Of a stretch of 64,000 bases of DNA, positions 1 through 64,000 are shown one piece after another. The DNA is from Sinisalibacter aestuarii (GTDB lineage: Bacteria > Pseudomonadota > Alphaproteobacteria > Rhodobacterales > Rhodobacteraceae), in contig NZ_BROH01000010.1 in the NCBI RefSeq assembly GCF_027923545.1, positions 1-64,000 of the forward strand, given 5' to 3'. How positions within the stretch are numbered: the first letter of the stretch is position 1; each line of letters opens with the position of its first letter. The notes below the pieces were generated by a model. That model saw only the letters and a program-made list of their open reading frames with translations. It made no database searches and was not told the DNA's origin. The position numbers and the translations under genes were made by a program.

Positions 1-479
1 ATCAGCTTGATCACGTTCCTGATCGACTGGTGCTCGTATTCCGCCCCGATATAGACCTGCGCCGCCATCGCCGCCGCGTTCATCCGCAGCCCGTCCTCGA
101 TATCCACCGCGACCGTCTCGTTCGACAACTCGCCAAGGATCGAATTGCCCCCCGAGGCGCGCAGAACCAGCGGCTTCTGCGTCGCCGGCGAGATCGACGA
201 GCGCATCACCCCCCGCGTCGCCATCAGCACATCGGCATATTCCGCAAGCGGCGCGATGTTCAGGTCGATCCGCTCAAGCCCCGTCGTCGGGCCCTGAAAA
301 TAGCCGTGGTCGAAGGCCAGCATCACCGTCCGCCCCGTCTTCGGATTGAAGATCCGGCTCAGCCGGTTCTTCATCCCCCAGTCCAGATGCGCGCTGCCCT
401 TCAGAAAAAAGCCATGCCCGTCCGCAGGCCGGTCCAGTCCAAAATCCTTGCCGTCCTTGATGTCGTCTAAATCCGCCAT
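1..479 (-). CDS. lsrF: LsrF, AI-2 thiolase (3' end outside window)
   Basis: N-terminal 159 residues of LsrF, the class I aldolase-fold enzyme that cleaves phosphorylated autoinducer-2 (3-hydroxy-2,4-pentadione-5-phosphate) by transferring an acetyl group to CoA. The start [14 protein letters not shown] is the near-invariant LsrF N-terminus. [20 protein letters not shown] and [10 protein letters not shown]-like segments follow. The reading frame is open to the left edge, so the gene is truncated by the window, not broken. It is the last visible gene of the lsrGEACDBF run, separated from lsrB by about 100 bases that contain a strong hairpin. Identity is very secure from the N-terminal signature and operon position. 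Confidence 0.95.
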
Positions 480-542
480 CTTGTGTCCTTTCTCTAGAGC
501 AACGGTGAAACCGACGCGAAACGCGCCGGCCGCAAATGGGGT

Positions 543-569
543 GCCCGCCGCGGGTCAGGCGCGGCGGGC
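543..569 (-). terminator. Strong hairpin between lsrB and lsrF
   Basis: A perfect 10-bp GC stem (GCCCGCCGCG with its complement, 7-base loop) lies just after the lsrB stop and before lsrF. There is no T-tract, so it is more likely an RNA-stabilising or partial terminator hairpin that sets lsrB above lsrF levels than a full stop. Function is inferred. Confidence 0.5.
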
Positions 570-583
570 TGGGAGGTCACTGC

Positions 584-1618
584 TCAGAAATCGAAATTGT
601 CGATATTCTCAGCGGTGAACACGGTCCGTTCCGGCAGCAGGATGATGCCGTTGTTTTCGGCTTCGTAATCGTAGCCCTGCACCGAGTTCGGGCTGACTTC
701 GACAGTGCCGATGCCGGGAACCTCGATCTGATCGCCGACATTCCAGCTCGCGCCTTTCACCAGCTCGTTGGCAACGAAGACCGAGAGCTTGCCCTGCACG
801 ACCACGTCCCACAGGCCGAACTGGCCGACGGTGCCGGATTTCACGTATTGCCGCATGGTGTTCGGCGTCGAGAAGCCGGTGACGATGATCTTGCCGGCAA
901 GGCCGAGGTTTTCAGCCGCCTGAGCCGAACCCGGCAGCGCATTGGCGTCGGGGCAGATGATCGCGTCGAGATCGGGGTAGGTCTGATAGAGCGCGGTCGG
1001 CACCTGCACGGCTTTCTGGGCGTCCTGGTTGGAGAACTCGGTCGCCACGATTTCCCAGCTCGGATATTGCTCGGCGATGATCGCCTTGGCGACTTCAGCC
1101 CACTGGTTCTGGTCGGTCACGGTCGGCGACGAATAGTGGAAGGCCACTTTCTTCGGCGCGGTCGGATCGTCCATCTGGTCGGCCGTCATCTGCACCAGAA
1201 GCGCGCCAAGCTGTTCGGCGGTGCCCTGGTTGATGTAGTAGGAGCGGCATTCCGGGTTCACGTCCGAATCCCAGGTCAGCACTTTCACGCCCTTTTCCTG
1301 CGCGCGGTTCAGCGCTTCGCACAGACCGTCCGGCGAGAGCGACGAGATCGCGATCGCGTTGTAGCCCTGGTTGACGAAGTTGTTGATAAACTCGACCTGG
1401 CCCGACACCGAGGCTTCAGACGGGCCATCGTATTTCACTTCGATGCCAAGCTCTTCGCCCATGGCCATCGCGCCCTTGCCGCCGGATTCGAAGAAGCCGA
1501 CGCCGGTCAGTTTGGGAATGAACGCAACGCGCGCGTCCTGCGCTATGGCGGTGCCCGCCGACAGACCAATGGTCAGGGCCGCCGCGGCCAAACCGATCAT
1601 TCTGGTTCCGAGTTTCAT
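584..1618 (-). CDS. lsrB: LsrB, periplasmic AI-2 binding protein
   Basis: Substrate-binding protein of the Lsr ABC transporter, 344 residues, which captures furanosyl autoinducer-2 in the periplasm. A classic signal peptide ([10 protein letters not shown]...SAGTAIA, cleavage near residue 26) is followed by the periplasmic sugar-binding fold. The family hallmarks [13 protein letters not shown] and [18 protein letters not shown] near the N-terminus closely match known LsrB proteins, and [19 protein letters not shown] carries the expected ligand-contact Asp residues. It lies downstream of lsrD behind a small hairpin, an arrangement often used to raise binding-protein expression. A related rhamnose-type binding protein is the main alternative, but the lsr context makes LsrB the best call. 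Confidence 0.94.
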
Positions 1619-1649
1619 TGTGGTTCCTCCACTTGAGTTAATCGTTGTT

Positions 1650-1667
1650 GCCGGGCCGTTTCCCGGC
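1650..1667 (-). other. Small hairpin between lsrD and lsrB
   Basis: GCCGGG and CCCGGC pair across a 6-base loop in the 72-base lsrD-lsrB gap. No T-run follows, so it is probably a stability or processing hairpin for the downstream lsrB message and not a terminator. Confidence 0.35.
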
Positions 1668-1690
1668 CTTCTCTCGCGGGCAGCCGGTGC

Positions 1691-2749
1691 TCACCCGCCG
1701 TTTTGTGTCATGGCCATCCGTTCGGTCTCGTATGCCGCCCGGTTGGCGCGTCTGGTGTTGAGGTTGGACATGCCGATCTTCAGCGCCACGGTGCCGATGA
1801 GCACGGCGCCGACGATGACCGGGACCACATCCGAGGTGATGCCGAGGGCAAGCAGGCCCTGGCGCAGATAGCCGAGCACGAGGCCGGCGAGGAAGGTGCC
1901 GAGCACCGAGCCCTGGCCGCCATAGATCGACGATCCGCCAAGCACCACCGCGGTGATGATGTTGAGCAGCGCCTCGGCCCCGAGGTCGGAGCGGGCATTG
2001 GTGAAATAGGCGGTCAGCACCAGCCCGGCGGCGGCAGCGGCGAACCCGTTCAGCGCGTAGACCGTCACCAGCGTCCGCTTGACCGGCACGCCGGTGAAGC
2101 GCGCCACATCCATGCTCACGCCGATCAGGTAGAGAAAGCGGCCAAACCGGGTGCGGTGCATCAGCCAGGTGGCGACGGCGGCGATCACCGCTGTCACGAT
2201 CAGGGGCATCGGCACCCAGCCGATCCCGCCGGTGCCGATCCAGGTGAAGCTTTTCGGCAGCCCGGTGATGCCCTCGTATTGATAGGCCTCGAAGCCGCCC
2301 GCCCCGGCCACGCTGAAACCCATCATGTCGAGCAGCGTCGGCAGGCCGGTGGCGACACCGGCATAGAAGAACAGCATGGCCAGCGTGATGACGAGCGGGT
2401 TCACATCCGTCTCGGCGATCACCGTGCCGTTGAAGGCCCCGGCAAGCGCGCCCACGCCCAGCGCCAGCACCACGGCCAGCCCGATCGGCACACCGGCGAC
2501 GAAGGCCAGCCCCAGCACGATCGAGGCAAGCCCCATGATCGACACGCCGGAAATGTCGATACCGCCGGTCATGATCACCAGGGTGAGGCCCACCGCGGCG
2601 ATGATCACGTGCACGAAATCGCTGGTCGAGAACAGCAGGTTCTCGATGTTGAGGAAGGCGGGGTTGATCAGGCCGAGCACCACCAGTTCGAGCACCAGCG
2701 CGACGGCGAGCATGAATTCCCAGCTCTTGTACCAGGTTGCGGATTTCAT
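1691..2749 (-). CDS. lsrD: LsrD, AI-2 ABC transporter permease
   Basis: Inner-membrane permease, 352 residues, of the BPD_transp_2 (ribose/AI-2) family. The start MKSATWYKSWEFMLAVALVL overlaps the lsrC stop by 4 bases (ATGA), which implies translational coupling; the open frame extends much further upstream but that part is an antisense-like shadow of lsrC. About nine to ten hydrophobic segments are visible, with the family motif ILTAVVLGGSSIYGGQG (read as NIITAVVLGGSSIYGGQGS) near residue 260. It pairs with LsrC to form the channel and is powered by LsrA. The distinction from LsrC rests on order and on the start sequence. Confidence 0.92.
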   Translation of the reverse strand: MKSATWYKSWEFMLAVALVLELVVLGLINPAFLNIENLLFSTSDFVHVIIAAVGLTLVIMTGGIDISGVSIMGLASIVLGLAFVAGVPIGLAVVLALGVGALAGAFNGTVIAETDVNPLVITLAMLFFYAGVATGLPTLLDMMGFSVAGAGGFEAYQYEGITGLPKSFTWIGTGGIGWVPMPLIVTAVIAAVATWLMHRTRFGRFLYLIGVSMDVARFTGVPVKRTLVTVYALNGFAAAAAGLVLTAYFTNARSDLGAEALLNIITAVVLGGSSIYGGQGSVLGTFLAGLVLGYLRQGLLALGITSDVVPVIVGAVLIGTVALKIGMSNLNTRRANRAAYETERMAMTQNGG

Positions 2750-3765
2750 GAGCGCGCCTCCATCGGCTGGCCAGGCTCGGCATCCTGCTCGGCGCGGCGC
2801 ATTTCGGCGGCGCGCGCGGCGAGCTGGCGGTTGCGCACGGTGCGGCGGATCAGATAGTCGAAGACCACGACGGCGAGCAGCACCGCCCCGGCCACGGCGT
2901 TGTTCCACGAGCCCGGCACCTTGAGGAAAATCATCATCGAATCGACCGCCGTCAGGAACAGCGCGCCGATGACCGCCGACCAGATCGAGCCGGTGCCGCC
3001 CATCAGGCTCACCCCGCCCAGCACCACGGCGGCGATGGCCTTGAGTTCCTGGCCATTGCCCGTCTGCATCGGAACAAAGCCGATCTGGCCGACGAAGACG
3101 ATAGCCGCCGCACCGGCGAAGACACCCGAGAGCGAAAACGCGGCGATCCGGGTGGCGGTGACGTTGATGCCGAGCAGATAGGCGCCATCGGCATTGTCGC
3201 CCACCGCATAGAAGTTGCGCGCCGGTTTGATCTTCCACAGCAGAACGGCGACGACGATCACCAGAATGGCCACGGCCCAGACCATCAGCGGCACGTTGAG
3301 ATAGCGGGTGACGGCGAAGGACTTGATGCTTTGCGGGATCGACTCGATCCAGCTTCCGCCGGTCAGCACCCGCATGAAGCCGCGATAGGCCCCCAGCGTG
3401 CCCAGCGTCATGATGATCGGCGGAATGCCGATGATCGCCACGCCGATCCCGTTGATGAAGCCGCCGACAAAGCCGGTGAGCAGCGCCAGCAGCATGGAAA
3501 GCGGAAGCGGAATTCCGGCATTCAGCGCAAAGCCGAAGATCACCGCGGCGAGGCCCGCAATCGCGCCCACCGACACGTCGATGCCGCGGGTCTGGACCAC
3601 GAACATCTGGCCGATGGCGATCAGCATCAGGAACAGCGAGGAGTTGACGATGTTGATCAGCGTGAACGGGTAGAGCACGGCCTTGTTGACCGTGGCGACG
3701 GAGAGGATCATCACGATCAGAAGGACGAGAACGAGGAACTCGCGGCTCTTGAAGATCTTCATCAT
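2746..3765 (-). CDS. lsrC: LsrC, AI-2 ABC transporter permease
   Basis: Second inner-membrane permease of the Lsr importer, 339 residues. The start MMKIFKSREFLVLVLLIVMI overlaps the lsrA stop by 4 bases. The permease motif AVVLGGVSLMGGTGSI lies near residue 260, and multiple transmembrane stretches run throughout. The cytoplasmic C-terminal tail is charged (RRTVRNRQLAARAAEMRRAE). Together with LsrD it forms the heterodimeric membrane domain. The neighbours (lsrA upstream, lsrD downstream, both with 4-base overlaps) support one transcription unit. Confidence 0.92.
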   Translation of the reverse strand: MMKIFKSREFLVLVLLIVMILSVATVNKAVLYPFTLINIVNSSLFLMLIAIGQMFVVQTRGIDVSVGAIAGLAAVIFGFALNAGIPLPLSMLLALLTGFVGGFINGIGVAIIGIPPIIMTLGTLGAYRGFMRVLTGGSWIESIPQSIKSFAVTRYLNVPLMVWAVAILVIVVAVLLWKIKPARNFYAVGDNADGAYLLGINVTATRIAAFSLSGVFAGAAAIVFVGQIGFVPMQTGNGQELKAIAAVVLGGVSLMGGTGSIWSAVIGALFLTAVDSMMIFLKVPGSWNNAVAGAVLLAVVVFDYLIRRTVRNRQLAARAAEMRRAEQDAEPGQPMEARS

Positions 3766-5270
3766 GCCGAAACACCCCCGTGAACGTCGAAGGTGGCGGC
3801 GGAGATCTGATCCACGCCGCAGGCGCCCCCGGCCAGCTCGGTCAGGCGGCCACGCTTCATGATCATCACCCGGTCGCTCACCTCGGCGATCTCGCCCACT
3901 TCGGACGAGATCACCACGACGCCGACGCCGTTCGCGGTCAGATCGCGGATGATGCGGTAGACGTCCTGGCGCGCGCGGGCGTCGATGCCGCGGGTCGGTT
4001 CGTCGAGGATGATGACGCGCGGCTCGGGGGCCAGCGTCTTGGCCAGCACGATCTTTTGCTGGTTGCCGCCCGAAAGCGTGCGCGCCACCTGCCCGGCGGA
4101 GGAAACCTTGATCCGCAGCCGGTCGATGAAGCTGTGCGCCAGATCGCGCTCGGCGCGGTGCGACATGTAGCGCGCGCCGCGCAGCGAAAGCAGCGAAGCC
4201 GAAATGGTCTGCCCGCAACCCGCTTCAAGAAAGATGCCATGAGCATGGCGGTCTTCCGGCACATAGGCCAGGCCCATTTCCTGGCTGATCTGCGGCGAAC
4301 GTTTCGGCGCCGGTTGGCCGGCGATGATCACCTCGCCGGTGGCATCGGTGTCGATGCCGTAGATCGCTTCGGCAAACTCGGTGCGCCCGGAGCCGACCAC
4401 GCCGGAAATACCCACCACCTCGCCGGGATAGACCTTGAAGGTCACATCGCGGAAGGTCTGGCCGGACAGGCCGTTCACCTCCAGAACCGGCGCATCGTCA
4501 TGTGCCTTGGCAGCCATTTCGGCGGCGGCGGCGGCGGGGGCTTTGAAATCCTCGGGCAGCATCGCGTCCACCAGCATCTCGGCGTTCAGCTCCGAGGCCG
4601 GGGCCGACAGCACGAAATGGCCGTCGCGCAGCACGCTGATCGTATCCGACAGCTCCAGCACCTCATTCAGCCGGTGCGAGATGAACAGAATGCCGATGCC
4701 CTGCGCGGTCAGCCGCGCGATCTGCCCGGCAAGGCTCGCCACCTCGCGCCGGGTGAGCGACGAGGTCGGCTCGTCGAGGATCAGCACCCGCGCATTGCGC
4801 ATCAGCCCGCGCACGATCTCGACGAGCTGCTGATTGGCAATCGAAAGCTCGCCGCCCGGCGCGGTGAAATCCACGTTCAGCCCGATCTCGCCCGCCAGGT
4901 CCCGCGCCTTCTGCTCGTTCGCGGCCACATCGCCGGCAAGCCCGGTGGTGAGGTTCTCCATGATCGAGAGGTTCGGAAAGATATGCGGCTCCTGCGGCAC
5001 CATGTAGATGCCTTTGGCATGGGCCTCGGAGGGGCGCGAAAGCACCGCGGCCACGCCACCGATCTCGATGGTTCCGGCGGTGGGCTGATAGGCGCCCGAG
5101 ATGATCTTGACGATGGTCGACTTGCCCGAGCCGTTGCCGCCCAGAAGGGCATGGACCTGGCCGGGGTGAATCTCGAAGTCGATGCCGCGCAGCACGGTCA
5201 CGCTCTCGAACAGCTTCCAGATGCCGCGCAGCGCCACGAGGGGCGTGGTTTTTGCAGTGTCAGCCGGCAT
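3762..5270 (-). CDS. lsrA: LsrA, AI-2 ABC transporter ATPase (two ABC domains)
   Basis: Duplicated sugar-type ABC ATPase of 502 residues energising AI-2 import. The N-terminal domain carries Walker A LLGGNGSGKST (about residue 43) and Walker B VLILDEPTSSL with a degenerate signature (LSIANQQLVEI). The C-terminal domain has a reduced Walker A (GVVGSGRTE), a canonical signature LSGGNQQKIVLAK and Walker B VIILDEPTRGID. This asymmetric pattern is normal for RbsA/LsrA proteins. It overlaps the epimerase-like gene upstream by 11 bases and lsrC downstream by 4, so the operon is tightly coupled. A ribose or xylose ATPase would look similar; the context decides. Confidence 0.92.
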   Translation of the reverse strand: MPADTAKTTPLVALRGIWKLFESVTVLRGIDFEIHPGQVHALLGGNGSGKSTIVKIISGAYQPTAGTIEIGGVAAVLSRPSEAHAKGIYMVPQEPHIFPNLSIMENLTTGLAGDVAANEQKARDLAGEIGLNVDFTAPGGELSIANQQLVEIVRGLMRNARVLILDEPTSSLTRREVASLAGQIARLTAQGIGILFISHRLNEVLELSDTISVLRDGHFVLSAPASELNAEMLVDAMLPEDFKAPAAAAAEMAAKAHDDAPVLEVNGLSGQTFRDVTFKVYPGEVVGISGVVGSGRTEFAEAIYGIDTDATGEVIIAGQPAPKRSPQISQEMGLAYVPEDRHAHGIFLEAGCGQTISASLLSLRGARYMSHRAERDLAHSFIDRLRIKVSSAGQVARTLSGGNQQKIVLAKTLAPEPRVIILDEPTRGIDARARQDVYRIIRDLTANGVGVVVISSEVGEIAEVSDRVMIMKRGRLTELAGGACGVDQISAATFDVHGGVSA

Positions 5271-5970
5271 GGGCGGCCTCCATGGCGGCGCTCAGATGCC
5301 CAAAGGCGGCGGCAGGATCGGACGCGCCGAAGATCGCGCTGCCCGATACGATCAGATCGGCGCCGGACGCGGCAGCGGTGTCGATGGTGGCGGCGGTAAC
5401 CCCGCCGTCGATCGCCATCACCGGGCGCGCCGGCGCGGCCATCGCGGCAATCGCGCGCAGCCGCTCGCCGGCGCGCTCCAGATCGGCGGGCGCGCCGTCG
5501 CGCGGATCGAGCGCGAGGACAAGGATCAGATCGGGCCCGAGCGCGAGCAGCGGCGCAAGCGCCTCCGGCGGCGTGCCCGGCATCACGCCCAGCCCGGCCA
5601 GGATCGGCCGGCCAAGCCGCGACGAGGCCGCGCGCACCGCCAGCAGCGCCTCTTCGGCGGTGGGCGCCTCGGCATGAACAGTGATGATGTCGGCACCGGC
5701 ATCGGCAAAGCCGTCCACATGGGCGGCGGGATCGGCGACCATCAGATGCACATCGCGCAGCATCCCCGCTCCCAGCGCCTTCACAAAGCCGGGGCCGCCG
5801 GTGAGGCCGGGGACGAAAACGCCATCCATCACGTCGAAATGCAGCACCTTGCCGCCATAGCCCTGCAGCGCCGCAACGGCACCTTCGAGTTGCCCGAGGG
5901 GCGCGGCGAAAATGCCGGCGCTGATGCCGCGGCAGCGGTTACGGAGGCTGTCGGTCGACACGTTGGTCAT
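5260..5970 (-). CDS. lsrE: LsrE-like ribulose-phosphate 3-epimerase family protein
   Basis: TIM-barrel protein of 236 residues in the ribulose-5-phosphate 3-epimerase family. The metal-binding signature LHFDVMDGVFVPGLTGGPGF is present, as are VHAEAPT, AIDGGVT and the phosphate-binding SGSAIFG near the C-terminus. Salmonella lsr operons carry a comparable gene called lsrE whose exact role is unsettled; by position this is its counterpart. I chose the MTNVSTDSL start, since the longer frame would begin inside the lsrG end. It overlaps lsrA by 11 bases. It may act on phosphorylated AI-2 products or on a pentose phosphate; the sequence does not say which. Confidence 0.8.
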   Translation of the reverse strand: MTNVSTDSLRNRCRGISAGIFAAPLGQLEGAVAALQGYGGKVLHFDVMDGVFVPGLTGGPGFVKALGAGMLRDVHLMVADPAAHVDGFADAGADIITVHAEAPTAEEALLAVRAASSRLGRPILAGLGVMPGTPPEALAPLLALGPDLILVLALDPRDGAPADLERAGERLRAIAAMAAPARPVMAIDGGVTAATIDTAAASGADLIVSGSAIFGASDPAAAFGHLSAAMEAAHAG

Positions 5971-5974
5971 CGGC

Positions 5975-6295
5975 TTACGCTCCGGCCAGGGCCGCCGCAT
6001 GATCGGGCATGACCATGCGGAAATAATCCTTCTCGCGGGTGCCCGTCGTCATCAGCTCGGCGAGGCCCTCCACGGTCTTCCTGTAATGTTCGGTCTTGCG
6101 GTGTTCATCCACGGCGGCCTCGCTCTCGAAGGCTTCGTAGATCACGAAGTGATGGTCGTCTTCGGGGTCCTGCAGCACGTCGAAGCGGTAATTGCCCGGC
6201 TCGGCGCGGGTGCCGTCGAAGTTCACCCGGAACACATCGAGAAAATCCTGGATCCGCCCCGGTTTGATCCTGATGTGGACGAGTTGCACAAACAT
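5975..6295 (-). CDS. lsrG: LsrG, phospho-AI-2 isomerase
   Basis: 106-residue ferredoxin-like fold protein of the antibiotic-biosynthesis-monooxygenase superfamily. LsrG isomerises phospho-AI-2 (P-DPD) so that LsrF can cleave it. The start MFVQLVHIRIKPGRIQDFLDVF, the YRFDVLQDPEDDHHFVIYEAF core and the TEHY motif match the family. It is the first gene of the minus-strand operon, so its upstream region (6296-6506) holds the operon promoter shared divergently with lsrR. Having lsrG first instead of last differs from the enterobacterial order. Confidence 0.9.
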   Translation of the reverse strand: MFVQLVHIRIKPGRIQDFLDVFRVNFDGTRAEPGNYRFDVLQDPEDDHHFVIYEAFESEAAVDEHRKTEHYRKTVEGLAELMTTGTREKDYFRMVMPDHAAALAGA

Positions 6296-6363
6296 CGGTC
6301 GCCTCCCCTTCCCGCAACGTCAACGCAACCTGGACCCGAGTCCGGTCACTGTTCATATGCTTC

Positions 6364-6392
6364 ATCGAAAAACATTTGAACACACCTGTCAA
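6364..6392 (-). promoter_or_regulatory. Candidate promoter of the lsrGEACDBF operon
   Basis: On the minus strand TTGACA (6387-6392) is followed after 17 bases by TTCGAT (6364-6369), about 70 bases before the lsrG start. The -35 is a perfect match and the -10 is weak, which suits an activator- or repressor-controlled promoter. LsrR presumably binds in this intergenic region. Seen by eye only. Confidence 0.45.
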
Positions 6393-6452
6393 CAGAATTG
6401 CGTAGGAATGCGGCGATATGCCCGCCAAATCAGCAGGGTTTGTCTGAGTGTA

Positions 6453-6481
6453 TTGACACACAGCCTTACAAATGATCGTAT
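6453..6481 (+). promoter_or_regulatory. Candidate promoter of lsrRK
   Basis: TTGACA (6453-6458) lies 17 bases from TCGTAT (6476-6481), 25 bases ahead of the lsrR ATG. It mirrors the minus-strand promoter: both are a perfect -35, a 17-base spacer and a weak -10. The two -35 boxes are about 60 bases apart, leaving room for a shared LsrR site. Confidence 0.45.
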
Positions 6482-6506
6482 CCCGGCGAATGACCGAGAT
6501 CCGACC

Positions 6507-7457
6507 ATGACCCAGCAATTCCGGACCGAAGAGCTGCCCGATACCGACGAGATCGAGCAGATCACCCGCGCCGCCTGGCACTATTACAACGATGGGCTGA
6601 CACAGAATCAGATCGCCGAAATCCTCGGGGTCTCACGCATCAAGGTCTCGCGCCTGCTCGAAAAGGGCCGCCAGACCGGCCTGATCGAACTGCGGATCAA
6701 TTCCCCCTATGGCGGCTGCCTGACGCTGCAGCAGGAACTGGCCGACGCGTTCGGCCTGGCCGATGCGCGGGTGGTGCCGGCCTTCGACGAAGCGCCGGTC
6801 ACGCCCCGGATCGGGCGGGCGGCGGCGAGCTTTCTGGTGCAGAAGCTCGAGCCGAACGACCTGCTCGCCATCGGCTGGGGCGAGGCGACGACCAGCACCC
6901 TGCGCTACATGGCCCCGGTCTTTCCCAACAGCAACATTTCGCTGGTCAGCCTCACCGGCGGCGTCTCGGCCTATATCGGCAATACCGGGCTCTACGGGCC
7001 GCAGAACAACGCCCATCTGATCCCCACGCCGCTGCGCGTCTCGTCGCCGGAACTGGCCGAGATGCTGCGCATCGAACCCTATGTGCGCCATGTGCTCGAC
7101 ATGGCCGCCACCGCCCGGATCGCGCTGATCGGCGTCGGCTCGGTGTCGAACACCGCCACGCTGGTGCGCTACGGCTATTGCACCAGCGCCGAGGTGGAGC
7201 TGTTCGCCCGGCGCGGCGCGGTGGGCGATGTGCTGGGCTACTTCTACGATGCCGACGGCCATATCCTCGATCTCGACCTGCACCGTCATGTCGTCGCGGT
7301 GCGGCCGGACGATATGCGCCGGATTCCCAACGTCGCCGCCGCTGCCGCCGGCCCGCAGAAGATCGAGGCCATCCTCGGGCTGCTGCGCGGGCGGCTGGCC
7401 AACATCCTGGTGACCGACGAAACAACGGCACGGGAGCTTTTGAGGAGGAAGGGATGA
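6507..7457 (+). CDS. lsrR: LsrR, SorC-family repressor of lsr genes
   Basis: SorC/DeoR-type transcriptional regulator of 316 residues. An N-terminal helix-turn-helix (TQNQIAEILGVSRIKVSRLL, about residues 32-51) precedes a sugar-phosphate-binding domain with ISLVSLTGGVSAYIGNTG and IGVGSVSNTATLVRYG. In characterised systems LsrR represses lsr transcription until it binds phospho-AI-2 made by LsrK. The ATG at 6507 was preferred because the longer upstream frame would cross the divergent promoters. The stop overlaps the lsrK start (ATGA), so regulator and kinase are co-translated. Confidence 0.92.
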   Translation: MTQQFRTEELPDTDEIEQITRAAWHYYNDGLTQNQIAEILGVSRIKVSRLLEKGRQTGLIELRINSPYGGCLTLQQELADAFGLADARVVPAFDEAPVTPRIGRAAASFLVQKLEPNDLLAIGWGEATTSTLRYMAPVFPNSNISLVSLTGGVSAYIGNTGLYGPQNNAHLIPTPLRVSSPELAEMLRIEPYVRHVLDMAATARIALIGVGSVSNTATLVRYGYCTSAEVELFARRGAVGDVLGYFYDADGHILDLDLHRHVVAVRPDDMRRIPNVAAAAAGPQKIEAILGLLRGRLANILVTDETTARELLRRKG

Positions 7458-9019
7458 GCACGCATCTGCTTGTTCTCGACGCGGGCACCGGAAGCGTCCG
7501 CGCCGTGGTGTTCGACCGTGACGGCCGCCAGATCGGCGTGAGCCAGGAGGAATGGACGCATCTGCCCGAAGCGGGCGTGCCCGGCTCGATGGCCTTCGAC
7601 GTGGCGGGCGGTTGGGCACGGGTGAAGCGGGTCATCGCCGGGGCGCTCAAGGCTTGCGGGCTGACCGGCAAGGATATCGCCGCGATCAGCTCGACCTCGA
7701 TGCGCGAGGCGATCGTGCTCTATGGCGATGACGGGCGCGAGGTCTGGGCCTGCGCCAATGTCGACAGCCGCGCCTCGGCGGAGGTGGCGGAGCTGCGCAC
7801 GCGCTCGGCGGATTACGAGCGCCGCTTCTACGAGGTGAGCGGCGAGACCTTCGCGCTCGGCGCCCTGCCCCGGCTGACATGGCTGCAAAAGCACCGGCCC
7901 GACCTGTTTGCGCAGGTCCGCTCGATCTCGATGGTGAATGACTGGATCGCCGCGCGGATGACCGGCGAAATCACCGTCGAGCCCACCAACGGCTCGACCA
8001 ACGGGCTGATGGACCTCGCCCGGCGCGACTGGTCGGACGAGCTGATCTCGCTGGCCGGGCTGGACCGGGCGATGTTCCCCCGCGTGGTGGAGCCGGGCAC
8101 GGCGATCGGCACCGTCACCCGCGCGGCGGCGGACGAGACCGGGCTTGCCGAGGGCACGCCGGTGGTGGCGGGCGGCGGCGACGTGCAGCTTGGCTCGGTC
8201 GGGCTCGGCGTGCTGGATCTGGGCGATGCGGCGGTGCTCGGCGGCACCTTCTGGCAGCAGGTGGTCAACATCCCGCCCGGCTCGGTCGACAAGACGATGC
8301 GGCTGCGCGTCAATTCCGCCGCCGTGCCGCAGATGAACCAGGCCGAGGCGATCAGCTTCTTCGTCGGCCTCACCGCGCGCTGGTTCCGCGATGCCTTCTG
8401 CCAGGAGGAAATCCGCAAGGCCGCTGAGCAGGGCCGCGATGCCTATGAGCTGATGGAAGACCTCGCAATGGAAGTGCCCGCGGGCGCACACGGGATTATC
8501 CCGGTGTTTTCCGACGCGATGGATTTCGGCAACTGGTATCACGCCGCGCCCTCGTTCCTGAACCTCTCGATTGATCCCGCCATCGCCAACAAGGGCTCGA
8601 TGTTCCGCGCGATCCAGGAAAACGCCGCCATCGTCGCCGCGATCAACCTCGCGCGGGTCGAGGAATTCGCCGGCGTCGGCGGCTCCGGCGCGCTGATCCT
8701 TGCCGGCGGCGCCTCCAAGGGGCGGCTCTGGCCGCAGATCGTGGCCGATGTGACCGGACGGCAGATCCGCATCCCCAGGGTGCGCGAGGCCACGGCGCTT
8801 GGCGGCGCGGCGGCGGCGGCCACCGGCATCGGCCAGTTCGCCAACCTGCCCGAAGCGGGCCGCACCTTCGTGGAATGGGACCGCACGGTGGAGCCGAACC
8901 CGGCCAACCGTGGGGTTTACGACGAGGCGCGGGAGCGCTGGCAGGTGGCCTATGCGGCACAGAAGGCGCTGGTGGATGAGGGCGTCACCACCTCGATGTG
9001 GCGCGCGCCCGGCACCTGA
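7454..9019 (+). CDS. lsrK: LsrK, AI-2 kinase
   Basis: FGGY-family carbohydrate kinase of 521 residues. It phosphorylates incoming AI-2 in the cytoplasm, trapping it and generating the LsrR inducer. The N-terminal phosphate-binding loop VLDAGTGSVRAVVFDRDG (about residues 5-22), the ATPase-fold segment VVAGGGDVQLGSVGLGV and the C-terminal FGGY motif ILAGGASKGRLWPQI are all present. It starts within the lsrR stop codon with a good ribosome-binding site (GAGGAGG upstream). It converges on the Rrf2 regulator gene with only 3 bases between stops. Confidence 0.93.
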   Translation: MSTHLLVLDAGTGSVRAVVFDRDGRQIGVSQEEWTHLPEAGVPGSMAFDVAGGWARVKRVIAGALKACGLTGKDIAAISSTSMREAIVLYGDDGREVWACANVDSRASAEVAELRTRSADYERRFYEVSGETFALGALPRLTWLQKHRPDLFAQVRSISMVNDWIAARMTGEITVEPTNGSTNGLMDLARRDWSDELISLAGLDRAMFPRVVEPGTAIGTVTRAAADETGLAEGTPVVAGGGDVQLGSVGLGVLDLGDAAVLGGTFWQQVVNIPPGSVDKTMRLRVNSAAVPQMNQAEAISFFVGLTARWFRDAFCQEEIRKAAEQGRDAYELMEDLAMEVPAGAHGIIPVFSDAMDFGNWYHAAPSFLNLSIDPAIANKGSMFRAIQENAAIVAAINLARVEEFAGVGGSGALILAGGASKGRLWPQIVADVTGRQIRIPRVREATALGGAAAAATGIGQFANLPEAGRTFVEWDRTVEPNPANRGVYDEARERWQVAYAAQKALVDEGVTTSMWRAPGT

Positions 9020-9022
9020 TCT

Positions 9023-9457
9023 CTAAGGCGCAGCAAGGTCCTGCCCCACCCGCGCTGGCGGCAGCGCGCAATCGGCCAGCGTCGAGCGGTCGAGGTCGCG
9101 CAGAAAGGCCTCGCGGGCCGCGTTGAGGCGTGTCTTCAGCCCGCAGGCGCCGTTCAGCACGCAGGCCCCGCCATCGGCGCGGAAGCATTCCACCAGCGCC
9201 GAGCGCGCCTCCAGCACCCGCACGATCTCGCCAAGGCCGATCTGATCGGGGGGCCGGGCCAGCCGGAAGCCGCCATTGGCGCCGCGCTGGGTCACGACGA
9301 TCCCGGCCGCTGAAAGTTCCTGCACGATTTTCTTCAGATGGTTGCGTGAAATGCCGAAGGCCCCGGCGATCTCGTCGGTGGTAAACAGCCGCGCCGGCTC
9401 CGCCGCAAGCTGCATCAGGGCCCGCAGGCCATAATCGGTGAAGGAAGTCAAACGCAT
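9023..9457 (-). CDS. Rrf2-family regulator, NsrR-like
   Basis: 144-residue winged-helix Rrf2 protein starting MRLTSFTDYGLRALMQLA. The DNA-binding helix GISRNHLKKIVQEL and wing TQRGANGGFRLARP are typical. Three cysteines with spacing C-x7-C-x5-C (ECFRADGGACVLNGAC, about residues 89-104) can hold an iron-sulfur cluster, as in NsrR, which senses nitric oxide. A fourth cysteine lies near residue 132. The longer frame upstream was rejected because it runs through the divergent promoter region. It faces a DsrC-like gene across a perfect palindrome. IscR- or RsrR-type sensing of other signals cannot be excluded. Confidence 0.8.
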   Translation of the reverse strand: MRLTSFTDYGLRALMQLAAEPARLFTTDEIAGAFGISRNHLKKIVQELSAAGIVVTQRGANGGFRLARPPDQIGLGEIVRVLEARSALVECFRADGGACVLNGACGLKTRLNAAREAFLRDLDRSTLADCALPPARVGQDLAAP

Positions 9458-9506
9458 CTGTTCTGTCCGTATTGGATGTTGGCAAGACCCGGTGATGCGT
9501 GTAAAC

Positions 9507-9523
9507 AGGTATTCACAATACCT
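9507..9523. promoter_or_regulatory. Perfect palindromic operator between Rrf2 regulator and DsrC-like gene
   Basis: AGGTATT, a CAC centre and AATACCT form a perfect 7-3-7 inverted repeat, extended by matching AA/TT bases two positions further out. It sits 50 bases upstream of the regulator start and 60 bases before the DsrC-like ATG. NsrR sites are AT-rich palindromes of similar size, so this is a good candidate operator. Binding is inferred. Confidence 0.6.
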
Positions 9524-9583
9524 CTTTATGAGGCCGAAGGCAACGCCCCGCCGCGGCCGGGTGCGCCAAGGGAGGACAGCGCG

Positions 9584-9949
9584 ATGAGAACCCGCCCCGA
9601 CAAGCTGACGACGCAAGTGATCGCCGGACATTCGATCCTGCGCGACGAGGCCGGCTACCTGGTGGACCCCGAGATGTGGACGGAGGATATCGCCCGCCAG
9701 TTCGCCGACGAGGAGGGCGTAGCGCTGAACGACGAGCACTGGGCCGTGATCCGCTTCATGCGCGACTATCTCGACGAGCACGGCATCGCGGCGGATGCCC
9801 GCTTTGCCTTCCGCTTCCTCGCTTCCCGCCACAAGACCGATGTGTCCGGCGGACGGGCGCGGTTCTTCGCGCTGTTCCCCTATGGCTACGTGAAACAGGC
9901 CTGCAAGATTGCGGGCATGCGCCAGCCGCGCGCCTGGAGCACCGGCTAG
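9584..9949 (+). CDS. DsrC/TusE-family protein lacking the penultimate cysteine
   Basis: 121-residue protein with the DsrC/TusE fold: AGYLVDPEMWTEDIARQFA, DEHWAVIRFMRDYLDEHG and the C-terminal arm segment ALFPYGYVKQACKIAGMRQP. Family members pass sulfur through a penultimate cysteine (CysA) on a flexible tail. Here the tail ends QPRAWSTG, so CysA is absent, while the inner cysteine (CysB, in KQACKIAG) remains. That pattern differs from TusE (CysA only) and DsrC (both). It cannot act as a standard TusE in tRNA thiolation, and a regulatory or NO-linked role is possible. The start has a strong GGGAGGA ribosome-binding site. It converges with the efflux operon, the stops overlapping by 4 bases. 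Confidence 0.85.
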   Translation: MRTRPDKLTTQVIAGHSILRDEAGYLVDPEMWTEDIARQFADEEGVALNDEHWAVIRFMRDYLDEHGIAADARFAFRFLASRHKTDVSGGRARFFALFPYGYVKQACKIAGMRQPRAWSTG

Positions 9950-12900
9950 GCCCCCTCCGGCGATGCCGAAAGGCGGTCCGGCGCGGGCTCCGACAGGGTC
10001 GTCAGTCCGAAATCGTCGAGGATGGCGAAAACGGCGGGCAGCACGAGGATCACCACGAGCGATGCCGCGATCAGGCCAAAGACCAGGCTCGCCACCAGCG
10101 GCACAAGAATCTGCGCCTGCAGGCTCGTCTCGGTGAGAATCGGGATCAGGCCGGCGACGGTGGTGGTCGTCGTCAGGAACATCGCCCGGAACCGCGCCCG
10201 CACCGCGCGCGACGCCGCCCCGGTCACCCCGCCCGGTCCGGCCGCATATTCGTGCTTGATGAAATCGACCAGCAGGATCGAGTTGTTCACCACCACGCCC
10301 GCAAGCGCGACATAGCCCAGCAATGACGGCATCGAAAAATCGAGGCCCATCGCGATATGACCGAATATCGTGCCCGCGAGCGCGAACGGGATCACCAGCA
10401 TCACCACGACCGGCTCATAATAGGAACGGAACTGGAAGCTCAGCAGCATGAATACCCCGACAAGGCCGATGGCGAACCCCTTCACCATCGACATCTGCGT
10501 GGTGGTCGCCTCGGCGCGCTGACCTTCGACGTCGAGCGCGATACCGGGGTAACGCTCCAGCAGGTCCGGCACGAAGCGCGCCAGGGTGTCGGAGACGATG
10601 GCATTGGCATTGGCAAGGCGGGTGTCGATGCTGCCCTGTACGGTCACCGTCCGCTCGCCGTCTTCACGGTTGATCCGCGCCACGCCACGCCCGGTCTCGA
10701 CCGTGGCGACCACGGGAAGCGGAACCGCCGAACCATCGGGCCGGGTGACGACGAAATCGTCAAAGCTGCGCATCCGGGCGGCGGCATCCTCGGCGAACTG
10801 CGCCGTCACCTCGACAGACCGGCCGTCCACCTGCATCTCGCTCACCGTCGTGCCGAACCAGGCGGCGCGCAGCTGGTCGGCGACCATCGCGGCGGTAACC
10901 CCCATCGGGCCGGCCGCCTCGGTGAGCGTCACCCGAAGCTCGGTCTTGCCCGGGCGCAGATCGTCCAGCACGGAGGTAACGCCGTCATAGCCCGCCAGCC
11001 AGTCGGTCAGCTCCGCGCCCGCCGCTTTCAGCGCCCCAAGATCGTCGCCCTTGAGCCGCATATCGAGCGCGATGCCGGCAGGGCCGATGGTGCTCTCGGC
11101 ATAGGTCAGGTTGAGCACATCGGGCACCTGGCCAACCGCGCCGCGCCATGCTTCCATGATCGGATCGGGCCGCAGATTGCGCACGGACGAGGCCAGCAGA
11201 TCGACCGACACGGTGGCCAGATGCGGACCGGCCTCAAACGAGTCGCGGTTCACCCCATAGCTGACCGTCACCCCCTGCACCAGCGCGGCGCCGCCGGGTT
11301 GCGGCGCCCCGGCATTTACCTGATCGAGCCCCGCCAGAAGCCTGGCCACCACCTCTTCGGTCCGCCCGATCGGTGTGCCCTGCGGCAGCAGAACGCGCGC
11401 TTCGATCACATCGCCATCGAGCTCGGGAAAAGCGGTGAATTTCAGCGTGCCCCCGGCGAGCTGGGCAACGGCCACCAGCAGGATCGTCACGCTGATCCCC
11501 ACCACCGCGTAGCGGGCGCGGATCACCTTGTCGGCCAGCGCCCCCGTCCAGGCCGTCAGGCGGTCCACCCCGGCATCGACCCGCGCGGCAAGCCAGCCGG
11601 AGCGTTTGCCGTCGAGGCTGTGCAGCAGGTGATGCGGCAGGATCAGAAAGGCTTCGACCAGCGACACGGTGAGCACGAACAGCATCACCGCCGGCACCAC
11701 CCGAAGCACGGCGCCGAGATCGCCCTTCAGGAAGGCGAGCGAGCCGAAGATCATCGCCGTGGTGGCGAAAGAGGCCAGAACGTTGGGAAAGACCTGCTTC
11801 GCCCCGGCCACCGCCGCATCGAGCGCCGCAACGCCCCGCTCGCGGTGACGCGCGATATTCTCCGAGATCACGATCGCATCGTCCATCAACAGCCCGATGA
11901 CGATCAGCAGGCCGATCGTGGTCATCAGGTTCAGCGAATAGCCAAACAGCGCCATGATCGCGACACCACCCATGAAGGCCACGGGCAGCCCGGCAGCGAC
12001 CCAGAAGGCAAAGCGCAACCCGAAGAACAGCCAGAGCACGGCAAAGACCAGCGCCAGGCCCTGTGCCCCGTTGACCACCACCAGCAACAGCCGCTCGCGG
12101 ATCACCGTGGCGCCGTCCGAGGTGATATCGAGGGTCACGCCCGGTGGCGCAGCGGCGCGCTCGGCGTCGAGAAACAGGTTGAGCGCGTCAATCGTCTTCA
12201 GCGAATCCTCCGCCCGGGTCTTGGTGATGTCGAGCATTGCGGCGGGCCGGCCATTGTAGAAGATCGCGTCGTCGGCATTGGCATAGCTTTCGCTCACCCG
12301 CGCAATCTCGCCCAGCCGCACCTGCCCGCCCCCCGCCGAGGCGCGCACCACGATATCGGCGAGCGCGGCCGGATCGCGGCGCTCCTCTGCGACGCGGATC
12401 AGAAACGAGCCGGCCTCGGTGTCGATGCTGCCCGCCGGCATGTCGAGGCTCTCCGCCGCCACCGCGCGGGCCACATCCGACACCGAAATACCGTATTGGC
12501 GCAGGGCGGCGGGCCGCAATTCGATGCGCAGCTCCAGCGTGGGAAAGCCCCGGATCTCGACCATCGGAATGCCGCCCCAGCGCAGCATCCGGCTGCGCAG
12601 GTCTTCGGCATAGGCTTCCAGCGCGGGCCGGTCATCCGGCCCGGTGACCGCCACCGAAGCGACGAAATCGGTCAGCCCGAGCGGGCGCAGCTCGGGCGGT
12701 TCGGCCCGCGCGGGAAAATCCGTGATCGCCTCGACCTCGGCGGTCACTTCCGCGACGAAGCCCTGATAATCGGCCCCTTCGCGCATCCGCGCCACGCCGC
12801 GCGCAAGCCCTTCGCGGGATTCGCAGGCGCTGCTGTCGAGATCGGTCACCGCATCGAGGGCGGATTCGATCCGCTCGCAGATGCCGGCCTCCACGTCTTC

Positions 12901-13062
12901 AGGCCGGGCGCCGGGATAGGGCACCGATATCTCCACCTCCGTGGCCGCCGCGCGCGGAAAGGTTTCGCGCAGAAGCGTCGGGCCGGCGAGCAGGCCCGCG
13001 ACGAGAAAGCCGATCATGAGCAGGTTCGCGATCGTCGGGTGGCCGGCAAAGAAGCGGATCAT
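9946..13062 (-). CDS. RND efflux pump inner-membrane transporter
   Basis: 1038-residue AcrB/MMPL-type proton-driven exporter. The N-terminal transmembrane helix (MIRFFAGHPTIANLLMIGFL) is followed by the porter domain, a central group of helices containing the proton-relay motif GLLMDDAIVISENIARH (about residue 385), a second porter domain, and a final helix set with YVALAGVVVNNSILLVDFIKH. Full length fits the family. It is the distal gene of an operon (membrane protein, tetR, fusion protein, pump) with 4-base overlaps. No outer-membrane channel gene is present, so it must use one encoded elsewhere. The substrate cannot be read from the sequence. Confidence 0.93.
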   Translation of the reverse strand: MIRFFAGHPTIANLLMIGFLVAGLLAGPTLLRETFPRAAATEVEISVPYPGARPEDVEAGICERIESALDAVTDLDSSACESREGLARGVARMREGADYQGFVAEVTAEVEAITDFPARAEPPELRPLGLTDFVASVAVTGPDDRPALEAYAEDLRSRMLRWGGIPMVEIRGFPTLELRIELRPAALRQYGISVSDVARAVAAESLDMPAGSIDTEAGSFLIRVAEERRDPAALADIVVRASAGGGQVRLGEIARVSESYANADDAIFYNGRPAAMLDITKTRAEDSLKTIDALNLFLDAERAAAPPGVTLDITSDGATVIRERLLLVVVNGAQGLALVFAVLWLFFGLRFAFWVAAGLPVAFMGGVAIMALFGYSLNLMTTIGLLIVIGLLMDDAIVISENIARHRERGVAALDAAVAGAKQVFPNVLASFATTAMIFGSLAFLKGDLGAVLRVVPAVMLFVLTVSLVEAFLILPHHLLHSLDGKRSGWLAARVDAGVDRLTAWTGALADKVIRARYAVVGISVTILLVAVAQLAGGTLKFTAFPELDGDVIEARVLLPQGTPIGRTEEVVARLLAGLDQVNAGAPQPGGAALVQGVTVSYGVNRDSFEAGPHLATVSVDLLASSVRNLRPDPIMEAWRGAVGQVPDVLNLTYAESTIGPAGIALDMRLKGDDLGALKAAGAELTDWLAGYDGVTSVLDDLRPGKTELRVTLTEAAGPMGVTAAMVADQLRAAWFGTTVSEMQVDGRSVEVTAQFAEDAAARMRSFDDFVVTRPDGSAVPLPVVATVETGRGVARINREDGERTVTVQGSIDTRLANANAIVSDTLARFVPDLLERYPGIALDVEGQRAEATTTQMSMVKGFAIGLVGVFMLLSFQFRSYYEPVVVMLVIPFALAGTIFGHIAMGLDFSMPSLLGYVALAGVVVNNSILLVDFIKHEYAAGPGGVTGAASRAVRARFRAMFLTTTTTVAGLIPILTETSLQAQILVPLVASLVFGLIAASLVVILVLPAVFAILDDFGLTTLSEPAPDRLSASPEGA

Positions 13063-14408
13063 TTCACCGCCCCGATCCGGGCCGTCAGGGCGGCATCCTC
13101 GACCGGGTCGAGCAAGGCGCCCGGAATCGCCATCGGGATATCGCTCACCACCACGCGGGTGCCGGCCTCCAGCCCGGCGCCGATCACCGCCAGATCGTTC
13201 TGTACCAGCAGCGGGGTGACGCGGCGCTCTTCGAGGCGCTCGCCGTCACCGACAAGGTGCAGCCTGTCGCCGTCGAGCGCCGCGCGCGGCACGACAAACC
13301 CCGCCACCGGACGCCCGGTGATCGCCACTTCGACGAACATGCCCTTCGTCAGCGGCGGCTGCTCAGCCGGGACCGCGCCGGAATAGGCGCCCGAGACCTC
13401 GACGATAACCCCGAGCGTGCCGGTCTGAATGTCGATCGTATCGCTGACGCGCGCGACGCGGGCGGGCCAGACCAGCGGGCCATCGTCCATCGCCAGACGC
13501 ACTTCGGCAGACAGGCCCAGCCCCTGCAGCACATCGGTCATGGTTGTCGGATCGGCGGCATAGGCCCCGGCCTCCGGGCCGGACAGGCGCAACAGCTCGC
13601 GCAGACGCGCCACCGGCACCTGCGCCTCGATCTCGGCGGTCTCGGTCTCGTCGAGCACCGCCGCCACTTCACCGGCCCGCAGATAGCGGCCAACCTCGAC
13701 CGAAACGCTCGCCACCCGCGCCTCGAACGGCAGCGTGATCTCGGTGCGCGCGAGGTTGAGCCGGGCCGTCTCCAGCGCCGCGCGCGAAACCGCGATCTGC
13801 TCGTCCTGCACCGCGCGCTGGACCGGCAGAAGCGCCAGCGCGCTCTCGATGGATTGCACCTTCTGGCGCTGCGCCAGATGCGCGGCGCGGGCGGCATCGA
13901 GCCCGGCCTCCGGCAGCGCGCCGCTGGCGTTGAGCCGCTCGGCCCGGTCAAGCTCCGCCGCCTTCAGCGCCAATGTCTGCATTTCGATGTCGAGCGCCGC
14001 GCGCTGGTTGTCTTCCGACACCACAAGCTCGGTCAGCTTCGCCTCCGCCGCGCGGATATTGGCCTCGGACTGCGCCACGGCGAGCGCGTAATCCTCGTCC
14101 GCGATGCGCAGAAGCACGGCCCCGGCGGGCAGGATCGCACCGCGTTGCAGCGCCGGGTTGACCCAGGCCACCTGACCGCCGACCTGTGCGATGGCGTCGA
14201 AACTGCTGGCCGGCGTGACAAGGCCATAGCCGATCAGCACCGGCGACAGCGCCCCCTCGCGGGCCGTGACGACCCGCACCGCCGCGCGGCGTTCCTCCCG
14301 CGCGATTTGCGCCGGCGGCGCCTTGGTCTGGATCGTATAGGCGAGATAGCCCGCACCGGCCGCGATCAGCGGCAGGGTGACAAGAACGAGTTTCAGGCCG
14401 TTGCGCAT
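13059..14408 (-). CDS. RND efflux periplasmic adaptor (membrane fusion) protein
   Basis: HlyD/AcrA-like adaptor of 449 residues. A single N-terminal anchor (LVLVTLPLIAAGAGYLAYTI) is followed by a lipoyl-like half (ALSPVLIGYGLVTPASSFDAI), a long alpha-hairpin coiled coil (about residues 120-220, rich in Glu, Ala and Arg with INIRAAEAKLTEL-type heptads), the second lipoyl half (EITLPFEARVASVSVEVGRYL) and a beta-barrel region. It bridges the RND pump to an outer-membrane channel. The start and the pump gene overlap by 4 bases, indicating one message and fixed stoichiometry. Confidence 0.92.
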   Translation of the reverse strand: MRNGLKLVLVTLPLIAAGAGYLAYTIQTKAPPAQIAREERRAAVRVVTAREGALSPVLIGYGLVTPASSFDAIAQVGGQVAWVNPALQRGAILPAGAVLLRIADEDYALAVAQSEANIRAAEAKLTELVVSEDNQRAALDIEMQTLALKAAELDRAERLNASGALPEAGLDAARAAHLAQRQKVQSIESALALLPVQRAVQDEQIAVSRAALETARLNLARTEITLPFEARVASVSVEVGRYLRAGEVAAVLDETETAEIEAQVPVARLRELLRLSGPEAGAYAADPTTMTDVLQGLGLSAEVRLAMDDGPLVWPARVARVSDTIDIQTGTLGVIVEVSGAYSGAVPAEQPPLTKGMFVEVAITGRPVAGFVVPRAALDGDRLHLVGDGERLEERRVTPLLVQNDLAVIGAGLEAGTRVVVSDIPMAIPGALLDPVEDAALTARIGAVK

Positions 14409-15007
14409 CAGCTCTCGCTTTCCCGCGCGAAGGCGGCAATCTGAAGGTCGAGCAGGCGTTCGCCATCTTCGACGATGAGGTCGGGGTTGCGGCTCAGCAG
14501 AAGCCGCAGAACCAGGCTTTGCAGAACGCCCATGATCAGCGCGGCCAGGTCACGCGCGCTGATGTTGCGGCGCATCGCGCCTTCGGCCTGGGCCGCGTCG
14601 CACAGGCCGGTCAGCATTTTCTGAAACGCCGCCATGCGCGCCTGCATCGCCACGCGCACCACCGCATCGGCGCTGCCCGGATCGCGCGCCAGCATGATTT
14701 CGGGCAGCGCCGGCGTGCGCTGGATCAGCGCGAGATGGCCGAGCACCAGCGCGCGCAGCCGCTCCAGCGCCGGACCCGGCATCGCCTCGACCCGCGCCAT
14801 GTTCGCCCCCACCTCCGCGCCGAGCCGGTCGGTGATCGCCGCCCAGAGATCGGCCTTGGAGCGGAAATGCCGATAGATCGCGGGCTGGGTCAGGCCAAGG
14901 CGTTCGGCAATGGCCACGGTGGTCACCCGGTTCGGCCCGCCTTCGAAGGCGAGCGCCAGCGCGGTATCGAGGATTTCGGCCTTGCGGCCCTGCGGATGGT
15001 CGGTCAT
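14408..15007 (-). CDS. TetR-family repressor of the efflux operon
   Basis: 199-residue TetR-type regulator. The N-terminal helix-turn-helix is clear: RKAEILDTALALAFEGGPNR followed by TTVAIAERLGLTQPAIYRHF (about residues 8-48). The C-terminal ligand-binding domain is not assignable to a known inducer. The gene sits inside the operon it probably controls, overlapping the membrane-protein gene by 4 bases and abutting the adaptor gene. A perfect palindrome at 15444-15459 ahead of the first gene is its likely operator. I used the MTDHPQGRK start, because the longer frame reads through the preceding gene. Confidence 0.9.
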   Translation of the reverse strand: MTDHPQGRKAEILDTALALAFEGGPNRVTTVAIAERLGLTQPAIYRHFRSKADLWAAITDRLGAEVGANMARVEAMPGPALERLRALVLGHLALIQRTPALPEIMLARDPGSADAVVRVAMQARMAAFQKMLTGLCDAAQAEGAMRRNISARDLAALIMGVLQSLVLRLLLSRNPDLIVEDGERLLDLQIAAFARESES

Positions 15008-15402
15008 TGGCGGGCCCTCACCGATGCGATTGCGGAAATAACCAGCCAGACGAGCGTGCGCAGGGCCAGCGCCCCGACGGTGCGCGGCTCGAAGGCGACG
15101 CCCTGCCAGACCTGCCAGCCAAACGCCACCGCCACGGCGGCGGTGGCGGCGGTGATCGCCCAGGCCAGCGGCACCGCCCAGCGCCGGGCCAGCCACAGCC
15201 CCGCCGCCGCGACAAGATAGGCGACGCCCGCAAACAGGTTGAACCACACGACGAAGGGCACGATGTCGCCCGCCCGCGCCCGCGCGGCGTCGGGGCCAAA
15301 CAGAACGCCTGACGCGGCCACGAGCGTGGCAAGCCCGAAAATACCGGCGACACCCGCGAGGATGGCCGGCACGATCCCTGATCTGTTCTGTGCGTGGGTC
15401 AC
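15004..15402 (-). CDS. Small four-helix membrane protein, unknown function
   Basis: 132-residue hydrophobic protein with four predicted membrane segments: IVPAILAGVAGIFGLATLVA, VPFVVWFNLFAGVAYLVAAA, AVPLAWAITAATAAVAVAFG and LALRTLVWLVISAIASV. I do not recognise a characterised family. It is the first gene of the efflux operon, directly behind the palindromic operator, and its stop overlaps the tetR start. It could support the pump or be a passenger; nothing in the sequence decides. No signal peptide or catalytic residues are evident. Confidence 0.75.
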   Translation of the reverse strand: MTHAQNRSGIVPAILAGVAGIFGLATLVAASGVLFGPDAARARAGDIVPFVVWFNLFAGVAYLVAAAGLWLARRWAVPLAWAITAATAAVAVAFGWQVWQGVAFEPRTVGALALRTLVWLVISAIASVRARQ

Positions 15403-15443
15403 GGCTTGGCCTTTTTCTGAGCCGGGCAGCGGCGCGGCGGAGT

Positions 15444-15459
15444 GTTATATCAATATAAC
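15444..15459. promoter_or_regulatory. Perfect palindrome, likely TetR operator
   Basis: GTTATAT, CA, ATATAAC form a perfect 7-2-7 inverted repeat 42 bases upstream of the first gene of the efflux operon. It is the only AT-rich block in that stretch and includes TATAT-type -10 material, so a bound repressor would block RNA polymerase. Assignment to the operon's TetR is inferred. Confidence 0.65.
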
Positions 15460-15478
15460 GTCTCTCAGACACCGTAGT

Positions 15479-15492
15479 TTGAGAAAAGTCAA
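15479..15492. promoter_or_regulatory. FNR/Dnr-type box ahead of ubiE-like fragment
   Basis: TTGA, 6 bases, TCAA is the core of the FNR/Dnr/NnrR recognition site. Its centre (15485.5) would place a class II start site near 15527, just before the ATG at 15549. It is the first of three such boxes within 2 kb. Confidence 0.55.
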
Positions 15493-15548
15493 GTCCGCGC
15501 CCCGGCCCACATGCTAAGCCCTGCCGGGAAACGACAAAACGACCGACG

Positions 15549-15857
15549 ATGGAACGCGCGACACATCTCGACCAGATGAAAACGACCTTCGGGGCCGGCA
15601 CCGTCTCCGAGGCGGAGCGGCAAAGCGCCGTGACCGGTCTGTTCGACCGGATCGCGCCGCGCTATGATCTGACAAGCTTCGGCACCCACCAGATAAGGAA
15701 GCGCCGCGTGGTGACATATGCCGGGGCGGCGAAGGCTGATCTATGCCGTGGTGGTGAGCTTCGTCGCGCTCCTGCTCATCGGTGGCGCGCATCTCGCGGC
15801 GCGGCGTGGGGCGCTGAAATCCGCGGCCTGAACCAGCCGCTCTTGCAGGATAGATAG
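15549..15857 (+). pseudogene. Truncated UbiE-like methyltransferase N-terminus
   Basis: The first ~52 residues, including TVSEAERQSAVTGLFDRIAP and RYDLTSFGTHQIRKR, resemble the start of UbiE/COQ5-type SAM methyltransferases, whose FDxVAxRYDLMN segment precedes the SAM-binding core. The SAM-binding glycine-rich motif never appears; instead the frame runs into low-complexity shadow sequence and stops after 102 residues. From about 15718 a different frame encodes a plausible membrane segment. This looks like a deletion join between a methyltransferase gene and another gene. The FNR-type box upstream suggests the lost gene was part of a nitrogen-oxide or low-oxygen regulon. Confidence 0.55.
15718..15831 (+). 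CDS. Small single-helix membrane ORF (37 residues) or gene tail
   Basis: Begins MPGRRRLIYAVVVSF and continues VALLLIGGAHLAARRGALKS before stopping. It has a positively charged N-terminus, one strongly hydrophobic helix of about 17 residues and a basic tail, a normal topology for a tiny membrane subunit. It overlaps the methyltransferase fragment in another frame. An AAGGAAG sequence lies about 20 bases upstream, further than ideal for a ribosome site. It is either a genuine small protein or the 3' end of a gene joined here by deletion; I lean to the second. Confidence 0.4.
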   Translation: MPGRRRLIYAVVVSFVALLLIGGAHLAARRGALKSAA

Positions 15858-16014
15858 CACGGGGCTCCGGTGGCGTGCGGTGACGAAGGGGGGGCCGCGC
15901 CCGTCTGAACCGACACACCGCGCGGGGGAGATGGAGAAACCCGCCGCGCGGGTGCCGTCCAGTCCGGAGTGGTCCCGTGCAAACCCAATCTTGCACAGCT
16001 TTCCCGCGCGACAA

Positions 16015-16028
16015 TTGATTTTTGTCAA
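16015..16028. promoter_or_regulatory. FNR/Dnr-type box upstream of nnrS
   Basis: TTGAT, TTTT, GTCAA differs from the FNR consensus (TTGAT-N4-ATCAA) at one base. The centre is 16021.5, so a class II start would fall near 16063, 25 bases before the nnrS ATG. This is the best placed of the three boxes and implies nnrS control by the Dnr-type protein encoded at 17556-18257 or by FNR. Confidence 0.7.
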
Positions 16029-16087
16029 GCCAACCCACGCCGCGCCGCGCTATGATCGTGCCATGTCAGCGATGCAGGAGACGTGCA

Positions 16088-17326
16088 ATGGCGAACGCGG
16101 GTGAGGCCGTTCGGCGGCTGTTCAGCGAAGGGTTTCGGATCTTCTTCCTGTTCGCGGGGCTGTTCGCCATCGCCGCGCTAGCCTGGTGGGAGCTTTACCT
16201 CGGCGTGCATTATACCGGCGGCTTCGTCACCGCGATCCCCTTCGCCATGCCGCCGCATGAATGGCACGCCCATGAACTCGTGTTCGGTTATGGCTCGGCG
16301 GCGCTCGGAGGCTTTCTGCTGACGGCGGTGCCAAGCTGGACGGGCGGCGGCGCGGCGCGGCACTGGTTCATCGCGGTCGCGGCCGCAGCCTGGTTTGCCG
16401 GGCGGCTGGCGCTGTGGGTATCGGGCGCGCTGCCCTGGTGGGGCGTGGCGCTGGCCGACCTCGCCTTCCTGCCGATCCTCTGGACCAAGGTGGCGCTCCT
16501 GCTCGTCAAGCGCCCGAAGCCGCAAAACGCGGTGTTTCTCATCTTCCTCAGCCTGTTCTGGCTGGCCAATCTCGCCACCCATCTCGGCTGGGCCGGATTG
16601 TGGGACGCGGGCGAGATCGACGGGCCGCGCGCCGGGCTGATGGCGCTGGCGGGCATGGTGCTGGTCATCGGTGGCCGCGTCACCCCCGCCTTCACCCGCA
16701 ACGCCATGCACCGCGCCGGCACGCCCGAGGCCGCCCTGCCCCGTGACGCGGCAATCTTCACCCCGGTGATGATCGCCGCCGCCATGCTGCTGCCGCTCAG
16801 CGCGCTCCTGCTCCCCGGCACCGCACTGGCCGCGCTCGTGGCCATCGTGACGGGGGCCGGGCAGCTTTTGCGCCAGCGCCGCTGGGGCCTGCGCTTTGCC
16901 GCCCGCCAGCCGATCCTCGCCACGCTGCACCTCTCGGCGGCTCTGGTCGGGCTCGGGCTGATCGCGATCGGAGCGTCACGCTTCACCGCGCTCAGCGAGG
17001 TCGGTGCGCTGCATCTGCTGGGCATCGGCGGGATCGGCGGCATGACGCTGGCGATGATGTCGCGCGCCACGCTGGGCCATACCGGGCGGCCACTGGTGGC
17101 GCCGGGGCCGGTGGCGCTGGCCTATGCGCTGATCCCGGTGGCGGCGCTCCTGCGCATGGCCGCCTCGGAGCTCTCCGGCGCGTTCTATTTCCCCGCCACG
17201 CTGACTGCCGGTGCGCTCTGGATCTTCGCCTTCGGCCTCTACGTGGCGGGGATGGTGCCCGCCTTCCTCGGCCCAAGGGCCGACCGCGCACCGCTGACGC
17301 CCCCTGCCCGGACTGCGGCAGATTGA
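16088..17326 (+). CDS. nnrS: NnrS, haem/copper membrane protein linked to nitric oxide tolerance
   Basis: 412-residue polytopic membrane protein of the NnrS family. The N-terminus (LFSEGFRIFFLFAGLFAIAA) and the conserved histidine-rich turn MPPHEWHAHELVFGY near residue 60 are diagnostic; further conserved segments are LVIGGRVTPAFTRNAM and LHLLGIGGIGGMTLAMMSRA. About twelve transmembrane helices are visible. NnrS proteins protect cells from nitric oxide stress and lie in NnrR/Dnr regulons. The ATG at 16088 follows GGAGACGTG. The context fits: an FNR-type box upstream and a dnr-like gene downstream on the opposite strand. No nor or nir genes are in the window. Confidence 0.92.
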   Translation: MANAGEAVRRLFSEGFRIFFLFAGLFAIAALAWWELYLGVHYTGGFVTAIPFAMPPHEWHAHELVFGYGSAALGGFLLTAVPSWTGGGAARHWFIAVAAAAWFAGRLALWVSGALPWWGVALADLAFLPILWTKVALLLVKRPKPQNAVFLIFLSLFWLANLATHLGWAGLWDAGEIDGPRAGLMALAGMVLVIGGRVTPAFTRNAMHRAGTPEAALPRDAAIFTPVMIAAAMLLPLSALLLPGTALAALVAIVTGAGQLLRQRRWGLRFAARQPILATLHLSAALVGLGLIAIGASRFTALSEVGALHLLGIGGIGGMTLAMMSRATLGHTGRPLVAPGPVALAYALIPVAALLRMAASELSGAFYFPATLTAGALWIFAFGLYVAGMVPAFLGPRADRAPLTPPARTAAD

Positions 17327-17336
17327 CTTTTGTTAA
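17323..17336. promoter_or_regulatory. FNR/Dnr-like box at nnrS stop with no gene behind it
   Basis: TTGAC, TTTT, GTTAA overlaps the nnrS stop codon. It has the TTGA-like half-sites and 4-base spacer of an FNR-type box with imperfect symmetry at the inner bases. No plausible gene follows on the plus strand before the convergent dnr-type gene, so it may be a relic, may drive a small RNA, or may be chance. Confidence 0.35.
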
Positions 17337-17555
17337 GGACCGGCAGGCGCCCTGCGCCGAGACTTTTTTCGTGCACCGCCACGGCGGGGAGCTCTCCCGT
17401 GCGCCCCTGCGGGCGCCCGGCCCCGCCAATCCCGTCATATGGGCGGGCGGCGTCAGGTCCAGGCAACCGTCCCACTGAGGTCCGACAAGGACGGCGGCCG
17501 AGACGGGAAGGGAGCGGCGGTCACCGCTTCCTTCCACCCTGTCACGGCGCGAAGC
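17337..17555. other. Intergenic stretch between convergent nnrS and dnr-type gene
   Basis: 219 bases without a supported gene. It contains a TTTTTT run near 17364-17369 and GC-rich inverted segments around 17395-17430 that could act as a terminator for either neighbour. Open frames here are antisense shadows of the dnr-type gene. A small RNA driven from the box at 17323-17336 is possible but unsupported. Confidence 0.4.
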
Positions 17556-18257
17556 TCAATCCCGGTGCCAGGATTCGGCCCGGTCGCGCTCGGCATAGGC
17601 GCGCAGCGCCTGCACATCCTCGATTTCAGCGAAATTCTGGCTCACCTGCACGCCCTGTTCCTTGAGCTTTGAAAAGGCCCGGCTCAGGCTTTCGGGCTTC
17701 ATCCCGAGACGCCCGGCGATCAGCACCTTGTCATAGGGCAATTGCACCGAGCAGGGGCCGATATTCGTCTTGGTGAGATCAAGCAGAAAATCCGCCAGCC
17801 GCTGCGGCCCGGTCTGGGCCTTGAGCTGTTCGATCTGGGCCACGAGATGGTGCAGATGCGCATAGGTCGCGGTGAGCATCGAGATGGCCACTTCGGGGCT
17901 GTTATAGAGCTGTTTGCGCAACTCGTTGGCCTCGATCCGCATCACCGTCGCATCGGTCGCGGTGCCGGCGAAGACCGGATAGCGCGTGCCCTGCAGGGCG
18001 ACGGCCTCGCCGAAGCTCTGCCCTTTGGTAAACACGCCCACCACCGCCTCCGAGCCGGAGGGGGCGATCCGATAGAGCTTGATCCAGCCGTCGATCACGA
18101 TGTGGATCGCATCGGCAGGATCGTCCTGCGAAAAGATCGTCGCGCCACGCTCCCAATGCGTGACCGAGGCGCGCGCCAGCACCACCTCGACCACGGAATC
18201 AGGTGCGGTTGAAAGCAACGCGGCCTGCCGCGCGACCTCGATATATTCCCGTTTCAT
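17556..18257 (-). CDS. Crp/Fnr-family regulator, Dnr/NnrR type
   Basis: 233-residue CRP/FNR-type activator. An N-terminal cyclic-nucleotide-like beta-barrel (DAIHIVIDGWIKLYRIAPSG, about residues 48-67, and GQSFGEAVALQG) leads through the dimer helix (LHHLVAQIEQLKAQTGPQRL) to the helix-turn-helix IAGRLGMKPESLSRAFSKL (about 176-194). There is no N-terminal cysteine cluster, so it is not an oxygen-sensing FNR. The Dnr/NnrR group senses NO through haem, and the PYDKVLIAGRLGMKPESLS segment is characteristic of it. The MKREYIEVA start was chosen over a longer frame lacking barrel homology. It likely controls nnrS through the FNR-like boxes. Confidence 0.82.
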   Translation of the reverse strand: MKREYIEVARQAALLSTAPDSVVEVVLARASVTHWERGATIFSQDDPADAIHIVIDGWIKLYRIAPSGSEAVVGVFTKGQSFGEAVALQGTRYPVFAGTATDATVMRIEANELRKQLYNSPEVAISMLTATYAHLHHLVAQIEQLKAQTGPQRLADFLLDLTKTNIGPCSVQLPYDKVLIAGRLGMKPESLSRAFSKLKEQGVQVSQNFAEIEDVQALRAYAERDRAESWHRD

Positions 18258-18489
18258 TCGGCAACTCGAAGTTTGGGTCCGTACAGACTTCGATCGCGGG
18301 GCGGTGACCCCGCAGACACTAACGTGATCGCAGACCGCGCCGGCAAACACAAGCACACCCTGGAGGAAAGACCGCAATCGCGACTGGCAGGCGCAGCGCG
18401 CCGGTGTAATTCGCCTCTGTCATCGCCCGGCCACCGGGGGCAGGCCGGTCGCGCAGCATCCCGGGAAAGGCGGGCCTCAGCAGACTGCG

Positions 18490-18645
18490 CTGCGCGAAAG
18501 GCGCGCCTAAACTCACGTCACTCATGACTGCCGGCACATCGTGCTCCGAGAGCAGCCGCGTCAGATGCGGATAACTGGCGTGGTTGAACACGATGAAGCC
18601 AGTGTCCACGGACTGATCGCCCCGCCGCTGTTTCGCATCTGACAA
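18490..18645 (-). pseudogene. Fragment of an FAD-dependent amine-oxidase-like protein
   Basis: About 45 codons, DQSVDTGFIVFNHASYPHLT followed by RLLSEHDVPAVMSDVSLGA, match the segment after the FAD-binding domain in NAD(P)/FAD-dependent amine oxidoreductases (VDTGFIVYN...YPNLT...LGVPT..SDMSF in relatives). The N-terminal Rossmann motif and all downstream parts are missing, and the frame then runs into unrelated sequence. It is a stranded gene fragment between the dnr-type gene and sitD. The flanks (18258-18489) hold no recognisable gene. Confidence 0.6.
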
Positions 18646-18654
18646 GGGCGCCGG

Positions 18655-19458
18655 TCAGGCGCGCCGCAACAGCGCAATGAGAAACATCGTCATGAGCGCC
18701 AGCACGATGGTCGGGGCCGGGGCGCTGTCGAGCCAGAAGCTCGCATAGATCCCTGTGACCCCGGCCAGCAAAGCGGCGGCGACGGCAACCGCCATCATCG
18801 CGGGAAAGCGGCGCGTCAGCAGAAAGGCGATGGCGCCGGGGGCGATCAGGAAGGCAATGGCAAGGATGATCCCGACCGAGGAGAGCATCGCCACGATGGT
18901 GGCCGACAGCAGGATGAGCAGCCCGTAATGCAGCAGCGTGGTGCGCAGCCCGATCATCCGCGCCTGCACCGGGTCGAAGGCATGGGCGAGCAGATCGCGC
19001 CAGACCAGCGCGAGCACCAGCGCCACCGCGCCGGCGATCAGCCCGGAGGTCCACAGATCGCCCGCGCCGACGCCGAGCATGTTGCCAAACAGGATATGGT
19101 CGAGATGCATATCGGTCTCGATCCTTGTGTAGATCACCACGCCAAGGCCGAACATGCCGGAAAAGACCACGCCCAGCACCGTATCCTGCTTCACCCGGCT
19201 GTGCTCCTGGATGAACCCCGCGCCGAGCGCCATCACCATGCCCGCGGCGAAAGCGCCGATCAGCAGGGGGATACCGGCGGCATAGGCCAGCACCACGCCG
19301 GGCAGCACCGCGTGCGAGGTGGCGTCGCCCATCAGCGACCAGCCCTTGAGCACGAGAAAGGCCGAGAGCATCGCCGCGGCGGGCGCGATCAGCACGGTAA
19401 TCAGAAAGGCGTTCTGCATGAAAGGGAACTGAAAGGGCAGCAGCAGCGCGTCAATCAT
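18655..19458 (-). CDS. sitD: SitD, manganese/iron ABC transporter permease
   Basis: 267-residue ABC-3 family permease. Segments AAAMLSAFLVLKGWSLMGDA and TSHAVLPGVVLAYAAGIPLL are the conserved start of the family, and DMHLDHILFGNMLGVGAGDL is typical of SitD. About eight membrane helices are present. It follows sitC with a 4-base overlap and is the last gene of sitABCD. The C-terminus ends LIALLRRA, with no fused domain. Zinc permeases (ZnuB) are similar, but two permease genes plus the regulator type point to Mn(II)/Fe(II). Confidence 0.88.
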   Translation of the reverse strand: MIDALLLPFQFPFMQNAFLITVLIAPAAAMLSAFLVLKGWSLMGDATSHAVLPGVVLAYAAGIPLLIGAFAAGMVMALGAGFIQEHSRVKQDTVLGVVFSGMFGLGVVIYTRIETDMHLDHILFGNMLGVGAGDLWTSGLIAGAVALVLALVWRDLLAHAFDPVQARMIGLRTTLLHYGLLILLSATIVAMLSSVGIILAIAFLIAPGAIAFLLTRRFPAMMAVAVAAALLAGVTGIYASFWLDSAPAPTIVLALMTMFLIALLRRA

Positions 19459-20312
19459 GCGGCCTCCGTCCGGGCCACGCGGGCCCGGCGCCGGGCCGCC
19501 AGCATCCCGTGGGTCGGCGCGAAGACGAAGGCGGCGAGGAACAGGGCCGTTTGCAGCGTGACGATCACGCCGCCGGTCGCCCCGTCGAGAAAATAACTCA
19601 GATAGGCGCCGAACCCGGAGGTCACCGTGCCGATGGCCACCGAAATCCCGATCAGACGCGGGAAGCGGTCGGTCAGCAGGTAGGCGGTGGCGCCGGGGGT
19701 GACGACGAGCGCGATCACCAGAAACGCGCCCACCGTTTGCATCGCGGCCACGGTGGAGGCGGCAAGCAGGGTGAAGAACACCACCCTGAGCGCCCCGGCA
19801 TTGAGCCCGATCGAGCGGGCATGGGCCTCGTCAAAGAACACCGCCAGCAGATCGCGCCACTTCGCCAGCAGGATCAGCAGTGAGATGCCGCCGATGATCG
19901 CAAGTTGCAGCGTGTCACCGGGCGAGATCGCCAGCACATTGCCCATGATGATGGTCTGGACCGACACCGCCATCGGGTTCAGCGAGACCATGAACAGCCC
20001 CAGCCCGAAGAAGGAGGTGAAGATGAGGCCGATCACCGCATCCTCCTTCAACCCCGAACGCGATTGGAGAAACAGCATCGCCAGCGCCGCCAGCCCGCCC
20101 GACAGGAACGCGCCGAGCGCGAAGGGCAGGCCCAGCATATAGGCCCCGGCAACGCCCGGCACCACGGAATGCGAAAGCGCATCGCCGATCAGCGACCAGC
20201 CCTTGAGCATCAGATAGGCGGAGAGAAACGCGCAAACCGCGCCGACAAGCGCGGTGACCCAGATCGCGTTGGTCATATAGCCATAGGCGAAGGGTTCCAG
20301 CAGCAGGCTCAT
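19455..20312 (-). CDS. sitC: SitC, manganese/iron ABC transporter permease
   Basis: 285-residue ABC-3 family permease paralogous to the neighbouring SitD. MSLLLEPFAYGYMTNAIWVT begins the protein, followed by LSAYLMLKGWSLIGDALSHS and VVPGVAGAYMLGLPFALGAF. Eight or so hydrophobic helices, with a basic C-terminal tail (RRRARVARTEAA). It forms the heterodimeric channel with SitD. It is coupled by 4-base overlaps to sitB upstream and sitD downstream. Confidence 0.88.
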   Translation of the reverse strand: MSLLLEPFAYGYMTNAIWVTALVGAVCAFLSAYLMLKGWSLIGDALSHSVVPGVAGAYMLGLPFALGAFLSGGLAALAMLFLQSRSGLKEDAVIGLIFTSFFGLGLFMVSLNPMAVSVQTIIMGNVLAISPGDTLQLAIIGGISLLILLAKWRDLLAVFFDEAHARSIGLNAGALRVVFFTLLAASTVAAMQTVGAFLVIALVVTPGATAYLLTDRFPRLIGISVAIGTVTSGFGAYLSYFLDGATGGVIVTLQTALFLAAFVFAPTHGMLAARRRARVARTEAA

Positions 20313-21160
20313 TCGCCGCCCTCCAGCCTGCGGGTGCGCTGGTCATAGACCACGAGCGGGCGCTCGTCGTCGGTGATCACTTCAAGCCGGCGCGGGTCGT
20401 CGTCGTCGTGCAGCCGCTTGCCTTCCAGCAGGAAGTGGCGCAGCACGCCGCCAAAGGCGTCCTGCAGATTGTCGGGGGTAAAAACCTCGTCGGTCGGCCC
20501 ATGGGCCAGCACCGTGCCTTTCACCAGCACCACCCGGTCGCAAAACTCCGGCACCGAGCCGAGATTATGGGTGGCCACCAGCATCACCCGGCCCTCGCCC
20601 CGCAAGTCGCGCAGCAGGGCGACGATCTGCTCCTCGGTCTGCACATCCACCCCGGTAAAGGGCTCGTCGAGCAGGATCACCCGCGCATCCTGCGCCAGCG
20701 CCCGGGCGAGGAAGACGCGCTTTTTCTGCCCGCCCGACAGCTCGCCGATCTGCCGGTGGCGATACGGGGTCATCCCGACCCGCGCCAGAGCGGCATCCAC
20801 CGCCGCGCGGTCGGCCGGCCGGGGGCGGCGCAACAGGCCCATATGGCCGTAGCGCCCCATCATCACCACGTCTTCCACCAGCACCGGAAACGACCAGTCC
20901 ACCTCCTCGGCCTGCGGCACATAGGCCACCGCCTGGGCCTTCATCGCCGCGCGCACCGGCTGGCCGAGAATCTCCACCGTTCCGCGCGCCACCGGCACAA
21001 AGCCCATCAGCGCCTTGAACAGCGTCGATTTACCCGCCCCGTTCACCCCCACCAGCGCAGTGATGGTGCCGGTTGGAACGGCGAAACTGGCATCGCTGAG
21101 CGCCGTGAAGCCGTTGCGATAGGTCACCGTGAGGCCCGCTGCGCGGATACCGTCCGTCAT
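20309..21160 (-). CDS. sitB: SitB, manganese/iron ABC transporter ATPase
   Basis: 283-residue ABC ATPase. Walker A is LVGVNGAGKSTLFKALMG (about residue 37), the Q-loop segment VAYVPQAEEVDWSFPVLVED is typical of the metal-transport (MntB/SitB) group, the signature is LSGGQKKRVFLARALAQ, and Walker B is VILLDEPFTGVD. A C-terminal extension after VLRHFLLEGKRL carries a DDDD run, possibly a metal-sensing or simply acidic tail. It is translationally coupled to sitA and sitC. Confidence 0.92.
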   Translation of the reverse strand: MTDGIRAAGLTVTYRNGFTALSDASFAVPTGTITALVGVNGAGKSTLFKALMGFVPVARGTVEILGQPVRAAMKAQAVAYVPQAEEVDWSFPVLVEDVVMMGRYGHMGLLRRPRPADRAAVDAALARVGMTPYRHRQIGELSGGQKKRVFLARALAQDARVILLDEPFTGVDVQTEEQIVALLRDLRGEGRVMLVATHNLGSVPEFCDRVVLVKGTVLAHGPTDEVFTPDNLQDAFGGVLRHFLLEGKRLHDDDDPRRLEVITDDERPLVVYDQRTRRLEGGE

Positions 21161-22044
21161 TCCCTGAGTCCGTTCACGATGGTTTCGGATGTCACCCGCA
21201 GCAGATCGAGATAGCTCGGCACCGGCCCGTCCGGCTCCGACAGGCTGTCGACATAGAGCACCCCGCCATAGGCGGCCCCGGTCTCGCGGGCGATCTGCCT
21301 CGCCGGCTTGTCCGACACCGTGCTTTCGGAAAAGACCACGGGAATGTCATGCGCCCGCACCGCGTCGATCACCGCGCGCACCTGTTGCGGCGTGCCCTGG
21401 GCATCGGCATTGATCGGCCAGAGAAAGAGCTCCGTCAGCCCGAAATCCCGCGCGAGATACGAAAAGGCGCCTTCCGAGGTCACCAGCCAGCGGCGATCTT
21501 CCGGCAGCGCCAGCGCCGCATCGCGCAGCGGGCCGATCATGGCGGCGATCTCGGCCTTGTAGGCATCGGCATTGGCGGCGTAGATCCCGGCATTGTCCGG
21601 GTCTTCCGCCGCCATCGCGGCGGCGATGTTGTCGACATAGATCAGCGCCGACGAGAGCGCCATCCAGCCATGCGGATTGGGCTTGCCGTCGTAATCTCCG
21701 CCGGCGATCGGCATCGGCTCGACCCCGTCCGAGACCACCGCCGCCGGTACATCGGCGAGATTGGCAAAGAACTGCTCGAACCAGCGCTCCAGATTCAGCC
21801 CGTTCCACAGGATCAGATCGGCATCCTGCGCCCTGATCAGATCGCGCGGGGTCGGTTGGTAGCCGTGGATCTCGGCGCCGGGCCTGGTGATCGAAACCAC
21901 CTCGGCCGCCTCCCCCGCCACATTCTGCGCCATGTCGGCGATCACGGTGAAGGTGGTCACCACCTTGAGCTTTTCGTCGGCGGCAGGAGCCGGAGCGGTA
22001 AGGAAGGTGGCGGCGAGGATCAGCGCCAATCGTCGAATCTGCAT
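21157..22044 (-). CDS. sitA: SitA, periplasmic manganese/iron binding protein
   Basis: 295-residue cluster 9 (ZnuA/TroA-like) metal-binding protein. A signal peptide MQIRRLALILAATFLTAPAPA leads the protein. LKVVTTFTVIADMAQNVAG, the first ligand region GAEIHGYQPTPRDL, PHGWMALSSALIYVDNI (second His) and the later VVFSESTVSDKPARQIA (Glu) and VLYVDSLSEPDG (Asp) supply the four metal ligands of Mn/Fe binders. The absence of a long His-rich loop argues against a zinc-specific ZnuA. It is the first gene of sitABCD, facing a Fur-family regulator across a region with inverted repeats. Confidence 0.9.
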   Translation of the reverse strand: MQIRRLALILAATFLTAPAPAADEKLKVVTTFTVIADMAQNVAGEAAEVVSITRPGAEIHGYQPTPRDLIRAQDADLILWNGLNLERWFEQFFANLADVPAAVVSDGVEPMPIAGGDYDGKPNPHGWMALSSALIYVDNIAAAMAAEDPDNAGIYAANADAYKAEIAAMIGPLRDAALALPEDRRWLVTSEGAFSYLARDFGLTELFLWPINADAQGTPQQVRAVIDAVRAHDIPVVFSESTVSDKPARQIARETGAAYGGVLYVDSLSEPDGPVPSYLDLLRVTSETIVNGLRE

Positions 22045-22092
22045 GGGGACTCCCTAAGTCCGGTTCACCCTTCCTGCATCTAGGAATGACTT

Positions 22093-22126
22093 GCAACTGT
22101 CAAGCCAGTTGCGAACGATTTGCAAC
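22093..22126. promoter_or_regulatory. Overlapping inverted repeats, candidate Mur/Fur operator
   Basis: GCAACT-N8-AGTTGC (22093-22112) overlaps a second dyad, GTTGC-N9-GCAAC (22108-22126). The pair lies between divergent sitA and the Fur-family gene, within 50 bases of each start. TGCAA-containing dyads are known as manganese-responsive Mur sites in alphaproteobacteria. Assignment is inferred. Confidence 0.6.
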
Positions 22127-22167
22127 AAGAGCTTGCCGCGCACACCCGGCTATGGAACAGTCGCACC

Positions 22168-22596
22168 ATGACGAAAGCAGAGAAACGCACCCTGAGACTG
22201 ACCGACGCGCTGCGCCATGCCGGGGTGCGGATCACCCGCCAGCGCGCGGCGCTTCTTGATGTTCTGGCCGAGGCCGACGACCACCCCGACGCGCCGGAGT
22301 TGCAGCGCCGGGCCGAGGCGCAGGTGCCGGGGATTTCGTTGTCGACGGTTTATCGCACGCTCACCGCGCTGGAGGAGCAAGGGGTCATCCTGCGCCACAT
22401 GTTCGGGGGTGCTCCGGCCCGGTTCGAACATGCCGAGACGGCGCACCACGATCATATGATCGACATCGACACCGGCGAGGTGGTCGAATTCTGCTCCGAC
22501 CGGATCGAGCAGCTCCAGGCCGACATCGCCGCCGAGCTTGGCTATGAGATCGTCCATCACCGGATGGAGCTCTACGTCCGCAAGAGACCATCGTGA
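22168..22596 (+). CDS. mur: Fur-family metal regulator, Mur type
   Basis: 142-residue Fur-superfamily repressor. The winged-helix domain includes [20 protein letters not shown] and the recognition region [19 protein letters not shown]. The metal site keeps [20 protein letters not shown], in which the CxxC structural zinc motif of E. coli Fur is replaced by Asp-x-Asp, as in alphaproteobacterial Fur/Mur proteins. There is no His-rich haem motif of Irr. Divergence from sitABCD across TGCAA dyads suggests a manganese uptake regulator. The MTKAEKRTL start was chosen; the longer frame enters the operator. Confidence 0.82.
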
Positions 22597-22677
22597 GCGA
22601 CCGGCACCCGCCGGACTGGCCGCATCGCCCCCGCGCCCGGATATGGCCTTACGTCAGGCCGCGCCCTGCGGCGGTGT

Positions 22678-23430
22678 TCAGACCAGAACCACCGGCGCAC
22701 CGTTGACGTGGTGCACGCCGGCTTCGGTGCCGAACGTGTCGCGCAGCATGTCGGCGGTGACCACCTCGGTCGGGTGGCCCGCCTCGGCGATCCGGCCCGC
22801 GCGCATCGTCACAAGGTGGTCGGCATAGGCGCTGGCATAGTTGAGATCGTGCAAGACCACCACGATGGTGCGGCCATGTTCGCGCGCCAGATGTTGCAAA
22901 AGTTGCATCAGCGCGCGGGAACCGGCGATGTCGAGATTGTTCAGCGGCTCGTCGAGCAGCACATAATCGGTGTCCTGCGCATAGGTCATCGCCACCTGCG
23001 CGCGTTGGCGCTGGCCGCCCGAGAGCGTGTCGAGCGGGCGGTCGGCCAGCGCGCCGAGTTCGAAGGCCGCAATCGCCGCCTCCACCTTGGCGTGGTCATC
23101 CCGCCCGGGCCGGCCCTTGTGATAGGGGTAGCGCCCGAACCCCACCAGTTCGCGCACCGTCAGCCGGGGCGCGGCATCGGCGGTTTGCGGCAGGATCGCC
23201 AGTTTGCGCGCCAACTCGTCGGAGCGGCAGGCACCGACCTCGAGATCGTCCACCACGATCCGCCCGCCTTGCAGCGGCGCGAGCCGGGCGATCAGCGACA
23301 AGAGCGTGGACTTGCCCGCGCCGTTCGCGCCCACCAGCGCGGTGATGCCGCCGCGCGGGATGTCGAGGCTGATATCGTGCAGGACCGGCGCGGCGCCATG
23401 GGCGAAGGAGACGTTTTCGATGCGGATCAT
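22678..23430 (-). CDS. Siderophore-type ABC transporter ATPase
   Basis: 250-residue FecE/FatE-type ATPase. Walker A is LVGANGAGKSTLLSLIARL (about residue 33), the Q-loop LPQTADAAPRLTVRELVGFG, signature LSGGQRQRAQVAMTYAQ and Walker B VLLDEPLNNLD. It powers ferric siderophore uptake together with the two permeases and binding protein upstream in the same operon, overlapping the adjacent permease by 4 bases. It ends about 80 bases from the convergent mur gene. A haem transporter (HmuV) is less likely because two separate permease genes are present. Confidence 0.9.
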   Translation of the reverse strand: MIRIENVSFAHGAAPVLHDISLDIPRGGITALVGANGAGKSTLLSLIARLAPLQGGRIVVDDLEVGACRSDELARKLAILPQTADAAPRLTVRELVGFGRYPYHKGRPGRDDHAKVEAAIAAFELGALADRPLDTLSGGQRQRAQVAMTYAQDTDYVLLDEPLNNLDIAGSRALMQLLQHLAREHGRTIVVVLHDLNYASAYADHLVTMRAGRIAEAGHPTEVVTADMLRDTFGTEAGVHHVNGAPVVLV

Positions 23431-24434
23431 CGGCGCAGACCTTTCAGAAGCAGGATCAGGAAGACGAGGCCGCCGGCGAGGTCGATGATCACCGGCAGCG
23501 GGGTGGAGAGCGCCAGCACGCGCTCCATCAGCGTCTGCCCGCCCACCAGCACGATCCCGGCGGTGAGCCCGGCGGAGGGCAGCAGAACGCCGTGATACGG
23601 CGTGGGCGTGATCAGCCGGGCGAGGCTGACCACCAGCAGGCCGAGAAAGGCGACCGGGCCGACCAGCGCGGTGGAAACCGAGACCATCACCGCGATCAGC
23701 ACCAGCGCCTGGATCTGCCCCCGGCGCGGGTCTTCGCCCAGGTTGATCGCCGCGTCATGGCCGAGCGCGATCACGTCGAGCCGGTGGCGCATGGCCCAGG
23801 CGGCGGCCATCGCGGCGAGCAGCACGACGGCGGAAATCGCCAGCAGGTCGGTGTCGATCTGGGTGAAGCGGGCATAGGAGCCCACCTGGATCACGGCAAA
23901 TTCGTTGGGGTCGATCATCCGTTGGAGGAATGAGGTGAGCGAGCGAAACAGCGTGCCGAAGATGATGCCGGTCAGCACCATCCGCATCAGGTCATGCCCG
24001 GCCCGCCCGAGCAGCGTGCCGAACAGCGCGAGCGAGGCGAGGACGAGCAGCCCGGCATTGACGACGAATATCCCCGTCGGCGGCAGCCGCATCACCCCGT
24101 GCCCGCCGAGCAGGTAGACCGCGCCGGTCAGGATCATCACATAGAGCGCATCGAACCCCATGATCGAGGGGGTGAGAATGCGGTTACGGGTGATGGTCTG
24201 AAACAGCACCGTCGAGGTCGAAACCGCCATGCCGACCAGCACCAGCGCGGCCAGCTTGGCGCCCCGGAAGGGCAGAACGAAGCCCCAGTTGCCGCGCGAC
24301 CCCAGCGTCATGTAAGGCGCGGCGCTGACGGCCAGCAGCAGCGCCAGCAGCGCGAGGCGGCGGGCATTCTGGCCAGGCAGAAGGCGGCGCAGCGGCGCGG
24401 GTGCGGCGCCCGTCAGGCTCAGATCACTTGGCAT
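23427..24434 (-). CDS. Siderophore-type ABC permease (FatC-like)
   Basis: 335-residue FecCD-family permease. The segment LVGMAVSTSTVLFQTITRNR with LTPSIMGFDALYVMILTGAV is the first signature of the family; later VGPVAFLGLLVVSLARLITP and the C-terminal LPVIIDLAGGLVFLILLLKG complete it. About nine helices. The start MPSDLSLTG overlaps the upstream permease gene by 11 bases. The divergent TSTVLFQT variant is typical of the YclP/FatC subgroup that handles catecholate or petrobactin-like siderophores; the substrate here is unknown. Confidence 0.87.
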   Translation of the reverse strand: MPSDLSLTGAAPAPLRRLLPGQNARRLALLALLLAVSAAPYMTLGSRGNWGFVLPFRGAKLAALVLVGMAVSTSTVLFQTITRNRILTPSIMGFDALYVMILTGAVYLLGGHGVMRLPPTGIFVVNAGLLVLASLALFGTLLGRAGHDLMRMVLTGIIFGTLFRSLTSFLQRMIDPNEFAVIQVGSYARFTQIDTDLLAISAVVLLAAMAAAWAMRHRLDVIALGHDAAINLGEDPRRGQIQALVLIAVMVSVSTALVGPVAFLGLLVVSLARLITPTPYHGVLLPSAGLTAGIVLVGGQTLMERVLALSTPLPVIIDLAGGLVFLILLLKGLRR

Positions 24435-25386
24435 GGCGCGGCCCCGAATAGAGCAACCACAGGAAGACCAGCGCGCCGAGCACCCCGAAGACGGTGCCGA
24501 CCGGAATCTCGAACGGATAGCGCAGGAGCCGCCCGAGAATGTCGGAGGCCAGCGTAAGCGCACCGCCCATCAGCGCAGTGAGCGGCAGTGTGGCGCGCAG
24601 ATTGTCGCCGAACCGGCGCGAGACGATATTGGGCACCACCAGCCCGACAAAGGGGATCATCCCCACCGTGACTACGGTGAGCGCGGTGACGATCGAGATC
24701 GCCACCAGCCCGATCAGCACCACCTGCCCGTAATTGAGTCCAAGGCTCACGCTGGCGGTGCGCCCGAGCCCGGCAATGGCGAACTGATCGGCGGCGAAAT
24801 AGGTCAGCACCGCCACCAGCGCGGCGATCCAGAGCAACTCGTAGCGCCCCTTCAGAACGCCGGAAAACTCGCCGGTCATCCAGATGTCGATATATTGCAG
24901 AAGGTCGTATTGGTAGGCCACGAAGGTCACGCCCGCGCCGATGATGCCGCCATAGACCAGCCCCACCAGCGGCACCAGCAGCGGCTGGGTCGGCGGCAGG
25001 CGGCGCACCATGGCGAGAAAGCCGAGCGTGCTGGCCAGCGCCGTGGCCGAGGCCAGCGCCATCTTGGCCATGAGCGGCGCGGCGGGGGTGACGATCACCG
25101 CGATCAGGATGCCCAGCGCCGCGCCCTGCCCGGTGCCCGCCGTCATCGGCTCGACGAAGCGGTTGCGCACCAGCATCTGCATGATCGTGCCCGCCACCGC
25201 CAGCGACGCCCCGGTGATCAGCACCGCCGCCGTGCGCGGGAAGCGGCTGAGCGCCAGCAGGCGCAGCGCTTCGGGGTCGGCGAAAAGATCGCCGGGCGCC
25301 ATGTCGATCACGCCCACGAAAAGCGAGACGGCGGCGAGCGCCAACAGGCCGGTCAGCCAGAGAACCCCCGCCGTCTGCCGTGTCAT
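24424..25386 (-). CDS. Siderophore-type ABC permease (FatD-like)
   Basis: 320-residue FecCD-family permease. ASLAVAGTIMQMLVRNRFVE and PMTAGTGQGAALGILIAVIV form the first signature, and MIPFVGLVVPNIVSRRFGDN with PFEIPVGTVFGVLGALVFLW the C-terminal part. It is the YclN/FatD partner of the downstream permease. It follows the binding-protein gene by 3 bases, so the operon order is binding protein, permease, permease, ATPase. Confidence 0.88.
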   Translation of the reverse strand: MTRQTAGVLWLTGLLALAAVSLFVGVIDMAPGDLFADPEALRLLALSRFPRTAAVLITGASLAVAGTIMQMLVRNRFVEPMTAGTGQGAALGILIAVIVTPAAPLMAKMALASATALASTLGFLAMVRRLPPTQPLLVPLVGLVYGGIIGAGVTFVAYQYDLLQYIDIWMTGEFSGVLKGRYELLWIAALVAVLTYFAADQFAIAGLGRTASVSLGLNYGQVVLIGLVAISIVTALTVVTVGMIPFVGLVVPNIVSRRFGDNLRATLPLTALMGGALTLASDILGRLLRYPFEIPVGTVFGVLGALVFLWLLYSGPRHAK

Positions 25387-25389
25387 CGC

Positions 25390-26280
25390 TCAGCTCTCGG
25401 CGAAAGCGGCGGTGATCTGGTCGAGGATATGCGACATCGCCTGAATGCCGCCGCCGGTGATATAGAGCCGGCCGGGATCGAGGTAGATCACCTTGCCGGT
25501 CTGCCAGGCTTTGGTTTCGTGCACGAGCGCGTTGTCCAGCGTCGCCTCGGCGCTGTCGCCCTCCTGGCCGGTGGCGGCCAGCCGATCGACCACCAGCAGG
25601 ATATCCGGGTCGGCATCGCGGATGAATTCGAAGCTGATCGCCTCGCCATGGGTGGCCTCTTCCACCGCCTCCACCGCTTCGGGGATGCCCAGATTGTTGT
25701 GCAGCCAGCCGAACCGCCCGGCCGTGCCATAGGCCGAAACCTTCGGCCCGTTGGTCATCAGGATCAGCGCCCCGCCCTTGCCGGCCACGGCGGCACGGGC
25801 GGCGTCGAGTTTTGCGTTGAAACTGTCGGCCAGCGCCCCGGCCTCGTCCTGCCTGTCGAAGATTTCGCCGAAGGCCGCCAGCCGGGCGAGACCCTCGCCC
25901 ACCGCGTCGTTGCGGGCCGTCATGTCGATGGTCGGGGCGATCTTCGCCAGATCGGGCACGACCGCGGCAGAGCGCCCGCCGGCGATGATCAGATCGGGGG
26001 CGAGTGCGGCCACCGCCTCGTAGTCTGGCTCGAACAAGGTGCCCACGGGGGTTGCACCCTCGGCGGCGGCGTCGAGATACGAGACAAGATGGGGGCTCAC
26101 CACCCCGTCGGCTTTGACGCCGAGCGCATCGAGCGTGTCGAGCGCGGTCACGTCGAAGACGGCAATGGTTTGCGGCGATTTCGGCACCTCGGCGGAGCCA
26201 AGGGCGGTTTCGATGGTGACGGTTTCGGCCAGCACGGGGCTGGCCGCCATCGCCAGGGCGAGGGCAAGCGGTTTCAGCAT
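25390..26280 (-). CDS. Periplasmic siderophore-binding protein (FatB/CeuE-like)
   Basis: 296-residue TroA-like helical-backbone binding protein. A signal peptide (MLKPLALALAMAASPVLA) has no lipobox cysteine. Conserved pieces include TIAVFDVTALDTLDALGVKA, VGTLFEPDYEAVAALAPDLI and IAGGRSAAVVPDLAKIAPTI, and the C-terminal YITGGGIQAMSHILDQITAA, all matching the YclQ/CeuE/FatB subgroup. It is the first gene of the iron-uptake operon. No TonB-dependent receptor is encoded nearby. Confidence 0.87.
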   Translation of the reverse strand: MLKPLALALAMAASPVLAETVTIETALGSAEVPKSPQTIAVFDVTALDTLDALGVKADGVVSPHLVSYLDAAAEGATPVGTLFEPDYEAVAALAPDLIIAGGRSAAVVPDLAKIAPTIDMTARNDAVGEGLARLAAFGEIFDRQDEAGALADSFNAKLDAARAAVAGKGGALILMTNGPKVSAYGTAGRFGWLHNNLGIPEAVEAVEEATHGEAISFEFIRDADPDILLVVDRLAATGQEGDSAEATLDNALVHETKAWQTGKVIYLDPGRLYITGGGIQAMSHILDQITAAFAES

Positions 26281-26410
26281 CAGGATGCTCCTGTTATGCC
26301 GGCTGGCTTGCTGTCTGGCTGGCTGCGGACGGTTTCAACGCCCCTTGATTAATCGAACGGAATCGGCGAGTCCATAGAGGCTGACAAAAACAATCGGATT
26401 TAGCGCGAAC
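26281..26410. other. Divergent region between siderophore operon and DUF2218 gene
   Basis: 130 bases. A TGA-N9-TCG element at 26382-26396 is one base off the RirA iron-rhodo box pattern (TGA-N9-TCA), and GATTAATC near 26347 is palindromic. Neither is convincing alone. This region must hold the promoters of both genes, and iron control is expected. Confidence 0.3.
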
Positions 26411-26707
26411 ATGTATGTACTCACCGGAACCTACGCCACCGAGCACGGCTCGAAATACCTGCAACAGCTCTGCAAGCATTTCGGCCACAAGATCGAAACC
26501 AGCTTCACCGAAACCGAGGGCGCCTGCCACTTCGCTTTCGGCACGGCGCATATGCAGGCCGATGGCGGCGGGCTGACCGTCCGCGTCGAGCTGGATGACG
26601 CGAACCATGCCGACCAGGCCCGGTCGGTGATCGACAAACACCTCGAACGCTTCGCCTTCCGCGAAGACTTCAAGGCAATGGACTGGGGCCAGGCCGAACC
26701 GGCCTAG
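26411..26707 (+). CDS. DUF2218 family protein
   Basis: 98-residue protein of the DUF2218 family. Diagnostic features are TYATEHGSKYLQQLCKHFGH near the N-terminus and the C-terminal DKHLERFAFREDFKAMDWGQ. The function of the family is not established; it is often found beside siderophore or iron-uptake genes, as here, opposite a siderophore transporter operon. The cysteine and several histidines in KYLQQLCKHFGHK could bind metal, but that is speculation. Confidence 0.85.
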   Translation: MYVLTGTYATEHGSKYLQQLCKHFGHKIETSFTETEGACHFAFGTAHMQADGGGLTVRVELDDANHADQARSVIDKHLERFAFREDFKAMDWGQAEPA

Positions 26708-26777
26708 CACCTGCACCTGTCCCGAAGCCGGCAGGGCACCGTCCGTTTCTCTGGCCGCAAGACAGACTGCCCCAGCG

Positions 26778-27734
26778 TCATTGCCTACTATCGCTCACGT
26801 TTGCATCTTGCCCGACCATTGGAAATGCCCCGCGCCATTCACCCTTTTCCACAATGCTTTCGACACATTCCTGTAGTTTCATGCTGATCGCAGCACAGGC
26901 ATGACTGAGTGTCTTGCGCTCCCGTGCGACCAGAAACACGTCTCTGAACAGGCCATTTCCATCAAAGTGCGAGATGCGAAATCTGCCCTTGTCTTTGGCA
27001 TGGGTCACGGCATGGAGCGGCAGAACCGAAGAGCAGTGCCCTGCAGCGACGAGCCGTTTGATGTTCACGAACGAATCCAGCTCGTTGATTGGTTGCAGCG
27101 TGGCGCCAACTGCGGCGGCTTCCTGTTCGAGCTGCATCCGCAGGCCATGCGTGCGGCTTGGCAAGACCAGATTGCGTGCACAGAGATCCCGCATCGACAC
27201 CCTTTCACCAATCTCTGCGCCGTGTGGTGAGACGACCACCAGCTCCTCTCGCAGCAAAGGCTCAGACGATAGCTCGCCGCTGGGGTCTCGGAGGTAAAGG
27301 ACGGCAATGTCCACAAGCCCCTCCTTGAGCCAGTCCAGAACGAAGCCACTCATCGCCTCCGCAATCGTAAGCTTGATGCCCGGGAGTGCATCCTGAGCCG
27401 ACAGGATAAGTGGCACCGACAGAATCTCGCTGATCGTCGCCGGAAGGCCGAGCCGCACTTCGCCTCTCGGATCGCCTTCAAGGTTTCGGATGTCGTCGCG
27501 GGTTCGTTCAAATTCGGAGAGCAGAAGCGTCGCGCGTTGTCGAAGCAAGCTGCCTGCCTCTGTCAGCGCAACCCCGCGTGGATGTCGCCTGAACAACTCA
27601 ACGCCAAGTTCCGTTTCCATGTTTCGGAGGTGATGAGTCAAGGCAGGCTGCGCAACATTCAGGCGACGCGCCGCAGCAGAGAGCGTGCCTTCTTCTGCAA
27701 TCGCCAGGAAGTATCGAAGCTGCTTCAGGTCCAT
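26778..27734 (-). CDS. LysR-family regulator of the acyl-CoA (itaconate-type) cluster
   Basis: 318-residue LysR-type regulator. The N-terminal winged helix MDLKQLRYFLAIAEEGTLSA and ARRLNVAQPALTHHLRNMET is canonical; the effector domain follows from about residue 90 (RGEVRLGLPATISEILSVPL). I preferred the MDLKQLRYF start over an ATG eight codons upstream, because family members begin there. It is divergent from the acyl-CoA dehydrogenase gene with a dyad between. In Pseudomonas and Yersinia, LysR proteins in this position control itaconate degradation. Codon use and GC content are lower than in the flanks, suggesting the cluster was acquired. Confidence 0.85.
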   Translation of the reverse strand: MDLKQLRYFLAIAEEGTLSAAARRLNVAQPALTHHLRNMETELGVELFRRHPRGVALTEAGSLLRQRATLLLSEFERTRDDIRNLEGDPRGEVRLGLPATISEILSVPLILSAQDALPGIKLTIAEAMSGFVLDWLKEGLVDIAVLYLRDPSGELSSEPLLREELVVVSPHGAEIGERVSMRDLCARNLVLPSRTHGLRMQLEQEAAAVGATLQPINELDSFVNIKRLVAAGHCSSVLPLHAVTHAKDKGRFRISHFDGNGLFRDVFLVARERKTLSHACAAISMKLQECVESIVEKGEWRGAFPMVGQDANVSDSRQ

Positions 27735-27771
27735 TTTCGCGAATCCCATAACAAGCATGTATGGATGTGAT

Positions 27772-27788
27772 ACAAACCATATATTTGT
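27772..27788. promoter_or_regulatory. Dyad, candidate LysR-type binding site
   Basis: ACAAA, 7 bases, TTTGT is a 17-bp interrupted palindrome in the 112-base gap between the divergent LysR gene and the acyl-CoA dehydrogenase gene. LysR sites are often T-N11-A dyads of this size. Assignment is by position. Confidence 0.5.
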
Positions 27789-27846
27789 TTGATTGGAAGG
27801 GTAGCCCTATTGTTCTGCTCCGAGCGAGACCCAGAGGAGACATGCC

Positions 27847-29010
27847 GTGCGCCATCTAACCCATGACCCCTATGAGGACATCCGGGAAGGAATCCGCGCG
27901 CTGTGCCGTGAATTTCCCGATGACTACCATCGCAAGGTCGACGAGGATCGCGCCTACCCGGAAGCGTTCGTGAAGGCGCTGACAGATGCGGGCTGGATGT
28001 CGGCGCTGATCCCGGAGGAATATGGAGGTTCTGGCCTCGGCTTGACCGAAGCGTCGGTCATCATGGAAGAGATCAACCGGGCGGGCGGAAATTCCGGCGC
28101 GTGCCACGGTCAGATGTACAATATGAACACCTTGATCCGTCATGGGTCGGAACAACAGCGCCGGGAATACTTGCCGCGCATTGCCGCGGGCGAGCTCCGG
28201 CTTCAGTCCATGGGTGTGACCGAACCGACCACGGGAACCGACACGACAAAGATCAAGACGGTCGCCGTGCGCAAAGGCGACCGCTATGTGATCAACGGGC
28301 AAAAGGTCTGGATTAGCCGGGTACAGCATTCGGATCTGATGATCCTGCTTGCCCGGACGACCCCTCTGGCCGACGTAAAGAAGAAATCTGAAGGTCTGTC
28401 CCTGTTCCTTGTGGACATCGCGGACGCGATGAAGAGCGGCATGTCGGTGCGTCCGATCCCGAACATGGTCAACCACGAGACGAACGAGCTCTTTTTCGAC
28501 AACGTCGAAATCCCCTCAGAAAACCTGATCGGGGAAGAGGGGATGGGGTTCAAGTACATCCTGACGGGACTGAACGCGGAACGCGCGCTCATCGCCGCGG
28601 AATGCATCGGCGACGGCTACTGGTTCACCGATCGGGTAACCTCCTACGTGAACGAGCGTGAGGTTTTCGGGCGCCCGATCGGACAGAACCAGGGCGTACA
28701 ATTCCCGATCGCCGAAGCGTTCATCGAAGTCGAGGCCGCAAATCTCATGCGTTACGAAGCCTGCGCGCTCTACGACCAGGGCGAACCTTGCGGCACCGAA
28801 GCGAACATGGCGAAATACCTCGCCGCCAAGGCGAGCTGGGAGGCTGCAAACGCCTGCATCCAGTTTCACGGTGGGTACGGCTTTGCCAGCGAGTATGATA
28901 TCGAACGCAAGTTCCGCGAGACGAGGCTGTATCAGGTCGCACCGATCTCAACCAACCTGATCCTGTCCTATGTCGCAGAGCACGTTCTTGGAATGCCGAG
29001 GTCATTCTGA
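27847..29010 (+). CDS. Acyl-CoA dehydrogenase family protein
   Basis: 387-residue flavin-dependent acyl-CoA dehydrogenase-like enzyme starting with GTG after a good GAGGAG site. It shows the flavin-binding MGVTEPTTGTDTTKIKT, the AERALIAAECIGDGYWF helix, REVFGRPIGQNQGVQFPIAE and the C-terminal FHGGYGFASEYDIERKFRET. The classic catalytic Glu of YEGT is absent (the segment reads YQVAPIST). By eye the Glu in GLNAER aligns with the base used by isovaleryl-CoA dehydrogenase. A comparable gene accompanies the itaconate genes of P. aeruginosa, where its substrate is unsettled. Confidence 0.9.
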   Translation: MRHLTHDPYEDIREGIRALCREFPDDYHRKVDEDRAYPEAFVKALTDAGWMSALIPEEYGGSGLGLTEASVIMEEINRAGGNSGACHGQMYNMNTLIRHGSEQQRREYLPRIAAGELRLQSMGVTEPTTGTDTTKIKTVAVRKGDRYVINGQKVWISRVQHSDLMILLARTTPLADVKKKSEGLSLFLVDIADAMKSGMSVRPIPNMVNHETNELFFDNVEIPSENLIGEEGMGFKYILTGLNAERALIAAECIGDGYWFTDRVTSYVNEREVFGRPIGQNQGVQFPIAEAFIEVEAANLMRYEACALYDQGEPCGTEANMAKYLAAKASWEAANACIQFHGGYGFASEYDIERKFRETRLYQVAPISTNLILSYVAEHVLGMPRSF

Positions 29011-30119
29011 TGGATAGTCCTGAAACGCTCCCGCTCGCCGGCCTGCGCGTCCTTGCCATCGAGCAAGCGGTTGCCGCTCCTTTCGCAACGTTGCGCCTTG
29101 CCGACGCCGGTGCGGAGGTCATCAAGATCGAGCGCCCCGAAGGTGACTTTGCCAGGGGCTACGATGCTGCTGCCAACGGTCAGTCCAGCTATTTCGTGTG
29201 GCTGAACCGTGGGAAGACCTCGCGCGTTCTCGACCTGAAGACGGCGTCGGCGAAGGCCGAGATCGAAAAGCTCCTGGAAAGTACCGACGTCCTTGTACAG
29301 AACCTCAAACCCGGAGCGCTCGAGCGCCTTGGTTTCGGGATTGAGCGGCTGCAACAGGACTACCCCCGCCTCATCACCTGCTCCATATCCGGATACGGTG
29401 AAACCGGCCCGATGTCTGATCGCAAAGCCTACGACTTGCTCATTCAGGCCGAAGCCGGTCTTTGTTCCCTCACGGGCGGCCCGGACGAACCGGCACGTGT
29501 CGGTATTTCGGTTATCGACATCGCCACCGGCGCGACAGCTTACTCCGCCATCCTCGAAGCGCTTATCGGCCGCTCGATATCCGGGCGCGGATCGCATATC
29601 GGCATTTCGATGTTCGACGTGACCGCCGAGTGGCTAACCGTCCCGCTCCTGAACCACGAGGCCGGAACGCCGCCAAGGCGGATGGGCCTCAGGCACCCCT
29701 CGATTGCACCTTATGGGGTATTCGAGACCAAAGACGGCGCGCAGATCCTGCTGGCCGTACAAAGCGATCGGGAATGGCGCGAACTCTGCACAGGCTTCAT
29801 AGGGAACCCCGGACCGGGCACCGATACCCGTTTCGCGACAAACGTCGAACGTGTTCGAAACCGTGAAGCGACCGACGCCATCGTGGCCGCCGCCCTTAAG
29901 CGACTGTCGCTTGAAAAAGCCCGCGCAGGGCTGATGGCGGCGAACGTAGCGTTCGCAACGGTCAACGACATGGAGGGGCTCTCCAATCATCCCCACCTCC
30001 GGCGCATCACGGTGGAAACGGAGAACGGCCCGGTATCTTATCCCGCACCCGCCCCGCGGTTCCTCGACGCTCCGCGCGCATATGGCCCTGTGCCGGGCCT
30101 GAAAAGCCTCGAAGAATGA
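29010..30119 (+). CDS. ict: CoA transferase family III, probable itaconate CoA-transferase
   Basis: 369-residue CaiB/BaiF (class III) CoA transferase. The N-terminus LPLAGLRVLAIEQAVAAPFA and RLADAGAEVIKIERPEGDFA are diagnostic, and the catalytic aspartate is the Asp in ARVGISVIDIATGATAYSAI (about residue 170). It shares one base with the upstream stop (TGATG) and overlaps the next gene by 4. Clustering with a mesaconyl/itaconyl-type hydratase and a CitE-like lyase points to activation of itaconate (methylenesuccinate). A succinyl-CoA:mesaconate or other dicarboxylate transferase remains possible. Confidence 0.8.
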   Translation: MDSPETLPLAGLRVLAIEQAVAAPFATLRLADAGAEVIKIERPEGDFARGYDAAANGQSSYFVWLNRGKTSRVLDLKTASAKAEIEKLLESTDVLVQNLKPGALERLGFGIERLQQDYPRLITCSISGYGETGPMSDRKAYDLLIQAEAGLCSLTGGPDEPARVGISVIDIATGATAYSAILEALIGRSISGRGSHIGISMFDVTAEWLTVPLLNHEAGTPPRRMGLRHPSIAPYGVFETKDGAQILLAVQSDREWRELCTGFIGNPGPGTDTRFATNVERVRNREATDAIVAAALKRLSLEKARAGLMAANVAFATVNDMEGLSNHPHLRRITVETENGPVSYPAPAPRFLDAPRAYGPVPGLKSLEE

Positions 30120-30958
30120 CCGGCGACATGGGTGCGGATCTTCGGGACTGGATCGGCAAGACCGAAGTCGTCGAGGACATTCTCACACCCGGCCTCGTCG
30201 CGCGTTTCAACGCGACGCTCGACAGAGACTCGGCAACCGCGATCGGCGCGCCGGCACCGGAACTCATCCATTGGTGTCTCTGCACCGACACGATCGCCAC
30301 CAACGCCCTTGCACAGGACGGCCACCCGCCACGTGGCGCCTTTTTGCCGCCGGTCGGTCTTCCGAGGCGCATGTGGGCGGGCGGCGAGATCAATCTTCTC
30401 GCTCCCCTCGGAATTGGCGATATCGTGACACGCACCTCGGAGATCGAGAACATTGTCGAGAAAGCGGGCCGTTCCGGCCCGCTGACCTTCGTGACCCTAC
30501 GCCACAAGATCACATCGGACGGCAGACTCGCAGTCAACGAACGCCAGGACATCGTCTACCGCGGTCACGTCGCAAACGCCCAAGGCGCCCAAACGCCTCC
30601 CCCGGCACCGATGGGAACCCACAGCACGCAGATCGAGATCAACGAGGCCCGACTGTTTCGGTATTCCTCGATTACCTTCAATGCGCATCGCATTCACTAC
30701 GATGCGCCATATACCAAGGGGGTCGAAGGCTACGGTGGCCTTGTGATCCATGGTCCCCTGCAGGCGACTCTCTTGGCGCTCTTCGCGCGCGAGCTGTCGC
30801 AGCGGCCGTTTTCCCGCTTCACATATCGGGGCATCTTCCCTGCCATCGGCACCGGCTCTCTGACGCTGCACGCTTCGTCCGAAGGCAACGAAATGAAGCT
30901 CTGGACCGCGTTCGGGAACGGGCCGGTTTCCATGGAGGCCAGCGCAGGATGGGAGTGA
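30116..30958 (+). CDS. ich: MaoC/FAS1-type dehydratase, probable itaconyl-CoA hydratase
   Basis: 280-residue double hot-dog protein of the mesaconyl-C4-CoA hydratase (HTD2-like) type. GAFLPPVGLPRRMWAGGEIN is the conserved loop, FRYSSITFNAHRIHYDAPYT with GVEGYGGLVIHGPLQATLLA is the MaoC-like catalytic region (Asp/His pair in NAHRIHYD). In itaconate catabolism this enzyme hydrates itaconyl-CoA to citramalyl-CoA. It begins inside the CoA-transferase stop codon. Mesaconyl-C4-CoA hydratase of other pathways has the same fold, so the assignment relies on the neighbours. Confidence 0.8.
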   Translation: MTGDMGADLRDWIGKTEVVEDILTPGLVARFNATLDRDSATAIGAPAPELIHWCLCTDTIATNALAQDGHPPRGAFLPPVGLPRRMWAGGEINLLAPLGIGDIVTRTSEIENIVEKAGRSGPLTFVTLRHKITSDGRLAVNERQDIVYRGHVANAQGAQTPPPAPMGTHSTQIEINEARLFRYSSITFNAHRIHYDAPYTKGVEGYGGLVIHGPLQATLLALFARELSQRPFSRFTYRGIFPAIGTGSLTLHASSEGNEMKLWTAFGNGPVSMEASAGWE

Positions 30959-31644
30959 CCGATACAATGCGGGCGCCGATCTTCGTCCCCGCAACCCGCC
31001 CCGAGCGTTTTGCCAAGGCGGCATCCTCGGGTGCTGATGCTGTCATTTTGGACCTGGAAGACTCCGTTCTTCCGGAAGACAAGGATGACGCTCGGCAACA
31101 GCTGATTGGCGGGTTCGGCGAGCAGATTGTTCTGGTTCGCATCAACGCGCATGGCATGCCCTGGCATGAGGCAGATCTCGCGGCGATTTCGGCGATAGAC
31201 CTCGATGGGGTCATCGTCCCGAAGGCCGAAGATCCCGCGACGCTCGCGCGGATCGCGGCGACACTTCCCGAAAAGACGGCGCTACTCGCACTCATCGAAA
31301 CCGCCCGTGGGCTTGCGAATGCACGTGACATTGCGGCGACAGCGGGTGTCACTCGGCTGGTCTTCGGCTCCGTTGATTATTGCGCCGATTTGAACATGGA
31401 TCACGAGCGCAGTCTTCTGCAGTCCGCCCGATCCGAATTGGTTCTCGCCTCTCGCTTGGCCGGGATCGCCGCGCCCGTCGATGGTGTTACGCTTCGGATC
31501 GACGATTTGGGCGAGATCGCATCCGATGCGCGCCACGCCAAAGCGCTCGGCATGACCGGGAAACTGTGCATACACCCCGCCCAAATTGAATCCGTCCTAT
31601 CCGCTTTTGGTCCGAGCCAGGTGGAAATCGACTGGGCCAAGTGA
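30949..31644 (+). CDS. ccl: CitE-like lyase, probable citramalyl-CoA lyase, C-terminus shortened
   Basis: HpcH/HpaI aldolase-fold protein. APIFVPATRPERFAKAASSG, ADAVILDLEDSVLPEDKDDA, VLVRINAHGMPWHEADL, VFGSVDYCADLNMD and GKLCIHPAQIESVLSAFGPS follow in the CitE order. It would split citramalyl-CoA into pyruvate and acetyl-CoA. At 231 residues it lacks roughly 40 C-terminal residues that relatives have, ending EIDWAK where an IS3 remnant begins, the stop codon being part of the IS end. GTG at 30955 (overlapping the upstream stop) and ATG at 30967 are alternative starts. Activity may be reduced or lost. Confidence 0.75.
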   Translation: MGVTDTMRAPIFVPATRPERFAKAASSGADAVILDLEDSVLPEDKDDARQQLIGGFGEQIVLVRINAHGMPWHEADLAAISAIDLDGVIVPKAEDPATLARIAATLPEKTALLALIETARGLANARDIAATAGVTRLVFGSVDYCADLNMDHERSLLQSARSELVLASRLAGIAAPVDGVTLRIDDLGEIASDARHAKALGMTGKLCIHPAQIESVLSAFGPSQVEIDWAK

Positions 31645-31915
31645 CCTGCTCCCCGGAAAAGTCCTTGCATTGAGGTTAGCCTGTTCGCCAACTGAGGAGA
31701 CAGACGATGAAGAGAAGCCGATTCAGCGAGCATCTGTTCACCAACCTGTGCCATGCCCGCAGGCTGATCGGGGCGTCGCGTGACGACTACACCATCACCG
31801 CCCCCCACACGAGCCTCGGCGGGCGCACCCTGTGGGAGTATCACCAACCGTCGAAAATGGACCAAACCCTGAACAGAACCATCCTGAAAACGCGGAGTTG
31901 AAGCGGAACAGGTCA
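31642..31915 (+). mobile_element. Internally deleted IS3-family element (274 bp)
   Basis: The ends match as inverted repeats: TGACCTGCTCC on the left and GGAACAGGTCA on the right (10 of 11 bases). A 4-bp direct duplication, CAAG, flanks it (31638-31641 and 31916-31919). Inside is a 64-codon frame joining the first residues of an IS3 OrfA (MKRSRFSE) to the last ~55 residues of the OrfB integrase. More than 1 kb of the element is gone, so it can move only if a full copy supplies transposase. Confidence 0.85.
31707..31901 (+). pseudogene. IS3 transposase OrfA-OrfB deletion fusion
   Basis: 64-codon remnant. MKRSRFSE is the usual start of IS3-family OrfA. The remainder, HLFTNLCHARRLIGASRDDY then APHTSLGGRTLWEYHQPSKM, is the C-terminus of the DDE integrase OrfB (relatives read PHSSLGG...P.E), including the region just past the last catalytic Glu. 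The catalytic core is missing. The frame has stayed open across the deletion, which suggests the event is fairly recent. Confidence 0.85.
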
Positions 31916-32017
31916 CAAGATCTGATGGTGCATTCAGGGAGGTAGCACCCATTGTGTTGGGGACCTATCGCGATACGCAAAAGGCACTTCAGGACCAATG
32001 CGGACGGCCTCGTTGAC
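31916..32017. other. Unassigned stretch between IS remnant and CRISPR repeat
   Basis: About 100 bases with no supported gene. On the cas (minus) strand it lies just beyond the single repeat, where spacers should be. The first 32 bases next to the repeat (31986-32017) have the right length and position for one spacer, but no second repeat follows. Confidence 0.4.
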
Positions 32018-32046
32018 CAGTTCATCCCCGCGCGTGCGGGGAACAG
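32018..32046 (-). CRISPR. Single surviving type I-E CRISPR repeat
   Basis: A 29-base sequence with the I-E repeat architecture: TTCATCCCC, then the hairpin CCCCGC-GCGT-GCGGGG, then GAACAG on the plus strand, equivalent to the E. coli-type repeat ending in GGGGAAC. It lies 58 bases past the cas2e stop, the normal position of the first repeat behind a leader. There is no second copy anywhere in the window, so the array has been lost. Confidence 0.75.
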
Positions 32047-32104
32047 ACTGGCTGCAACCTATTGGTCCGCAAGAAGATTCACAATATCAAAGAGCGTACC
32101 GCCG

Positions 32105-32272
32105 TCAGCGGTCATTCTTCGGCGGGCGTGTGGAAGCAAAGGAAACGAGTTTCAAACCGTGGAAATCGACTGGCATACGGCGATTGGTGCCGACGGTCGC
32201 AAAGTCGTAGCCTTGATCGGTCGGGGCTTTCCAGATCATCACCGCGTCGCCCCGGTCGATATAAGCGGTCAT
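32105..32272 (-). pseudogene. cas2: 3' end of cas2e
   Basis: The last ~55 codons of a type I-E Cas2. MTAYIDRGDAVMIWKAPTDQ, then GYDFATVGTNRRMPVDFHGL and KLVSFASTRPPK, match the conserved Cas2e C-terminus (NAVM.W....E.GFDFRT.G.N.R.PVD.DGL.LV.F in relatives). The N-terminal half, including the RAMP-like beta strand and catalytic Asp region, is missing. Upstream sequence is cas8e in another frame, so a deletion joined the two genes around 32270. Confidence 0.8.
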
Positions 32273-33258
32273 CCTGCCACGATCAGATGAGCCTGCGCTC
32301 CATCGCTTCGCTGATCCCAGAGGCGCAGAGAACGGGCGGTTTCGGTCAACCTTCCTTCGTAGTCCTGCACGACGACGCGCAGCCAGTTTCGGTAGCCGAG
32401 CGGCCCCGGTTTCGGATGTTTCGGCAGCGGCTCGGCGCCTTCCTTCATCCTGTAGTATGGCGTCAAGGGATGCACCCAATCGGCATAATTCACCCCATAG
32501 GGGCGCTGAACCACGCCGGTGACAAGCCCATCCTCCTCGACGAGCCGCAGTCGCCGAGGCATCCCGAAAAACGCCTCCGCCTCCGTGCCCTGCACCGGAT
32601 ATCGTTCGCTGCCATTCTTTTCCGAAGTCCGCGTTGGGTTCATCCACGGCAGCGTCGAGGGATCGCCAGGATGGCCATCAGGCACGTAGGCCCAGACAAG
32701 CGACCAGAGCCCGAGACCGGGATCAATCAGGGTAGCCATCGGCCCACCGCCACGCATCGACGTGCGCATTCCCGCACCACCAGCAGGCGCATGTGCCTGA
32801 AAGGTGTAGAGCGCCATCGCCGCCAGTGCCGGACCGAGGGCTGCATAACGTCCACGATGCACCATCAGATCGGCGTTGTTCCGGGCGGCATTCGCGCCCG
32901 CGCTGTCGATGAACAGCATCTCCGGCGGATTTGGCGCTCCGTCGAGGTCTTCCAGATCCTGCAGGAACCGGGGCCCGTCGCCGAACACATTGAAGGCGGG
33001 GGCACAAGACGCGAGCCGGTCCCGCAAACGATCAGGGTCCGGGGCCTGCCGATCCTCCCAGTCGTCAGCGTTTGCGGGCGGATCGGCGAGGAAAGCCAGC
33101 CCGATCAGGAACTCGAGGCAACCAAGATTGAGATCAGGGCGCGGTCAGTCGGGCCCGAGAATGTCAGGACCGGCCATCTCCCAGGGCGCAATCACCCGGC
33201 GCACACCGTCCTTGGTTACAACGGGAATCCAATTGTCGTTTATCAAGTTTAGGGGCAC
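32269..33258 (-). pseudogene. cas8e: Truncated, nonsense-mutated cas8e (cse1/casA)
   Basis: Large subunit of type I-E Cascade. From a GTG at 33258 the frame reads LNLINDNWIPVVTKDGVRRV and IAPWEMAGPDILGPD, then TGA at 33145-33147 (codon 38), then PRPDLNLGCLEFLIGLAFLA in the same frame. Relatives carry Trp there, so a TGG to TGA change is likely. Downstream DLMVHRGRYAALGPALAAMA, LYTFQAHAPAGGAGMRTSMR and GGGPMATL are clear Cse1. The frame ends after AHLIVAG, just before the conserved YDMDNMK region, at the deletion junction with cas2e. cse2, cas7, cas5, cas6 and cas1 are gone. Confidence 0.85.
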
Positions 33259-33313
33259 GAAATCAGACCACCTACTACATCTAGCGGAATGCTGCGAGCC
33301 TTCCCCTCACCTG

Positions 33314-35815
33314 TCAACCCGTTTCGGCGCTCCTTTCGGCAAACACCAGCCCCTCGGCCGCCCGGTAATGCAACCCCTCGCAAATCCGGCCATCTGCCCC
33401 CACCGGGCACAGGGTCACCGCCTCACGCCGCCACTCGGGCCAGCCCTTTGTCACCGCCAGAATCTCGGGCACATCCTGATCCGGGAGAGCCAGTTTCTCC
33501 GCCCGCCGCGCGGCCACGCTGACTTCGGACAACACCCAAAGCTCGTCTTCCGTCCTATCGGCCTCATCCGCCCAGGGAACCACCCGCCCGTTCTCCCACC
33601 GGGCCAGGACAAGCACTTTCTGCTCCACCCCGAGACGTGTTGGATAGTCGCGGTCGTCCGCGCCGCCGCCGCCGTCGCGGTAGTCCCGGTCGAGGTCGAT
33701 CCGGTTCATCCCGGCCAAAGTCCGCGCGCCGTAGCCCGCCCCGATGCGTTCCTGTTCCGCCTCCTCCAACTGCGGTGGAACCGGGTCCGCGTTGGGCCCT
33801 TCAACGGCCTCGATCAATAGACGCAATCCATGCGGCGTTTCGATCATACCAGCCGAGAACAGCGCCTGCGCGGTGCGCCATTGCTGATCGAGCGGATACA
33901 CCCAGGCCCCACCGTCGAGCACGCGATGCAGCCATGTGCTGTCGTCCACCGCGGCAGGGTCCGGGGAGAGGACGTGCAGCACCGGTGCCCTAACCGGGCG
34001 GCTTTCGGCTGGTCGCAGGTCCATGTGTCGCCAAAGCCGCCCCGCGCGCTGGATCAGGGCCGCGATGGGAGCAAGATCAGACACCATCACGTCAAAATCG
34101 AGATCGAGCGAGGATTCCACGACCTGCGTGGCCACCAGCACGCGCCCGGCCCCGCCCGTTCGCTCCTTTCCGAACCGCTCCAGGATGCCGCCCTGATGCG
34201 CGAGGCGGTCGGCCAGAGCGAAGCGCGCGTGCAGCAGGTCTGCCTCGACCCCGCGATCGCGCAAGGCCCGCACCGCCGCCATCGCATCGTCGACCGCATT
34301 GCGCACCCAGACGCAGGCTGCCCCTTGCGCCGCCGCCCCTTGCAGCAGGGATACGACCGCCTCGTCGTCTTCCAGTCGCTCGACCGTGATGGCCCCCCGC
34401 AGGTCTGGCATCGGCGCGACAGTCTCAGGCGCCGCGCCCGCAAGGGTGAGCGCGGGGTAAGGCGCCAAGGCGGGCGGCTCCGCGCCCCAGGCCCGCAAAA
34501 GCATGTCTCGTTGCGCGACGGGGAGCGTCGCCGTCAACAGAATAGCCGAGCCACCGTTTTGCCGATGGGAACGCAAGAGGGTCGCCAGCAGTTCCGCCAT
34601 ATATGGGTCGCCAACTTCGTGCACCTCGTCGACGATCAGGATCTTCGACGACAACCCATACAGCCTGAGCGGCGCATGTTTGGCCTTCAGCACCGCCAGC
34701 AGCGCCTGGTCGATCGTCCCGATCCCCACGTTCGCCAGAAGCGCCTTTCGGCGATTGTCGCTCAACCATGCTGTCGGACCGGGCTCGTCTTCGTGCCGCA
34801 TCGCGGTCAGCGCGAGATCACGCCACTCGCGCGAGATCCCTGCACGCCCGTGCGCGAGGGTCAGGCTCGGAGGTGTGGCAAAAAGCCTGCCGAGATCGGG
34901 CCTGAGGCGGGCGAACATCGCGTCCGCCGTCGCCATCGTCGGCAAGGCAAAGAACAGCCCCCGGCCCTTGCCCGCCTGCAACATCCGCTGCGCAAGCACC
35001 AGCGCGGCCTCGGTCTTGCCCGATCCCGTCCCGTCTTCCATGATCGCCAGTACAGGCCCGTCTGGCAGAGGCACGTCAGCGGCATGCGCCTGCATCGGGC
35101 GAGGTGTGTGGCGAAACAGAGACGTTTCGGTCACGCGGGCAGGCACGAGCCCGGTTTCCTGCACGGCACGGGCGGCCCGGTTGCGCACCGCATCAAGGTA
35201 ATCTGCGAGTGCAAGCCCCGGCGCTTCGGCCGGAAACCACTCCGCATTGGAGCCAATCCAGTCCGCCGCCGTGATGAACCCCGGCAGCCACCATGACAGG
35301 GCGCGCACCTCGTCGCGCGACATTTCGGCGAGCGATCCATTCGGCCAGAGCTTCCGAAATGCCCGGATCACCTCGACCGCATCGGAAAACGCCTCCGGCC
35401 CTGCCGCGCGTTTCATCCGCAGGAAGGCGTCACCGCTCTTTTCCGGAGGTCGCCCGTGATGCCCTGCCACCGCGCCGTAGAGCCACTTGCGTCTCTGCCC
35501 GTCCAGCCCAAGGCACTCGAACTCGTGATCGGCCTCCCGCAAGAAGACTTCGGTCACCTCCCAGTGCCTGCCAAAGACCTGCGCCCTGCCCTCCGTCAGC
35601 ATGGATCGAAAAGCCTCGTTGATCTTGCCGAGATCGTGGAGCGCGGTCAGGAATACGATGGCTTGTCGTCTCGGCGTATCGAATTCTTCGTTTTCAATCA
35701 GGGCTTCCGCGACGGCCGCGACATCAAGCATGTGGTAAACTGCCGGATGGGCCGGAAGGCCCTCGCCGGACGGTGATTTTCCGGGCCAACCGGTCAGCAG
35801 GTGAAGCACGCTCAT
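33314..35815 (-). CDS. cas3: Cas3, HD nuclease-helicase of type I-E CRISPR
   Basis: 833-residue Cas3. The N-terminal HD nuclease has His29 (AVYHMLD) and the FLTALHDLGKINEAF motif with HD at residues 60-61, followed by AGHHGRPPEKSG. The superfamily 2 helicase has Walker A MEDGTGSGKTEAALVLAQRM (about residue 250), the DEVH box ILIVDEVHEVGDPYMAELLA, motif III ILLTATLP and motif VI LIQRAGRLWRH. No frameshift or stop is visible and length is near that of family members. It is upstream of the cas8e relic with a 55-base gap. Without Cascade it has no known recruiter, so it is an orphan. Confidence 0.93.
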   Translation of the reverse strand: MSVLHLLTGWPGKSPSGEGLPAHPAVYHMLDVAAVAEALIENEEFDTPRRQAIVFLTALHDLGKINEAFRSMLTEGRAQVFGRHWEVTEVFLREADHEFECLGLDGQRRKWLYGAVAGHHGRPPEKSGDAFLRMKRAAGPEAFSDAVEVIRAFRKLWPNGSLAEMSRDEVRALSWWLPGFITAADWIGSNAEWFPAEAPGLALADYLDAVRNRAARAVQETGLVPARVTETSLFRHTPRPMQAHAADVPLPDGPVLAIMEDGTGSGKTEAALVLAQRMLQAGKGRGLFFALPTMATADAMFARLRPDLGRLFATPPSLTLAHGRAGISREWRDLALTAMRHEDEPGPTAWLSDNRRKALLANVGIGTIDQALLAVLKAKHAPLRLYGLSSKILIVDEVHEVGDPYMAELLATLLRSHRQNGGSAILLTATLPVAQRDMLLRAWGAEPPALAPYPALTLAGAAPETVAPMPDLRGAITVERLEDDEAVVSLLQGAAAQGAACVWVRNAVDDAMAAVRALRDRGVEADLLHARFALADRLAHQGGILERFGKERTGGAGRVLVATQVVESSLDLDFDVMVSDLAPIAALIQRAGRLWRHMDLRPAESRPVRAPVLHVLSPDPAAVDDSTWLHRVLDGGAWVYPLDQQWRTAQALFSAGMIETPHGLRLLIEAVEGPNADPVPPQLEEAEQERIGAGYGARTLAGMNRIDLDRDYRDGGGGADDRDYPTRLGVEQKVLVLARWENGRVVPWADEADRTEDELWVLSEVSVAARRAEKLALPDQDVPEILAVTKGWPEWRREAVTLCPVGADGRICEGLHYRAAEGLVFAERSAETG

Positions 35816-36049
35816 CGCGCGACCTTACGCCAACAAGGGTCCGCTCGCCATATGCCACCCCGTTGTGCAACACAGAGGATCGGTCTTACGAGATTTGCCG
35901 GGATACCGAGCGAGGGGCCCTGACGGCGTGGCCGCAGCAGCCTTCGAAAACAGGCATCGACCCTTTGCGCCAGACGCCTCACCACATGAGCATCACTCTG
36001 CAGATGCCTTGACCATCCTTGGTACGTAAAATAGATGGAGTCGTGCCGA
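35816..36049. other. Region upstream of cas3 up to tRNA-Gly
   Basis: 234 bases between the cas3 start and the tRNA. No coding frame has recognisable content and no CRISPR repeat is present. It must carry the cas3 promoter (minus) and the tRNA promoter (plus); I could not pick convincing boxes. Confidence 0.4.
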
Positions 36050-36123
36050 GCGGGCGTTGTGTAATGGTAAGACCCTTGCCTTCCAAGCAAGAGATACGGG
36101 TTCGATTCCCGTCGCCCGCTCCA
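36050..36123 (+). tRNA. tRNA-Gly (anticodon TCC)
   Basis: A complete cloverleaf: acceptor GCGGGCG pairs with CGCCCGC (36113-36119), D-loop with GTAATGGTAA, anticodon stem-loop CTTGC-CTTCCAA-GCAAG giving TCC, T-arm ACGGGTTCGATTCCCGT, discriminator T and an encoded CCA. A terminator-like hairpin follows at 36177-36200. Decay of the neighbouring cas locus stops short of this gene. Confidence 0.95.
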
Positions 36124-36176
36124 GCCCTTCCGCCGCAATGCCCGATGCGCCGCCGCCAAAGGCGCCGTCACGCAAA

Positions 36177-36200
36177 AAGGCCGGGCGCCGGCCCGGCCTT
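36177..36200. terminator. Bidirectional terminator hairpin
   Basis: AAGGCCGGGC and GCCCGGCCTT form a perfect 10-bp stem around a 4-base loop, preceded by an A-run (36174-36178) that becomes a U-run on the minus strand. It lies between tRNA-Gly (plus) and the DUF1127 gene (minus) and terminates at least the latter. Confidence 0.75.
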
Positions 36201-36220
36201 GCGGCAGCGATATCCCCGGT

Positions 36221-36442
36221 TCAGAGGTAGAACGAGGACGAGAAGACGTGGTGGACGATGCCTTCGCGGGTCAGGCCGCGTTTGGCGAGTTCGGCGTCGG
36301 TCAGCCTGGTCAGCGCCTCGATCTCGGCGCTGCGCGAGCGGGCTTCGGCATAGTCGGAGAAAAAGTTGCCGAGCGCCGTGAGGACGCGCGACATCAGCGA
36401 GCGGTGATCAGCCGCGTTGTGAGCGGTTGCGATATAAGCCAT
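36221..36442 (-). CDS. DUF1127 family small protein
   Basis: 73-residue protein: MAYIATAHNAADHRSLMSRV, then TALGNFFSDYAEARSRSAEI, then EALTRLTDAELAKRGLTREG with a hydrophobic C-terminus (HHVFSSSFYL). The LTDAELAKRGLTRE segment is the DUF1127 hallmark (normally LSD.ELRDIGL.R). In alphaproteobacteria such proteins affect RNA turnover or phosphate and stress responses, but this one's role is unknown. It is followed by a strong terminator. The next gene, ureG, starts 640 bases away on the same strand and ends before this gene's promoter. Confidence 0.85.
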   Translation of the reverse strand: MAYIATAHNAADHRSLMSRVLTALGNFFSDYAEARSRSAEIEALTRLTDAELAKRGLTREGIVHHVFSSSFYL

Positions 36443-36538
36443 TTTGGAAACCTCAGAAGTTGTTCTGTCCGTTTCCTCCCTTGGCTCTCAAGGTAAGCCA
36501 GGCTGAACTGCCCGAGAAGTGCCGATTCTGCAATGCTG

Positions 36539-37186
36539 CTATGCAGCATCCTCCGCGCCGGGCGCGGCGAGGTCCAGCCCGCCGATCCCGGCGAGGTGGC
36601 GGACGATCTCTTCCACCCCCTCGCCATGGCGCAGCGCGGTGAAAACATAGGGCTTGCCCGCCCGCATCCGCGCCGCGTCGCGGTCCATCACGTCGAGATT
36701 GGCGCCCACGTAAGGCGCGAGGTCACGCTTGTTGATGATCAGCAGGTCCGACCGGGTGATCGCCGGGCCGCCTTTGCGCGGAATGTCCTCTCCCGCCGCC
36801 ACGTCGATCACGTAGAGCGTGACATCCGCCAGTTCCGGGCTGAACGTGGCCGAGAGGTTGTCGCCGCCGCTTTCGATCAGGATCAGGTCGAGGTCGGGAT
36901 GGCGGGCATTGAGCGCCGCCACGGCGGCGAGGTTGATCGAGGCATCCTCACGGATCGCCGTATGCGGGCAGCCGCCGGTCTCGACCCCCATCACCCTGTC
37001 TTCGGGCAGGATTTGCAGCCGCATCAGGGCTTCGGCATCCTCACGGGTGTAGATGTCGTTGGTGATGACGGCGAGCGAGAGCCGGTCTTTCAGCGCGGCT
37101 GCGAGCTTTGCGGTGAGCGTGGTCTTGCCGGCCCCGACCGGGCCGCCGATGCCGACGCGGAGCGGGCCGTTGGGGGAAGATGTCAT
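36539..37186 (-). CDS. ureG: UreG, urease accessory GTPase
   Basis: 215-residue SIMIBI GTPase that powers nickel insertion into urease. The P-loop [18 protein letters not shown] (about residues 13-30), the metal-binding CPH in [40 protein letters not shown] and the G4 motif [11 protein letters not shown] are intact. It is the last gene of the urease operon, separated from ureF by 53 bases. It functions with UreE (nickel donor), UreF and UreD. Confidence 0.96.
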
Positions 37187-37239
37187 GGCATGTCTCCTGT
37201 GGCGCGGTGGGAGGTGAGTATTTGGGCCAAGAAAAAGGC

Positions 37240-37872
37240 TCAGCTTCGGAAGATGCGGGAATATTGCGTTTCGTGCCGCATCGAGGCGATATCGGCGAGG
37301 AAGGCGGCGGAGGCGAGGCTGTCGGGATCGCCGGGGGTGGCGGCTTCGGCGGTGGCCTCGATCAGGGGGCTGAGCCGGTGCAGGATGCGCTGGCCCTCGG
37401 TCTGGCCGATCGGGCCGAGACGCTGGGCGGCGGCGATCAGGTTCGAGGTGAAGGCTTGCAGGTAGAGCGTGAGCGTGAGGCCGAGCGGCAGTCCCTCACG
37501 CGCGGCGGCGCCCAGCGCCACCGGGTAGGTGAGCCCGTCCAGCTCCGCGCCCCAGACCGCGCCGACAACCTCGGCAAAGGCCTGCCCTTGCGCGGCGGTT
37601 TCCAGCAAGCGCTCGGCGGAGGGGGTGAAGGCGCGGGCGATCTCGTCGATCTCGCCGAGCGGCATCTTGCCCCGATAGGCGGCGGCGAGCAGCGTGGCGT
37701 CGCTGCGCCCCGCGCCATGGGTGAGCAGGTCGGCAAGCCAGGCTTCGAGGCTGTCGGCATCACTGATCCAGCCGGCATGGAAGGCAGCCTCCAGCCCGTG
37801 CGAATAGCTGAAGGCGCCCACCGGGAAGGCGGGCGAGAGCCATTGCGCGAGGGTGAGGAGGTCAGTGCTCAT
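37240..37872 (-). CDS. ureF: UreF, urease accessory protein
   Basis: 210-residue all-helical accessory protein, thought to act as a fidelity or GTPase-coupling factor in the UreDFG complex. [20 protein letters not shown] with [10 protein letters not shown] at the N-terminus is the family signature (residues 5-35). The C-terminal [16 protein letters not shown] matches the conserved tail that binds UreG. The start overlaps ureE by 11 bases. The longer upstream frame runs through the ureE His tail and was rejected. Confidence 0.94.
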
Positions 37873-38395
37873 GGCCGTGGCCGTGAAACGGATCGTGCCG
37901 GTGGCCATGGGCGTGGTCGTGCTCATGGCTGTGGTCCTCCGGCCCGTGGCTGGCGGAATGGTCATGCCCGTGGGTGCGCCCGTGGCCATAGGCCCCGCCT
38001 TCAGGCGTGAAGGGCGCGGTGACCTCGCGCGTGACCGCGCCGAGCGTCGCCAGCATATGGGCCATGACGTGATCGCGCTGGATCAGGATGCGCCCCGGCT
38101 CGATCTGCGCCGGGGTATGGCGGTTGCCGATATGCCAGGCGAGGCGCGGCAGATCATCGCCCGTCACCTCGATCAGCGCTTCGGGCGCGGGCTCGACCAG
38201 CACTTTTCGGCCATCGTCGAGCAGGAAGGCATCATGCAGCCCCAGCGAGGCGGTATGTTCGAGATCGACAAGAAAGCGCAGGCCGGAAGCGGTGACCAGC
38301 GTCTTGCGGCGCAGGAAACGTTCATCATAGCTGAGCGTGACCACCTCGTCGCCGTGATGGGCATGGGTGACGGAATGGGCTTTGGGGAGCGACAT
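37862..38395 (-). CDS. ureE: UreE, nickel metallochaperone with long His-rich tail
   Basis: 177-residue UreE. The N-terminal peptide-binding domain includes VVTLSYDERFLRRKTLVTAS and LEHTASLGLHDAFLLDDGRK; the nickel-binding domain has LAWHIGNRHTPAQIEPGRIL and the conserved His in RDHVMAHMLATLGAV. The C-terminal 40 residues are exceptionally His-rich (runs such as HGHDHSASHGPEDHSHEHDH and [16 protein letters not shown]), which would store several Ni(II) ions. It lies between ureC (8-base gap) and ureF (overlap). Confidence 0.95.
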   Translation of the reverse strand: MSLPKAHSVTHAHHGDEVVTLSYDERFLRRKTLVTASGLRFLVDLEHTASLGLHDAFLLDDGRKVLVEPAPEALIEVTGDDLPRLAWHIGNRHTPAQIEPGRILIQRDHVMAHMLATLGAVTREVTAPFTPEGGAYGHGRTHGHDHSASHGPEDHSHEHDHAHGHRHDPFHGHGHEH

Positions 38396-38403
38396 ATCGG
38401 GCC

Positions 38404-40140
38404 TCAGAACAGGAAATACCGCTGCGCCATCGGCAGCACCTCGGCGGGGGCGCAGGTGAGCAATTCGCCATCGGCGCGCACCTCGTAGGTTTCGGGGTTC
38501 ACCTCGATATGCGGGGTGGCGTCGTTCAGGATCAGGTCTTTCTTGCCGATGCCGCGGGTGTTCCTCACCGCCAGCGTCTGCTTCGCCAACCCGAGCTTTT
38601 CGCGCACACCCGCATCCTGCGCCGCCGCGCTCACGAAGGTGATCGCGGAGTGCTCCACCGCCCGCCCCATCGCGCCGAACATCGGGCGGGAATAAACCGG
38701 CTGCGGCGTCGGGATCGAGGCATTGGGATCGCCCATCTGCGCCACCACGATCATGCCGCCCATCAGCACCATTTCGGGCTTCACCCCGAAAAACGCCGGG
38801 TTCCACAGCACCAGATCGGCGCGTTTACCCACCTCGATGGAGCCGATCTCGTGGGAAACGCCGTGCGCAATAGCCGGGTTGATCGTGTATTTGGCGATGT
38901 AGCGGCGGACGCGGAAATTGTCGTTGTCGCCGGTCTCTTCCGCCAGCGCGCCGCGCTGCTTCTTCATCTTGTCGGCGGTCTGCCAGGTGCGGATGATCAC
39001 TTCGCCGACCCGGCCCATCGCCTGCGAATCCGAGGCGATGATCGAGAACGCGCCCATATCGTGCAGGATGTCCTCCGCCGCGATGGTCTCGCGCCGGATG
39101 CGGCTCTCGGCAAAGGCCACGTCTTCGGGGATCGACTTGTCGAGGTGGTGGCAGACCATCAGCATGTCGAGGTGTTCTTCGAGCGTGTTTTTCGTAAACG
39201 GGCGCGTGGGGTTGGTGGACGAGGGCAGCACATGCTCCTCGCCCGCGACGCGGATGATATCGGGCGCGTGGCCGCCCCCCGCCCCTTCGGTGTGGAAGGC
39301 GTGGATGGTGCGGCCCTTCATCGCCGCCACGGTGTTTTCCACGAAGCCCGACTCGTTCAGCGTGTCGGTATGGATCATCACCTGCACGTCGAGCGCATCG
39401 GCGACCGACAGGCAATTGTCGATCGCGGCGGGGGTGGTGCCCCAGTCTTCATGCAGCTTGAGCGAACAGGCGCCGGCGAGGATCTGCTCTTCCAGCGGCG
39501 CGGGCAACGAGGCATTGCCCTTGCCCGCGAAGCCGATATTCATCGGCACGCCATCGACGGCCTGCAACATCCGGGCGATGTTCCACGGGCCGGGGGTGCA
39601 GGTGGTGGCCAGCGTGCCATGCGCCGGGCCGGTGCCGCCGCCGAGCATCGTGGTCAGGCCCGAATGCAGCGCATCCTCGATCTGTTGCGGCGCGATCCAG
39701 TGGATATGGCTGTCGAACCCGCCAGCGGTGAGGATCTTGCCCTCGCCGGCAATCGCCTCGGTGCCGGGGCCGACGATGATGTCCACCCCCGGCTGGGTAT
39801 CGGGGTTGCCCGCCTTGCCGATCCCGGCAATACGCCCGTCTTTCAGGCCGACATCGGCCTTGTAGATGCCGGAATGGTCGACGATCAGCGCGTTGGTGAT
39901 GACGGTATCGACCGCGCCCTGCGCCCGCGTGGCCTGGGACTGGCCCATCCCGTCGCGGATCACCTTGCCGCCGCCGAACTTCACCTGCTCGCCGTAGAGC
40001 GAGCCGTTATAGCCCTCGGGATGGGCGGTCAGGTCACGCTCGACCTCGATGATCAGGTCGGTGTCGGCGAGGCGGACCTTGTCGCCGGTGGTGGGGCCGA
40101 ACATGGCGGCATAGTCGCGGCGGGAGATTTGGACGGGCAT
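38404..40140 (-). CDS. ureC: UreC, urease catalytic alpha subunit
   Basis: 578-residue nickel amidohydrolase that hydrolyses urea to ammonia and carbamate. The His-x-His ligand pair appears in [14 protein letters not shown], the carbamylated bridging Lys in [20 protein letters not shown], further nickel ligands in [15 protein letters not shown] and [15 protein letters not shown], the flap cysteine in [18 protein letters not shown], and the metal Asp in a [18 protein letters not shown] context. The start [20 protein letters not shown] is canonical; a much longer frame upstream is spurious. All active-site residues look intact. Confidence 0.97.
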
Positions 40141-40255
40141 GGTTTCGTGAGCCTCACTGTTCGTTGTGGAACCCTGGCGGGATTGGCGGCTGGTTCGGAT
40201 CAGTCCCCCCGGTCCGCTTGCGGACCGGTTCGCGCCCGACCCCGCCCCCCAGGGC

Positions 40256-40375
40256 GGGCGCGAAGCCGCGCCCACCCTCGGTGCCGGGCGCAAACCTCTG
40301 TTCGGCGCGGCGGGCATCGGCGGAACGGGGGCGAAATCGCCCCCACCCTCGGGCCGGGGGCGAACCTCTGTTCGG
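40256..40375. repeat. Two ~50-bp imperfect direct repeats, each with an internal hairpin
   Basis: Unit 1 (40256-40305) and unit 2 (40327-40375) share CCCACCCTCGG and AACCTCTGTTCGG in the same order. Each begins with an inverted repeat (GGCGCG-AAGC-CGCGCC; GGGGGCGA-AA-TCGCCCCC) whose arms differ but still pair. They fill most of the 267-base gap between ureC and the GFA gene. This resembles a dispersed intergenic palindromic element; other genomic copies cannot be checked here. Confidence 0.6.
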
Positions 40376-40407
40376 GACAAGCACGCTAGCCATCTTCCTC
40401 TTGGTCC

Positions 40408-40899
40408 TCACTCCACCCAAAGCCCACGGGCCTTGTGCCAGTCTGCGATTGTCTCTTCGGGGAATTGTTCGAAATGCCGGTGCTCCGGCCCCTCGGGCAC
40501 CACCACCCAGGGCGCCTTGTGGTCGAGCATGATATGCACGTGCTCCGGCGGCAGCGGCAAAGCGGTGTCGATCGCCGCGGCGAAGGGGAACACGCTCTCG
40601 GGCGCGCCGGGATCGGCGACCCAGAGCGCGGTGCCGCATCGGGTGCAGTAATGCCGCCGCTCCTCGCTGAGCTCGCACACCCCGTCGCGGTCCAGCTCGG
40701 CGCGGAACACGCCGACATTTTCCTGCCCCGTCACCGCCAGAGTATCGGCAATGCCACCAATGTTGATGGCGAAGCCGCCCGTCCCCGCCGTCTTGCGGCA
40801 GATCGTGCAATAGCAGCGCTGATAGGGCACCGGCGCGTGGCTGGCGATGCGGAAGGTCACCGCGCCGCACTGGCAGGAGCCTTCGAGGTTCATCGGCAT
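40408..40899 (-). CDS. GFA-family (CENP-V/GFA fold) zinc protein
   Basis: 163-residue protein with the glutathione-dependent formaldehyde-activating (GFA) fold. Zinc-binding cysteines appear as GSCQCGAVTFRI, RCYCTICRKTAGTGGFAI and YCTRCGTALWV. The GFA family is broad and most members have no proven formaldehyde activity. It sits inside the urease operon, 5 bases after the AhpD-like gene stop region, on the same strand. MPMNLEGSC is the chosen start; a second ATG two codons later is equally possible. Confidence 0.85.
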   Translation of the reverse strand: MPMNLEGSCQCGAVTFRIASHAPVPYQRCYCTICRKTAGTGGFAINIGGIADTLAVTGQENVGVFRAELDRDGVCELSEERRHYCTRCGTALWVADPGAPESVFPFAAAIDTALPLPPEHVHIMLDHKAPWVVVPEGPEHRHFEQFPEETIADWHKARGLWVE

Positions 40900-40909
40900 G
40901 GCCCGCCCC

Positions 40910-41305
40910 TCACACCCTGAACCGCTCATCCACCGGCACCTGCATGGCGGTGGACAAAGCGTTGGTCTGGCTCGCCATGCCGACCACGGCGAGCAATTCG
41001 CCATACATCTCGTCGCTCATCCCCTTCGCCCTCGCGCTGGCGGTGTGGGAATGAACGCAATATTCGCAGGCATTGGCCACCGAAACGGCGATATAGAGCA
41101 TCTCCTTGGTCAGCGGATCGAGCGCCCCCGGCCCCATGATCGCCTTGAGCCGCTCCCAGGTGGCCTTCAGCGTCGCGGGGTCGTTCGCCATCGCGCGCCA
41201 GAAGTTATTCACATAGTCGGTCTGCCGGACCGCCCTGATATCGGCAAACACCGCGGCGGCCTCGGGGCTCAGTTGATCGTCGGTCAGAAGGGGCACGGTG
41301 GCCAT
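40910..41305 (-). CDS. Carboxymuconolactone decarboxylase/AhpD-like protein
   Basis: 131-residue all-helical protein of the CMD/AhpD family. The catalytic CxxC with downstream His appears as ANACEYCVHSHTASARAKGM (about residues 79-98), the pattern of AhpD-like peroxidase partners. VNNFWRAMANDPATLKATWE precedes it. It lies between ureB (2-base gap) and the GFA gene (10-base gap), so it is co-transcribed with urease genes, although no link to urease maturation is known. Redox or detoxification activity is inferred from the CxxC motif. Confidence 0.87.
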   Translation of the reverse strand: MATVPLLTDDQLSPEAAAVFADIRAVRQTDYVNNFWRAMANDPATLKATWERLKAIMGPGALDPLTKEMLYIAVSVANACEYCVHSHTASARAKGMSDEMYGELLAVVGMASQTNALSTAMQVPVDERFRV

Positions 41306-41307
41306 GG

Positions 41308-41613
41308 CTACAAATCTCCCATCACAGCCTGATTGAACCCGTAGACCTTGCGCAGCCCGCCGATGGGAATCAATTGCACTTCGCGCCGTTGCCCCGGCTC
41401 GAAGCGCACCGCCGTGCCGGGGGCGATGTCGAGCCGGGTGCCATGCGCCGCCGCACGGTCGAAATCGAGCGCGGGGTTGGTTTCGGCGAAATGGTAATGC
41501 GAGCCGACCTGCACCGGCCGGTCGCCGGTATTGGCCACCATCAGGGTAATCGCCTCGCGGCCTTCGTTGAGCGTCAACTCGCCGGGCGCGGGGAAGACCT
41601 CGCCGGGGATCAT
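41308..41613 (-). CDS. ureB: UreB, urease beta subunit
   Basis: 101-residue beta subunit, complete. [40 protein letters not shown] and [15 protein letters not shown] are family constants. It supports the UreA-UreB-UreC trimer of trimers. The upstream small secreted-protein gene overlaps it by 4 bases (41610-41613), and ureC is displaced nearly 1.2 kb downstream by two other enzyme genes. Confidence 0.96.
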
Positions 41614-41780
41614 GCCTTCGCCCTCACCGCCTGCACGACGACGCGCAGGGTAAGGCCAAGACCGATGGTGAAAGCGGCGGCAGCGATCCAGAAGCCACCG
41701 GCTTCATGCAGGTGAAGCCCGGCGCCGGGATGGGCGAGCGCCGGGGTGGTCATGAGGGCAAGGGCAATGATCGAACGCAT
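41610..41780 (-). CDS. Small exported/membrane protein between ureA and ureB
   Basis: 56-residue protein. [20 protein letters not shown] looks like a short signal peptide cleaved after ALA, then HLHEAGG, then a second hydrophobic helix ([20 protein letters not shown]) and a basic end. The mature protein would start with [10 protein letters not shown], three His residues in ten, which could bind nickel outside the membrane. I know of similar small genes in urease clusters of related bacteria but no proven function. It overlaps ureB by 4 bases. Confidence 0.75.
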
Positions 41781-41821
41781 AATCTGGTCTCCTTGGGTCA
41801 GGGGCCGGGCTGAAGCCCGGT

Positions 41822-42124
41822 CTACCGGATCGGGTTGTGGACGGTGACGAGCTTGGTGCCGTCGGGAAAGGTGGCCTCCACCTGAACCTCGTGGATCATC
41901 TCGGGCACACCCTCCATGCATTGATCGCGGGTGATCACCTGCGCCCCCGCTTCCATCATGTCGGCCACCGAACGGCCATCGCGCGCGCCTTCCACCACCG
42001 CATCGGTGATCAGCGCAATCGCCTCCGGGTGGTTGAGCTTCACGCCGCGGGCGAGCCGCTTGCGGGCCACTTCGGCGGCCATGGCGATCAGGAGCTTGTC
42101 TTTTTCTCGCGGGGTCAGTTGCAT
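41822..42124 (-). CDS. ureA: UreA, urease gamma subunit
   Basis: 100-residue gamma subunit. [60 protein letters not shown] and [10 protein letters not shown] are nearly invariant in the family. It begins 3 bases after the ureD stop and is followed by the small exported-protein gene after 41 bases. Complete. Confidence 0.97.
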
Positions 42125-42127
42125 GTT

Positions 42128-42961
42128 TCAGAGCATCCAGGGTCTTGGGATTTCGTCTTGGTTGAGCAGCCTGAGCGCGGGCACGAGGCTCTGGCGCAGG
42201 GTGTAGCTGTCGGGCGCAAGGATGCGCGCGGCGAGCAGGCCCGCGCGCACAAGGCTCGCCCCGGCCGTCTCGGGCAGCAGCGCGCGCAGCCGGTCGAGAT
42301 GGGCGTCGGCATCGGGCGCGGCATAGACAAGGCTCGCCATCGCCCGCGCCCCCCGGCCCAGCGCGGCGCGGTCCATCTGCGCCGCGATGTCGCCCGCCAG
42401 CGCCACGGCGTCGCGCCAGACGAGCGCGCCCGCGCGGCGGATCTCCACCCGGTCGTGAAACCGCGCATCGCGCAGCTCCTCTCCCATCGCGGCGCGGCCG
42501 AACACCACCGGCTCCACCATCAGCACCCGCGCATCGGCGGCCATGTCGATCTGCAGCCGCCGCGACAGATGCGCCCCGTCATAGAGGATCGTCTCCTGCG
42601 GCAGCCAGCCCAGCCGCGCGCCCGGCCCCGCCATGAGCCGCGTCGCGATCCGGCCCGGCTCCGGCCCGGCGGCGCGGTAGGCCCGCTCGGCGGCCTGGGT
42701 GGTGAGGCTGAGCGCGGTGCCCGGCCCGGCCACCGCCTCGGTGGCGAAGCGGTCGCCGCCGGTCACGCCGCCCGCCGTATTGACCAGCACCGCCTCGAAG
42801 GCGCCGCCGCCGGGGCGCGGAAACATCAGCTTGAGCGAGCCCGACATCCTCAGCCCGTCAATCGCGCCACCACCCGGCCCCGGCTTCAGCGTAAGCCGCA
42901 CCTGTCCGCGCGCACGCGGCTGTTCGAGGCTCGTCGCAATCGTAGCGGCAGGCTGATTCAT
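42128..42961 (-). CDS. ureD: UreD (UreH), urease accessory scaffold
   Basis: 277-residue accessory protein, the scaffold on which UreF and UreG assemble on apo-urease. MFPRPGGGAFEAVLVNTAGG with VTGGDRF (about residues 47-75), LTTQAAERAYRA and WLPQETILYDGAHLSRRLQI are characteristic. It is the first gene of the urease operon; the ATG at 42959-42961 was chosen because the upstream 12 codons lack homology. The 420-base region upstream is shared with the divergent peptide transporter. Confidence 0.94.
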   Translation of the reverse strand: MNQPAATIATSLEQPRARGQVRLTLKPGPGGGAIDGLRMSGSLKLMFPRPGGGAFEAVLVNTAGGVTGGDRFATEAVAGPGTALSLTTQAAERAYRAAGPEPGRIATRLMAGPGARLGWLPQETILYDGAHLSRRLQIDMAADARVLMVEPVVFGRAAMGEELRDARFHDRVEIRRAGALVWRDAVALAGDIAAQMDRAALGRGARAMASLVYAAPDADAHLDRLRALLPETAGASLVRAGLLAARILAPDSYTLRQSLVPALRLLNQDEIPRPWML

Positions 42962-43381
42962 GTCCCCATCCCGACCATTCGCCCATGTTTTCAGCACGCC
43001 GCCCGGCCGGAGTCAGGTCATCTGCGGCGTTCCTGCCGCTCCGGCGGGCAATCGGAGGCGATATGGCGCGTCACCGGGCAGTATGCCTGTTTTTTCGGCG
43101 CCCGCGCAACGCCGCTGACCATGCCGCGCCGCAGCGCCACGCACCATTCTGACGATTTGGTCAAATTTCCGTGGCGACATGCCTTGATCCGCGCCGGGTT
43201 TCAGGTCTTAATCCGGTGCCAGGGGGCGCCAGACCTCCGTGAAAAAACCAAGACCGCCAAGCATTTCCGGGGTGTTCCAAACCCGGCGCCCCACCTTTTC
43301 ATACCGGGGCAATACGGGCGGGCCGAGGCCGGTAACCCACGGGAAGCGACCGGGCAAAACATATGAATAGGGAGTTTTTCC
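42962..43381. promoter_or_regulatory. Divergent control region of urease and peptide-transporter operons
   Basis: 420 bases without a supported gene. ATTTG-GT-CAAAT (43155-43166) is a 12-bp palindrome of the kind bound by small dimeric repressors, and GGTGCC...GGCGCC (near 43215) is a GC dyad. A GGGAG ribosome site precedes dppA. No clear -35/-10 pair or sigma-54 site was found. The shared location suggests possible co-regulation of nitrogen acquisition genes. Confidence 0.4.
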
Positions 43382-44977
43382 ATGGCACTACGATCTTTCC
43401 TGACCGCGACGAGCCTGGTCTTGTCGATGGCGGGCGCGGCTTCGGCCCAGTCCACCCTGGTCTACTGCTCCGAGGGCAGCCCTGAAGGGTTCGACCCCTC
43501 GCTCTACACCTCGGGCACCACCTTCGACGCGACCTCGCACCCGATCTTCAACCGGCTCGTCGAGTTCAAGGTGGGCACCACCGAGGTGATTCCGGGCCTC
43601 GCCGAAAGCTGGGAAGCGTCGGAAGACGGGCTGGAATACACCTTCCACCTGCGCCCGGGCGTGAAGTTCCACACCACCGACTATTTCACCCCGTCGCGTG
43701 ACTTCAACGCCGATGACGTGGTCTTCTCCTTCATGCGGCAATACGACGAAAACGATCCGTGGTATGCGGCCGAAGGCGGCTCGTGGGAATATTTCAACGG
43801 CATGTCGATGCCCGACCTGATCTCGTCGATCGAAAAGGTCGACGATCTGACGGTGAAATTCGTGCTGACCCGGCCCGAAGCGCCCTTCATCGCCAACCTT
43901 GCGATGGACTTCGCCTCGATCCAGTCGAAGGAATATGCCGATGCGCTGATGGATGCGGGCACCCCCGAGATGCTCAACCAGGAGCCGATCGGCACCGGGC
44001 CCTTCACCTTCGTCGCCTACCAGAAAGACGCCGTGATCCGCTACGCGAAGAACGCCGAATACTGGAAGGAAGGGCTGCCGAAGGTCGATAACCTCGTCTT
44101 CGCCATCACCACCGACAATTCGGTGCGCTACCAGAAGCTGCTGGCCGGCGAATGCCATGTGATGCCCTATCCGAACCCCGCCGACATCGCCGAGATGCAG
44201 GCGAACCCGGATGTGAACGTGATGGAGCAGGAAGGGCTGAACGTGGGCTACCTCGCCTACAACACCCAGATGGCGCCGTTCGACAACCCCGAAGTGCGCC
44301 GCGCGCTCAACATGGCGATGGACAAGCAGGCGATCATCGACGTGGTGTTCCAGGGCTCCGGCCAGATCGCCAAAAACCCGATCCCGCCCACCATGTGGTC
44401 GTATAACGACGCCATCTCCGACGATGCCTACGATCCCGATGCCGCCAAAGCGATGCTGGAAGCGGCCGGCGTGACCGATCTGAGCATGAAGATCTGGGCA
44501 ATGCCCGTGCAGCGGCCCTACAACCCGAACGCCCGCCGCATGGCCGAGCTGATCCAGGACGATTTCGGCAAGATCGGCGTGGATGTCGAGATCGTCTCCT
44601 ATGAATGGGGCGAGTATCTCGAACGGTCTTCGGATGTCGAACGCGACGGCGCCGTGCTTCTGGGCTGGACCGGCGACAACGGCGATCCGGACAACTTCCT
44701 CGCCGTGCTGCTCGGCTGCGACGGCGTGGGCGGCTCGAACCGCGCGCAATGGTGCTACCAGCCGTTCGAGGATGTGATCCAGCAAGCCAAGGTCACCTCC
44801 GATCCGGCGGAGCGCACCCGTCTCTACGAAGAAGCTCAGATGATCTTCAAAGAGCAGGCGCCCTGGGCAACCATCGCGCATTCGGTCGTGTTCATGCCGA
44901 TGCGGCCCGAGGTGGAAGGCTATGTGATGCACCCGCTGGGCGGCCACATCTTCACCGAAGTGAGCCTCGCGGAGTAA
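43382..44977 (+). CDS. dppA: Dipeptide/oligopeptide ABC transporter binding protein
   Basis: 531-residue SBP family 5 protein. Signal peptide MALRSFLTATSLVLSMAGAA ends in ASAQ-type cleavage near residue 22. STLVYCSEGSPEGFDPSLYT, the LAESWEASEDGLEYTFHLRP region and TTYDGIP-equivalents match DppA, with strong similarity to dipeptide binders (EPIGTGPFTFVAYQKDAVIR; PWATIAHSVVFMPMRPEVEG). It is periplasmic and delivers peptides to DppBC. A hairpin separates it from dppB, probably raising its relative level. Confidence 0.9.
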   Translation: MALRSFLTATSLVLSMAGAASAQSTLVYCSEGSPEGFDPSLYTSGTTFDATSHPIFNRLVEFKVGTTEVIPGLAESWEASEDGLEYTFHLRPGVKFHTTDYFTPSRDFNADDVVFSFMRQYDENDPWYAAEGGSWEYFNGMSMPDLISSIEKVDDLTVKFVLTRPEAPFIANLAMDFASIQSKEYADALMDAGTPEMLNQEPIGTGPFTFVAYQKDAVIRYAKNAEYWKEGLPKVDNLVFAITTDNSVRYQKLLAGECHVMPYPNPADIAEMQANPDVNVMEQEGLNVGYLAYNTQMAPFDNPEVRRALNMAMDKQAIIDVVFQGSGQIAKNPIPPTMWSYNDAISDDAYDPDAAKAMLEAAGVTDLSMKIWAMPVQRPYNPNARRMAELIQDDFGKIGVDVEIVSYEWGEYLERSSDVERDGAVLLGWTGDNGDPDNFLAVLLGCDGVGGSNRAQWCYQPFEDVIQQAKVTSDPAERTRLYEEAQMIFKEQAPWATIAHSVVFMPMRPEVEGYVMHPLGGHIFTEVSLAE

Positions 44978-44991
44978 TCCACGAAATCCGC

Positions 44992-45015
44992 GGCGGGGCC
45001 TTGCGAGGCCCCGCC
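44992..45015 (+). terminator. Strong hairpin between dppA and dppB
   Basis: GGCGGGGCCT, loop TGCG, AGGCCCCGCC: a perfect 10-bp stem with a stable tetraloop, 15 bases after the dppA stop. No T-tract follows, so it most likely protects the binding-protein mRNA 3' end and limits read-through to the permease genes. Confidence 0.6.
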
Positions 45016-45077
45016 CGTCCCTATACGGGCAGGACCAACCGGCCGGGCCGCGCACCCGCCACATACCGTGAGGGCCG

Positions 45078-46085
45078 ATGCTTCGTTATCTCCTTTCCAA
45101 GCTTCTGACCTTCGTGCCGACCTTCCTGGGCGTCACGCTGGTCTCCTTCGCCTTCATCCGGGTGCTGCCCGGCGATCCGATCATCGTCATGGCCGGCGAA
45201 CGCGGGCTGACCGAGGAGCGCTATGCCGAGTTGCAGGCGCAGTTCGGCTTCGACCGGCCGCTTTACGTGCAGTTCTGGGATTATCTCACCGGCGTTCTGC
45301 AAGGCGATCTCGGCGAAAGCTTCGTCACCAAAAAGCCGGTCTGGGATGAATTCTTCTCGCTCTTTCCCGCCACGCTGGAGCTTTCCATCGTCGCCATCAT
45401 CCTCGCCACCGCGCTCGGCATCCCGGCTGGCGTGATCGCCGCCATGTATCGCGGCAAGTTCTTCGACCGGGCGCTGATGTCGTCGGCGCTTGTCGGCTAT
45501 TCGATGCCGATCTTCTGGTGGGCGCTGCTGCTCATCATCGTCTTTTCCGGCAATCTCGGCTGGACGCCGGTCTCGGGCCGGATCGACCTGCTCTACTTCT
45601 TCCCCGACGTGACCGGCTTCATGCTGATCGACAGCCTGCTTTCGGGTCAGAAGGGCGCCTTCGCCTCCGCCGTCTCGCACCTCGTGCTGCCCTCGATCGT
45701 GCTGGCGACGATCCCGCTTGCCGTCATTGCCCGGCAAACCCGCTCGGCCATGCTCGAAGTGCTGTCGGAGGATTATATCCGCACCGCCCGCGCCAAGGGC
45801 CTCGCCCCGGTGCGCGTCAACGGGCTTCATGCGCTGCGCAACGCGATGATCCCGGTCGTCACCGTCATCGGCCTGTCGGTCGGGATGCTGCTCGCCGGCG
45901 CGATCCTGACCGAAACCATTTTCTCCTGGCCCGGCATCGGCAAGTGGATGCTCGACAGCATCTTCCGCCGCGATTACCCGGTGGTGCAGGGCGGGCTGCT
46001 GCTCGTCGCGGGCTTCGTGATGGTCGTCAACCTGATCGTCGATCTGCTCTACGGCCTCATCAACCCCAAGATCCGGAAGCGCTGA
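45078..46085 (+). CDS. dppB: Dipeptide ABC transporter permease DppB
   Basis: 335-residue inner-membrane permease. MLRYLLSKLLTFVPTFLGVT and LVSFAFIRVLPGDPIIVMAG form the typical first helix and DPxxxxAG motif; the EAA loop reads EDYIRTARAKGLAPVRVNGL. About six helices. Adjacent to dppC with one base between stop and start. Substrate range (di- versus oligopeptides) is inferred from the DppA-like binding protein. Confidence 0.93.
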   Translation: MLRYLLSKLLTFVPTFLGVTLVSFAFIRVLPGDPIIVMAGERGLTEERYAELQAQFGFDRPLYVQFWDYLTGVLQGDLGESFVTKKPVWDEFFSLFPATLELSIVAIILATALGIPAGVIAAMYRGKFFDRALMSSALVGYSMPIFWWALLLIIVFSGNLGWTPVSGRIDLLYFFPDVTGFMLIDSLLSGQKGAFASAVSHLVLPSIVLATIPLAVIARQTRSAMLEVLSEDYIRTARAKGLAPVRVNGLHALRNAMIPVVTVIGLSVGMLLAGAILTETIFSWPGIGKWMLDSIFRRDYPVVQGGLLLVAGFVMVVNLIVDLLYGLINPKIRKR

Positions 46086-46086
46086 C

Positions 46087-46992
46087 ATGGCCGACGCAAC
46101 CGCTCAAACCGCCCCCACCACCCCGGCCCGCCCCGGCCGCTTCAAGGAATTCTGGCGCTATTTCCGCGAGAACAAGGGCGCCGTCGTCGGCCTCTATATC
46201 TTTGCCGCCTTCCTGTTGCTCGCGCTCTTCGCGGGCCTCATCGCCCCGCACGATCCGCTCGTGCAGTACCGCAGCGCCACCCTCGTGCCCCCGGCCTGGC
46301 AAGAGGGCGGCACCTGGAGCTACATCCTCGGCACCGACCCGCTCGGGCGCGACATGCTCTCGCGGCTTCTCTACGGCGCGCGCTATTCCTTTGTCGTCGG
46401 CGTCGTCGTGGTGATCCTCGCCTCCACCGGCGGCATCCTGCTCGGGCTGATCTCCGGCTTCGCGCCGAAATGGCTCGATACCTTCATCATGCGGCTCATG
46501 GACATCATCCTGTCCTTCCCGGCGCTGCTCCTCGCCCTCGTGCTCGTCGCCATTCTCGGGCCCTCGCTGGTGAATGCGATGATCGCCATCGCCATCGCCT
46601 ATCAGCCCCATTACGTGCGCCTCACCCGCGCCGCCGTGATCGCCGAACGCTCGAAAGACTATGTGATCTCCGCCAAAGTGGCCGGCGCCCGGCTGCCGCG
46701 GCTGATGTTCATCACCGTGCTGCCCAACTGCCTCGCGCCGATTATCGTGCAGGCGGCGCTGAGCTTTTCCAACGCCATCCTCGACGTGGCGGCGCTCGGC
46801 TTTCTCGGCATGGGGGCACAGCCGCCCACGCCCGAATGGGGCACGATGCTGGCCGAAGCGCGCGAGTTCATCCTGCGCGCCTGGTGGGTCGTCACCTTCC
46901 CCGGCCTCGCCATCCTGATCACCGTGATCGCCATCAACCTGATGGGCGACGGCCTGCGCGACGCGCTCGATCCGAAGCTGAAGAGGAGCTGA
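46087..46992 (+). CDS. dppC: Dipeptide ABC transporter permease DppC
   Basis: 301-residue permease with the OppC/DppC N-terminal cytoplasmic helix (FKEFWRYFRENKGAVVGLYI), GTDPLGRDMLSRLLYGARYS near residue 85, and the EAA loop KDYVISAKVAGARLPRLMFI. GFLGMGAQPPTPEWGTMLAE near residue 245 is a hallmark. It pairs with DppB. A 131-base gap without a gene separates it from dppD. Confidence 0.93.
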   Translation: MADATAQTAPTTPARPGRFKEFWRYFRENKGAVVGLYIFAAFLLLALFAGLIAPHDPLVQYRSATLVPPAWQEGGTWSYILGTDPLGRDMLSRLLYGARYSFVVGVVVVILASTGGILLGLISGFAPKWLDTFIMRLMDIILSFPALLLALVLVAILGPSLVNAMIAIAIAYQPHYVRLTRAAVIAERSKDYVISAKVAGARLPRLMFITVLPNCLAPIIVQAALSFSNAILDVAALGFLGMGAQPPTPEWGTMLAEAREFILRAWWVVTFPGLAILITVIAINLMGDGLRDALDPKLKRS

Positions 46993-47123
46993 GCCGATGC
47001 CGCGCCCGCCAGCCCCCGTCGCCCACGCGCCGCTTGCGACGTTTTCGTTAGCGCTATCATATTGTTTTTCAAATCACTACGCCGATGTGCGAACTCGCCC
47101 AGCCCTGGCCGGGAGGCCCTGAC

Positions 47124-48101
47124 ATGCCGCTCCTCCAGATCCGCAACCTGACCGTCGAATTCGCCACCGCCTCCGGCCCCTTCCGCGCCGTCGACCGGGT
47201 GGACGTGACCGTCGACGAAGGCGACGTGCTCGCCATCGTCGGCGAGAGCGGCTCGGGCAAATCCGTCGCCATGCTCGCCGCGATGGGCCTCCTGCCCTGG
47301 ACGGCAGCGATCACCGCCGACGAGATGAGCTTCGACGGGCGCGACATCCGCTCGCTGACCCCGCGCGACCGCCGCACCGTGATCGGCAAGGACATGGCGA
47401 TGATCTTCCAGGAGCCGATGTCGAGCCTGAACCCCTGCTTCACCGTCGGCTTCCAGATCAAGGAGGCGCTGAAAAAGCATCTCGGCCTCTCGCGCCGCGA
47501 GCGCCACGAACGCGCCGTCGAGCTGCTCGACCTCGTCGGCATCCCCGACCCGGCCACCCGGCTCTCGGCCTTTCCGCACCAGCTTTCGGGAGGGATGAGC
47601 CAGCGGGTGATGATCGCCATGGCGCTCTCCTGCAATCCCCGCCTGCTGATCGCCGACGAACCCACCACCGCGCTTGACGTGACGATCCAGGCCCAGATCC
47701 TCGACCTGCTCGCCCGGCTCCAGCAGGAGACCGGCATGGCGCTCATTCTGATCACGCATGACATGGGCGTGGTCGCCGAAACCGCCCAGCGCGTGCAGGT
47801 GCAATATGCGGGGCAGAAGGTGGAAGAGCAGCCGGTGCGCCCGCTCTTCGACGCGCCGCATCACCCCTATACCGCCGCACTTCTCGCCGCCCTGCCCGAG
47901 CGCGCCACCGAGCGCCGGCTGCCGACGATCCCCGGCGTGGTGCCCGGGCAATACGACCGGCCCGCGGGTTGCCTGTTCAGCCCGCGCTGCGCCTTCGCCG
48001 ACGATCTGTGCCGCAGCACCGAGCCGCCGGTGCAGGATGCCGGGCTTGGCCTCGCCCGCTGCCACTACCCGATCCCCAGCCCGGCCAAGGAGGCGGTGTG
48101 A
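47124..48101 (+). CDS. dppD: Dipeptide ABC transporter ATPase DppD
   Basis: 325-residue ATPase. Walker A is [20 protein letters not shown] (about residue 38), signature [20 protein letters not shown], Walker [13 protein letters not shown], and the C-terminal peptide-transporter extension has [16 protein letters not shown], whose cysteines resemble the iron-sulfur binding tail known in DppD/OppD proteins. The start [13 protein letters not shown] follows a GGGAGG site. Its stop overlaps the dppF start by 1 base. Confidence 0.93.
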
Positions 48102-49057
48102 TGAGCGAACCCGTGATCGTCGCCGAACATCTGGCCCGCCACTACGAAGTGGGCGGCGGATTGTTTTCAAAGCCGAAGGTGGTGAAGGCGCTCTCCGAAG
48201 CGAGCTTTACCATCATGCCCGGCAAGACGCTGGCGGTGGTGGGAGAGTCCGGCTGCGGCAAGTCCACCCTCGCCCGGCTCGTCACCCTGATCGAAGAGCC
48301 CACCGCCGGCAGCTTCACCATCGACGGCATCCCCGGCACCAAAAACAACTGGGCGCGGCTGCGCGACTCGGTCCAGATCGTGTTTCAGGATCCCTATGGC
48401 TCGCTCAATCTGCGCCACCGCGTCGGCTCCATCCTCGAAGAGCCGCTGAAGATCAACCGCCCCGACATGTCCGCCGCCGAGCGCGAGGAAAAGGCCCGCG
48501 CGATGATGGCGCTGGTGGGGCTGCGGCCCGAGCATTACGACCGCTTCCCGCATATGTTTTCCGGCGGCCAGCGCCAGCGCATCGCGGTCGGCCGCGCGCT
48601 GATGCTGGAGCCCAAGCTCATGGTGCTCGACGAGCCGGTCTCGGCGCTCGACGTGTCGATCCAGTCTCAGGTGCTCAACCTGCTGCTCGACATCCAGGAG
48701 CGGATGCAGCTCGCCTATCTGTTCATCAGCCACGACCTCTCGGTGGTGCGCCACGTGGCGGACGAGGTGATCGTGATGTATCTTGGCCGCCCGGTGGAAT
48801 TCGGCACCAAGGACGAGGTCTTCGCCCATCCCCGCCACCCCTATACCAAGGCGCTTCTGTCGGCGACGCCGACCACCGAGCCGGAGCGCAAGGTCGAGCG
48901 GATCAAGCTGGAGGGCGAGTTGCCCTCGCCGCTGAACGTGCCCGATGGCTGCCCCTTCGCCCCGCGCTGCTGGAAGGCCCAGCCGATCTGCCGCAGCACC
49001 CGCCCGGAGCTGGAAGGCAGCGGCCACCGCGTCGCCTGCCACTTCCCCGAGGACTGA
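48101..49057 (+). CDS. dppF: Dipeptide ABC transporter ATPase DppF
   Basis: 318-residue ATPase. VVGESGCGKSTLARLVTLIE is Walker A (about residue 46), FSGGQRQRIAVGRALMLEPK the signature and LMVLDEPVSALDVSIQSQVL Walker B. The C-terminal extension carries CPFAPRCWKAQPICRSTRPE. It is the last gene of dppABCDF. It forms the nucleotide-binding heterodimer with DppD. Confidence 0.93.
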   Translation: MSEPVIVAEHLARHYEVGGGLFSKPKVVKALSEASFTIMPGKTLAVVGESGCGKSTLARLVTLIEEPTAGSFTIDGIPGTKNNWARLRDSVQIVFQDPYGSLNLRHRVGSILEEPLKINRPDMSAAEREEKARAMMALVGLRPEHYDRFPHMFSGGQRQRIAVGRALMLEPKLMVLDEPVSALDVSIQSQVLNLLLDIQERMQLAYLFISHDLSVVRHVADEVIVMYLGRPVEFGTKDEVFAHPRHPYTKALLSATPTTEPERKVERIKLEGELPSPLNVPDGCPFAPRCWKAQPICRSTRPELEGSGHRVACHFPED

Positions 49058-49139
49058 CGCAGGCGCATTGACCCGGCCCCGCCATATGACGATATTGAGC
49101 CGACTGTTGTAGTGCCATGGGTTTGGGGGGCAATTTAGC

Positions 49140-49598
49140 ATGAAGACCGTTTTGACCTATGGCACGTTCGACCTGCTTCATGTCGGCCATATCCGCCTGC
49201 TGGAGCGTGCCCGCGCCTATGGCGACAGGCTTGTCGTCGGCATCTCGTCGGACGAGTTCAACGCGACGAAGGGCAAGCACAGCATCTTCCCCTTCGAGCA
49301 CCGCAAGCTGATCGTCCAGTCGCTCCGCTTCGTCGACGAAGTCTTCGCCGAGAACGATTGGGGCCAGAAGGAATCCGATATCAAGTCCTACGGCGCGGAC
49401 GTGCTGGTGATGGGCAACGACTGGGAAGGCAAGTTCGACGACCTCGGCAGATTGTGCGAAGTGGCCTACCTGCCCCGCACCGAAGGCATTTCCACCACCG
49501 CGCTGAAAGAGGCGCTGAGCGCCTTCCGCGGCGAGAAAATCAACGAGCTGAAGCGCGCGATCGAGACGCTGCACATGATTGCCGACAACCTCGGCTAG
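49140..49598 (+). CDS. tagD: Glycerol-3-phosphate cytidylyltransferase-like protein
   Basis: 152-residue nucleotidyltransferase of the TagD type, making CDP-glycerol from CTP and glycerol-3-phosphate. The HIGH-like motif appears in YGTFDLLHVGHIRLLERARA (about residues 7-26), followed by VGISSDEFNATKG and the second signature RTEGISTTALKE. The gene is alone, between the peptide transporter and an integrase remnant by a tRNA, with no other teichoic-acid-like genes, so it may serve capsule or lipid-linked polymer synthesis. Activity on a related alditol phosphate is possible. Confidence 0.88.
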   Translation: MKTVLTYGTFDLLHVGHIRLLERARAYGDRLVVGISSDEFNATKGKHSIFPFEHRKLIVQSLRFVDEVFAENDWGQKESDIKSYGADVLVMGNDWEGKFDDLGRLCEVAYLPRTEGISTTALKEALSAFRGEKINELKRAIETLHMIADNLG

Positions 49599-49638
49599 CG
49601 GGAAGCCGGGAACCCGCGGTGAGCGGGCTGGTGCTTCC

Positions 49639-49791
49639 CCGTTCCAACTCAGAGACGCAGCCGGTCACACCGACATTGCCACGACGAACCGCTACATCCG
49701 CGGGGCTGACGAGGTGCCTGAGAAGGTGATCAAGATGCGGAGAGGGGGCCGGAAATGGGAACGAGCCACGAACCGGATATTCCAACGATGA
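49639..49791 (+). pseudogene. Remnant of a tyrosine recombinase (phage-type integrase) C-terminus
   Basis: About 50 codons reading PFQLRDAAGHTDIATTNRYI RGADE..., the conserved end of site-specific integrases: LRDAAGHTDIATTNRYI carries the H of the box II motif and the catalytic Tyr. Arg residues and the rest of the catalytic domain are missing. It lies 41 bases from the 3' end of tRNA-Arg, the usual attachment site for such elements, so it marks a former or truncated integrated island. Confidence 0.7.
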
Positions 49792-49831
49792 TCCAACTCG
49801 CAGCGCGCGATCATCTAAGTCATTGAAATTG

Positions 49832-49908
49832 TGGCGCGCTGGGGAGGATTCGAACCCCCGACCCCTTGATTCGTAGTCAAGTACTCTATCCAGCTGAGCT
49901 ACCAGCGC
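49832..49908 (-). tRNA. tRNA-Arg (anticodon ACG)
   Basis: Acceptor GCGCTGG pairs with CCAGCGC, with T8/A9, D-arm AGCTCAGCTGGATAG, anticodon stem-loop CTTGA-CTACGAA-TCAAG (ACG), T-arm GGGGGTTCGAATCCTCC, discriminator G and encoded CCA (49832-49834). Complete. The integrase remnant lies on its 3' side. Confidence 0.96.
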
Positions 49909-49978
49909 GCGGACAGGCGGGATGTAACGGCCCCGGGCGGGCAATGCAAGGGGCAATTGGCCGGGAATTTTCGCCTTT

Positions 49979-51370
49979 TCAGGCAGCACCGCTCTCCAGC
50001 CCGCGCGGCAGGTAGACGGCGAATTGCGTGCCATCCGGGCCGGTGCGGGCGAGTTCGAGCCGGCCGCCATGGCCGCGGGCGAGTTCGGCGGCGATCGCCA
50101 GGCCGAGGCCGGTGCCGCCCTTCTGGCTGCCCGCCGAGAAGGGCTGAAAGAGCGTGTCCTGCGCCTTCTTCGGCAGGCCCGGCCCGGTATCGGTGACGGT
50201 GATCACCCAGGCCGCCGGCTCCTCCCGCCCGGCGACCGCGATTTCGCCCGGTTTGCCGGACGCCTCGATGGCCTGGCGGGCGTTGCGCACGAGGTTGCGC
50301 AGGATGCGGTAGAGCTGTTCGGGATCGGCGCGCAGCATCAGCCCCACCGGCACGTCTTCGCCATAGGAAATGTCGTGATCGCCGGTGGCGAGGCGTTCGC
50401 TTTCGACCACATCCGTCACCACCTCGGCAAGCTGGAGGCGGGTAAGGCGCGGGGCGGGTTCTTCGGCGCGGCCAAAGGCGAGGGTCGACTCGGTGAGGTT
50501 CACCGCGCGGTTGATCGAGCCGATCAGCTTGGGCACCGCGCGCTGCACGCCGGGATCCTCGCTCATCTCCACCCGGTCGGCGAAAAGCTGGGCGGTGGTG
50601 AGGATGTTGCGCAGATCGTGGCTGATGCGCGCCACCGCACCGCCAAGCTGGGCCAGCCGCTCCTTCTGCTTGAGCGCGGCGGAAACCTGGGTTTCGAGAT
50701 CGTAGAGCGCCTGCTCGGCCTCGCGCAGTTCACGCACTTTCGACGTGGGCGCGATGATCCGGCGGGCATCTTCCGGCGCCTCGCAATAGGAGGTCATGTC
50801 GCGCACCACGTTCTTGATCGGGCGCACCATCAGGCTGCGCACGGCGAGGAAGAGAAAGATCGAGGTGATGACCGAGATCACCAGCGACAGCAGAAGGATG
50901 CGCTGGCCATAATCGAGCATCGCCTCGCGCAACGGCCCGGCGGCCATCGTCACCTCGATCTCGATCCCGCCCATGCGCACCGGATCGCCGATGACGCGGA
51001 TCACCTCGTCGCCGGGGGTGATGAGCCGGTGCAGCGCATCGCGGATCAGCACGGCGGCGGTGGCATTGCGCAGATCGAAGGTGGCGACGGCCGGGCTCGG
51101 CACCGGCGAGGAGAGCATCAGCTCGCGCGCCTCGTCGCGCAGGAGCACGACGTTATAGACTTCGGCGTTTTCCAGCAGCTCGCCTTCCAGCCCCTCGTCG
51201 ATCATGTCGGAGGCCAGCAGCACGAGCGAAGCGATCTGGGCGCGCTCCAGCCGGTCGAGCAGGTAGTCTTCGCGGAACCGGGCCACGGAGGGTACAAAGA
51301 TCAGGACCTCCGCCAGCATGACGAAGGCGATGGTCAGAACCAGGAACCGACCCGAAAGCGAGTTGAACAT
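49979..51370 (-). CDS. Orphan sensor histidine kinase
   Basis: 463-residue kinase. An N-terminal helix (FLVLTIAFVMLAEVLIFVPS), a periplasmic sensor (about residues 30-155), a second helix (ILLLSLVISVITSIFLFLAV), a HAMP-like linker and coiled coil (REAEQALYDLETQVSAALKQ), then the phospho-acceptor H-box ARISHDLRNILTTAQ and the ATPase with N box LVRNARQAIEA, G1 DTGPGLP and G2 GGTGLGLAIAAELARGHGG. No response regulator gene is adjacent. The signal is unknown. Confidence 0.9.
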   Translation of the reverse strand: MFNSLSGRFLVLTIAFVMLAEVLIFVPSVARFREDYLLDRLERAQIASLVLLASDMIDEGLEGELLENAEVYNVVLLRDEARELMLSSPVPSPAVATFDLRNATAAVLIRDALHRLITPGDEVIRVIGDPVRMGGIEIEVTMAAGPLREAMLDYGQRILLLSLVISVITSIFLFLAVRSLMVRPIKNVVRDMTSYCEAPEDARRIIAPTSKVRELREAEQALYDLETQVSAALKQKERLAQLGGAVARISHDLRNILTTAQLFADRVEMSEDPGVQRAVPKLIGSINRAVNLTESTLAFGRAEEPAPRLTRLQLAEVVTDVVESERLATGDHDISYGEDVPVGLMLRADPEQLYRILRNLVRNARQAIEASGKPGEIAVAGREEPAAWVITVTDTGPGLPKKAQDTLFQPFSAGSQKGGTGLGLAIAAELARGHGGRLELARTGPDGTQFAVYLPRGLESGAA

Positions 51371-51391
51371 GTCCCTCTCGTACCCGGCGCC

Positions 51392-52759
51392 TCAGGGCAG
51401 TATGGTTTGCACCGCCCTGACAACGCGCTTCACTGTCTTGTTATCAAATAGGCGCGGCGCGAAGTATACGCCAGCCGCGCGCTTGGAAATTTCGGCCATG
51501 GTGGGATAGGGCACCACGATTCCGGCGATGGCGGAGAGCTTCTGCCGGCCCGATAGTGCCAGCGCCCAGAGGGCGATCTGCTCGCCCGCGCCCGCGCCCA
51601 CCAGCGTGGCCCCCACCGGGCGGCCCTTGTGGACCATCACCTTGAGAAAGCCCGCCGTCTCGCCCGTGGCCACCGCCCGGTCATTGCCGGAAAACGCGGC
51701 GCGGGCAATCTCCACACCGTCACCGTAACGCGCCCGCGCCTCGGCCTCGGTCAGCCCCACCTGCGCCAGCTCCGGCGCGGTGTAGAGCGCATGGGGGATG
51801 TGATCGGCGCGGGCTTTGGCGGGCAGGCCGAACAGCATCGCGCGGATGATCACCCCGGCCTGGTAGCCCGCCACATGGGTGAATTGCGCCCCCCCGGTGA
51901 CATCGCCGATCGCGTGGATGCGGCGGTTCGTGCTGCGCAGGCGGGTATCGACCACGATGCCGCCGGACCCGGCTTCGACGCCCGCCTTATCGAGATCCAG
52001 CCCCTCGATGGCCGGCGCCCGCCCGGTGGCGACAAGCAGGTGCGAGCCGGTGATCCGGGCGCCATCGGCGGTGGTCAGCGTGATCCGGCCATCGCCGCCC
52101 TGCGCCCGGACCACCGGCATATCCTCCTCGATCCGCACGCCGCGCGCGCGCAGCGCCGCAAGCACAACGGCCACCGCCTCCGGATCGTCGCGCCCCATCG
52201 CGCGGGCGGCTTCCAGCACGGTCACCTCGCAGCCCAGCCGCCGGTGCGCCTCGGCCATTTCAAGGCCCACCGCCCCGGCACCGAGGATCAGCAGATGCTC
52301 CGGCCGCTCCGCGAGGGCAAAGATCGTCTCGTTGGTGAGACAGGGCACATCTTCCAGCCCCGCGATCGCGGGCAGGCGCGGGCGGGAGCCGGTGGCGATG
52401 ACGATGCGGCGGGCGCGGATCGTCTCACCGTTCACCGCGACCTCGCGCGGGCCGGTGAAACGGGCGAACCCCTTGATGACGCGCACGCCCAGCCCTTCGA
52501 AGCGCTCCACCGAATCGTGCGGCGCAATCGCCGCGATGGTGGCGCGGACATGGTCATGCGCATCCTGCCAGTCCATGCCGGCGCAGGCGGCATGCAGCAG
52601 CGCCTTTGAGGGCACGCAACCGGTATTGAGGCAATCGCCGCCCATCTCGCCCGCCTCGATCAGCACCACCCGCGCGCCCATCTGCACCGCGCCGGCGGCA
52701 ACCGAGAGCCCGCCGGAGCCCGCGCCGATGACACAGATATCGGTTTTGGTCACGCTCAT
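51392..52759 (-). CDS. Flavin pyridine-nucleotide disulfide oxidoreductase (MerA/Lpd-like)
   Basis: 455-residue FAD enzyme. ICVIGAGSGGLSVAAGAVQM is the FAD-binding Rossmann motif, GGDCLNTGCVPSKALLHAAC the redox-active disulfide, and LLILGAGAVGLEMAEAHRRL the NAD(P) motif. The C-terminal dimerisation domain ends VVPYPTMAEISKRAAGVYFA with no MerA-type vicinal cysteines, so mercuric reductase activity is unlikely. It is coupled by a 4-base overlap to the TVP38 gene, a pairing seen widely in bacteria. The substrate is unknown. Confidence 0.88.
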   Translation of the reverse strand: MSVTKTDICVIGAGSGGLSVAAGAVQMGARVVLIEAGEMGGDCLNTGCVPSKALLHAACAGMDWQDAHDHVRATIAAIAPHDSVERFEGLGVRVIKGFARFTGPREVAVNGETIRARRIVIATGSRPRLPAIAGLEDVPCLTNETIFALAERPEHLLILGAGAVGLEMAEAHRRLGCEVTVLEAARAMGRDDPEAVAVVLAALRARGVRIEEDMPVVRAQGGDGRITLTTADGARITGSHLLVATGRAPAIEGLDLDKAGVEAGSGGIVVDTRLRSTNRRIHAIGDVTGGAQFTHVAGYQAGVIIRAMLFGLPAKARADHIPHALYTAPELAQVGLTEAEARARYGDGVEIARAAFSGNDRAVATGETAGFLKVMVHKGRPVGATLVGAGAGEQIALWALALSGRQKLSAIAGIVVPYPTMAEISKRAAGVYFAPRLFDNKTVKRVVRAVQTILP

Positions 52760-53475
52760 CCGCGCCTCTCCCGTCGCATCAGTTTCATGAAGATCGGCAG
52801 CGCGGCCAGCAGGCTGAGCCCGATCAGCGGCCACAGGATATGCGGCGCAAAGATGACGCCAAGGTCGGGCCGCTCGCCGGCCTCGAACACTTCGCCCAGG
52901 CCCGCCCCCACCGAGGTGTAGACGAGCGCGCCCGGCACGATGCCCAGTGCCGTGCTGACGAAGAAGCGCCAGAGCGAGACGTTAAGCAGCGCGGCCACCA
53001 CATTGGCCACGAAGAAGGGCACGATGGGCAACAGCCGCATCAGGAACAGCACCGACCACTGGCTTTCGTCGATCCCCTGTTTCAGCCGGTGCACCGGGCC
53101 TTCGCTCGCGTCGATCCGGGCGGCGAGGCGTTCGCCATAGCCCATCCGGGCGGCGAGAAAGATGCCGGTGGCTCCCAGCGTGGCGCCCGCGATGTTGAAG
53201 AGCACGCCGGGAAACAGCCCGAACAGGAAGCCGCCGGTGAGCGTGGTGAGGGTTGCGCCGGGCAGCGAGAAGGCCGCGATCAGGATGTAGATGAACATGA
53301 AGGCGAGGGCAGCGCGCCAGTAATGCCCGGCGACGAAATGCATCAGCTCGTCGCGATAATCCGAGAGCATGTCGAACCCGAGCCAGGGCCGCAGGAACAC
53401 AAAGCCCAGCCCCGCGACCGCGAGGATCACGAGAAACGGCGCCTGGCGCAGCGCGCGGGCCTTTGCTTTATCCAT
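52756..53475 (-). CDS. TVP38/TMEM64 family (DedA-like) membrane protein
   Basis: 239-residue integral membrane protein. FIYILIAAFSLPGATLTTLT and GGFLFGLFPGVLFNIAGATL hold the family's glycine-rich repeat near residues 60-95; FLMRLLPIVPFFVANVVAAL is the second conserved motif with the R..P..P pattern. Roughly six helices. The MDKAKARALRQ start was selected; the longer frame reaches into the rpmH promoter. Families of this type are linked to lipid transport or membrane homeostasis. It is co-transcribed with the flavin reductase that follows. Confidence 0.88.
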   Translation of the reverse strand: MDKAKARALRQAPFLVILAVAGLGFVFLRPWLGFDMLSDYRDELMHFVAGHYWRAALAFMFIYILIAAFSLPGATLTTLTGGFLFGLFPGVLFNIAGATLGATGIFLAARMGYGERLAARIDASEGPVHRLKQGIDESQWSVLFLMRLLPIVPFFVANVVAALLNVSLWRFFVSTALGIVPGALVYTSVGAGLGEVFEAGERPDLGVIFAPHILWPLIGLSLLAALPIFMKLMRRERRG

Positions 53476-53607
53476 CCGACCTCCCGGGTTCTGGTGAAGA
53501 TGCGTGCCCGGAGGCGGAATGCCCACCCCCCGCGCCACCGTCTCACGCCCGATTGATCCGCGGGCGGGAAATGTTACAGCGCAGGACGGAAAACCGCGCT
53601 TGCAGGT

Positions 53608-53636
53608 TTGACTTGGGCGCAAAGCCCGCCTATAGA
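53608..53636 (+). promoter_or_regulatory. Strong sigma-70 type promoter of rpmH
   Basis: TTGACT (53608-53613), 17-base spacer, TATAGA (53631-53636), 68 bases before the rpmH ATG. This is one of the best consensus matches in the window, as expected for a ribosomal protein gene. Confidence 0.75.
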
Positions 53637-53704
53637 CCGGGCTTCGAATGTATCGGCCACGAATCCACCGGGATTCCTGCGCCACGATGAAACGGAGACG
53701 GGCG

Positions 53705-53839
53705 ATGAAACGCACCTACCAACCCTCGAACCTCGTTCGCAAGCGCCGCCACGGCTTCCGTGCGCGCATGGCGACGAAAGCCGGCCGCAAGATTCTCAAC
53801 GCGCGCCGTGCCCGGGGCCGCAAGTCGCTCAGCGCCTGA
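53705..53839 (+). CDS. rpmH: Ribosomal protein L34
   Basis: 44-residue L34: [20 protein letters not shown] then [24 protein letters not shown]-type end. All invariant residues ([18 protein letters not shown]) are present. The start is the second in-frame candidate; the upstream codons lack homology. rnpA follows 27 bases later in the usual order. It sits behind a near-consensus promoter. Confidence 0.98.
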
Positions 53840-53866
53840 GCCATCGCGCCCCAGAAACGTGACACG

Positions 53867-54271
53867 ATGAAACCGCCGGAGGCAGCCGTAACCACGGACG
53901 CGCCGGCGGTTTCCGTTTGCCTGCAAACCCTCACCAAACGCGCCGAGTTTCTCGCCTGCGCCCGCGCGGCCAAGGCGGTGACCCCCGGCTTCGTGCTGCA
54001 GGCCCGCCGCCGGGCGGAGGGAGACGACCCGGCCTGCATCCGCATCGGCTTTACCGCCTCGAAGAAGGTGGGCAACGCGGTGGCACGCAACCGCGCCAAG
54101 CGCCGGCTGCGCGCCCTCGCCCGCGCCGTTCTGCCGGAAGCTGCCCGCCCGGGATGGGATTATGTGCTCGTCGCCCGCCACGGCGAAACCGCCGCACGCC
54201 CCTTCACCGCGCTCGACGACGATCTTCGGCGGGCGCTTGCCAAGGTTCATTCTCCGCGCCAAGCCTCTTGA
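53867..54271 (+). CDS. rnpA: Ribonuclease P protein component
   Basis: 134-residue RnpA, which pairs with the M1 RNA to mature tRNA 5' ends. TLTKRAEFLACARAAKAVTP matches the N-terminal helix with conserved basic residues, and the RNR motif appears in GFTASKKVGNAVARNRAKRR (about residues 63-82). It lies directly behind rpmH, the nearly universal arrangement. yidD and yidC, normally next, are displaced by about 5 and 9 kb. Confidence 0.95.
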   Translation: MKPPEAAVTTDAPAVSVCLQTLTKRAEFLACARAAKAVTPGFVLQARRRAEGDDPACIRIGFTASKKVGNAVARNRAKRRLRALARAVLPEAARPGWDYVLVARHGETAARPFTALDDDLRRALAKVHSPRQAS

Positions 54272-54346
54272 CCCGCGCATTTCGCTGGTGAAAATCGCTT
54301 ATCATGATGTATGAATGTTCGAGCCAGAGAACAGAGGGAGGAATGG

Positions 54347-54688
54347 ATGGCATTCGAATTCAACGGCCAGTCGATCGAGACCACGGCAACCGGCTACCTC
54401 GTCAACCAAGAGGATTGGAGCGAAGACCTCGCCCGCGCGATGGCCGAGGCCGAGGAAATCGGTGAACTCACCGAGCGCCACTGGGACGTGATCAACTACC
54501 TGCGCGAAGAATATTTCGACAACCGCGAGAACCAGCCCAACACACGCGCGATCATCAAGGCGATGAGCGATGCCTGGGGTGAGAAGATCAAGCAGGATGC
54601 GCTTTACGCGCTGTTCCCGTTCGACCCCTCCAAGCAGGGCGGCCGGATCGCGGGCCTGCCGGAAAGCCGGCGCAAAGGCGGCTACTGA
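54347..54688 (+). CDS. DsrC/TusE-family protein with no C-terminal cysteines
   Basis: 113-residue DsrC/TusE-fold protein. GYLVNQEDWSEDLARAMAEA, TERHWDVINYLREEYFDNRE, NTRAIIKAMSDAWGEKIKQD and ALYALFPFDPSKQGGRIAGL are clear family segments. The tail ends PESRRKGGY, so both CysA and CysB are missing. There is no cysteine elsewhere either, hence no persulfide chemistry. Such members may act as regulatory or structural relatives of the sulfur carriers. The ATG at 54347 follows GGGAGGAA; a terminator follows the gene. A second family member lies at 9584-9949. Confidence 0.88.
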   Translation: MAFEFNGQSIETTATGYLVNQEDWSEDLARAMAEAEEIGELTERHWDVINYLREEYFDNRENQPNTRAIIKAMSDAWGEKIKQDALYALFPFDPSKQGGRIAGLPESRRKGGY

Positions 54689-54712
54689 GCCGGACGGCAC
54701 CGGCAATACGGC

Positions 54713-54740
54713 AAAGGCCCGCGGTTTCGCGGGCCTTTTT
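54713..54740. terminator. Bidirectional intrinsic terminator
   Basis: AAAGGCCCGCG, loop GTTT, CGCGGGCCTTT, followed by two further T. An 11-bp perfect stem with A and T tracts on both sides, between the DsrC-like gene (plus) and ask (minus), so it can serve both. One of the clearest terminators in the window. Confidence 0.9.
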
Positions 54741-54748
54741 CACTGGCG

Positions 54749-56173
54749 TCAGGCGGCGCGGCGCAGGCCGGGCTCGGCGCCCTCGACCAAGGCGGCGTGC
54801 AGGGCCGCGATGGCCGGGGTGATGTCTTCGCGGTCGAGGACGAATTGCACATCCACCTTGCGCGGCCCCTGGCTCGCGCCGATCGGTTCGATCCCCTCCG
54901 CGCCCAGCGCCAGAAGCCCGCGCGACAGCACCGAGAGGCCCGAGAGATCGCGCCCGATCACCGAGGCCATCGCCACGGCGCGCAATGACAGTTCGGCCGA
55001 GGGGAAGCGCGCGCGCAGATCCTTCTCGACCCGGCGCATCACCTTCATCGAAGCATCGACGTAATGGGTGATCGTATTGGCGTTCGACACTTTCGAGACG
55101 ATCCGCACCCCATGGCGCGTGAGCAGCTCCAGGATCGTGGAATCGTAGCCCTTCACCCCCACCATGTCCTGCTCGAACAATTCGAGCGCAAAAAGGTCGA
55201 GCCCGGTGACGATCTCGACGCCGGGGCTTTCGGCGGGCCGGTCGTCGATCAGCGTGCCGGGGTCGTGCGGCTCGAAAGCGTTGGTCACCCGCAGCGGCAC
55301 CTCGGCCTGGCGCAGCGTTTTGGCGGCCTTCGGGTGGATCGCCTCCATCCCCATGTTGGAAAGCTGGTCGGCCACGTCGTAATTGGTGCGCCCCAGCTTC
55401 TTGACGGCGCCCGCGCCCACCAGCTTCGGGTCGGCGGAGGAAAGGTGGAATTCCTTGTGGATGATCGCCTCGCGCGCGCCGGTGAGGGCGGCGAGACGGG
55501 AAAAGGTCACCTCGGAATAGCCCCGGTCATACTCGCCCATCAGCCCTTCGGCGCATTGGGCGTAGCCGGTGACGACAGGCATCTCGCTCATCGGGTCGAC
55601 GCCCTCCATCGCCGCGCGGATGCGCTCATCGAGGCTCACATCGCCCTCGTCGCGCCAGCCGGAAAGATCGACGAAGCGCGCGTTCACACCGGCGCGCTGC
55701 AGCATCAGGGTGGTGACGAAGGCCGAATGCGCCTCGCCCAGCCCCGACAGCAGCTCGCGGGTCTGGCCCATATGTTCCGACAGCCGGAAATGGCCGTAGG
55801 AGCACAGCCGCTGCAGGTCGATCAGGCAGCCGCGCGCACCATGCAGACGATCCTGCACGAAGGCATCGGCCCGCTCGATATCGGCGGGATGGCCAAGCAC
55901 GCGGCTATGCGCCGCCACCATCGCCGCCGCCGCCTTGTCGAGCCGGTCGTGCCAGCCGTGATCGGCATCGTTATTGGCGAAGGCGGCAAAGGCCCCCGGC
56001 TCGCCCGTTTTCTTGTGTTCGAGCAGCAGATCGGTGATGCCGCCAAAGGCCGAGACCACGAAGATGCGGCCATAGAGGCCGCTCCCCTCCCGGCTGCCGA
56101 CGATCAGCGTGTCGCGCAATTCGTCGATACGCGACATCGACGTGCCGCCGATTTTTTCCACGGTGTGGGTCAT
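54749..56173 (-). CDS. ask_ect: Ectoine-specific aspartate kinase (Ask_Ect)
   Basis: 474-residue aspartokinase, distinct from the housekeeping LysC. VEKIGGTSMSRIDELRDTLI carries KIGGTSM, the Ask_Ect form of the kinase signature (usually KFGGTS). Catalytic region segments HKEFHLSSADPKLVGAGAVK and the C-terminal ACT domains (VGVKGYDSTILELLTRHGVR, MASVIGRDLSGLSVLSRGLL) follow. It supplies aspartyl phosphate for ectoine and is probably less feedback-inhibited. It is the last gene of ectABC-ask, 4 bases after ectC. Confidence 0.93.
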   Translation of the reverse strand: MTHTVEKIGGTSMSRIDELRDTLIVGSREGSGLYGRIFVVSAFGGITDLLLEHKKTGEPGAFAAFANNDADHGWHDRLDKAAAAMVAAHSRVLGHPADIERADAFVQDRLHGARGCLIDLQRLCSYGHFRLSEHMGQTRELLSGLGEAHSAFVTTLMLQRAGVNARFVDLSGWRDEGDVSLDERIRAAMEGVDPMSEMPVVTGYAQCAEGLMGEYDRGYSEVTFSRLAALTGAREAIIHKEFHLSSADPKLVGAGAVKKLGRTNYDVADQLSNMGMEAIHPKAAKTLRQAEVPLRVTNAFEPHDPGTLIDDRPAESPGVEIVTGLDLFALELFEQDMVGVKGYDSTILELLTRHGVRIVSKVSNANTITHYVDASMKVMRRVEKDLRARFPSAELSLRAVAMASVIGRDLSGLSVLSRGLLALGAEGIEPIGASQGPRKVDVQFVLDREDITPAIAALHAALVEGAEPGLRRAA

Positions 56174-56177
56174 GGTG

Positions 56178-56576
56178 TCAGGCCGTTTCTTCCGCCGGGG
56201 CGTAGGAGCCGTCTTCACGGTGCACCTCGGTGCCGGTCACGGGCGGGTTGAAGACACAGGCCATCACCAGCTCTTCCTCCGCGCGCAGCACATGGCGGTC
56301 ATGGTTGTTGAGCGCATACATCACGCCGGGGCGGATCTTGTGCGTCTCGCCGGTGGCGAGATCGGTGATCGAGCCCTTGCCCTTCATGCAATAGACGCTC
56401 TCGAAATGGTTCTTGTATTCGAACGTGTGCTCGGAGCCTTCCTGCAGAAAGGTGATGTGAAAGGAAAACCCCATACCGTCACCGGCCAGCAGCATCCGGA
56501 CCGAGGTCCAGTCGGCATCGGAGACCACCCTGTCGCGGTCGTTTTCGATAATCTCGTTGAAGTCGCGTACGATCAT
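56178..56576 (-). CDS. ectC: EctC, ectoine synthase
   Basis: 132-residue cupin that cyclises N-gamma-acetyl-diaminobutyrate to ectoine. [20 protein letters not shown] is the family start; metal and substrate residues lie in [40 protein letters not shown] and [20 protein letters not shown]. Length is standard. It follows ectB after 5 bases. Confidence 0.97.
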
Positions 56577-56581
56577 GCCGG

Positions 56582-57871
56582 TTACTCCGCCGCCAATGTG
56601 TTACGCCCGGCCATCGCGTCGCGGGTGGCGTCGAGCAGGATGTTGAAGCCCTTGCGGAAGGTCTCCGCCGACGTGGTGAGCGGGGCCAGCACCTTGACCA
56701 CCTGGTCCTCGTTGCCCGAGGTCTCGATCACCAGCCCCTTGTCATAGGCGCGGGCGCAGATATCGGCGGCAAGGGCGCCGGAGATCACGTCGACCCCCTG
56801 CATCAGCCCGCGGCCTTTGAGCTGCGCGCCCGGCACCAGGCCAGCCACCTCCTGCAGCGCCGTCGTCAGCATCACCGCCTTGTCGGCAAGCTGGCGCTGG
56901 AAAGCATTGTCGGCCCAGAATTTCTCGATCGCCACGCGGGCGGTGACGAAGGCGTGGGTATTGCCGCGGAAGGTGCCGTTATGCTCGGCGGGGCCGAACA
57001 CGTCATGCTCGGGGCGCACCAGCACCAGCGCCATCGGCAGGCCGAAACCCGAGACCGATTTGGCCATCGTCACGATATCGGGCGTCACGCCCATTTCTTC
57101 GAACGAGAAAAACGTGCCGGTGCGGCCGACGCCGGCCTGGATATCGTCGATGATCAGCAGCGCGCCGTGCTTCTTCGCCACCTCGGCAATGGCGCGCACC
57201 CAGTCGGGCGAGGCCGCGTTCAGCCCGCCCTCGCCCTGCACCGTCTCGAACAGGATCGCGGCGGGCGCGTCGATGCCGCCGGATGGGTCGGACAGCATCT
57301 GGTCGAGCAGCGCGGCGCTGTCGACACCCTCGGCATAACCGTCGAAGGGCATCCGTGTGACGCCGGAAGCATCCATTCCCGCGCCGCCGCGGTGATAGCC
57401 GTTGCCGGTGGCGGCGAGCGCGCCCATGGTCACGCCGTGAAAGCCGTTGGTGAAGGCGATCACGTTGGTGCGGCCGGTGGATTTGCGCGCGATCTTCATC
57501 GCCGCCTCCACCGCGTTGGCGCCGGTGGGGCCGGTGAACATCACCCGGTGATCCATGCCGCGCGGGGCGAGGATATGGCGCTCGAAGGCGGCGAGGAAGG
57601 CGCCCTTGGCGTCGGTGTGCAGGTCAAGCCCGTGGGCGATGCCGTCGGCGGTGATGTACTCGACCAGCGCCGCTTTCATGTCGGGATCGTTATGGCCGTA
57701 ATTGAGCGAGGAGCAGCCGGCGAGGAAGTCGATGTAGCTGCGGCCCTCGGCATCGGTCAGCTCGGAACCGCGCGCGGAGGTGAACAGCGCGGGCATGGAC
57801 CGGCAATAGGAGCGCGCCGCGCTTTCGCGGCGGTCGAAGATGTCACGGGTTTCGGTCATGTCCTTCGGCAT
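56582..57871 (-). CDS. ectB: EctB, diaminobutyrate aminotransferase
   Basis: 429-residue class III PLP aminotransferase converting aspartate semialdehyde to 2,4-diaminobutyrate. [40 protein letters not shown] and [20 protein letters not shown] precede the PLP-binding Lys in [20 protein letters not shown]. Family length and motifs are complete. It follows ectA by 41 bases; the RNA there may fold, but I see no terminator. Confidence 0.96.
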
Positions 57872-57912
57872 GAGAAGTCTCCTTTCGGGAGCGTGGGGAA
57901 TGGGGGATGCGA

Positions 57913-58446
57913 TCAGGCCGCGCGGATCAGCGCATCGGCCTCGGGCAGCGTGATCGTCACCATATGCTCGGTGTCGTGATGCCCGTCGAAATGCGCGTCG
58001 CGCTCGAAATGCGGCACATCGTCAAGCTGGCCGCCGATGGCGCGCGCGAAGCTGCGAAACAGCGCCCAGGAGGCGGCATTGTCTTCGGTGATCGTGGTCT
58101 TGAGGTGGGTGGCGCCATCGCAGGCGTCACGCTCGATCAGGTCGAGCAGCATCGTCTTGCCAAGGCCAAGGCCCCGCGCCTTCGGGCTGACCGCCACCTG
58201 CCAGACGAACAGCTCGTCGCGCGCCGGAATCATGTGGCCGGAGATCCAGCCGACGATGTCGCCATCCAGTTCGGCGACCACGCAGGTATCGCGGAAATGG
58301 TCGGCCTGGATCAGATTGGCATACATCGAGTTTTCGTCGAGCGGCTTGCAGCTTTTTACAAGCGCCCAGATGTCAGCCCCGTCCGTCGCAAGCGGTTTGC
58401 GCAGGCGGGGCGCGCGCGTTCGGGGTTTATCAGTGTCTTTCGGCAT
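57913..58446 (-). CDS. ectA: EctA, diaminobutyrate acetyltransferase
   Basis: 177-residue GNAT acetyltransferase, which makes N-gamma-acetyl-L-2,4-diaminobutyrate. The acetyl-CoA-binding motif is VSPKARGLGLGKTMLLDLIE (about residues 90-109), and the family segments IWALVKSCKPLDENSMYANL and DHFRDTCVVAELDGDIVGWI are present. It is the first gene of the ectABC-ask operon. No ectD (hydroxylase) gene lies in the window. Confidence 0.96.
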   Translation of the reverse strand: MPKDTDKPRTRAPRLRKPLATDGADIWALVKSCKPLDENSMYANLIQADHFRDTCVVAELDGDIVGWISGHMIPARDELFVWQVAVSPKARGLGLGKTMLLDLIERDACDGATHLKTTITEDNAASWALFRSFARAIGGQLDDVPHFERDAHFDGHHDTEHMVTITLPEADALIRAA

Positions 58447-58636
58447 GGATGACGACCTCTTTTTTGCTTTGGATGTCTAAGTAAAGGGGGTTGAGATGTA
58501 TTTCAACCTTTGAAGTAGTTTTCTTGTTGTCCTGTGATATATCCAACAAATTAAGAAACTATTACAACAAATCTGTGACAATTCCCCAGAACATCTCCTT
58601 CACAAGATGAATGATCCAGCAAAAATGCTTAGAGGA
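58447..58636. promoter_or_regulatory. AT-rich ectA-ectR divergent control region
   Basis: 190 bases, markedly more AT-rich than the flanks. Dyads include TTCAA-CCT-TTGAA (58501-58513) and GTTGA-N8-TCAAC (58489-58506), and TTGTTG-N14-CAACAA near 58524-58549, any of which could be the site of the MarR-type EctR. The ectA promoter must lie here, consistent with osmotic induction. Confidence 0.5.
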
Positions 58637-58666
58637 TTGAAGCAATCTGGCGGCCCGTGCGATACT
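58637..58666 (+). promoter_or_regulatory. Promoter placing the ectR start at its ATG (leaderless)
   Basis: TTGAAG (58637-58642), 18 bases, GATACT (58661-58666). Transcription would begin near 58673, exactly the ATG of MSTTPD, and no ribosome site precedes that ATG. This suggests a leaderless mRNA. Confidence 0.5.
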
Positions 58667-58672
58667 CGCCCC

Positions 58673-59173
58673 ATGTCCACGACGCCCGACCGCACCGATG
58701 ACAGCCTGATCGCGCTGCGCCGCATTCTGCGCGCGACCGAACTCTATGAGCGCAAGCTGGCGCGGTCCGCCGGGCTGACGCCGCCGAAACTGCGGGTGCT
58801 GCAGATCCTCGCCGCCCGTCCCGATGGCAGCGCGACGCCGAAGGCGCTGGCGGTGCAGATGGGCGTGGCGCAGGCCACGGTGACCGCACTGGTCGACAAG
58901 CTGGAGGCCGACCGGCTCGTCAGCCGCCTGCGCTCCGAGACCGACCGGCGGCAGACCAACGTCGCCATCACCGGCGCCGGGCGCGACGCGCTGGGGCAGG
59001 CGCCCGACGCGCTGCAACAACGCTTCGTGCGCGCCTTCGAGGGGCTGGCCGACTGGGAGCAGGCGCAGCTCGTCTCGTCGCTCGAACGGGTGGCCGCGAT
59101 GCTGGATGCCGAAGAGATGGACGCCTCGCCGGTGCTGGCCGTGGGCGATCTCAAGACCGGCACGCCGAGCTAA
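58673..59173 (+). CDS. ectR: EctR, MarR-family regulator of ectoine genes
   Basis: 166-residue MarR-type repressor. The winged helix contains LTPPKLRVLQILAARPDGSA, TPKALAVQMGVAQATVTALV and DKLEADRLVSRLRSETDRRQ (about residues 38-98). It is divergent from ectABC-ask, the standard place for EctR, which represses ect genes in low salt. A start 22 codons upstream (58607) exists, but the promoter spacing favours 58673. Its stop is 54 bases from yidD. Confidence 0.88.
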   Translation: MSTTPDRTDDSLIALRRILRATELYERKLARSAGLTPPKLRVLQILAARPDGSATPKALAVQMGVAQATVTALVDKLEADRLVSRLRSETDRRQTNVAITGAGRDALGQAPDALQQRFVRAFEGLADWEQAQLVSSLERVAAMLDAEEMDASPVLAVGDLKTGTPS

Positions 59174-59227
59174 ACGTCGCAGCCGCCACCCCTAGCCGCG
59201 CCGCCTGACCGGGCTTATATCCGGGCC

Positions 59228-59482
59228 ATGACGCCGCTTGCCTTTCTCCTCTCGCTGCCCGTGCGCGCCTACCGCGCCGTGCTCAGCCCCTGGGTGGGCC
59301 ATTCCTGCCGTTACCAGCCCACCTGCAGCGCCTATGCGCTCGAAGCGCTGGAGAAGCACGGCGGGATCAAGGGCGGCTACCTCGCCGCCAGGCGCGTGCT
59401 CTCCTGCCATCCGCTCGGCGGCTCGGGCTATGACCCGGTGCCGGAGCCAAAGGGCCACAAGCACGACCATCCCGAAAGCTGA
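59228..59482 (+). CDS. yidD: YidD, membrane protein insertion factor
   Basis: 84-residue amphipathic membrane-associated protein. [40 protein letters not shown] and [20 protein letters not shown] hold the conserved cysteines and GG motif. YidD assists YidC-dependent membrane insertion. It normally lies between rnpA and yidC; here the ectoine genes separate it from rnpA and about 4 kb from yidC. Confidence 0.95.
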
Positions 59483-59592
59483 GCCGTGGCCGCAGGGCCA
59501 CAGCTGCGGCAGCTTGTCGCAATTTTGGTGTCTTTTGCGCCGCGATGTGGTATCCGGCCCTCGTCCGACACACCAAAGAGGGAGGGGCATTC

Positions 59593-59667
59593 ATGACCAG
59601 CACCAGTGCTTTCGCCGAACTGCTCCATGTCGGCCGACGCAGCTTTGCCACCTCGCGGCTCTGCTAG
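59593..59667 (+). CDS. Short ORF (24 residues) with strong ribosome site
   Basis: MTSTSAFAELLHVGRRSFAT SRLC. A near-perfect GGGAGGGG lies 6 bases upstream. Its position, about 125 bases ahead of two tandem arginine-rich genes, suits a leader peptide or a tiny structural gene. It ends in Cys with no known family. Alternatively it is a chance ORF in a GC-rich transcript. The 59483-59592 segment upstream holds GTGGCC-GCAG-GGCCAC and AGCTGC-G-GCAGCT hairpins that may terminate yidD. Confidence 0.45.
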   Translation: MTSTSAFAELLHVGRRSFATSRLC

Positions 59668-59793
59668 CACCGCGCCCAGCGCCCCTTTCATCGCTGACAT
59701 GACACGAGCCTGACCGGCAGCGCCCCCTGCGCCCGGCCTTCCGGCTTATTCCCTCTTTCAAGGAGCCCGATGCCATCCGCATCGGGAGGACAG

Positions 59794-60018
59794 ATGACCG
59801 ATACACCCATTTCCATCGGGGTGACGCCCCCGGAAGCGATTCTCACCCGGCTGATCGAGCGCCACGGCGCCTGGCCGACCCTGCGCGCGCTCTGGGCCGT
59901 GCTGATCCGGCGCGGCAGGCGGCGGGCGCAGGCCGACAGTCTGCCCGACCACCTGCGCCGCGATATCGGCCTGCCGGAGCGTGGCGAGCCGCCGCCGCTG
60001 CGCCATCCCTGGCCATGA
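59794..60018 (+). CDS. DUF1127-like arginine-rich small protein, copy 1
   Basis: 74-residue protein: MTDTPISIGVTPPEAILTRL, IERHGAWPTLRALWAVLIRR, then RGRRRAQADSLPDHLRRDIG and LPERGEPPP. It shares the LxxHLRRDIGL ending and an upstream LIxxHGAxxTLRA segment with the next gene, so the two are tandem duplicates. The basic, helical C-terminus suggests RNA or membrane contact. A longer form from 59770 also has a good ribosome site (AAGGAG), so both starts are conceivable. Confidence 0.7.
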   Translation: MTDTPISIGVTPPEAILTRLIERHGAWPTLRALWAVLIRRGRRRAQADSLPDHLRRDIGLPERGEPPPLRHPWP

Positions 60019-60112
60019 CCCCGGCGGGCGGGGCCGGACCATTGCGCTTGACCTAAAGTGCACTTGAGGTCCGACCCTGCCCGCGAATCAAAATCCCGGA
60101 AGGATATTCACG

Positions 60113-60334
60113 ATGACCCTCGCAACCACGAACCCGCCCGCCGAAACGCTCGCGCGGCTGATCGACCACCACGGCGCATTGGCGACGCTGCGCGCCTTTG
60201 TCAAAGCGCTGGCCGCCCGCACGGCGCTGCGCCGGCGCGCCCGGGCCGACGCGGATATGCTGAGCAACCATCTGCGCCGCGATATCGGCCTTGAGCCGCA
60301 TGAGCGGGCCACGCCCTACTGGGAGCTGCGCTGA
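60113..60334 (+). CDS. DUF1127-like arginine-rich small protein, copy 2
   Basis: 73-residue protein: MTLATTNPPAETLARLIDHH, GALATLRAFVKALAARTALR, RRARADADMLSNHLRRDIGL, ending EPHERATPYWELR. The LSNHLRRDIGLEP block is the DUF1127 hallmark. A ribosome site GGAAGGA precedes it. The 95-base gap to copy 1 contains CACTTGAGGT-type repeats but no clear terminator. Related small proteins in alphaproteobacteria affect RNA decay; the role here is unknown. Confidence 0.75.
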   Translation: MTLATTNPPAETLARLIDHHGALATLRAFVKALAARTALRRRARADADMLSNHLRRDIGLEPHERATPYWELR

Positions 60335-60352
60335 GCGCGGCTCCCGCCCCGG

Positions 60353-60850
60353 TCACCGCTGCAGGCTCTTGCCCATGCGCTCGACCATATGCGCCCGCGC
60401 GCCCACCTTGACTGGCCCGAGCCGCCTGACCGGCAGGAACCCCTCGCGCAGCCAGAAAGCACGGCCCCGGGGGTTGCTTTCGATCACGCCGATGAACATC
60501 CGCTCCGAGCCGCGCGCCCGCGCCTCTTCCTCCAGCAGCGCCAAAAGCGCCCGGCCAAGCCCCTTGCCGCGCGCCTCCGGCGCGAAGAGCATCAGGCCGA
60601 TATAGGCATCGCCCTCGGCCGGGTAGCCAAAGGCCATATCGGCGATGCCGAGCAGCGCCGCGCCCTCGAACATGCCCACCTTCACCGATTGCGAAATATC
60701 GCCGCCCGGCGGCACGCCCTTGAAGAAGGCGGCGGCCTGCGCCGGCCCCGGCTCCACCCCTTCCGCCAGCCGCACATAATCGGCCGAGGCCAGAAACAGC
60801 CCGGCAACGAGCCGCCCATGCCTGTTCGGGTCGAGCTTGCGCAATTCCAT
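60353..60850 (-). CDS. GNAT-family N-acetyltransferase
   Basis: 165-residue GNAT enzyme. The acetyl-CoA binding loop is [20 protein letters not shown] (about residues 86-105; R/Q-x-x-G-x-G/A pattern), followed by [20 protein letters not shown]. The substrate is not predictable. It is divergent from ttcA with 40 bases between starts. The longer frame upstream overlaps ttcA antisense and was rejected in favour of [12 protein letters not shown]. Confidence 0.85.
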
Positions 60851-60890
60851 ATCTCTTGCTCCTCCGGGGCGCTTCGCCGTATGGAGCAGC

Positions 60891-61763
60891 ATGTTCGACA
60901 ACACCGACGATATCCACCCGCTTCTGGCCAACGCGCCCTCGTCCACCGAGTTCAAGAAGCTGCGCAAGCGGATCATCCGCAACGTCCGCGAGGCGATCGA
61001 CCAGTATGGAATGGTCGCGCCGGAGGCGCGCGAAGGCAAAAGCGGGCCGGTCGCGAAATGGATGGTGGCCCTGTCGGGTGGCAAGGACAGCTACACGCTC
61101 CTTGCCGTGCTCTACGAGCTCAAATGGCGCGGGCTTCTGCCGGTGGAGCTTCTGGCGGTCAACCTCGATCAGGGCCAGCCCGGCTTTCCCGCCACCGTGC
61201 TGCCGGCATTTCTCGAAAAGATGCAGGTGCCGCACCGGATCGAGTATCAGGACACCTATTCCATCGTGAAGGACAAGGTGCCCCAGGGCCGCACCTATTG
61301 CGCGCTTTGTTCGCGCCTGCGCCGGGGCAACCTCTACCGCATCGCCCGTGAAGAGGGCTGCTCGGCGGTGGTGCTCGGCCATCACCGCGACGATATTCTC
61401 GAAACCTTCTTCCTCAACCTTTTCCACGGCTCGCGCCTCGCCACCATGCCGCCCAAGCTGGTCAACGAGGAGGGCGACCTTTTCGTGCTGCGCCCGCTCG
61501 CCCATGTGGCCGAGGAGGATTGCGCGAAATTCGCCACGGGCATGGGCTACCCGATCATCCCCTGCGATCTCTGTGGCTCGCAGGACGGGCTGCAACGCCA
61601 GCAGGTGAAAGCGATGCTCGACGAATGGGAGCGGCGCAGCCCGGGGCGGCGGCAGAAGATGTTCCGGGCGTTGTCCAATTCGCGGCCCTCGCATCTGCTC
61701 GACCCCGCGCTATTTGACTTCGCCGGGCTGGCGCTCGGCACGCCGGGCACAATCGGCGAGTGA
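60891..61763 (+). CDS. ttcA: TtcA, tRNA 2-thiocytidine synthetase
   Basis: 290-residue PP-loop ATPase that adds sulfur to cytidine 32 of tRNA. The PP-loop is [20 protein letters not shown] (about residues 64-83), and the two CxxC motifs appear in [20 protein letters not shown] and [20 protein letters not shown]. The ATG at 60891 was chosen; the upstream extension lacks homology. It is independent of the neighbouring GNAT gene, which runs the other way. Confidence 0.95.
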
Positions 61764-61850
61764 AAAATCCGGCCCGCGTTAACCCACGGTTGACCTCCAG
61801 CGCCTAATGTGGCGGCAGCGGCGATTGCGCCGCGCTATGGAGGGCGGCGC

Positions 61851-63383
61851 ATGGGCCGGGCGACAGGTAGCCAGATACAGTCGATTTGGGGGCGCAGCCG
61901 CGCCGCCCTTGTCGGGCCGCAGCTCGCGGCCTTTCTGCCCGCGATCATGCTCGGGGCCTATTGGTTCGGCGGCGAGGGCGTGCTGCTCACCACCGCCGTG
62001 ATCGTGCCGGCGCTGATCGCCTTTTTCGGGCTGATGGCAAGGCCGGGGCCAATGCGCACGGGGCGCGATGCGGTGACCGGTCTGCCAGGCCGGGTCCAGC
62101 TCATCCGCATGCTCGAGCCGCGGCGCGGGGCGGGGGACGACCCGATTGCGCTGGTGATCGAGATCGACAATGCCCACCACCTCGCCCGGCAATATGGCGA
62201 CGAGGGCTTCGCCACCGTCCTGCGCGCCGGGCGCGACAGGCTGGAGAGCGTATTGCGGGAAGGCGACTTCGTCGCCGCGCTCGGAGCCGGGCGCTTCGGG
62301 CTCGCGCTCGCGCAAACGCCGCGCGTGGACCTTGAAACCATGATCCAGCTCGCCGCCCGGCTGCAGGAGGCGCTGGCCGCCCCGATCCCGCTTGGCGGCG
62401 CACGGGTGCTGGTCACGGCCTGCATCGGCTTCGCGCTCCCCGCGCGGGTGACGGAAGCCACCGGCGAGGCGCTGCTCGCCGCCGCCGAAAGCGCGCTGGA
62501 CGAGGCGCAGCGCTCCGGCCCCGGCTCGATCCGCGCCTTCACCCGGGCGATGCGCCCGCGCGTCTCGGCCCCCGACAATGTGACCCGCGAGGTGGTGAAG
62601 GCGCTGGAAGCGGGGCAGATCCAGGCCTGGTTTCAGCCACAGATCTCGACCGATACCGGCGCGCTCACCGGCTTCGAGGCGCTGGCGCGCTGGGATCACC
62701 CCGAAAAGGGCATGATCGCGCCCGGCGCCTTTCTGCCCGCCATCGCCCGCGCCGGCATGTTCGAACGGCTGGGCGAGGTGATCCTGTTTCAGTCCCTCAC
62801 CGCGCTGCGCGACTGGGACAGGGCCGGGCTGCAAGTGCCCAACGTCTCGGTCAACGTCTCATCCGATGAGCTGCGCAACCCGAAGCTCTACGACAAGATC
62901 CGCTGGGAACTCGACCGGTTCGAGCTTGCGCCCGACCGGCTGACCATCGAGATCCTCGAAGACGTGGTGGCCCGCACCGATGACGACACGACCACGCGCA
63001 ACATCGCCGCGCTCTCGAAGCTGGGCTGCCGGATCGACCTCGACGATTTCGGCACCGGCCATGCCTCGATTGCCAATATCCGCCGCTTCGACGTGAACCG
63101 GATCAAGATCGACCGCAGCTTCATCACCCATGTCGATACCGACCGCGACCAGCAGAACATGGTGGCCGCCATCCTCACCATGGCCGAGCGGCTGGAGCTG
63201 GAAACCCTGGGCGAAGGCGTGGAGAGCCATGGCGAGCATGCGATGCTGGCCCAGCTCGGCTGCGGCCATGTGCAGGGCTATTCCATCGCCAGACCGATGC
63301 CCGTTGCCGAAACCGCCGCCTGGATCGCGGCGCATCAGCAGAAGATCGCCCGCCCGCCGGAGATTCCGCGCAAGACCGGCTAG
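61851..63383 (+). CDS. Cyclic-di-GMP phosphodiesterase (degenerate GGDEF plus EAL)
   Basis: 510-residue protein. Two N-terminal transmembrane segments (LAAFLPAIMLGAYWFGGEGV, LTTAVIVPALIAFFGLMARP), then a GGDEF domain whose active site reads GAGRF and is probably non-catalytic, then an EAL domain with FEALARWDHPEKGMIAPGAF, NVSVNVSSDELRNPKLYDKI, LTIEILEDVVARTDDDTTTR, CRIDLDDFGTGHASIANIRR and KIDRSFITHVD, GEGVESHGEHAML. All phosphodiesterase residues appear intact. Its start at 61851 follows a GGAGGG site. Confidence 0.9.
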   Translation: MGRATGSQIQSIWGRSRAALVGPQLAAFLPAIMLGAYWFGGEGVLLTTAVIVPALIAFFGLMARPGPMRTGRDAVTGLPGRVQLIRMLEPRRGAGDDPIALVIEIDNAHHLARQYGDEGFATVLRAGRDRLESVLREGDFVAALGAGRFGLALAQTPRVDLETMIQLAARLQEALAAPIPLGGARVLVTACIGFALPARVTEATGEALLAAAESALDEAQRSGPGSIRAFTRAMRPRVSAPDNVTREVVKALEAGQIQAWFQPQISTDTGALTGFEALARWDHPEKGMIAPGAFLPAIARAGMFERLGEVILFQSLTALRDWDRAGLQVPNVSVNVSSDELRNPKLYDKIRWELDRFELAPDRLTIEILEDVVARTDDDTTTRNIAALSKLGCRIDLDDFGTGHASIANIRRFDVNRIKIDRSFITHVDTDRDQQNMVAAILTMAERLELETLGEGVESHGEHAMLAQLGCGHVQGYSIARPMPVAETAAWIAAHQQKIARPPEIPRKTG

Positions 63384-63563
63384 GCCTCCGCGCGCAACAG
63401 GGCCGCCGGGGCGCGGACCGCGGAGCAGCCGCTACCGGGCCGGACAGCCCCGGCGCCAACCCCGCAATGACGGCGCGGATCGGCCATGTTCACCGGAAAA
63501 CTGCTTGACCTTTCCCCCCCTCCCCTGTTGAACCACCGTGACCGGAAACGACGCGGTGTGGAT

Positions 63564-64000
63564 ATGAAAAATCAGACCTCGAACACGATCCTGGCGCTTG
63601 TCCTGAGCTTCCTGGTGATCACGGTGTGGACCCTGCTGTTCCCGCCCGCGGAGCCGGTGGTGGAGACCGCCGCGCCGGCAGCCGAGACCGCCGGCGGCGC
63701 CGTGACGCCACCGCCCACCGGCACAGCCGGGGCCACGGCAACACCCACCGCCGTCACCGGCGGCGGCGCGCTTTCCGACAGCCCGCGCATCGCGATCGAC
63801 ACCCCCGAACTTTCGGGCAGCATCGCGCTCATGGGCGGACGGATCGACGATCTGCATCTGAAAAGCTACCGCACCGAGGTCACGCCCGGCTCGCCCACCG
63901 TCACCCTGCTCAAGCCCGCCGACGGGGAGCAGGCCTATTACACCCTGTATGGCTGGACGCCCGGCGGCAGCCTCGGCCCCGACGATGTGCCCGGCGCGCT
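63564..64000 (+). CDS. yidC: YidC, membrane protein insertase (3' end outside window)
   Basis: N-terminal 145 residues of YidC, which inserts proteins into the inner membrane. MKNQTSNTILALVLSFLVIT then VWTLLFPP is the first transmembrane anchor; a proline- and alanine-rich linker (VVETAAPAAETAGGAVTPPP) leads into the large periplasmic domain (IDTPELSGSIALMGGRIDDL, then HLKSYRTEVTPGSPTVTLLK). The frame runs open to the window edge. It follows the EAL gene by 180 bases. Confidence 0.95.
   Translation, partial: MKNQTSNTILALVLSFLVITVWTLLFPPAEPVVETAAPAAETAGGAVTPPPTGTAGATATPTAVTGGGALSDSPRIAIDTPELSGSIALMGGRIDDLHLKSYRTEVTPGSPTVTLLKPADGEQAYYTLYGWTPGGSLGPDDVPGA

What the first reader, a model, noticed from the sequence alone, without database searches (positions are those of the whole stretch)
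32018..35815. A type I-E CRISPR-Cas locus in decay
The sequence shows cas3 intact, a cas8e relic, only the 3' end of cas2e and one I-E repeat. cse2, cas7, cas5, cas6, cas1 and the array are missing. The pattern shows a specific, recent loss by deletion plus point mutation next to an IS remnant, which offers a snapshot of immunity loss.
Basis: partly seen in the sequence, partly recalled or inferred. Interest (0 to 1): 0.75.

Follow-up and report, generated by a model that had tools for sequence, protein, structure and literature searches.

The report
A dead type I-E CRISPR-Cas locus
This stretch is the wreck of a bacterial CRISPR immune system, with one gene still intact and the rest deleted, in a bacterium that still carries a different, complete-looking CRISPR-Cas9 system; it is a well-preserved example of an ordinary kind of gene loss.

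Summary
On the minus strand, in order: intact cas3 (33314-35815, 833 aa); the first 329 codons of cas8e (33258-32272) with an in-frame TGA at codon 38; a fusion point at 32269-32272; about the last half of cas2e; a leader of about 58 nt; one I-E repeat (32018-32046). Whole-genome searches find no Cas7e, Cas6e or Cse2 and no second Cas8e; the only Cas1 found is type II. One deletion of about 4.5 kb joined cas8e to cas2e, and only one repeat, in the leader-proximal position, is left of the array. The cell did not lose CRISPR as such: it holds a complete-looking type II system (Cas9, Cas1, Cas2, 42 repeats). And the IS remnant keeps both ends and a 4-bp target duplication 102 bp beyond the repeat, so it does not mark a deletion end. 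'Recent' is only weakly supported: no other genus genome searched has the cas3. Similar end states occur elsewhere (Rhodovulum strictum: broken cas3 plus one repeat; Aliiroseovarius sediminis: cas3 alone), and cas-operon deletions leaving cas3 remnants are in print for Salmonella. Ordinary kind, nicely preserved; low interest.

The parts
33314..35815 (-). cas3, intact 833-aa type I-E helicase-nuclease gene
   Evidence: Open frame; Cas3_HD, DEAD and Cas3-like_C families; motifs ALHDLGK, GHHG, GTGSGKT, DEVHE, TATLP, QRAGRLWRH present and aligned with 76 relatives; 0 of 106 invariant and 2 of 191 nearly invariant sites changed
32272..33258 (-). 5' two thirds of cas8e (cse1), 329 codons from a GTG start, with an in-frame TGA at codon 38 (33145-33147)
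   Evidence: PF09481 positions 1-333/450, E 2e-62, one TGA; codons checked; the Cas8e frame of relative L053 is 494 aa
32269..32272 (-). fusion point of cas8e and cas2e, possibly with a 2-nt (TG) microhomology; it makes a TGA in the cas8e frame
   Evidence: Junction compared with 14 relatives on the cas8e and cas2e sides; TGA at 32269-32271
32105..32278 (-). 3' part of cas2e, from about residue 43-47 to its stop
   Evidence: PF09707 positions 45-86/86; tblastn with residues 43-96 of a relative's 107-aa Cas2e
32047..32104 (-). CRISPR leader between cas2e and the repeat
   Evidence: TTTGA block shared with 12 of 14 relatives' leaders; inferred cas2e start to repeat core 363 nt against 364 nt in L050 (from coordinates)
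32018..32046 (-). single remaining 29-nt I-E repeat CTGTTCCCCGCACGCGCGGGGATGAACTG, in the leader-proximal position
   Evidence: first repeats of 45 relatives' arrays all end CCG, this one CTG
31920..32017 (.). sequence between the repeat and the IS duplication; no second repeat
31642..31915 (+). internally deleted IS3-like insertion sequence with both ends, flanked by CAAG at 31638-31641 and 31916-31919
   Evidence: Parts match five other places in the genome at 75-89% identity; rve_3 at 2.8e-5, below Pfam's cut-off; ends and duplication read
36050..36123 (+). tRNA-Gly (tcc) on the cas3 side; border of synteny with the genus
   Evidence: tRNA-Gly next to urease genes also in G004 and G005, with DNA that does not match the window on the far side

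Best explanation
It is the remains of a complete cas3-cas8e-cse2-cas7-cas5-cas6-cas1-cas2-leader-array type I-E locus. One deletion of about 4.5 kb joined cas8e after codon 329 to about codon 43-47 of cas2e (the fusion is shown; the size is inferred from a relative's operon), removing Cascade and Cas1. Separately the array was reduced to one repeat, perhaps by recombination between its first and last repeats (inferred). cas8e also carries a premature stop. The locus can no longer make Cascade, crRNA or new spacers, so Cas3 cannot be recruited to a target and the system is dead as immunity (from established knowledge of type I-E). CRISPR defence in this cell can come only from the separate type II system.
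For: Fragments and order. No Cas7e, Cas6e or Cse2 (E<=1), no second Cas8e (E<=0.001), no second Cas3 (E<=1e-20) and no second I-E repeat in the genome. PF09344 finds Cas7e in 18 of 23 family genomes with I-E-like cas3, so that search works in this family. 67 of 80 named loci found by cas3 carry all eight pieces searched, usually with an array. Leader and first-repeat position kept. Fusion point compatible with cas8e ...GGA[TG]G and cas2e ...[TG]AC. Type II locus: Cas9 frame of 1147 aa (TIGR01865, E 5.7e-159), type II Cas1, Cas2, 42 repeats of 36 nt with 41 spacers of 29-30 nt.
Against: No strain or species close enough to show the undeleted ancestor of this very locus was found: 0 of 6 other genus genomes has the cas3, but 4 of those 6 are under 89% complete. 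Reads could not be checked for an assembly error, although the junction lies inside a 155-kb contig. Cas5e was not searched genome-wide. In the Cas8e, Cas7e and Cas6e searches the E. coli control did not ring, so these families miss distant members; only the Cas7e search was checked on family genomes.
Confidence: 0.93

Rival explanations
1. cas3 outlived Cascade because it is still useful on its own (for example as a DNA helicase-nuclease outside CRISPR, or with the type II system), so the locus is a solitary cas3 under selection rather than a simple wreck.
For: At sites invariant in relatives the window's cas3 has 0 of 106 changes and its cas8e 4 of 51 (Fisher p 0.010); at nearly invariant sites 2 of 191 against 5 of 94 (p 0.041). 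If the cas8e changes are taken as neutral drift (8% of codons, about 4% per site), cas3 without selection would have stayed free of stops with chance 0.08 in a simulation of substitutions only. Aliiroseovarius sediminis also keeps an unbroken cas3 (2 of 191 nearly invariant sites changed) with no Cas7e in its genome (L056 = G400).
Against: On a fixed tree the cas8e/cas3 terminal branch ratio of the window is 0.79, rank 27 of 65, median 0.71: cas8e shows no overall speed-up. A relative with all eight pieces (L106) has as many cas8e changes at invariant sites, 4 of 51. Other orphan cas3 copies are broken: one stop in Rhodovulum strictum, truncated or split in G057 and G221. A short time since the loss explains an open cas3 equally well: the chance of no stop without selection is 0.47 at 1% divergence.
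Confidence: 0.05
2. Assembly artefact: the operon is intact in the organism and the fusion is a mis-join.
For: Draft genome of 50 contigs; reads not available.
Against: A mis-join would leave cse2, cas7e, cas6e and cas1e elsewhere; none is found in a genome estimated 100% complete. The premature stop in cas8e is independent evidence of decay.
Confidence: 0.02

Closest known systems
Complete type I-E loci of Rhodobacteraceae and their kin (for example MAG contig MPMV01000049.1, L050; Paracoccus sp., L052)
   Same: Same gene order, leader and repeat kind; L050 cas3 63% identical, cas2e piece 69% identical
   Different: The window lacks everything from the 3' third of cas8e to the first part of cas2e, and all but one repeat
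Salmonella serotypes with deletions of the Cas machinery leaving cas3 remnants (PMC3356390; passages and part of Table 3 seen)
   Same: Type I-E cas genes removed by a deletion, with cas3 as the part left
   Different: [quoted passage not shown] here cas3 is whole, cas8e and cas2e ends remain, and the array is gone
Rhodovulum strictum DSM 11289 (L087) and Aliiroseovarius sediminis N1F302 (L056)
   Same: cas3 with no other I-E gene found downstream (2.6 kb and 10 kb held) and no Cas7e in the genome; L087 also keeps a single repeat
   Different: No cas8e or cas2e pieces left; cas3 has a stop in L087; no repeat found in L056

Membership tests
Type I-E CRISPR-Cas (as origin of the remains) | Signature genes cas8e (cse1) and cse2 with I-E cas3 | tested here: inconclusive
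   cas3 and the cas8e 5' part found; cse2 absent: origin is I-E, but the set is not complete
Type I-E CRISPR-Cas (as origin of the remains) | Cas2e of the CT1978 family next to leader and array | tested here: met
   PF09707/TIGR01873 match to the 3' part, followed by leader and repeat
Type I-E CRISPR-Cas (as origin of the remains) | 29-nt I-E repeat | tested here: met
   One copy; differs only in the next-to-last base from first repeats of relatives such as L053 and L058
[quoted passage not shown]
   cas8e broken; Cas7e, Cas6e, Cse2 not found in the genome; Cas5e not found in the window
[quoted passage not shown]
   Only a type II Cas1 found in the genome; one repeat and no second
Type II CRISPR-Cas (second locus, contig C2) | Cas9 with RuvC and HNH motifs, Cas1, Cas2 and an array | tested here: met
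Subtype II-C (second locus) | No fourth cas gene (csn2 or cas4) in the operon | tested here: inconclusive
   cas9, cas1, cas2 and the array follow each other without room for a further gene; 8 neighbouring open frames gave no csn2 or cas4 family, but csn2 and cas4 were not searched for genome-wide
Type II CRISPR-Cas (second locus, contig C2) | tracrRNA | not tested
   Not looked for

The most novel reading that the evidence does not exclude
Cas3 is repeatedly the last gene kept when Rhodobacteraceae lose type I-E, and in this strain it is still under selection for a role outside I-E interference.
Probability: 0.07. Interest if true: 0.5.

Novelty: new member of a known kind. Interest (0 to 1): 0.2.

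Why it matters
It is a clean fossil of how a type I-E locus dies: fusion point, leader and one repeat are all readable. It also shows that a look at one locus can mistake loss of one CRISPR system for loss of immunity. With similar remains in two named relatives it would allow a small comparative study of which cas genes go first, but it opens no new question by itself.

Tried and rejected
Rejected: loss of all CRISPR immunity (type II locus found). Rejected: a deletion ending at the IS's present position (clean target duplication). Tried: whether type II spacers target the window; the hits shown at E<=0.1 are 12-19 nt, chance-like, and the listing was cut off by my script. Tried: dating the loss through genus relatives; none of 6 has cas3 or Cas9, so the undeleted state could not be seen. 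Tried: whether Rhodovulum strictum's single repeat came from recombination with a repeat in the cas3-cas8e gap; its upstream 70 nt match neither gap sequences nor main leaders well, unresolved. Tried: cas8e speed-up on a tree; none. Tried: support for first-last repeat recombination from the CTG end; 16 of 45 last repeats differ from the first, but none of the 45 ends in CTG, so this stays a guess. Literature: 8 searches of the open-access library, most seen as listings; the only close parallel seen was PMC3356390 (passages). PMC10333696 (passages) and PMC6867608 (passages) did not bear on it. No structure prediction was run: cas3 has solved relatives by sequence.

Full report
What is there. 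The window is contig C10, bases 1-64000, of a 4.12-Mb draft genome in 50 contigs, estimated 100% complete. On the minus strand between a tRNA-Gly and an itaconate-degradation-like operon lie, in order, an intact cas3, a truncated cas8e, part of cas2e, a leader and one repeat. cas3 (33314-35815) is an 833-aa open frame with HD nuclease, helicase and Cas3 C-terminal families; its motifs are those of 76 aligned relatives and it aligns with solved Cas3 chains such as 4q2c and 4qqw. cas8e begins with GTG at 33258, has an in-frame TGA at codon 38 (33145-33147) and stops matching at 32272, after profile position 333 of 450. cas2e survives only as profile positions 45-86 of 86.

How it was broken. The cas8e and cas2e pieces abut. 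In 14 relatives compared at the break, cas8e reads GGNTGG; cas2e mostly reads CAGGT followed by varied bases, and only L058 reads GTGACG there, close to the window's TGACCG. The window reads GCAGGATGACCGCT, compatible with a joint inside a 2-nt TG; the ancestral cas2e bases are inferred, since no undeleted close relative was found. In the relative L050 the distance between the same two points is about 4.5 kb (from coordinates). That one event removes the 3' third of cas8e, cse2, cas7e, cas5e, cas6e, cas1 and the first 42-46 codons of cas2e. The leader is still there: 12 of 14 relatives share its TTTGA block (L050 and L075 do not), and the distance from the inferred cas2e start to the repeat core is 363 nt against 364 nt in L050. 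So the surviving repeat (32018-32046) sits where the first repeat of an array sits. No second repeat follows, and its core occurs once in the genome. The first repeats of 45 relatives' arrays whose ends are in view all end in CCG; 16 of the 45 last repeats differ from the first somewhere, but none ends in CTG as the window's does. Recombination between first and last repeat could leave such a hybrid, and a point change would look the same.

Nothing found replaces the lost parts. Whole-genome searches give no Cas7e, Cas6e or Cse2 at E<=1, only this cas8e at E<=0.001, and only this cas3 at E<=1e-20. Cas5e was searched only in the window. Controls: the Cas7e, Cas6e and Cse2 searches rang in 3, 2 and 4 of 14 control genomes; the E. 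coli control rang for Cse2 but not for Cas8e, Cas7e or Cas6e, so the families miss distant members. Cas7e was found in 18 of 23 family genomes with the same family model, which covers the relatives that matter here; no such check was made for Cas6e and Cse2.

Not the end of CRISPR immunity. The only Cas1 found in the genome lies on contig C2 in a type II locus: a Cas9 frame of 1147 aa (the RuvC motif is at residue 79, so the true start may lie inside) with RuvC, HNH and HHAIDA motifs, type II Cas1, Cas2, and 42 repeats of 36 nt with 41 spacers of 29-30 nt. I take it for II-C because cas9, cas1, cas2 and the array follow each other directly and 8 neighbouring frames gave no csn2 or cas4. Of 7 genus genomes searched, only the window's own has this Cas9 or this Cas3; 4 of the other 6 are below 89% complete, so absence is weak evidence.

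The insertion sequence. 31642-31915 has inverted ends (TGACCTG...CAGGTCA), parts that match five other places in the genome, and CAAG on both sides. It is a complete insertion event that later lost its middle. It lies 102 bp beyond the repeat and does not border the cas deletion. It may have come before or after the array collapsed.

Is it recent, and is cas3 still used? At sites invariant among relatives, cas3 has 0 of 106 changes and cas8e 4 of 51; at nearly invariant sites 2 of 191 (equal to the median, rank 32 of 77) and 5 of 94 (rank 4 of 69) (Fisher p 0.010 and 0.041). Before these counts loci with less than 93% query coverage or more than one stop were dropped: 76 of 80 kept for cas3, 68 of 80 for cas8e. 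The cas2e piece deviates at 2 of 22 nearly invariant sites. If the cas8e changes were neutral, cas3 without selection would have stayed free of stops with chance about 0.08. Against this, the cas8e/cas3 terminal branch ratio is 0.79, rank 27 of 65, median 0.71 (3 of 68 common sequences with very short cas3 branches left out), so cas8e shows no overall speed-up. The simplest reading is a loss young on the scale of the long branch leading to this genome; it cannot be dated.

How common. Of 394 family genomes, 33 (the window's own included) have a cas3 match at E<=1e-20. I searched 23 of the other 32 again for Cas7e, leaving out 9 whose best match was 32-36% identical; 18 of 23 have it. Of the five without, three have cas3 at a contig edge (G298, G093, G074) and two hold a broken cas3 (G057, G221). 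Of 80 named loci found by cas3 (the best 80 of 192 kept by the tool), 67 show all eight pieces searched, though in L053 only 15% of cas1 and in L072 27% of cse2 is matched. Of the other 13, ten end within about 1.2 kb of the last piece found, and three (L056, L087, L092) have at least 2.6 kb without cas genes. L087 (Rhodovulum strictum) keeps a cas3 with one stop and a single repeat; L056 (Aliiroseovarius sediminis) keeps an open cas3; neither genome shows Cas7e, whereas the genome of L092 does. Salmonella serotypes with cas-operon deletions that leave a cas3 remnant are in print (PMC3356390, passages).

Verdict. The kind of thing is known, so interest is low.

Noticed in passing
L034:3541-11109 (genome contig C2, about 294540-302108): Complete-looking type II (probably II-C) locus: Cas9, Cas1, Cas2 and 42 repeats of 36 nt (AGTGTAGCTGTTCAGAATTCGAGGTCCAGCCGCAAC) with 41 spacers; its Cas9 was not found in 6 other genus genomes at E<=1e-10.
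   Followed up: partly
L053, L057, L058, L070, L071, L072, L074, L084, L101, L107, L114, L115, L116, L117, L126: cas3-cas8e gap: 15 of 73 related I-E loci carry one or two I-E repeat cores between cas3 and cas8e, often degenerate, in three loci two of them 60-61 nt apart. They look like small regulatory arrays of the CreA/CreR kind (name recalled, not tested). The window has only a 55-bp gap and none.
   Followed up: partly
L087:7034-9640: Rhodovulum strictum: cas3 with one in-frame stop followed about 90 nt later by a single I-E repeat and no other cas gene found in the remaining 2.4 kb of the contig: a similar end state to the window's, apparently reached independently.
   Followed up: partly
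L053:17302-17693: Tropicimonas sp. IMCC34043 has cas1 cut to a short first part (residues 13-60 matched) and joined almost directly to cas2e, with an otherwise full operon and 5 repeats: another I-E locus losing adaptation.
   Followed up: no
window 26778-31644: LysR regulator followed by acyl-CoA dehydrogenase, CaiB-like transferase, FAS1/MaoC-like hydratase and RipC/CitE-like lyase genes: an itaconate-degradation-like operon, all matches below the curated cut-offs of NCBIfam. No genus match to 27847-31644 is listed, where at most 40 first-look candidates per genome were scored. The IS remnant begins at the last gene's stop codon.
   Followed up: no
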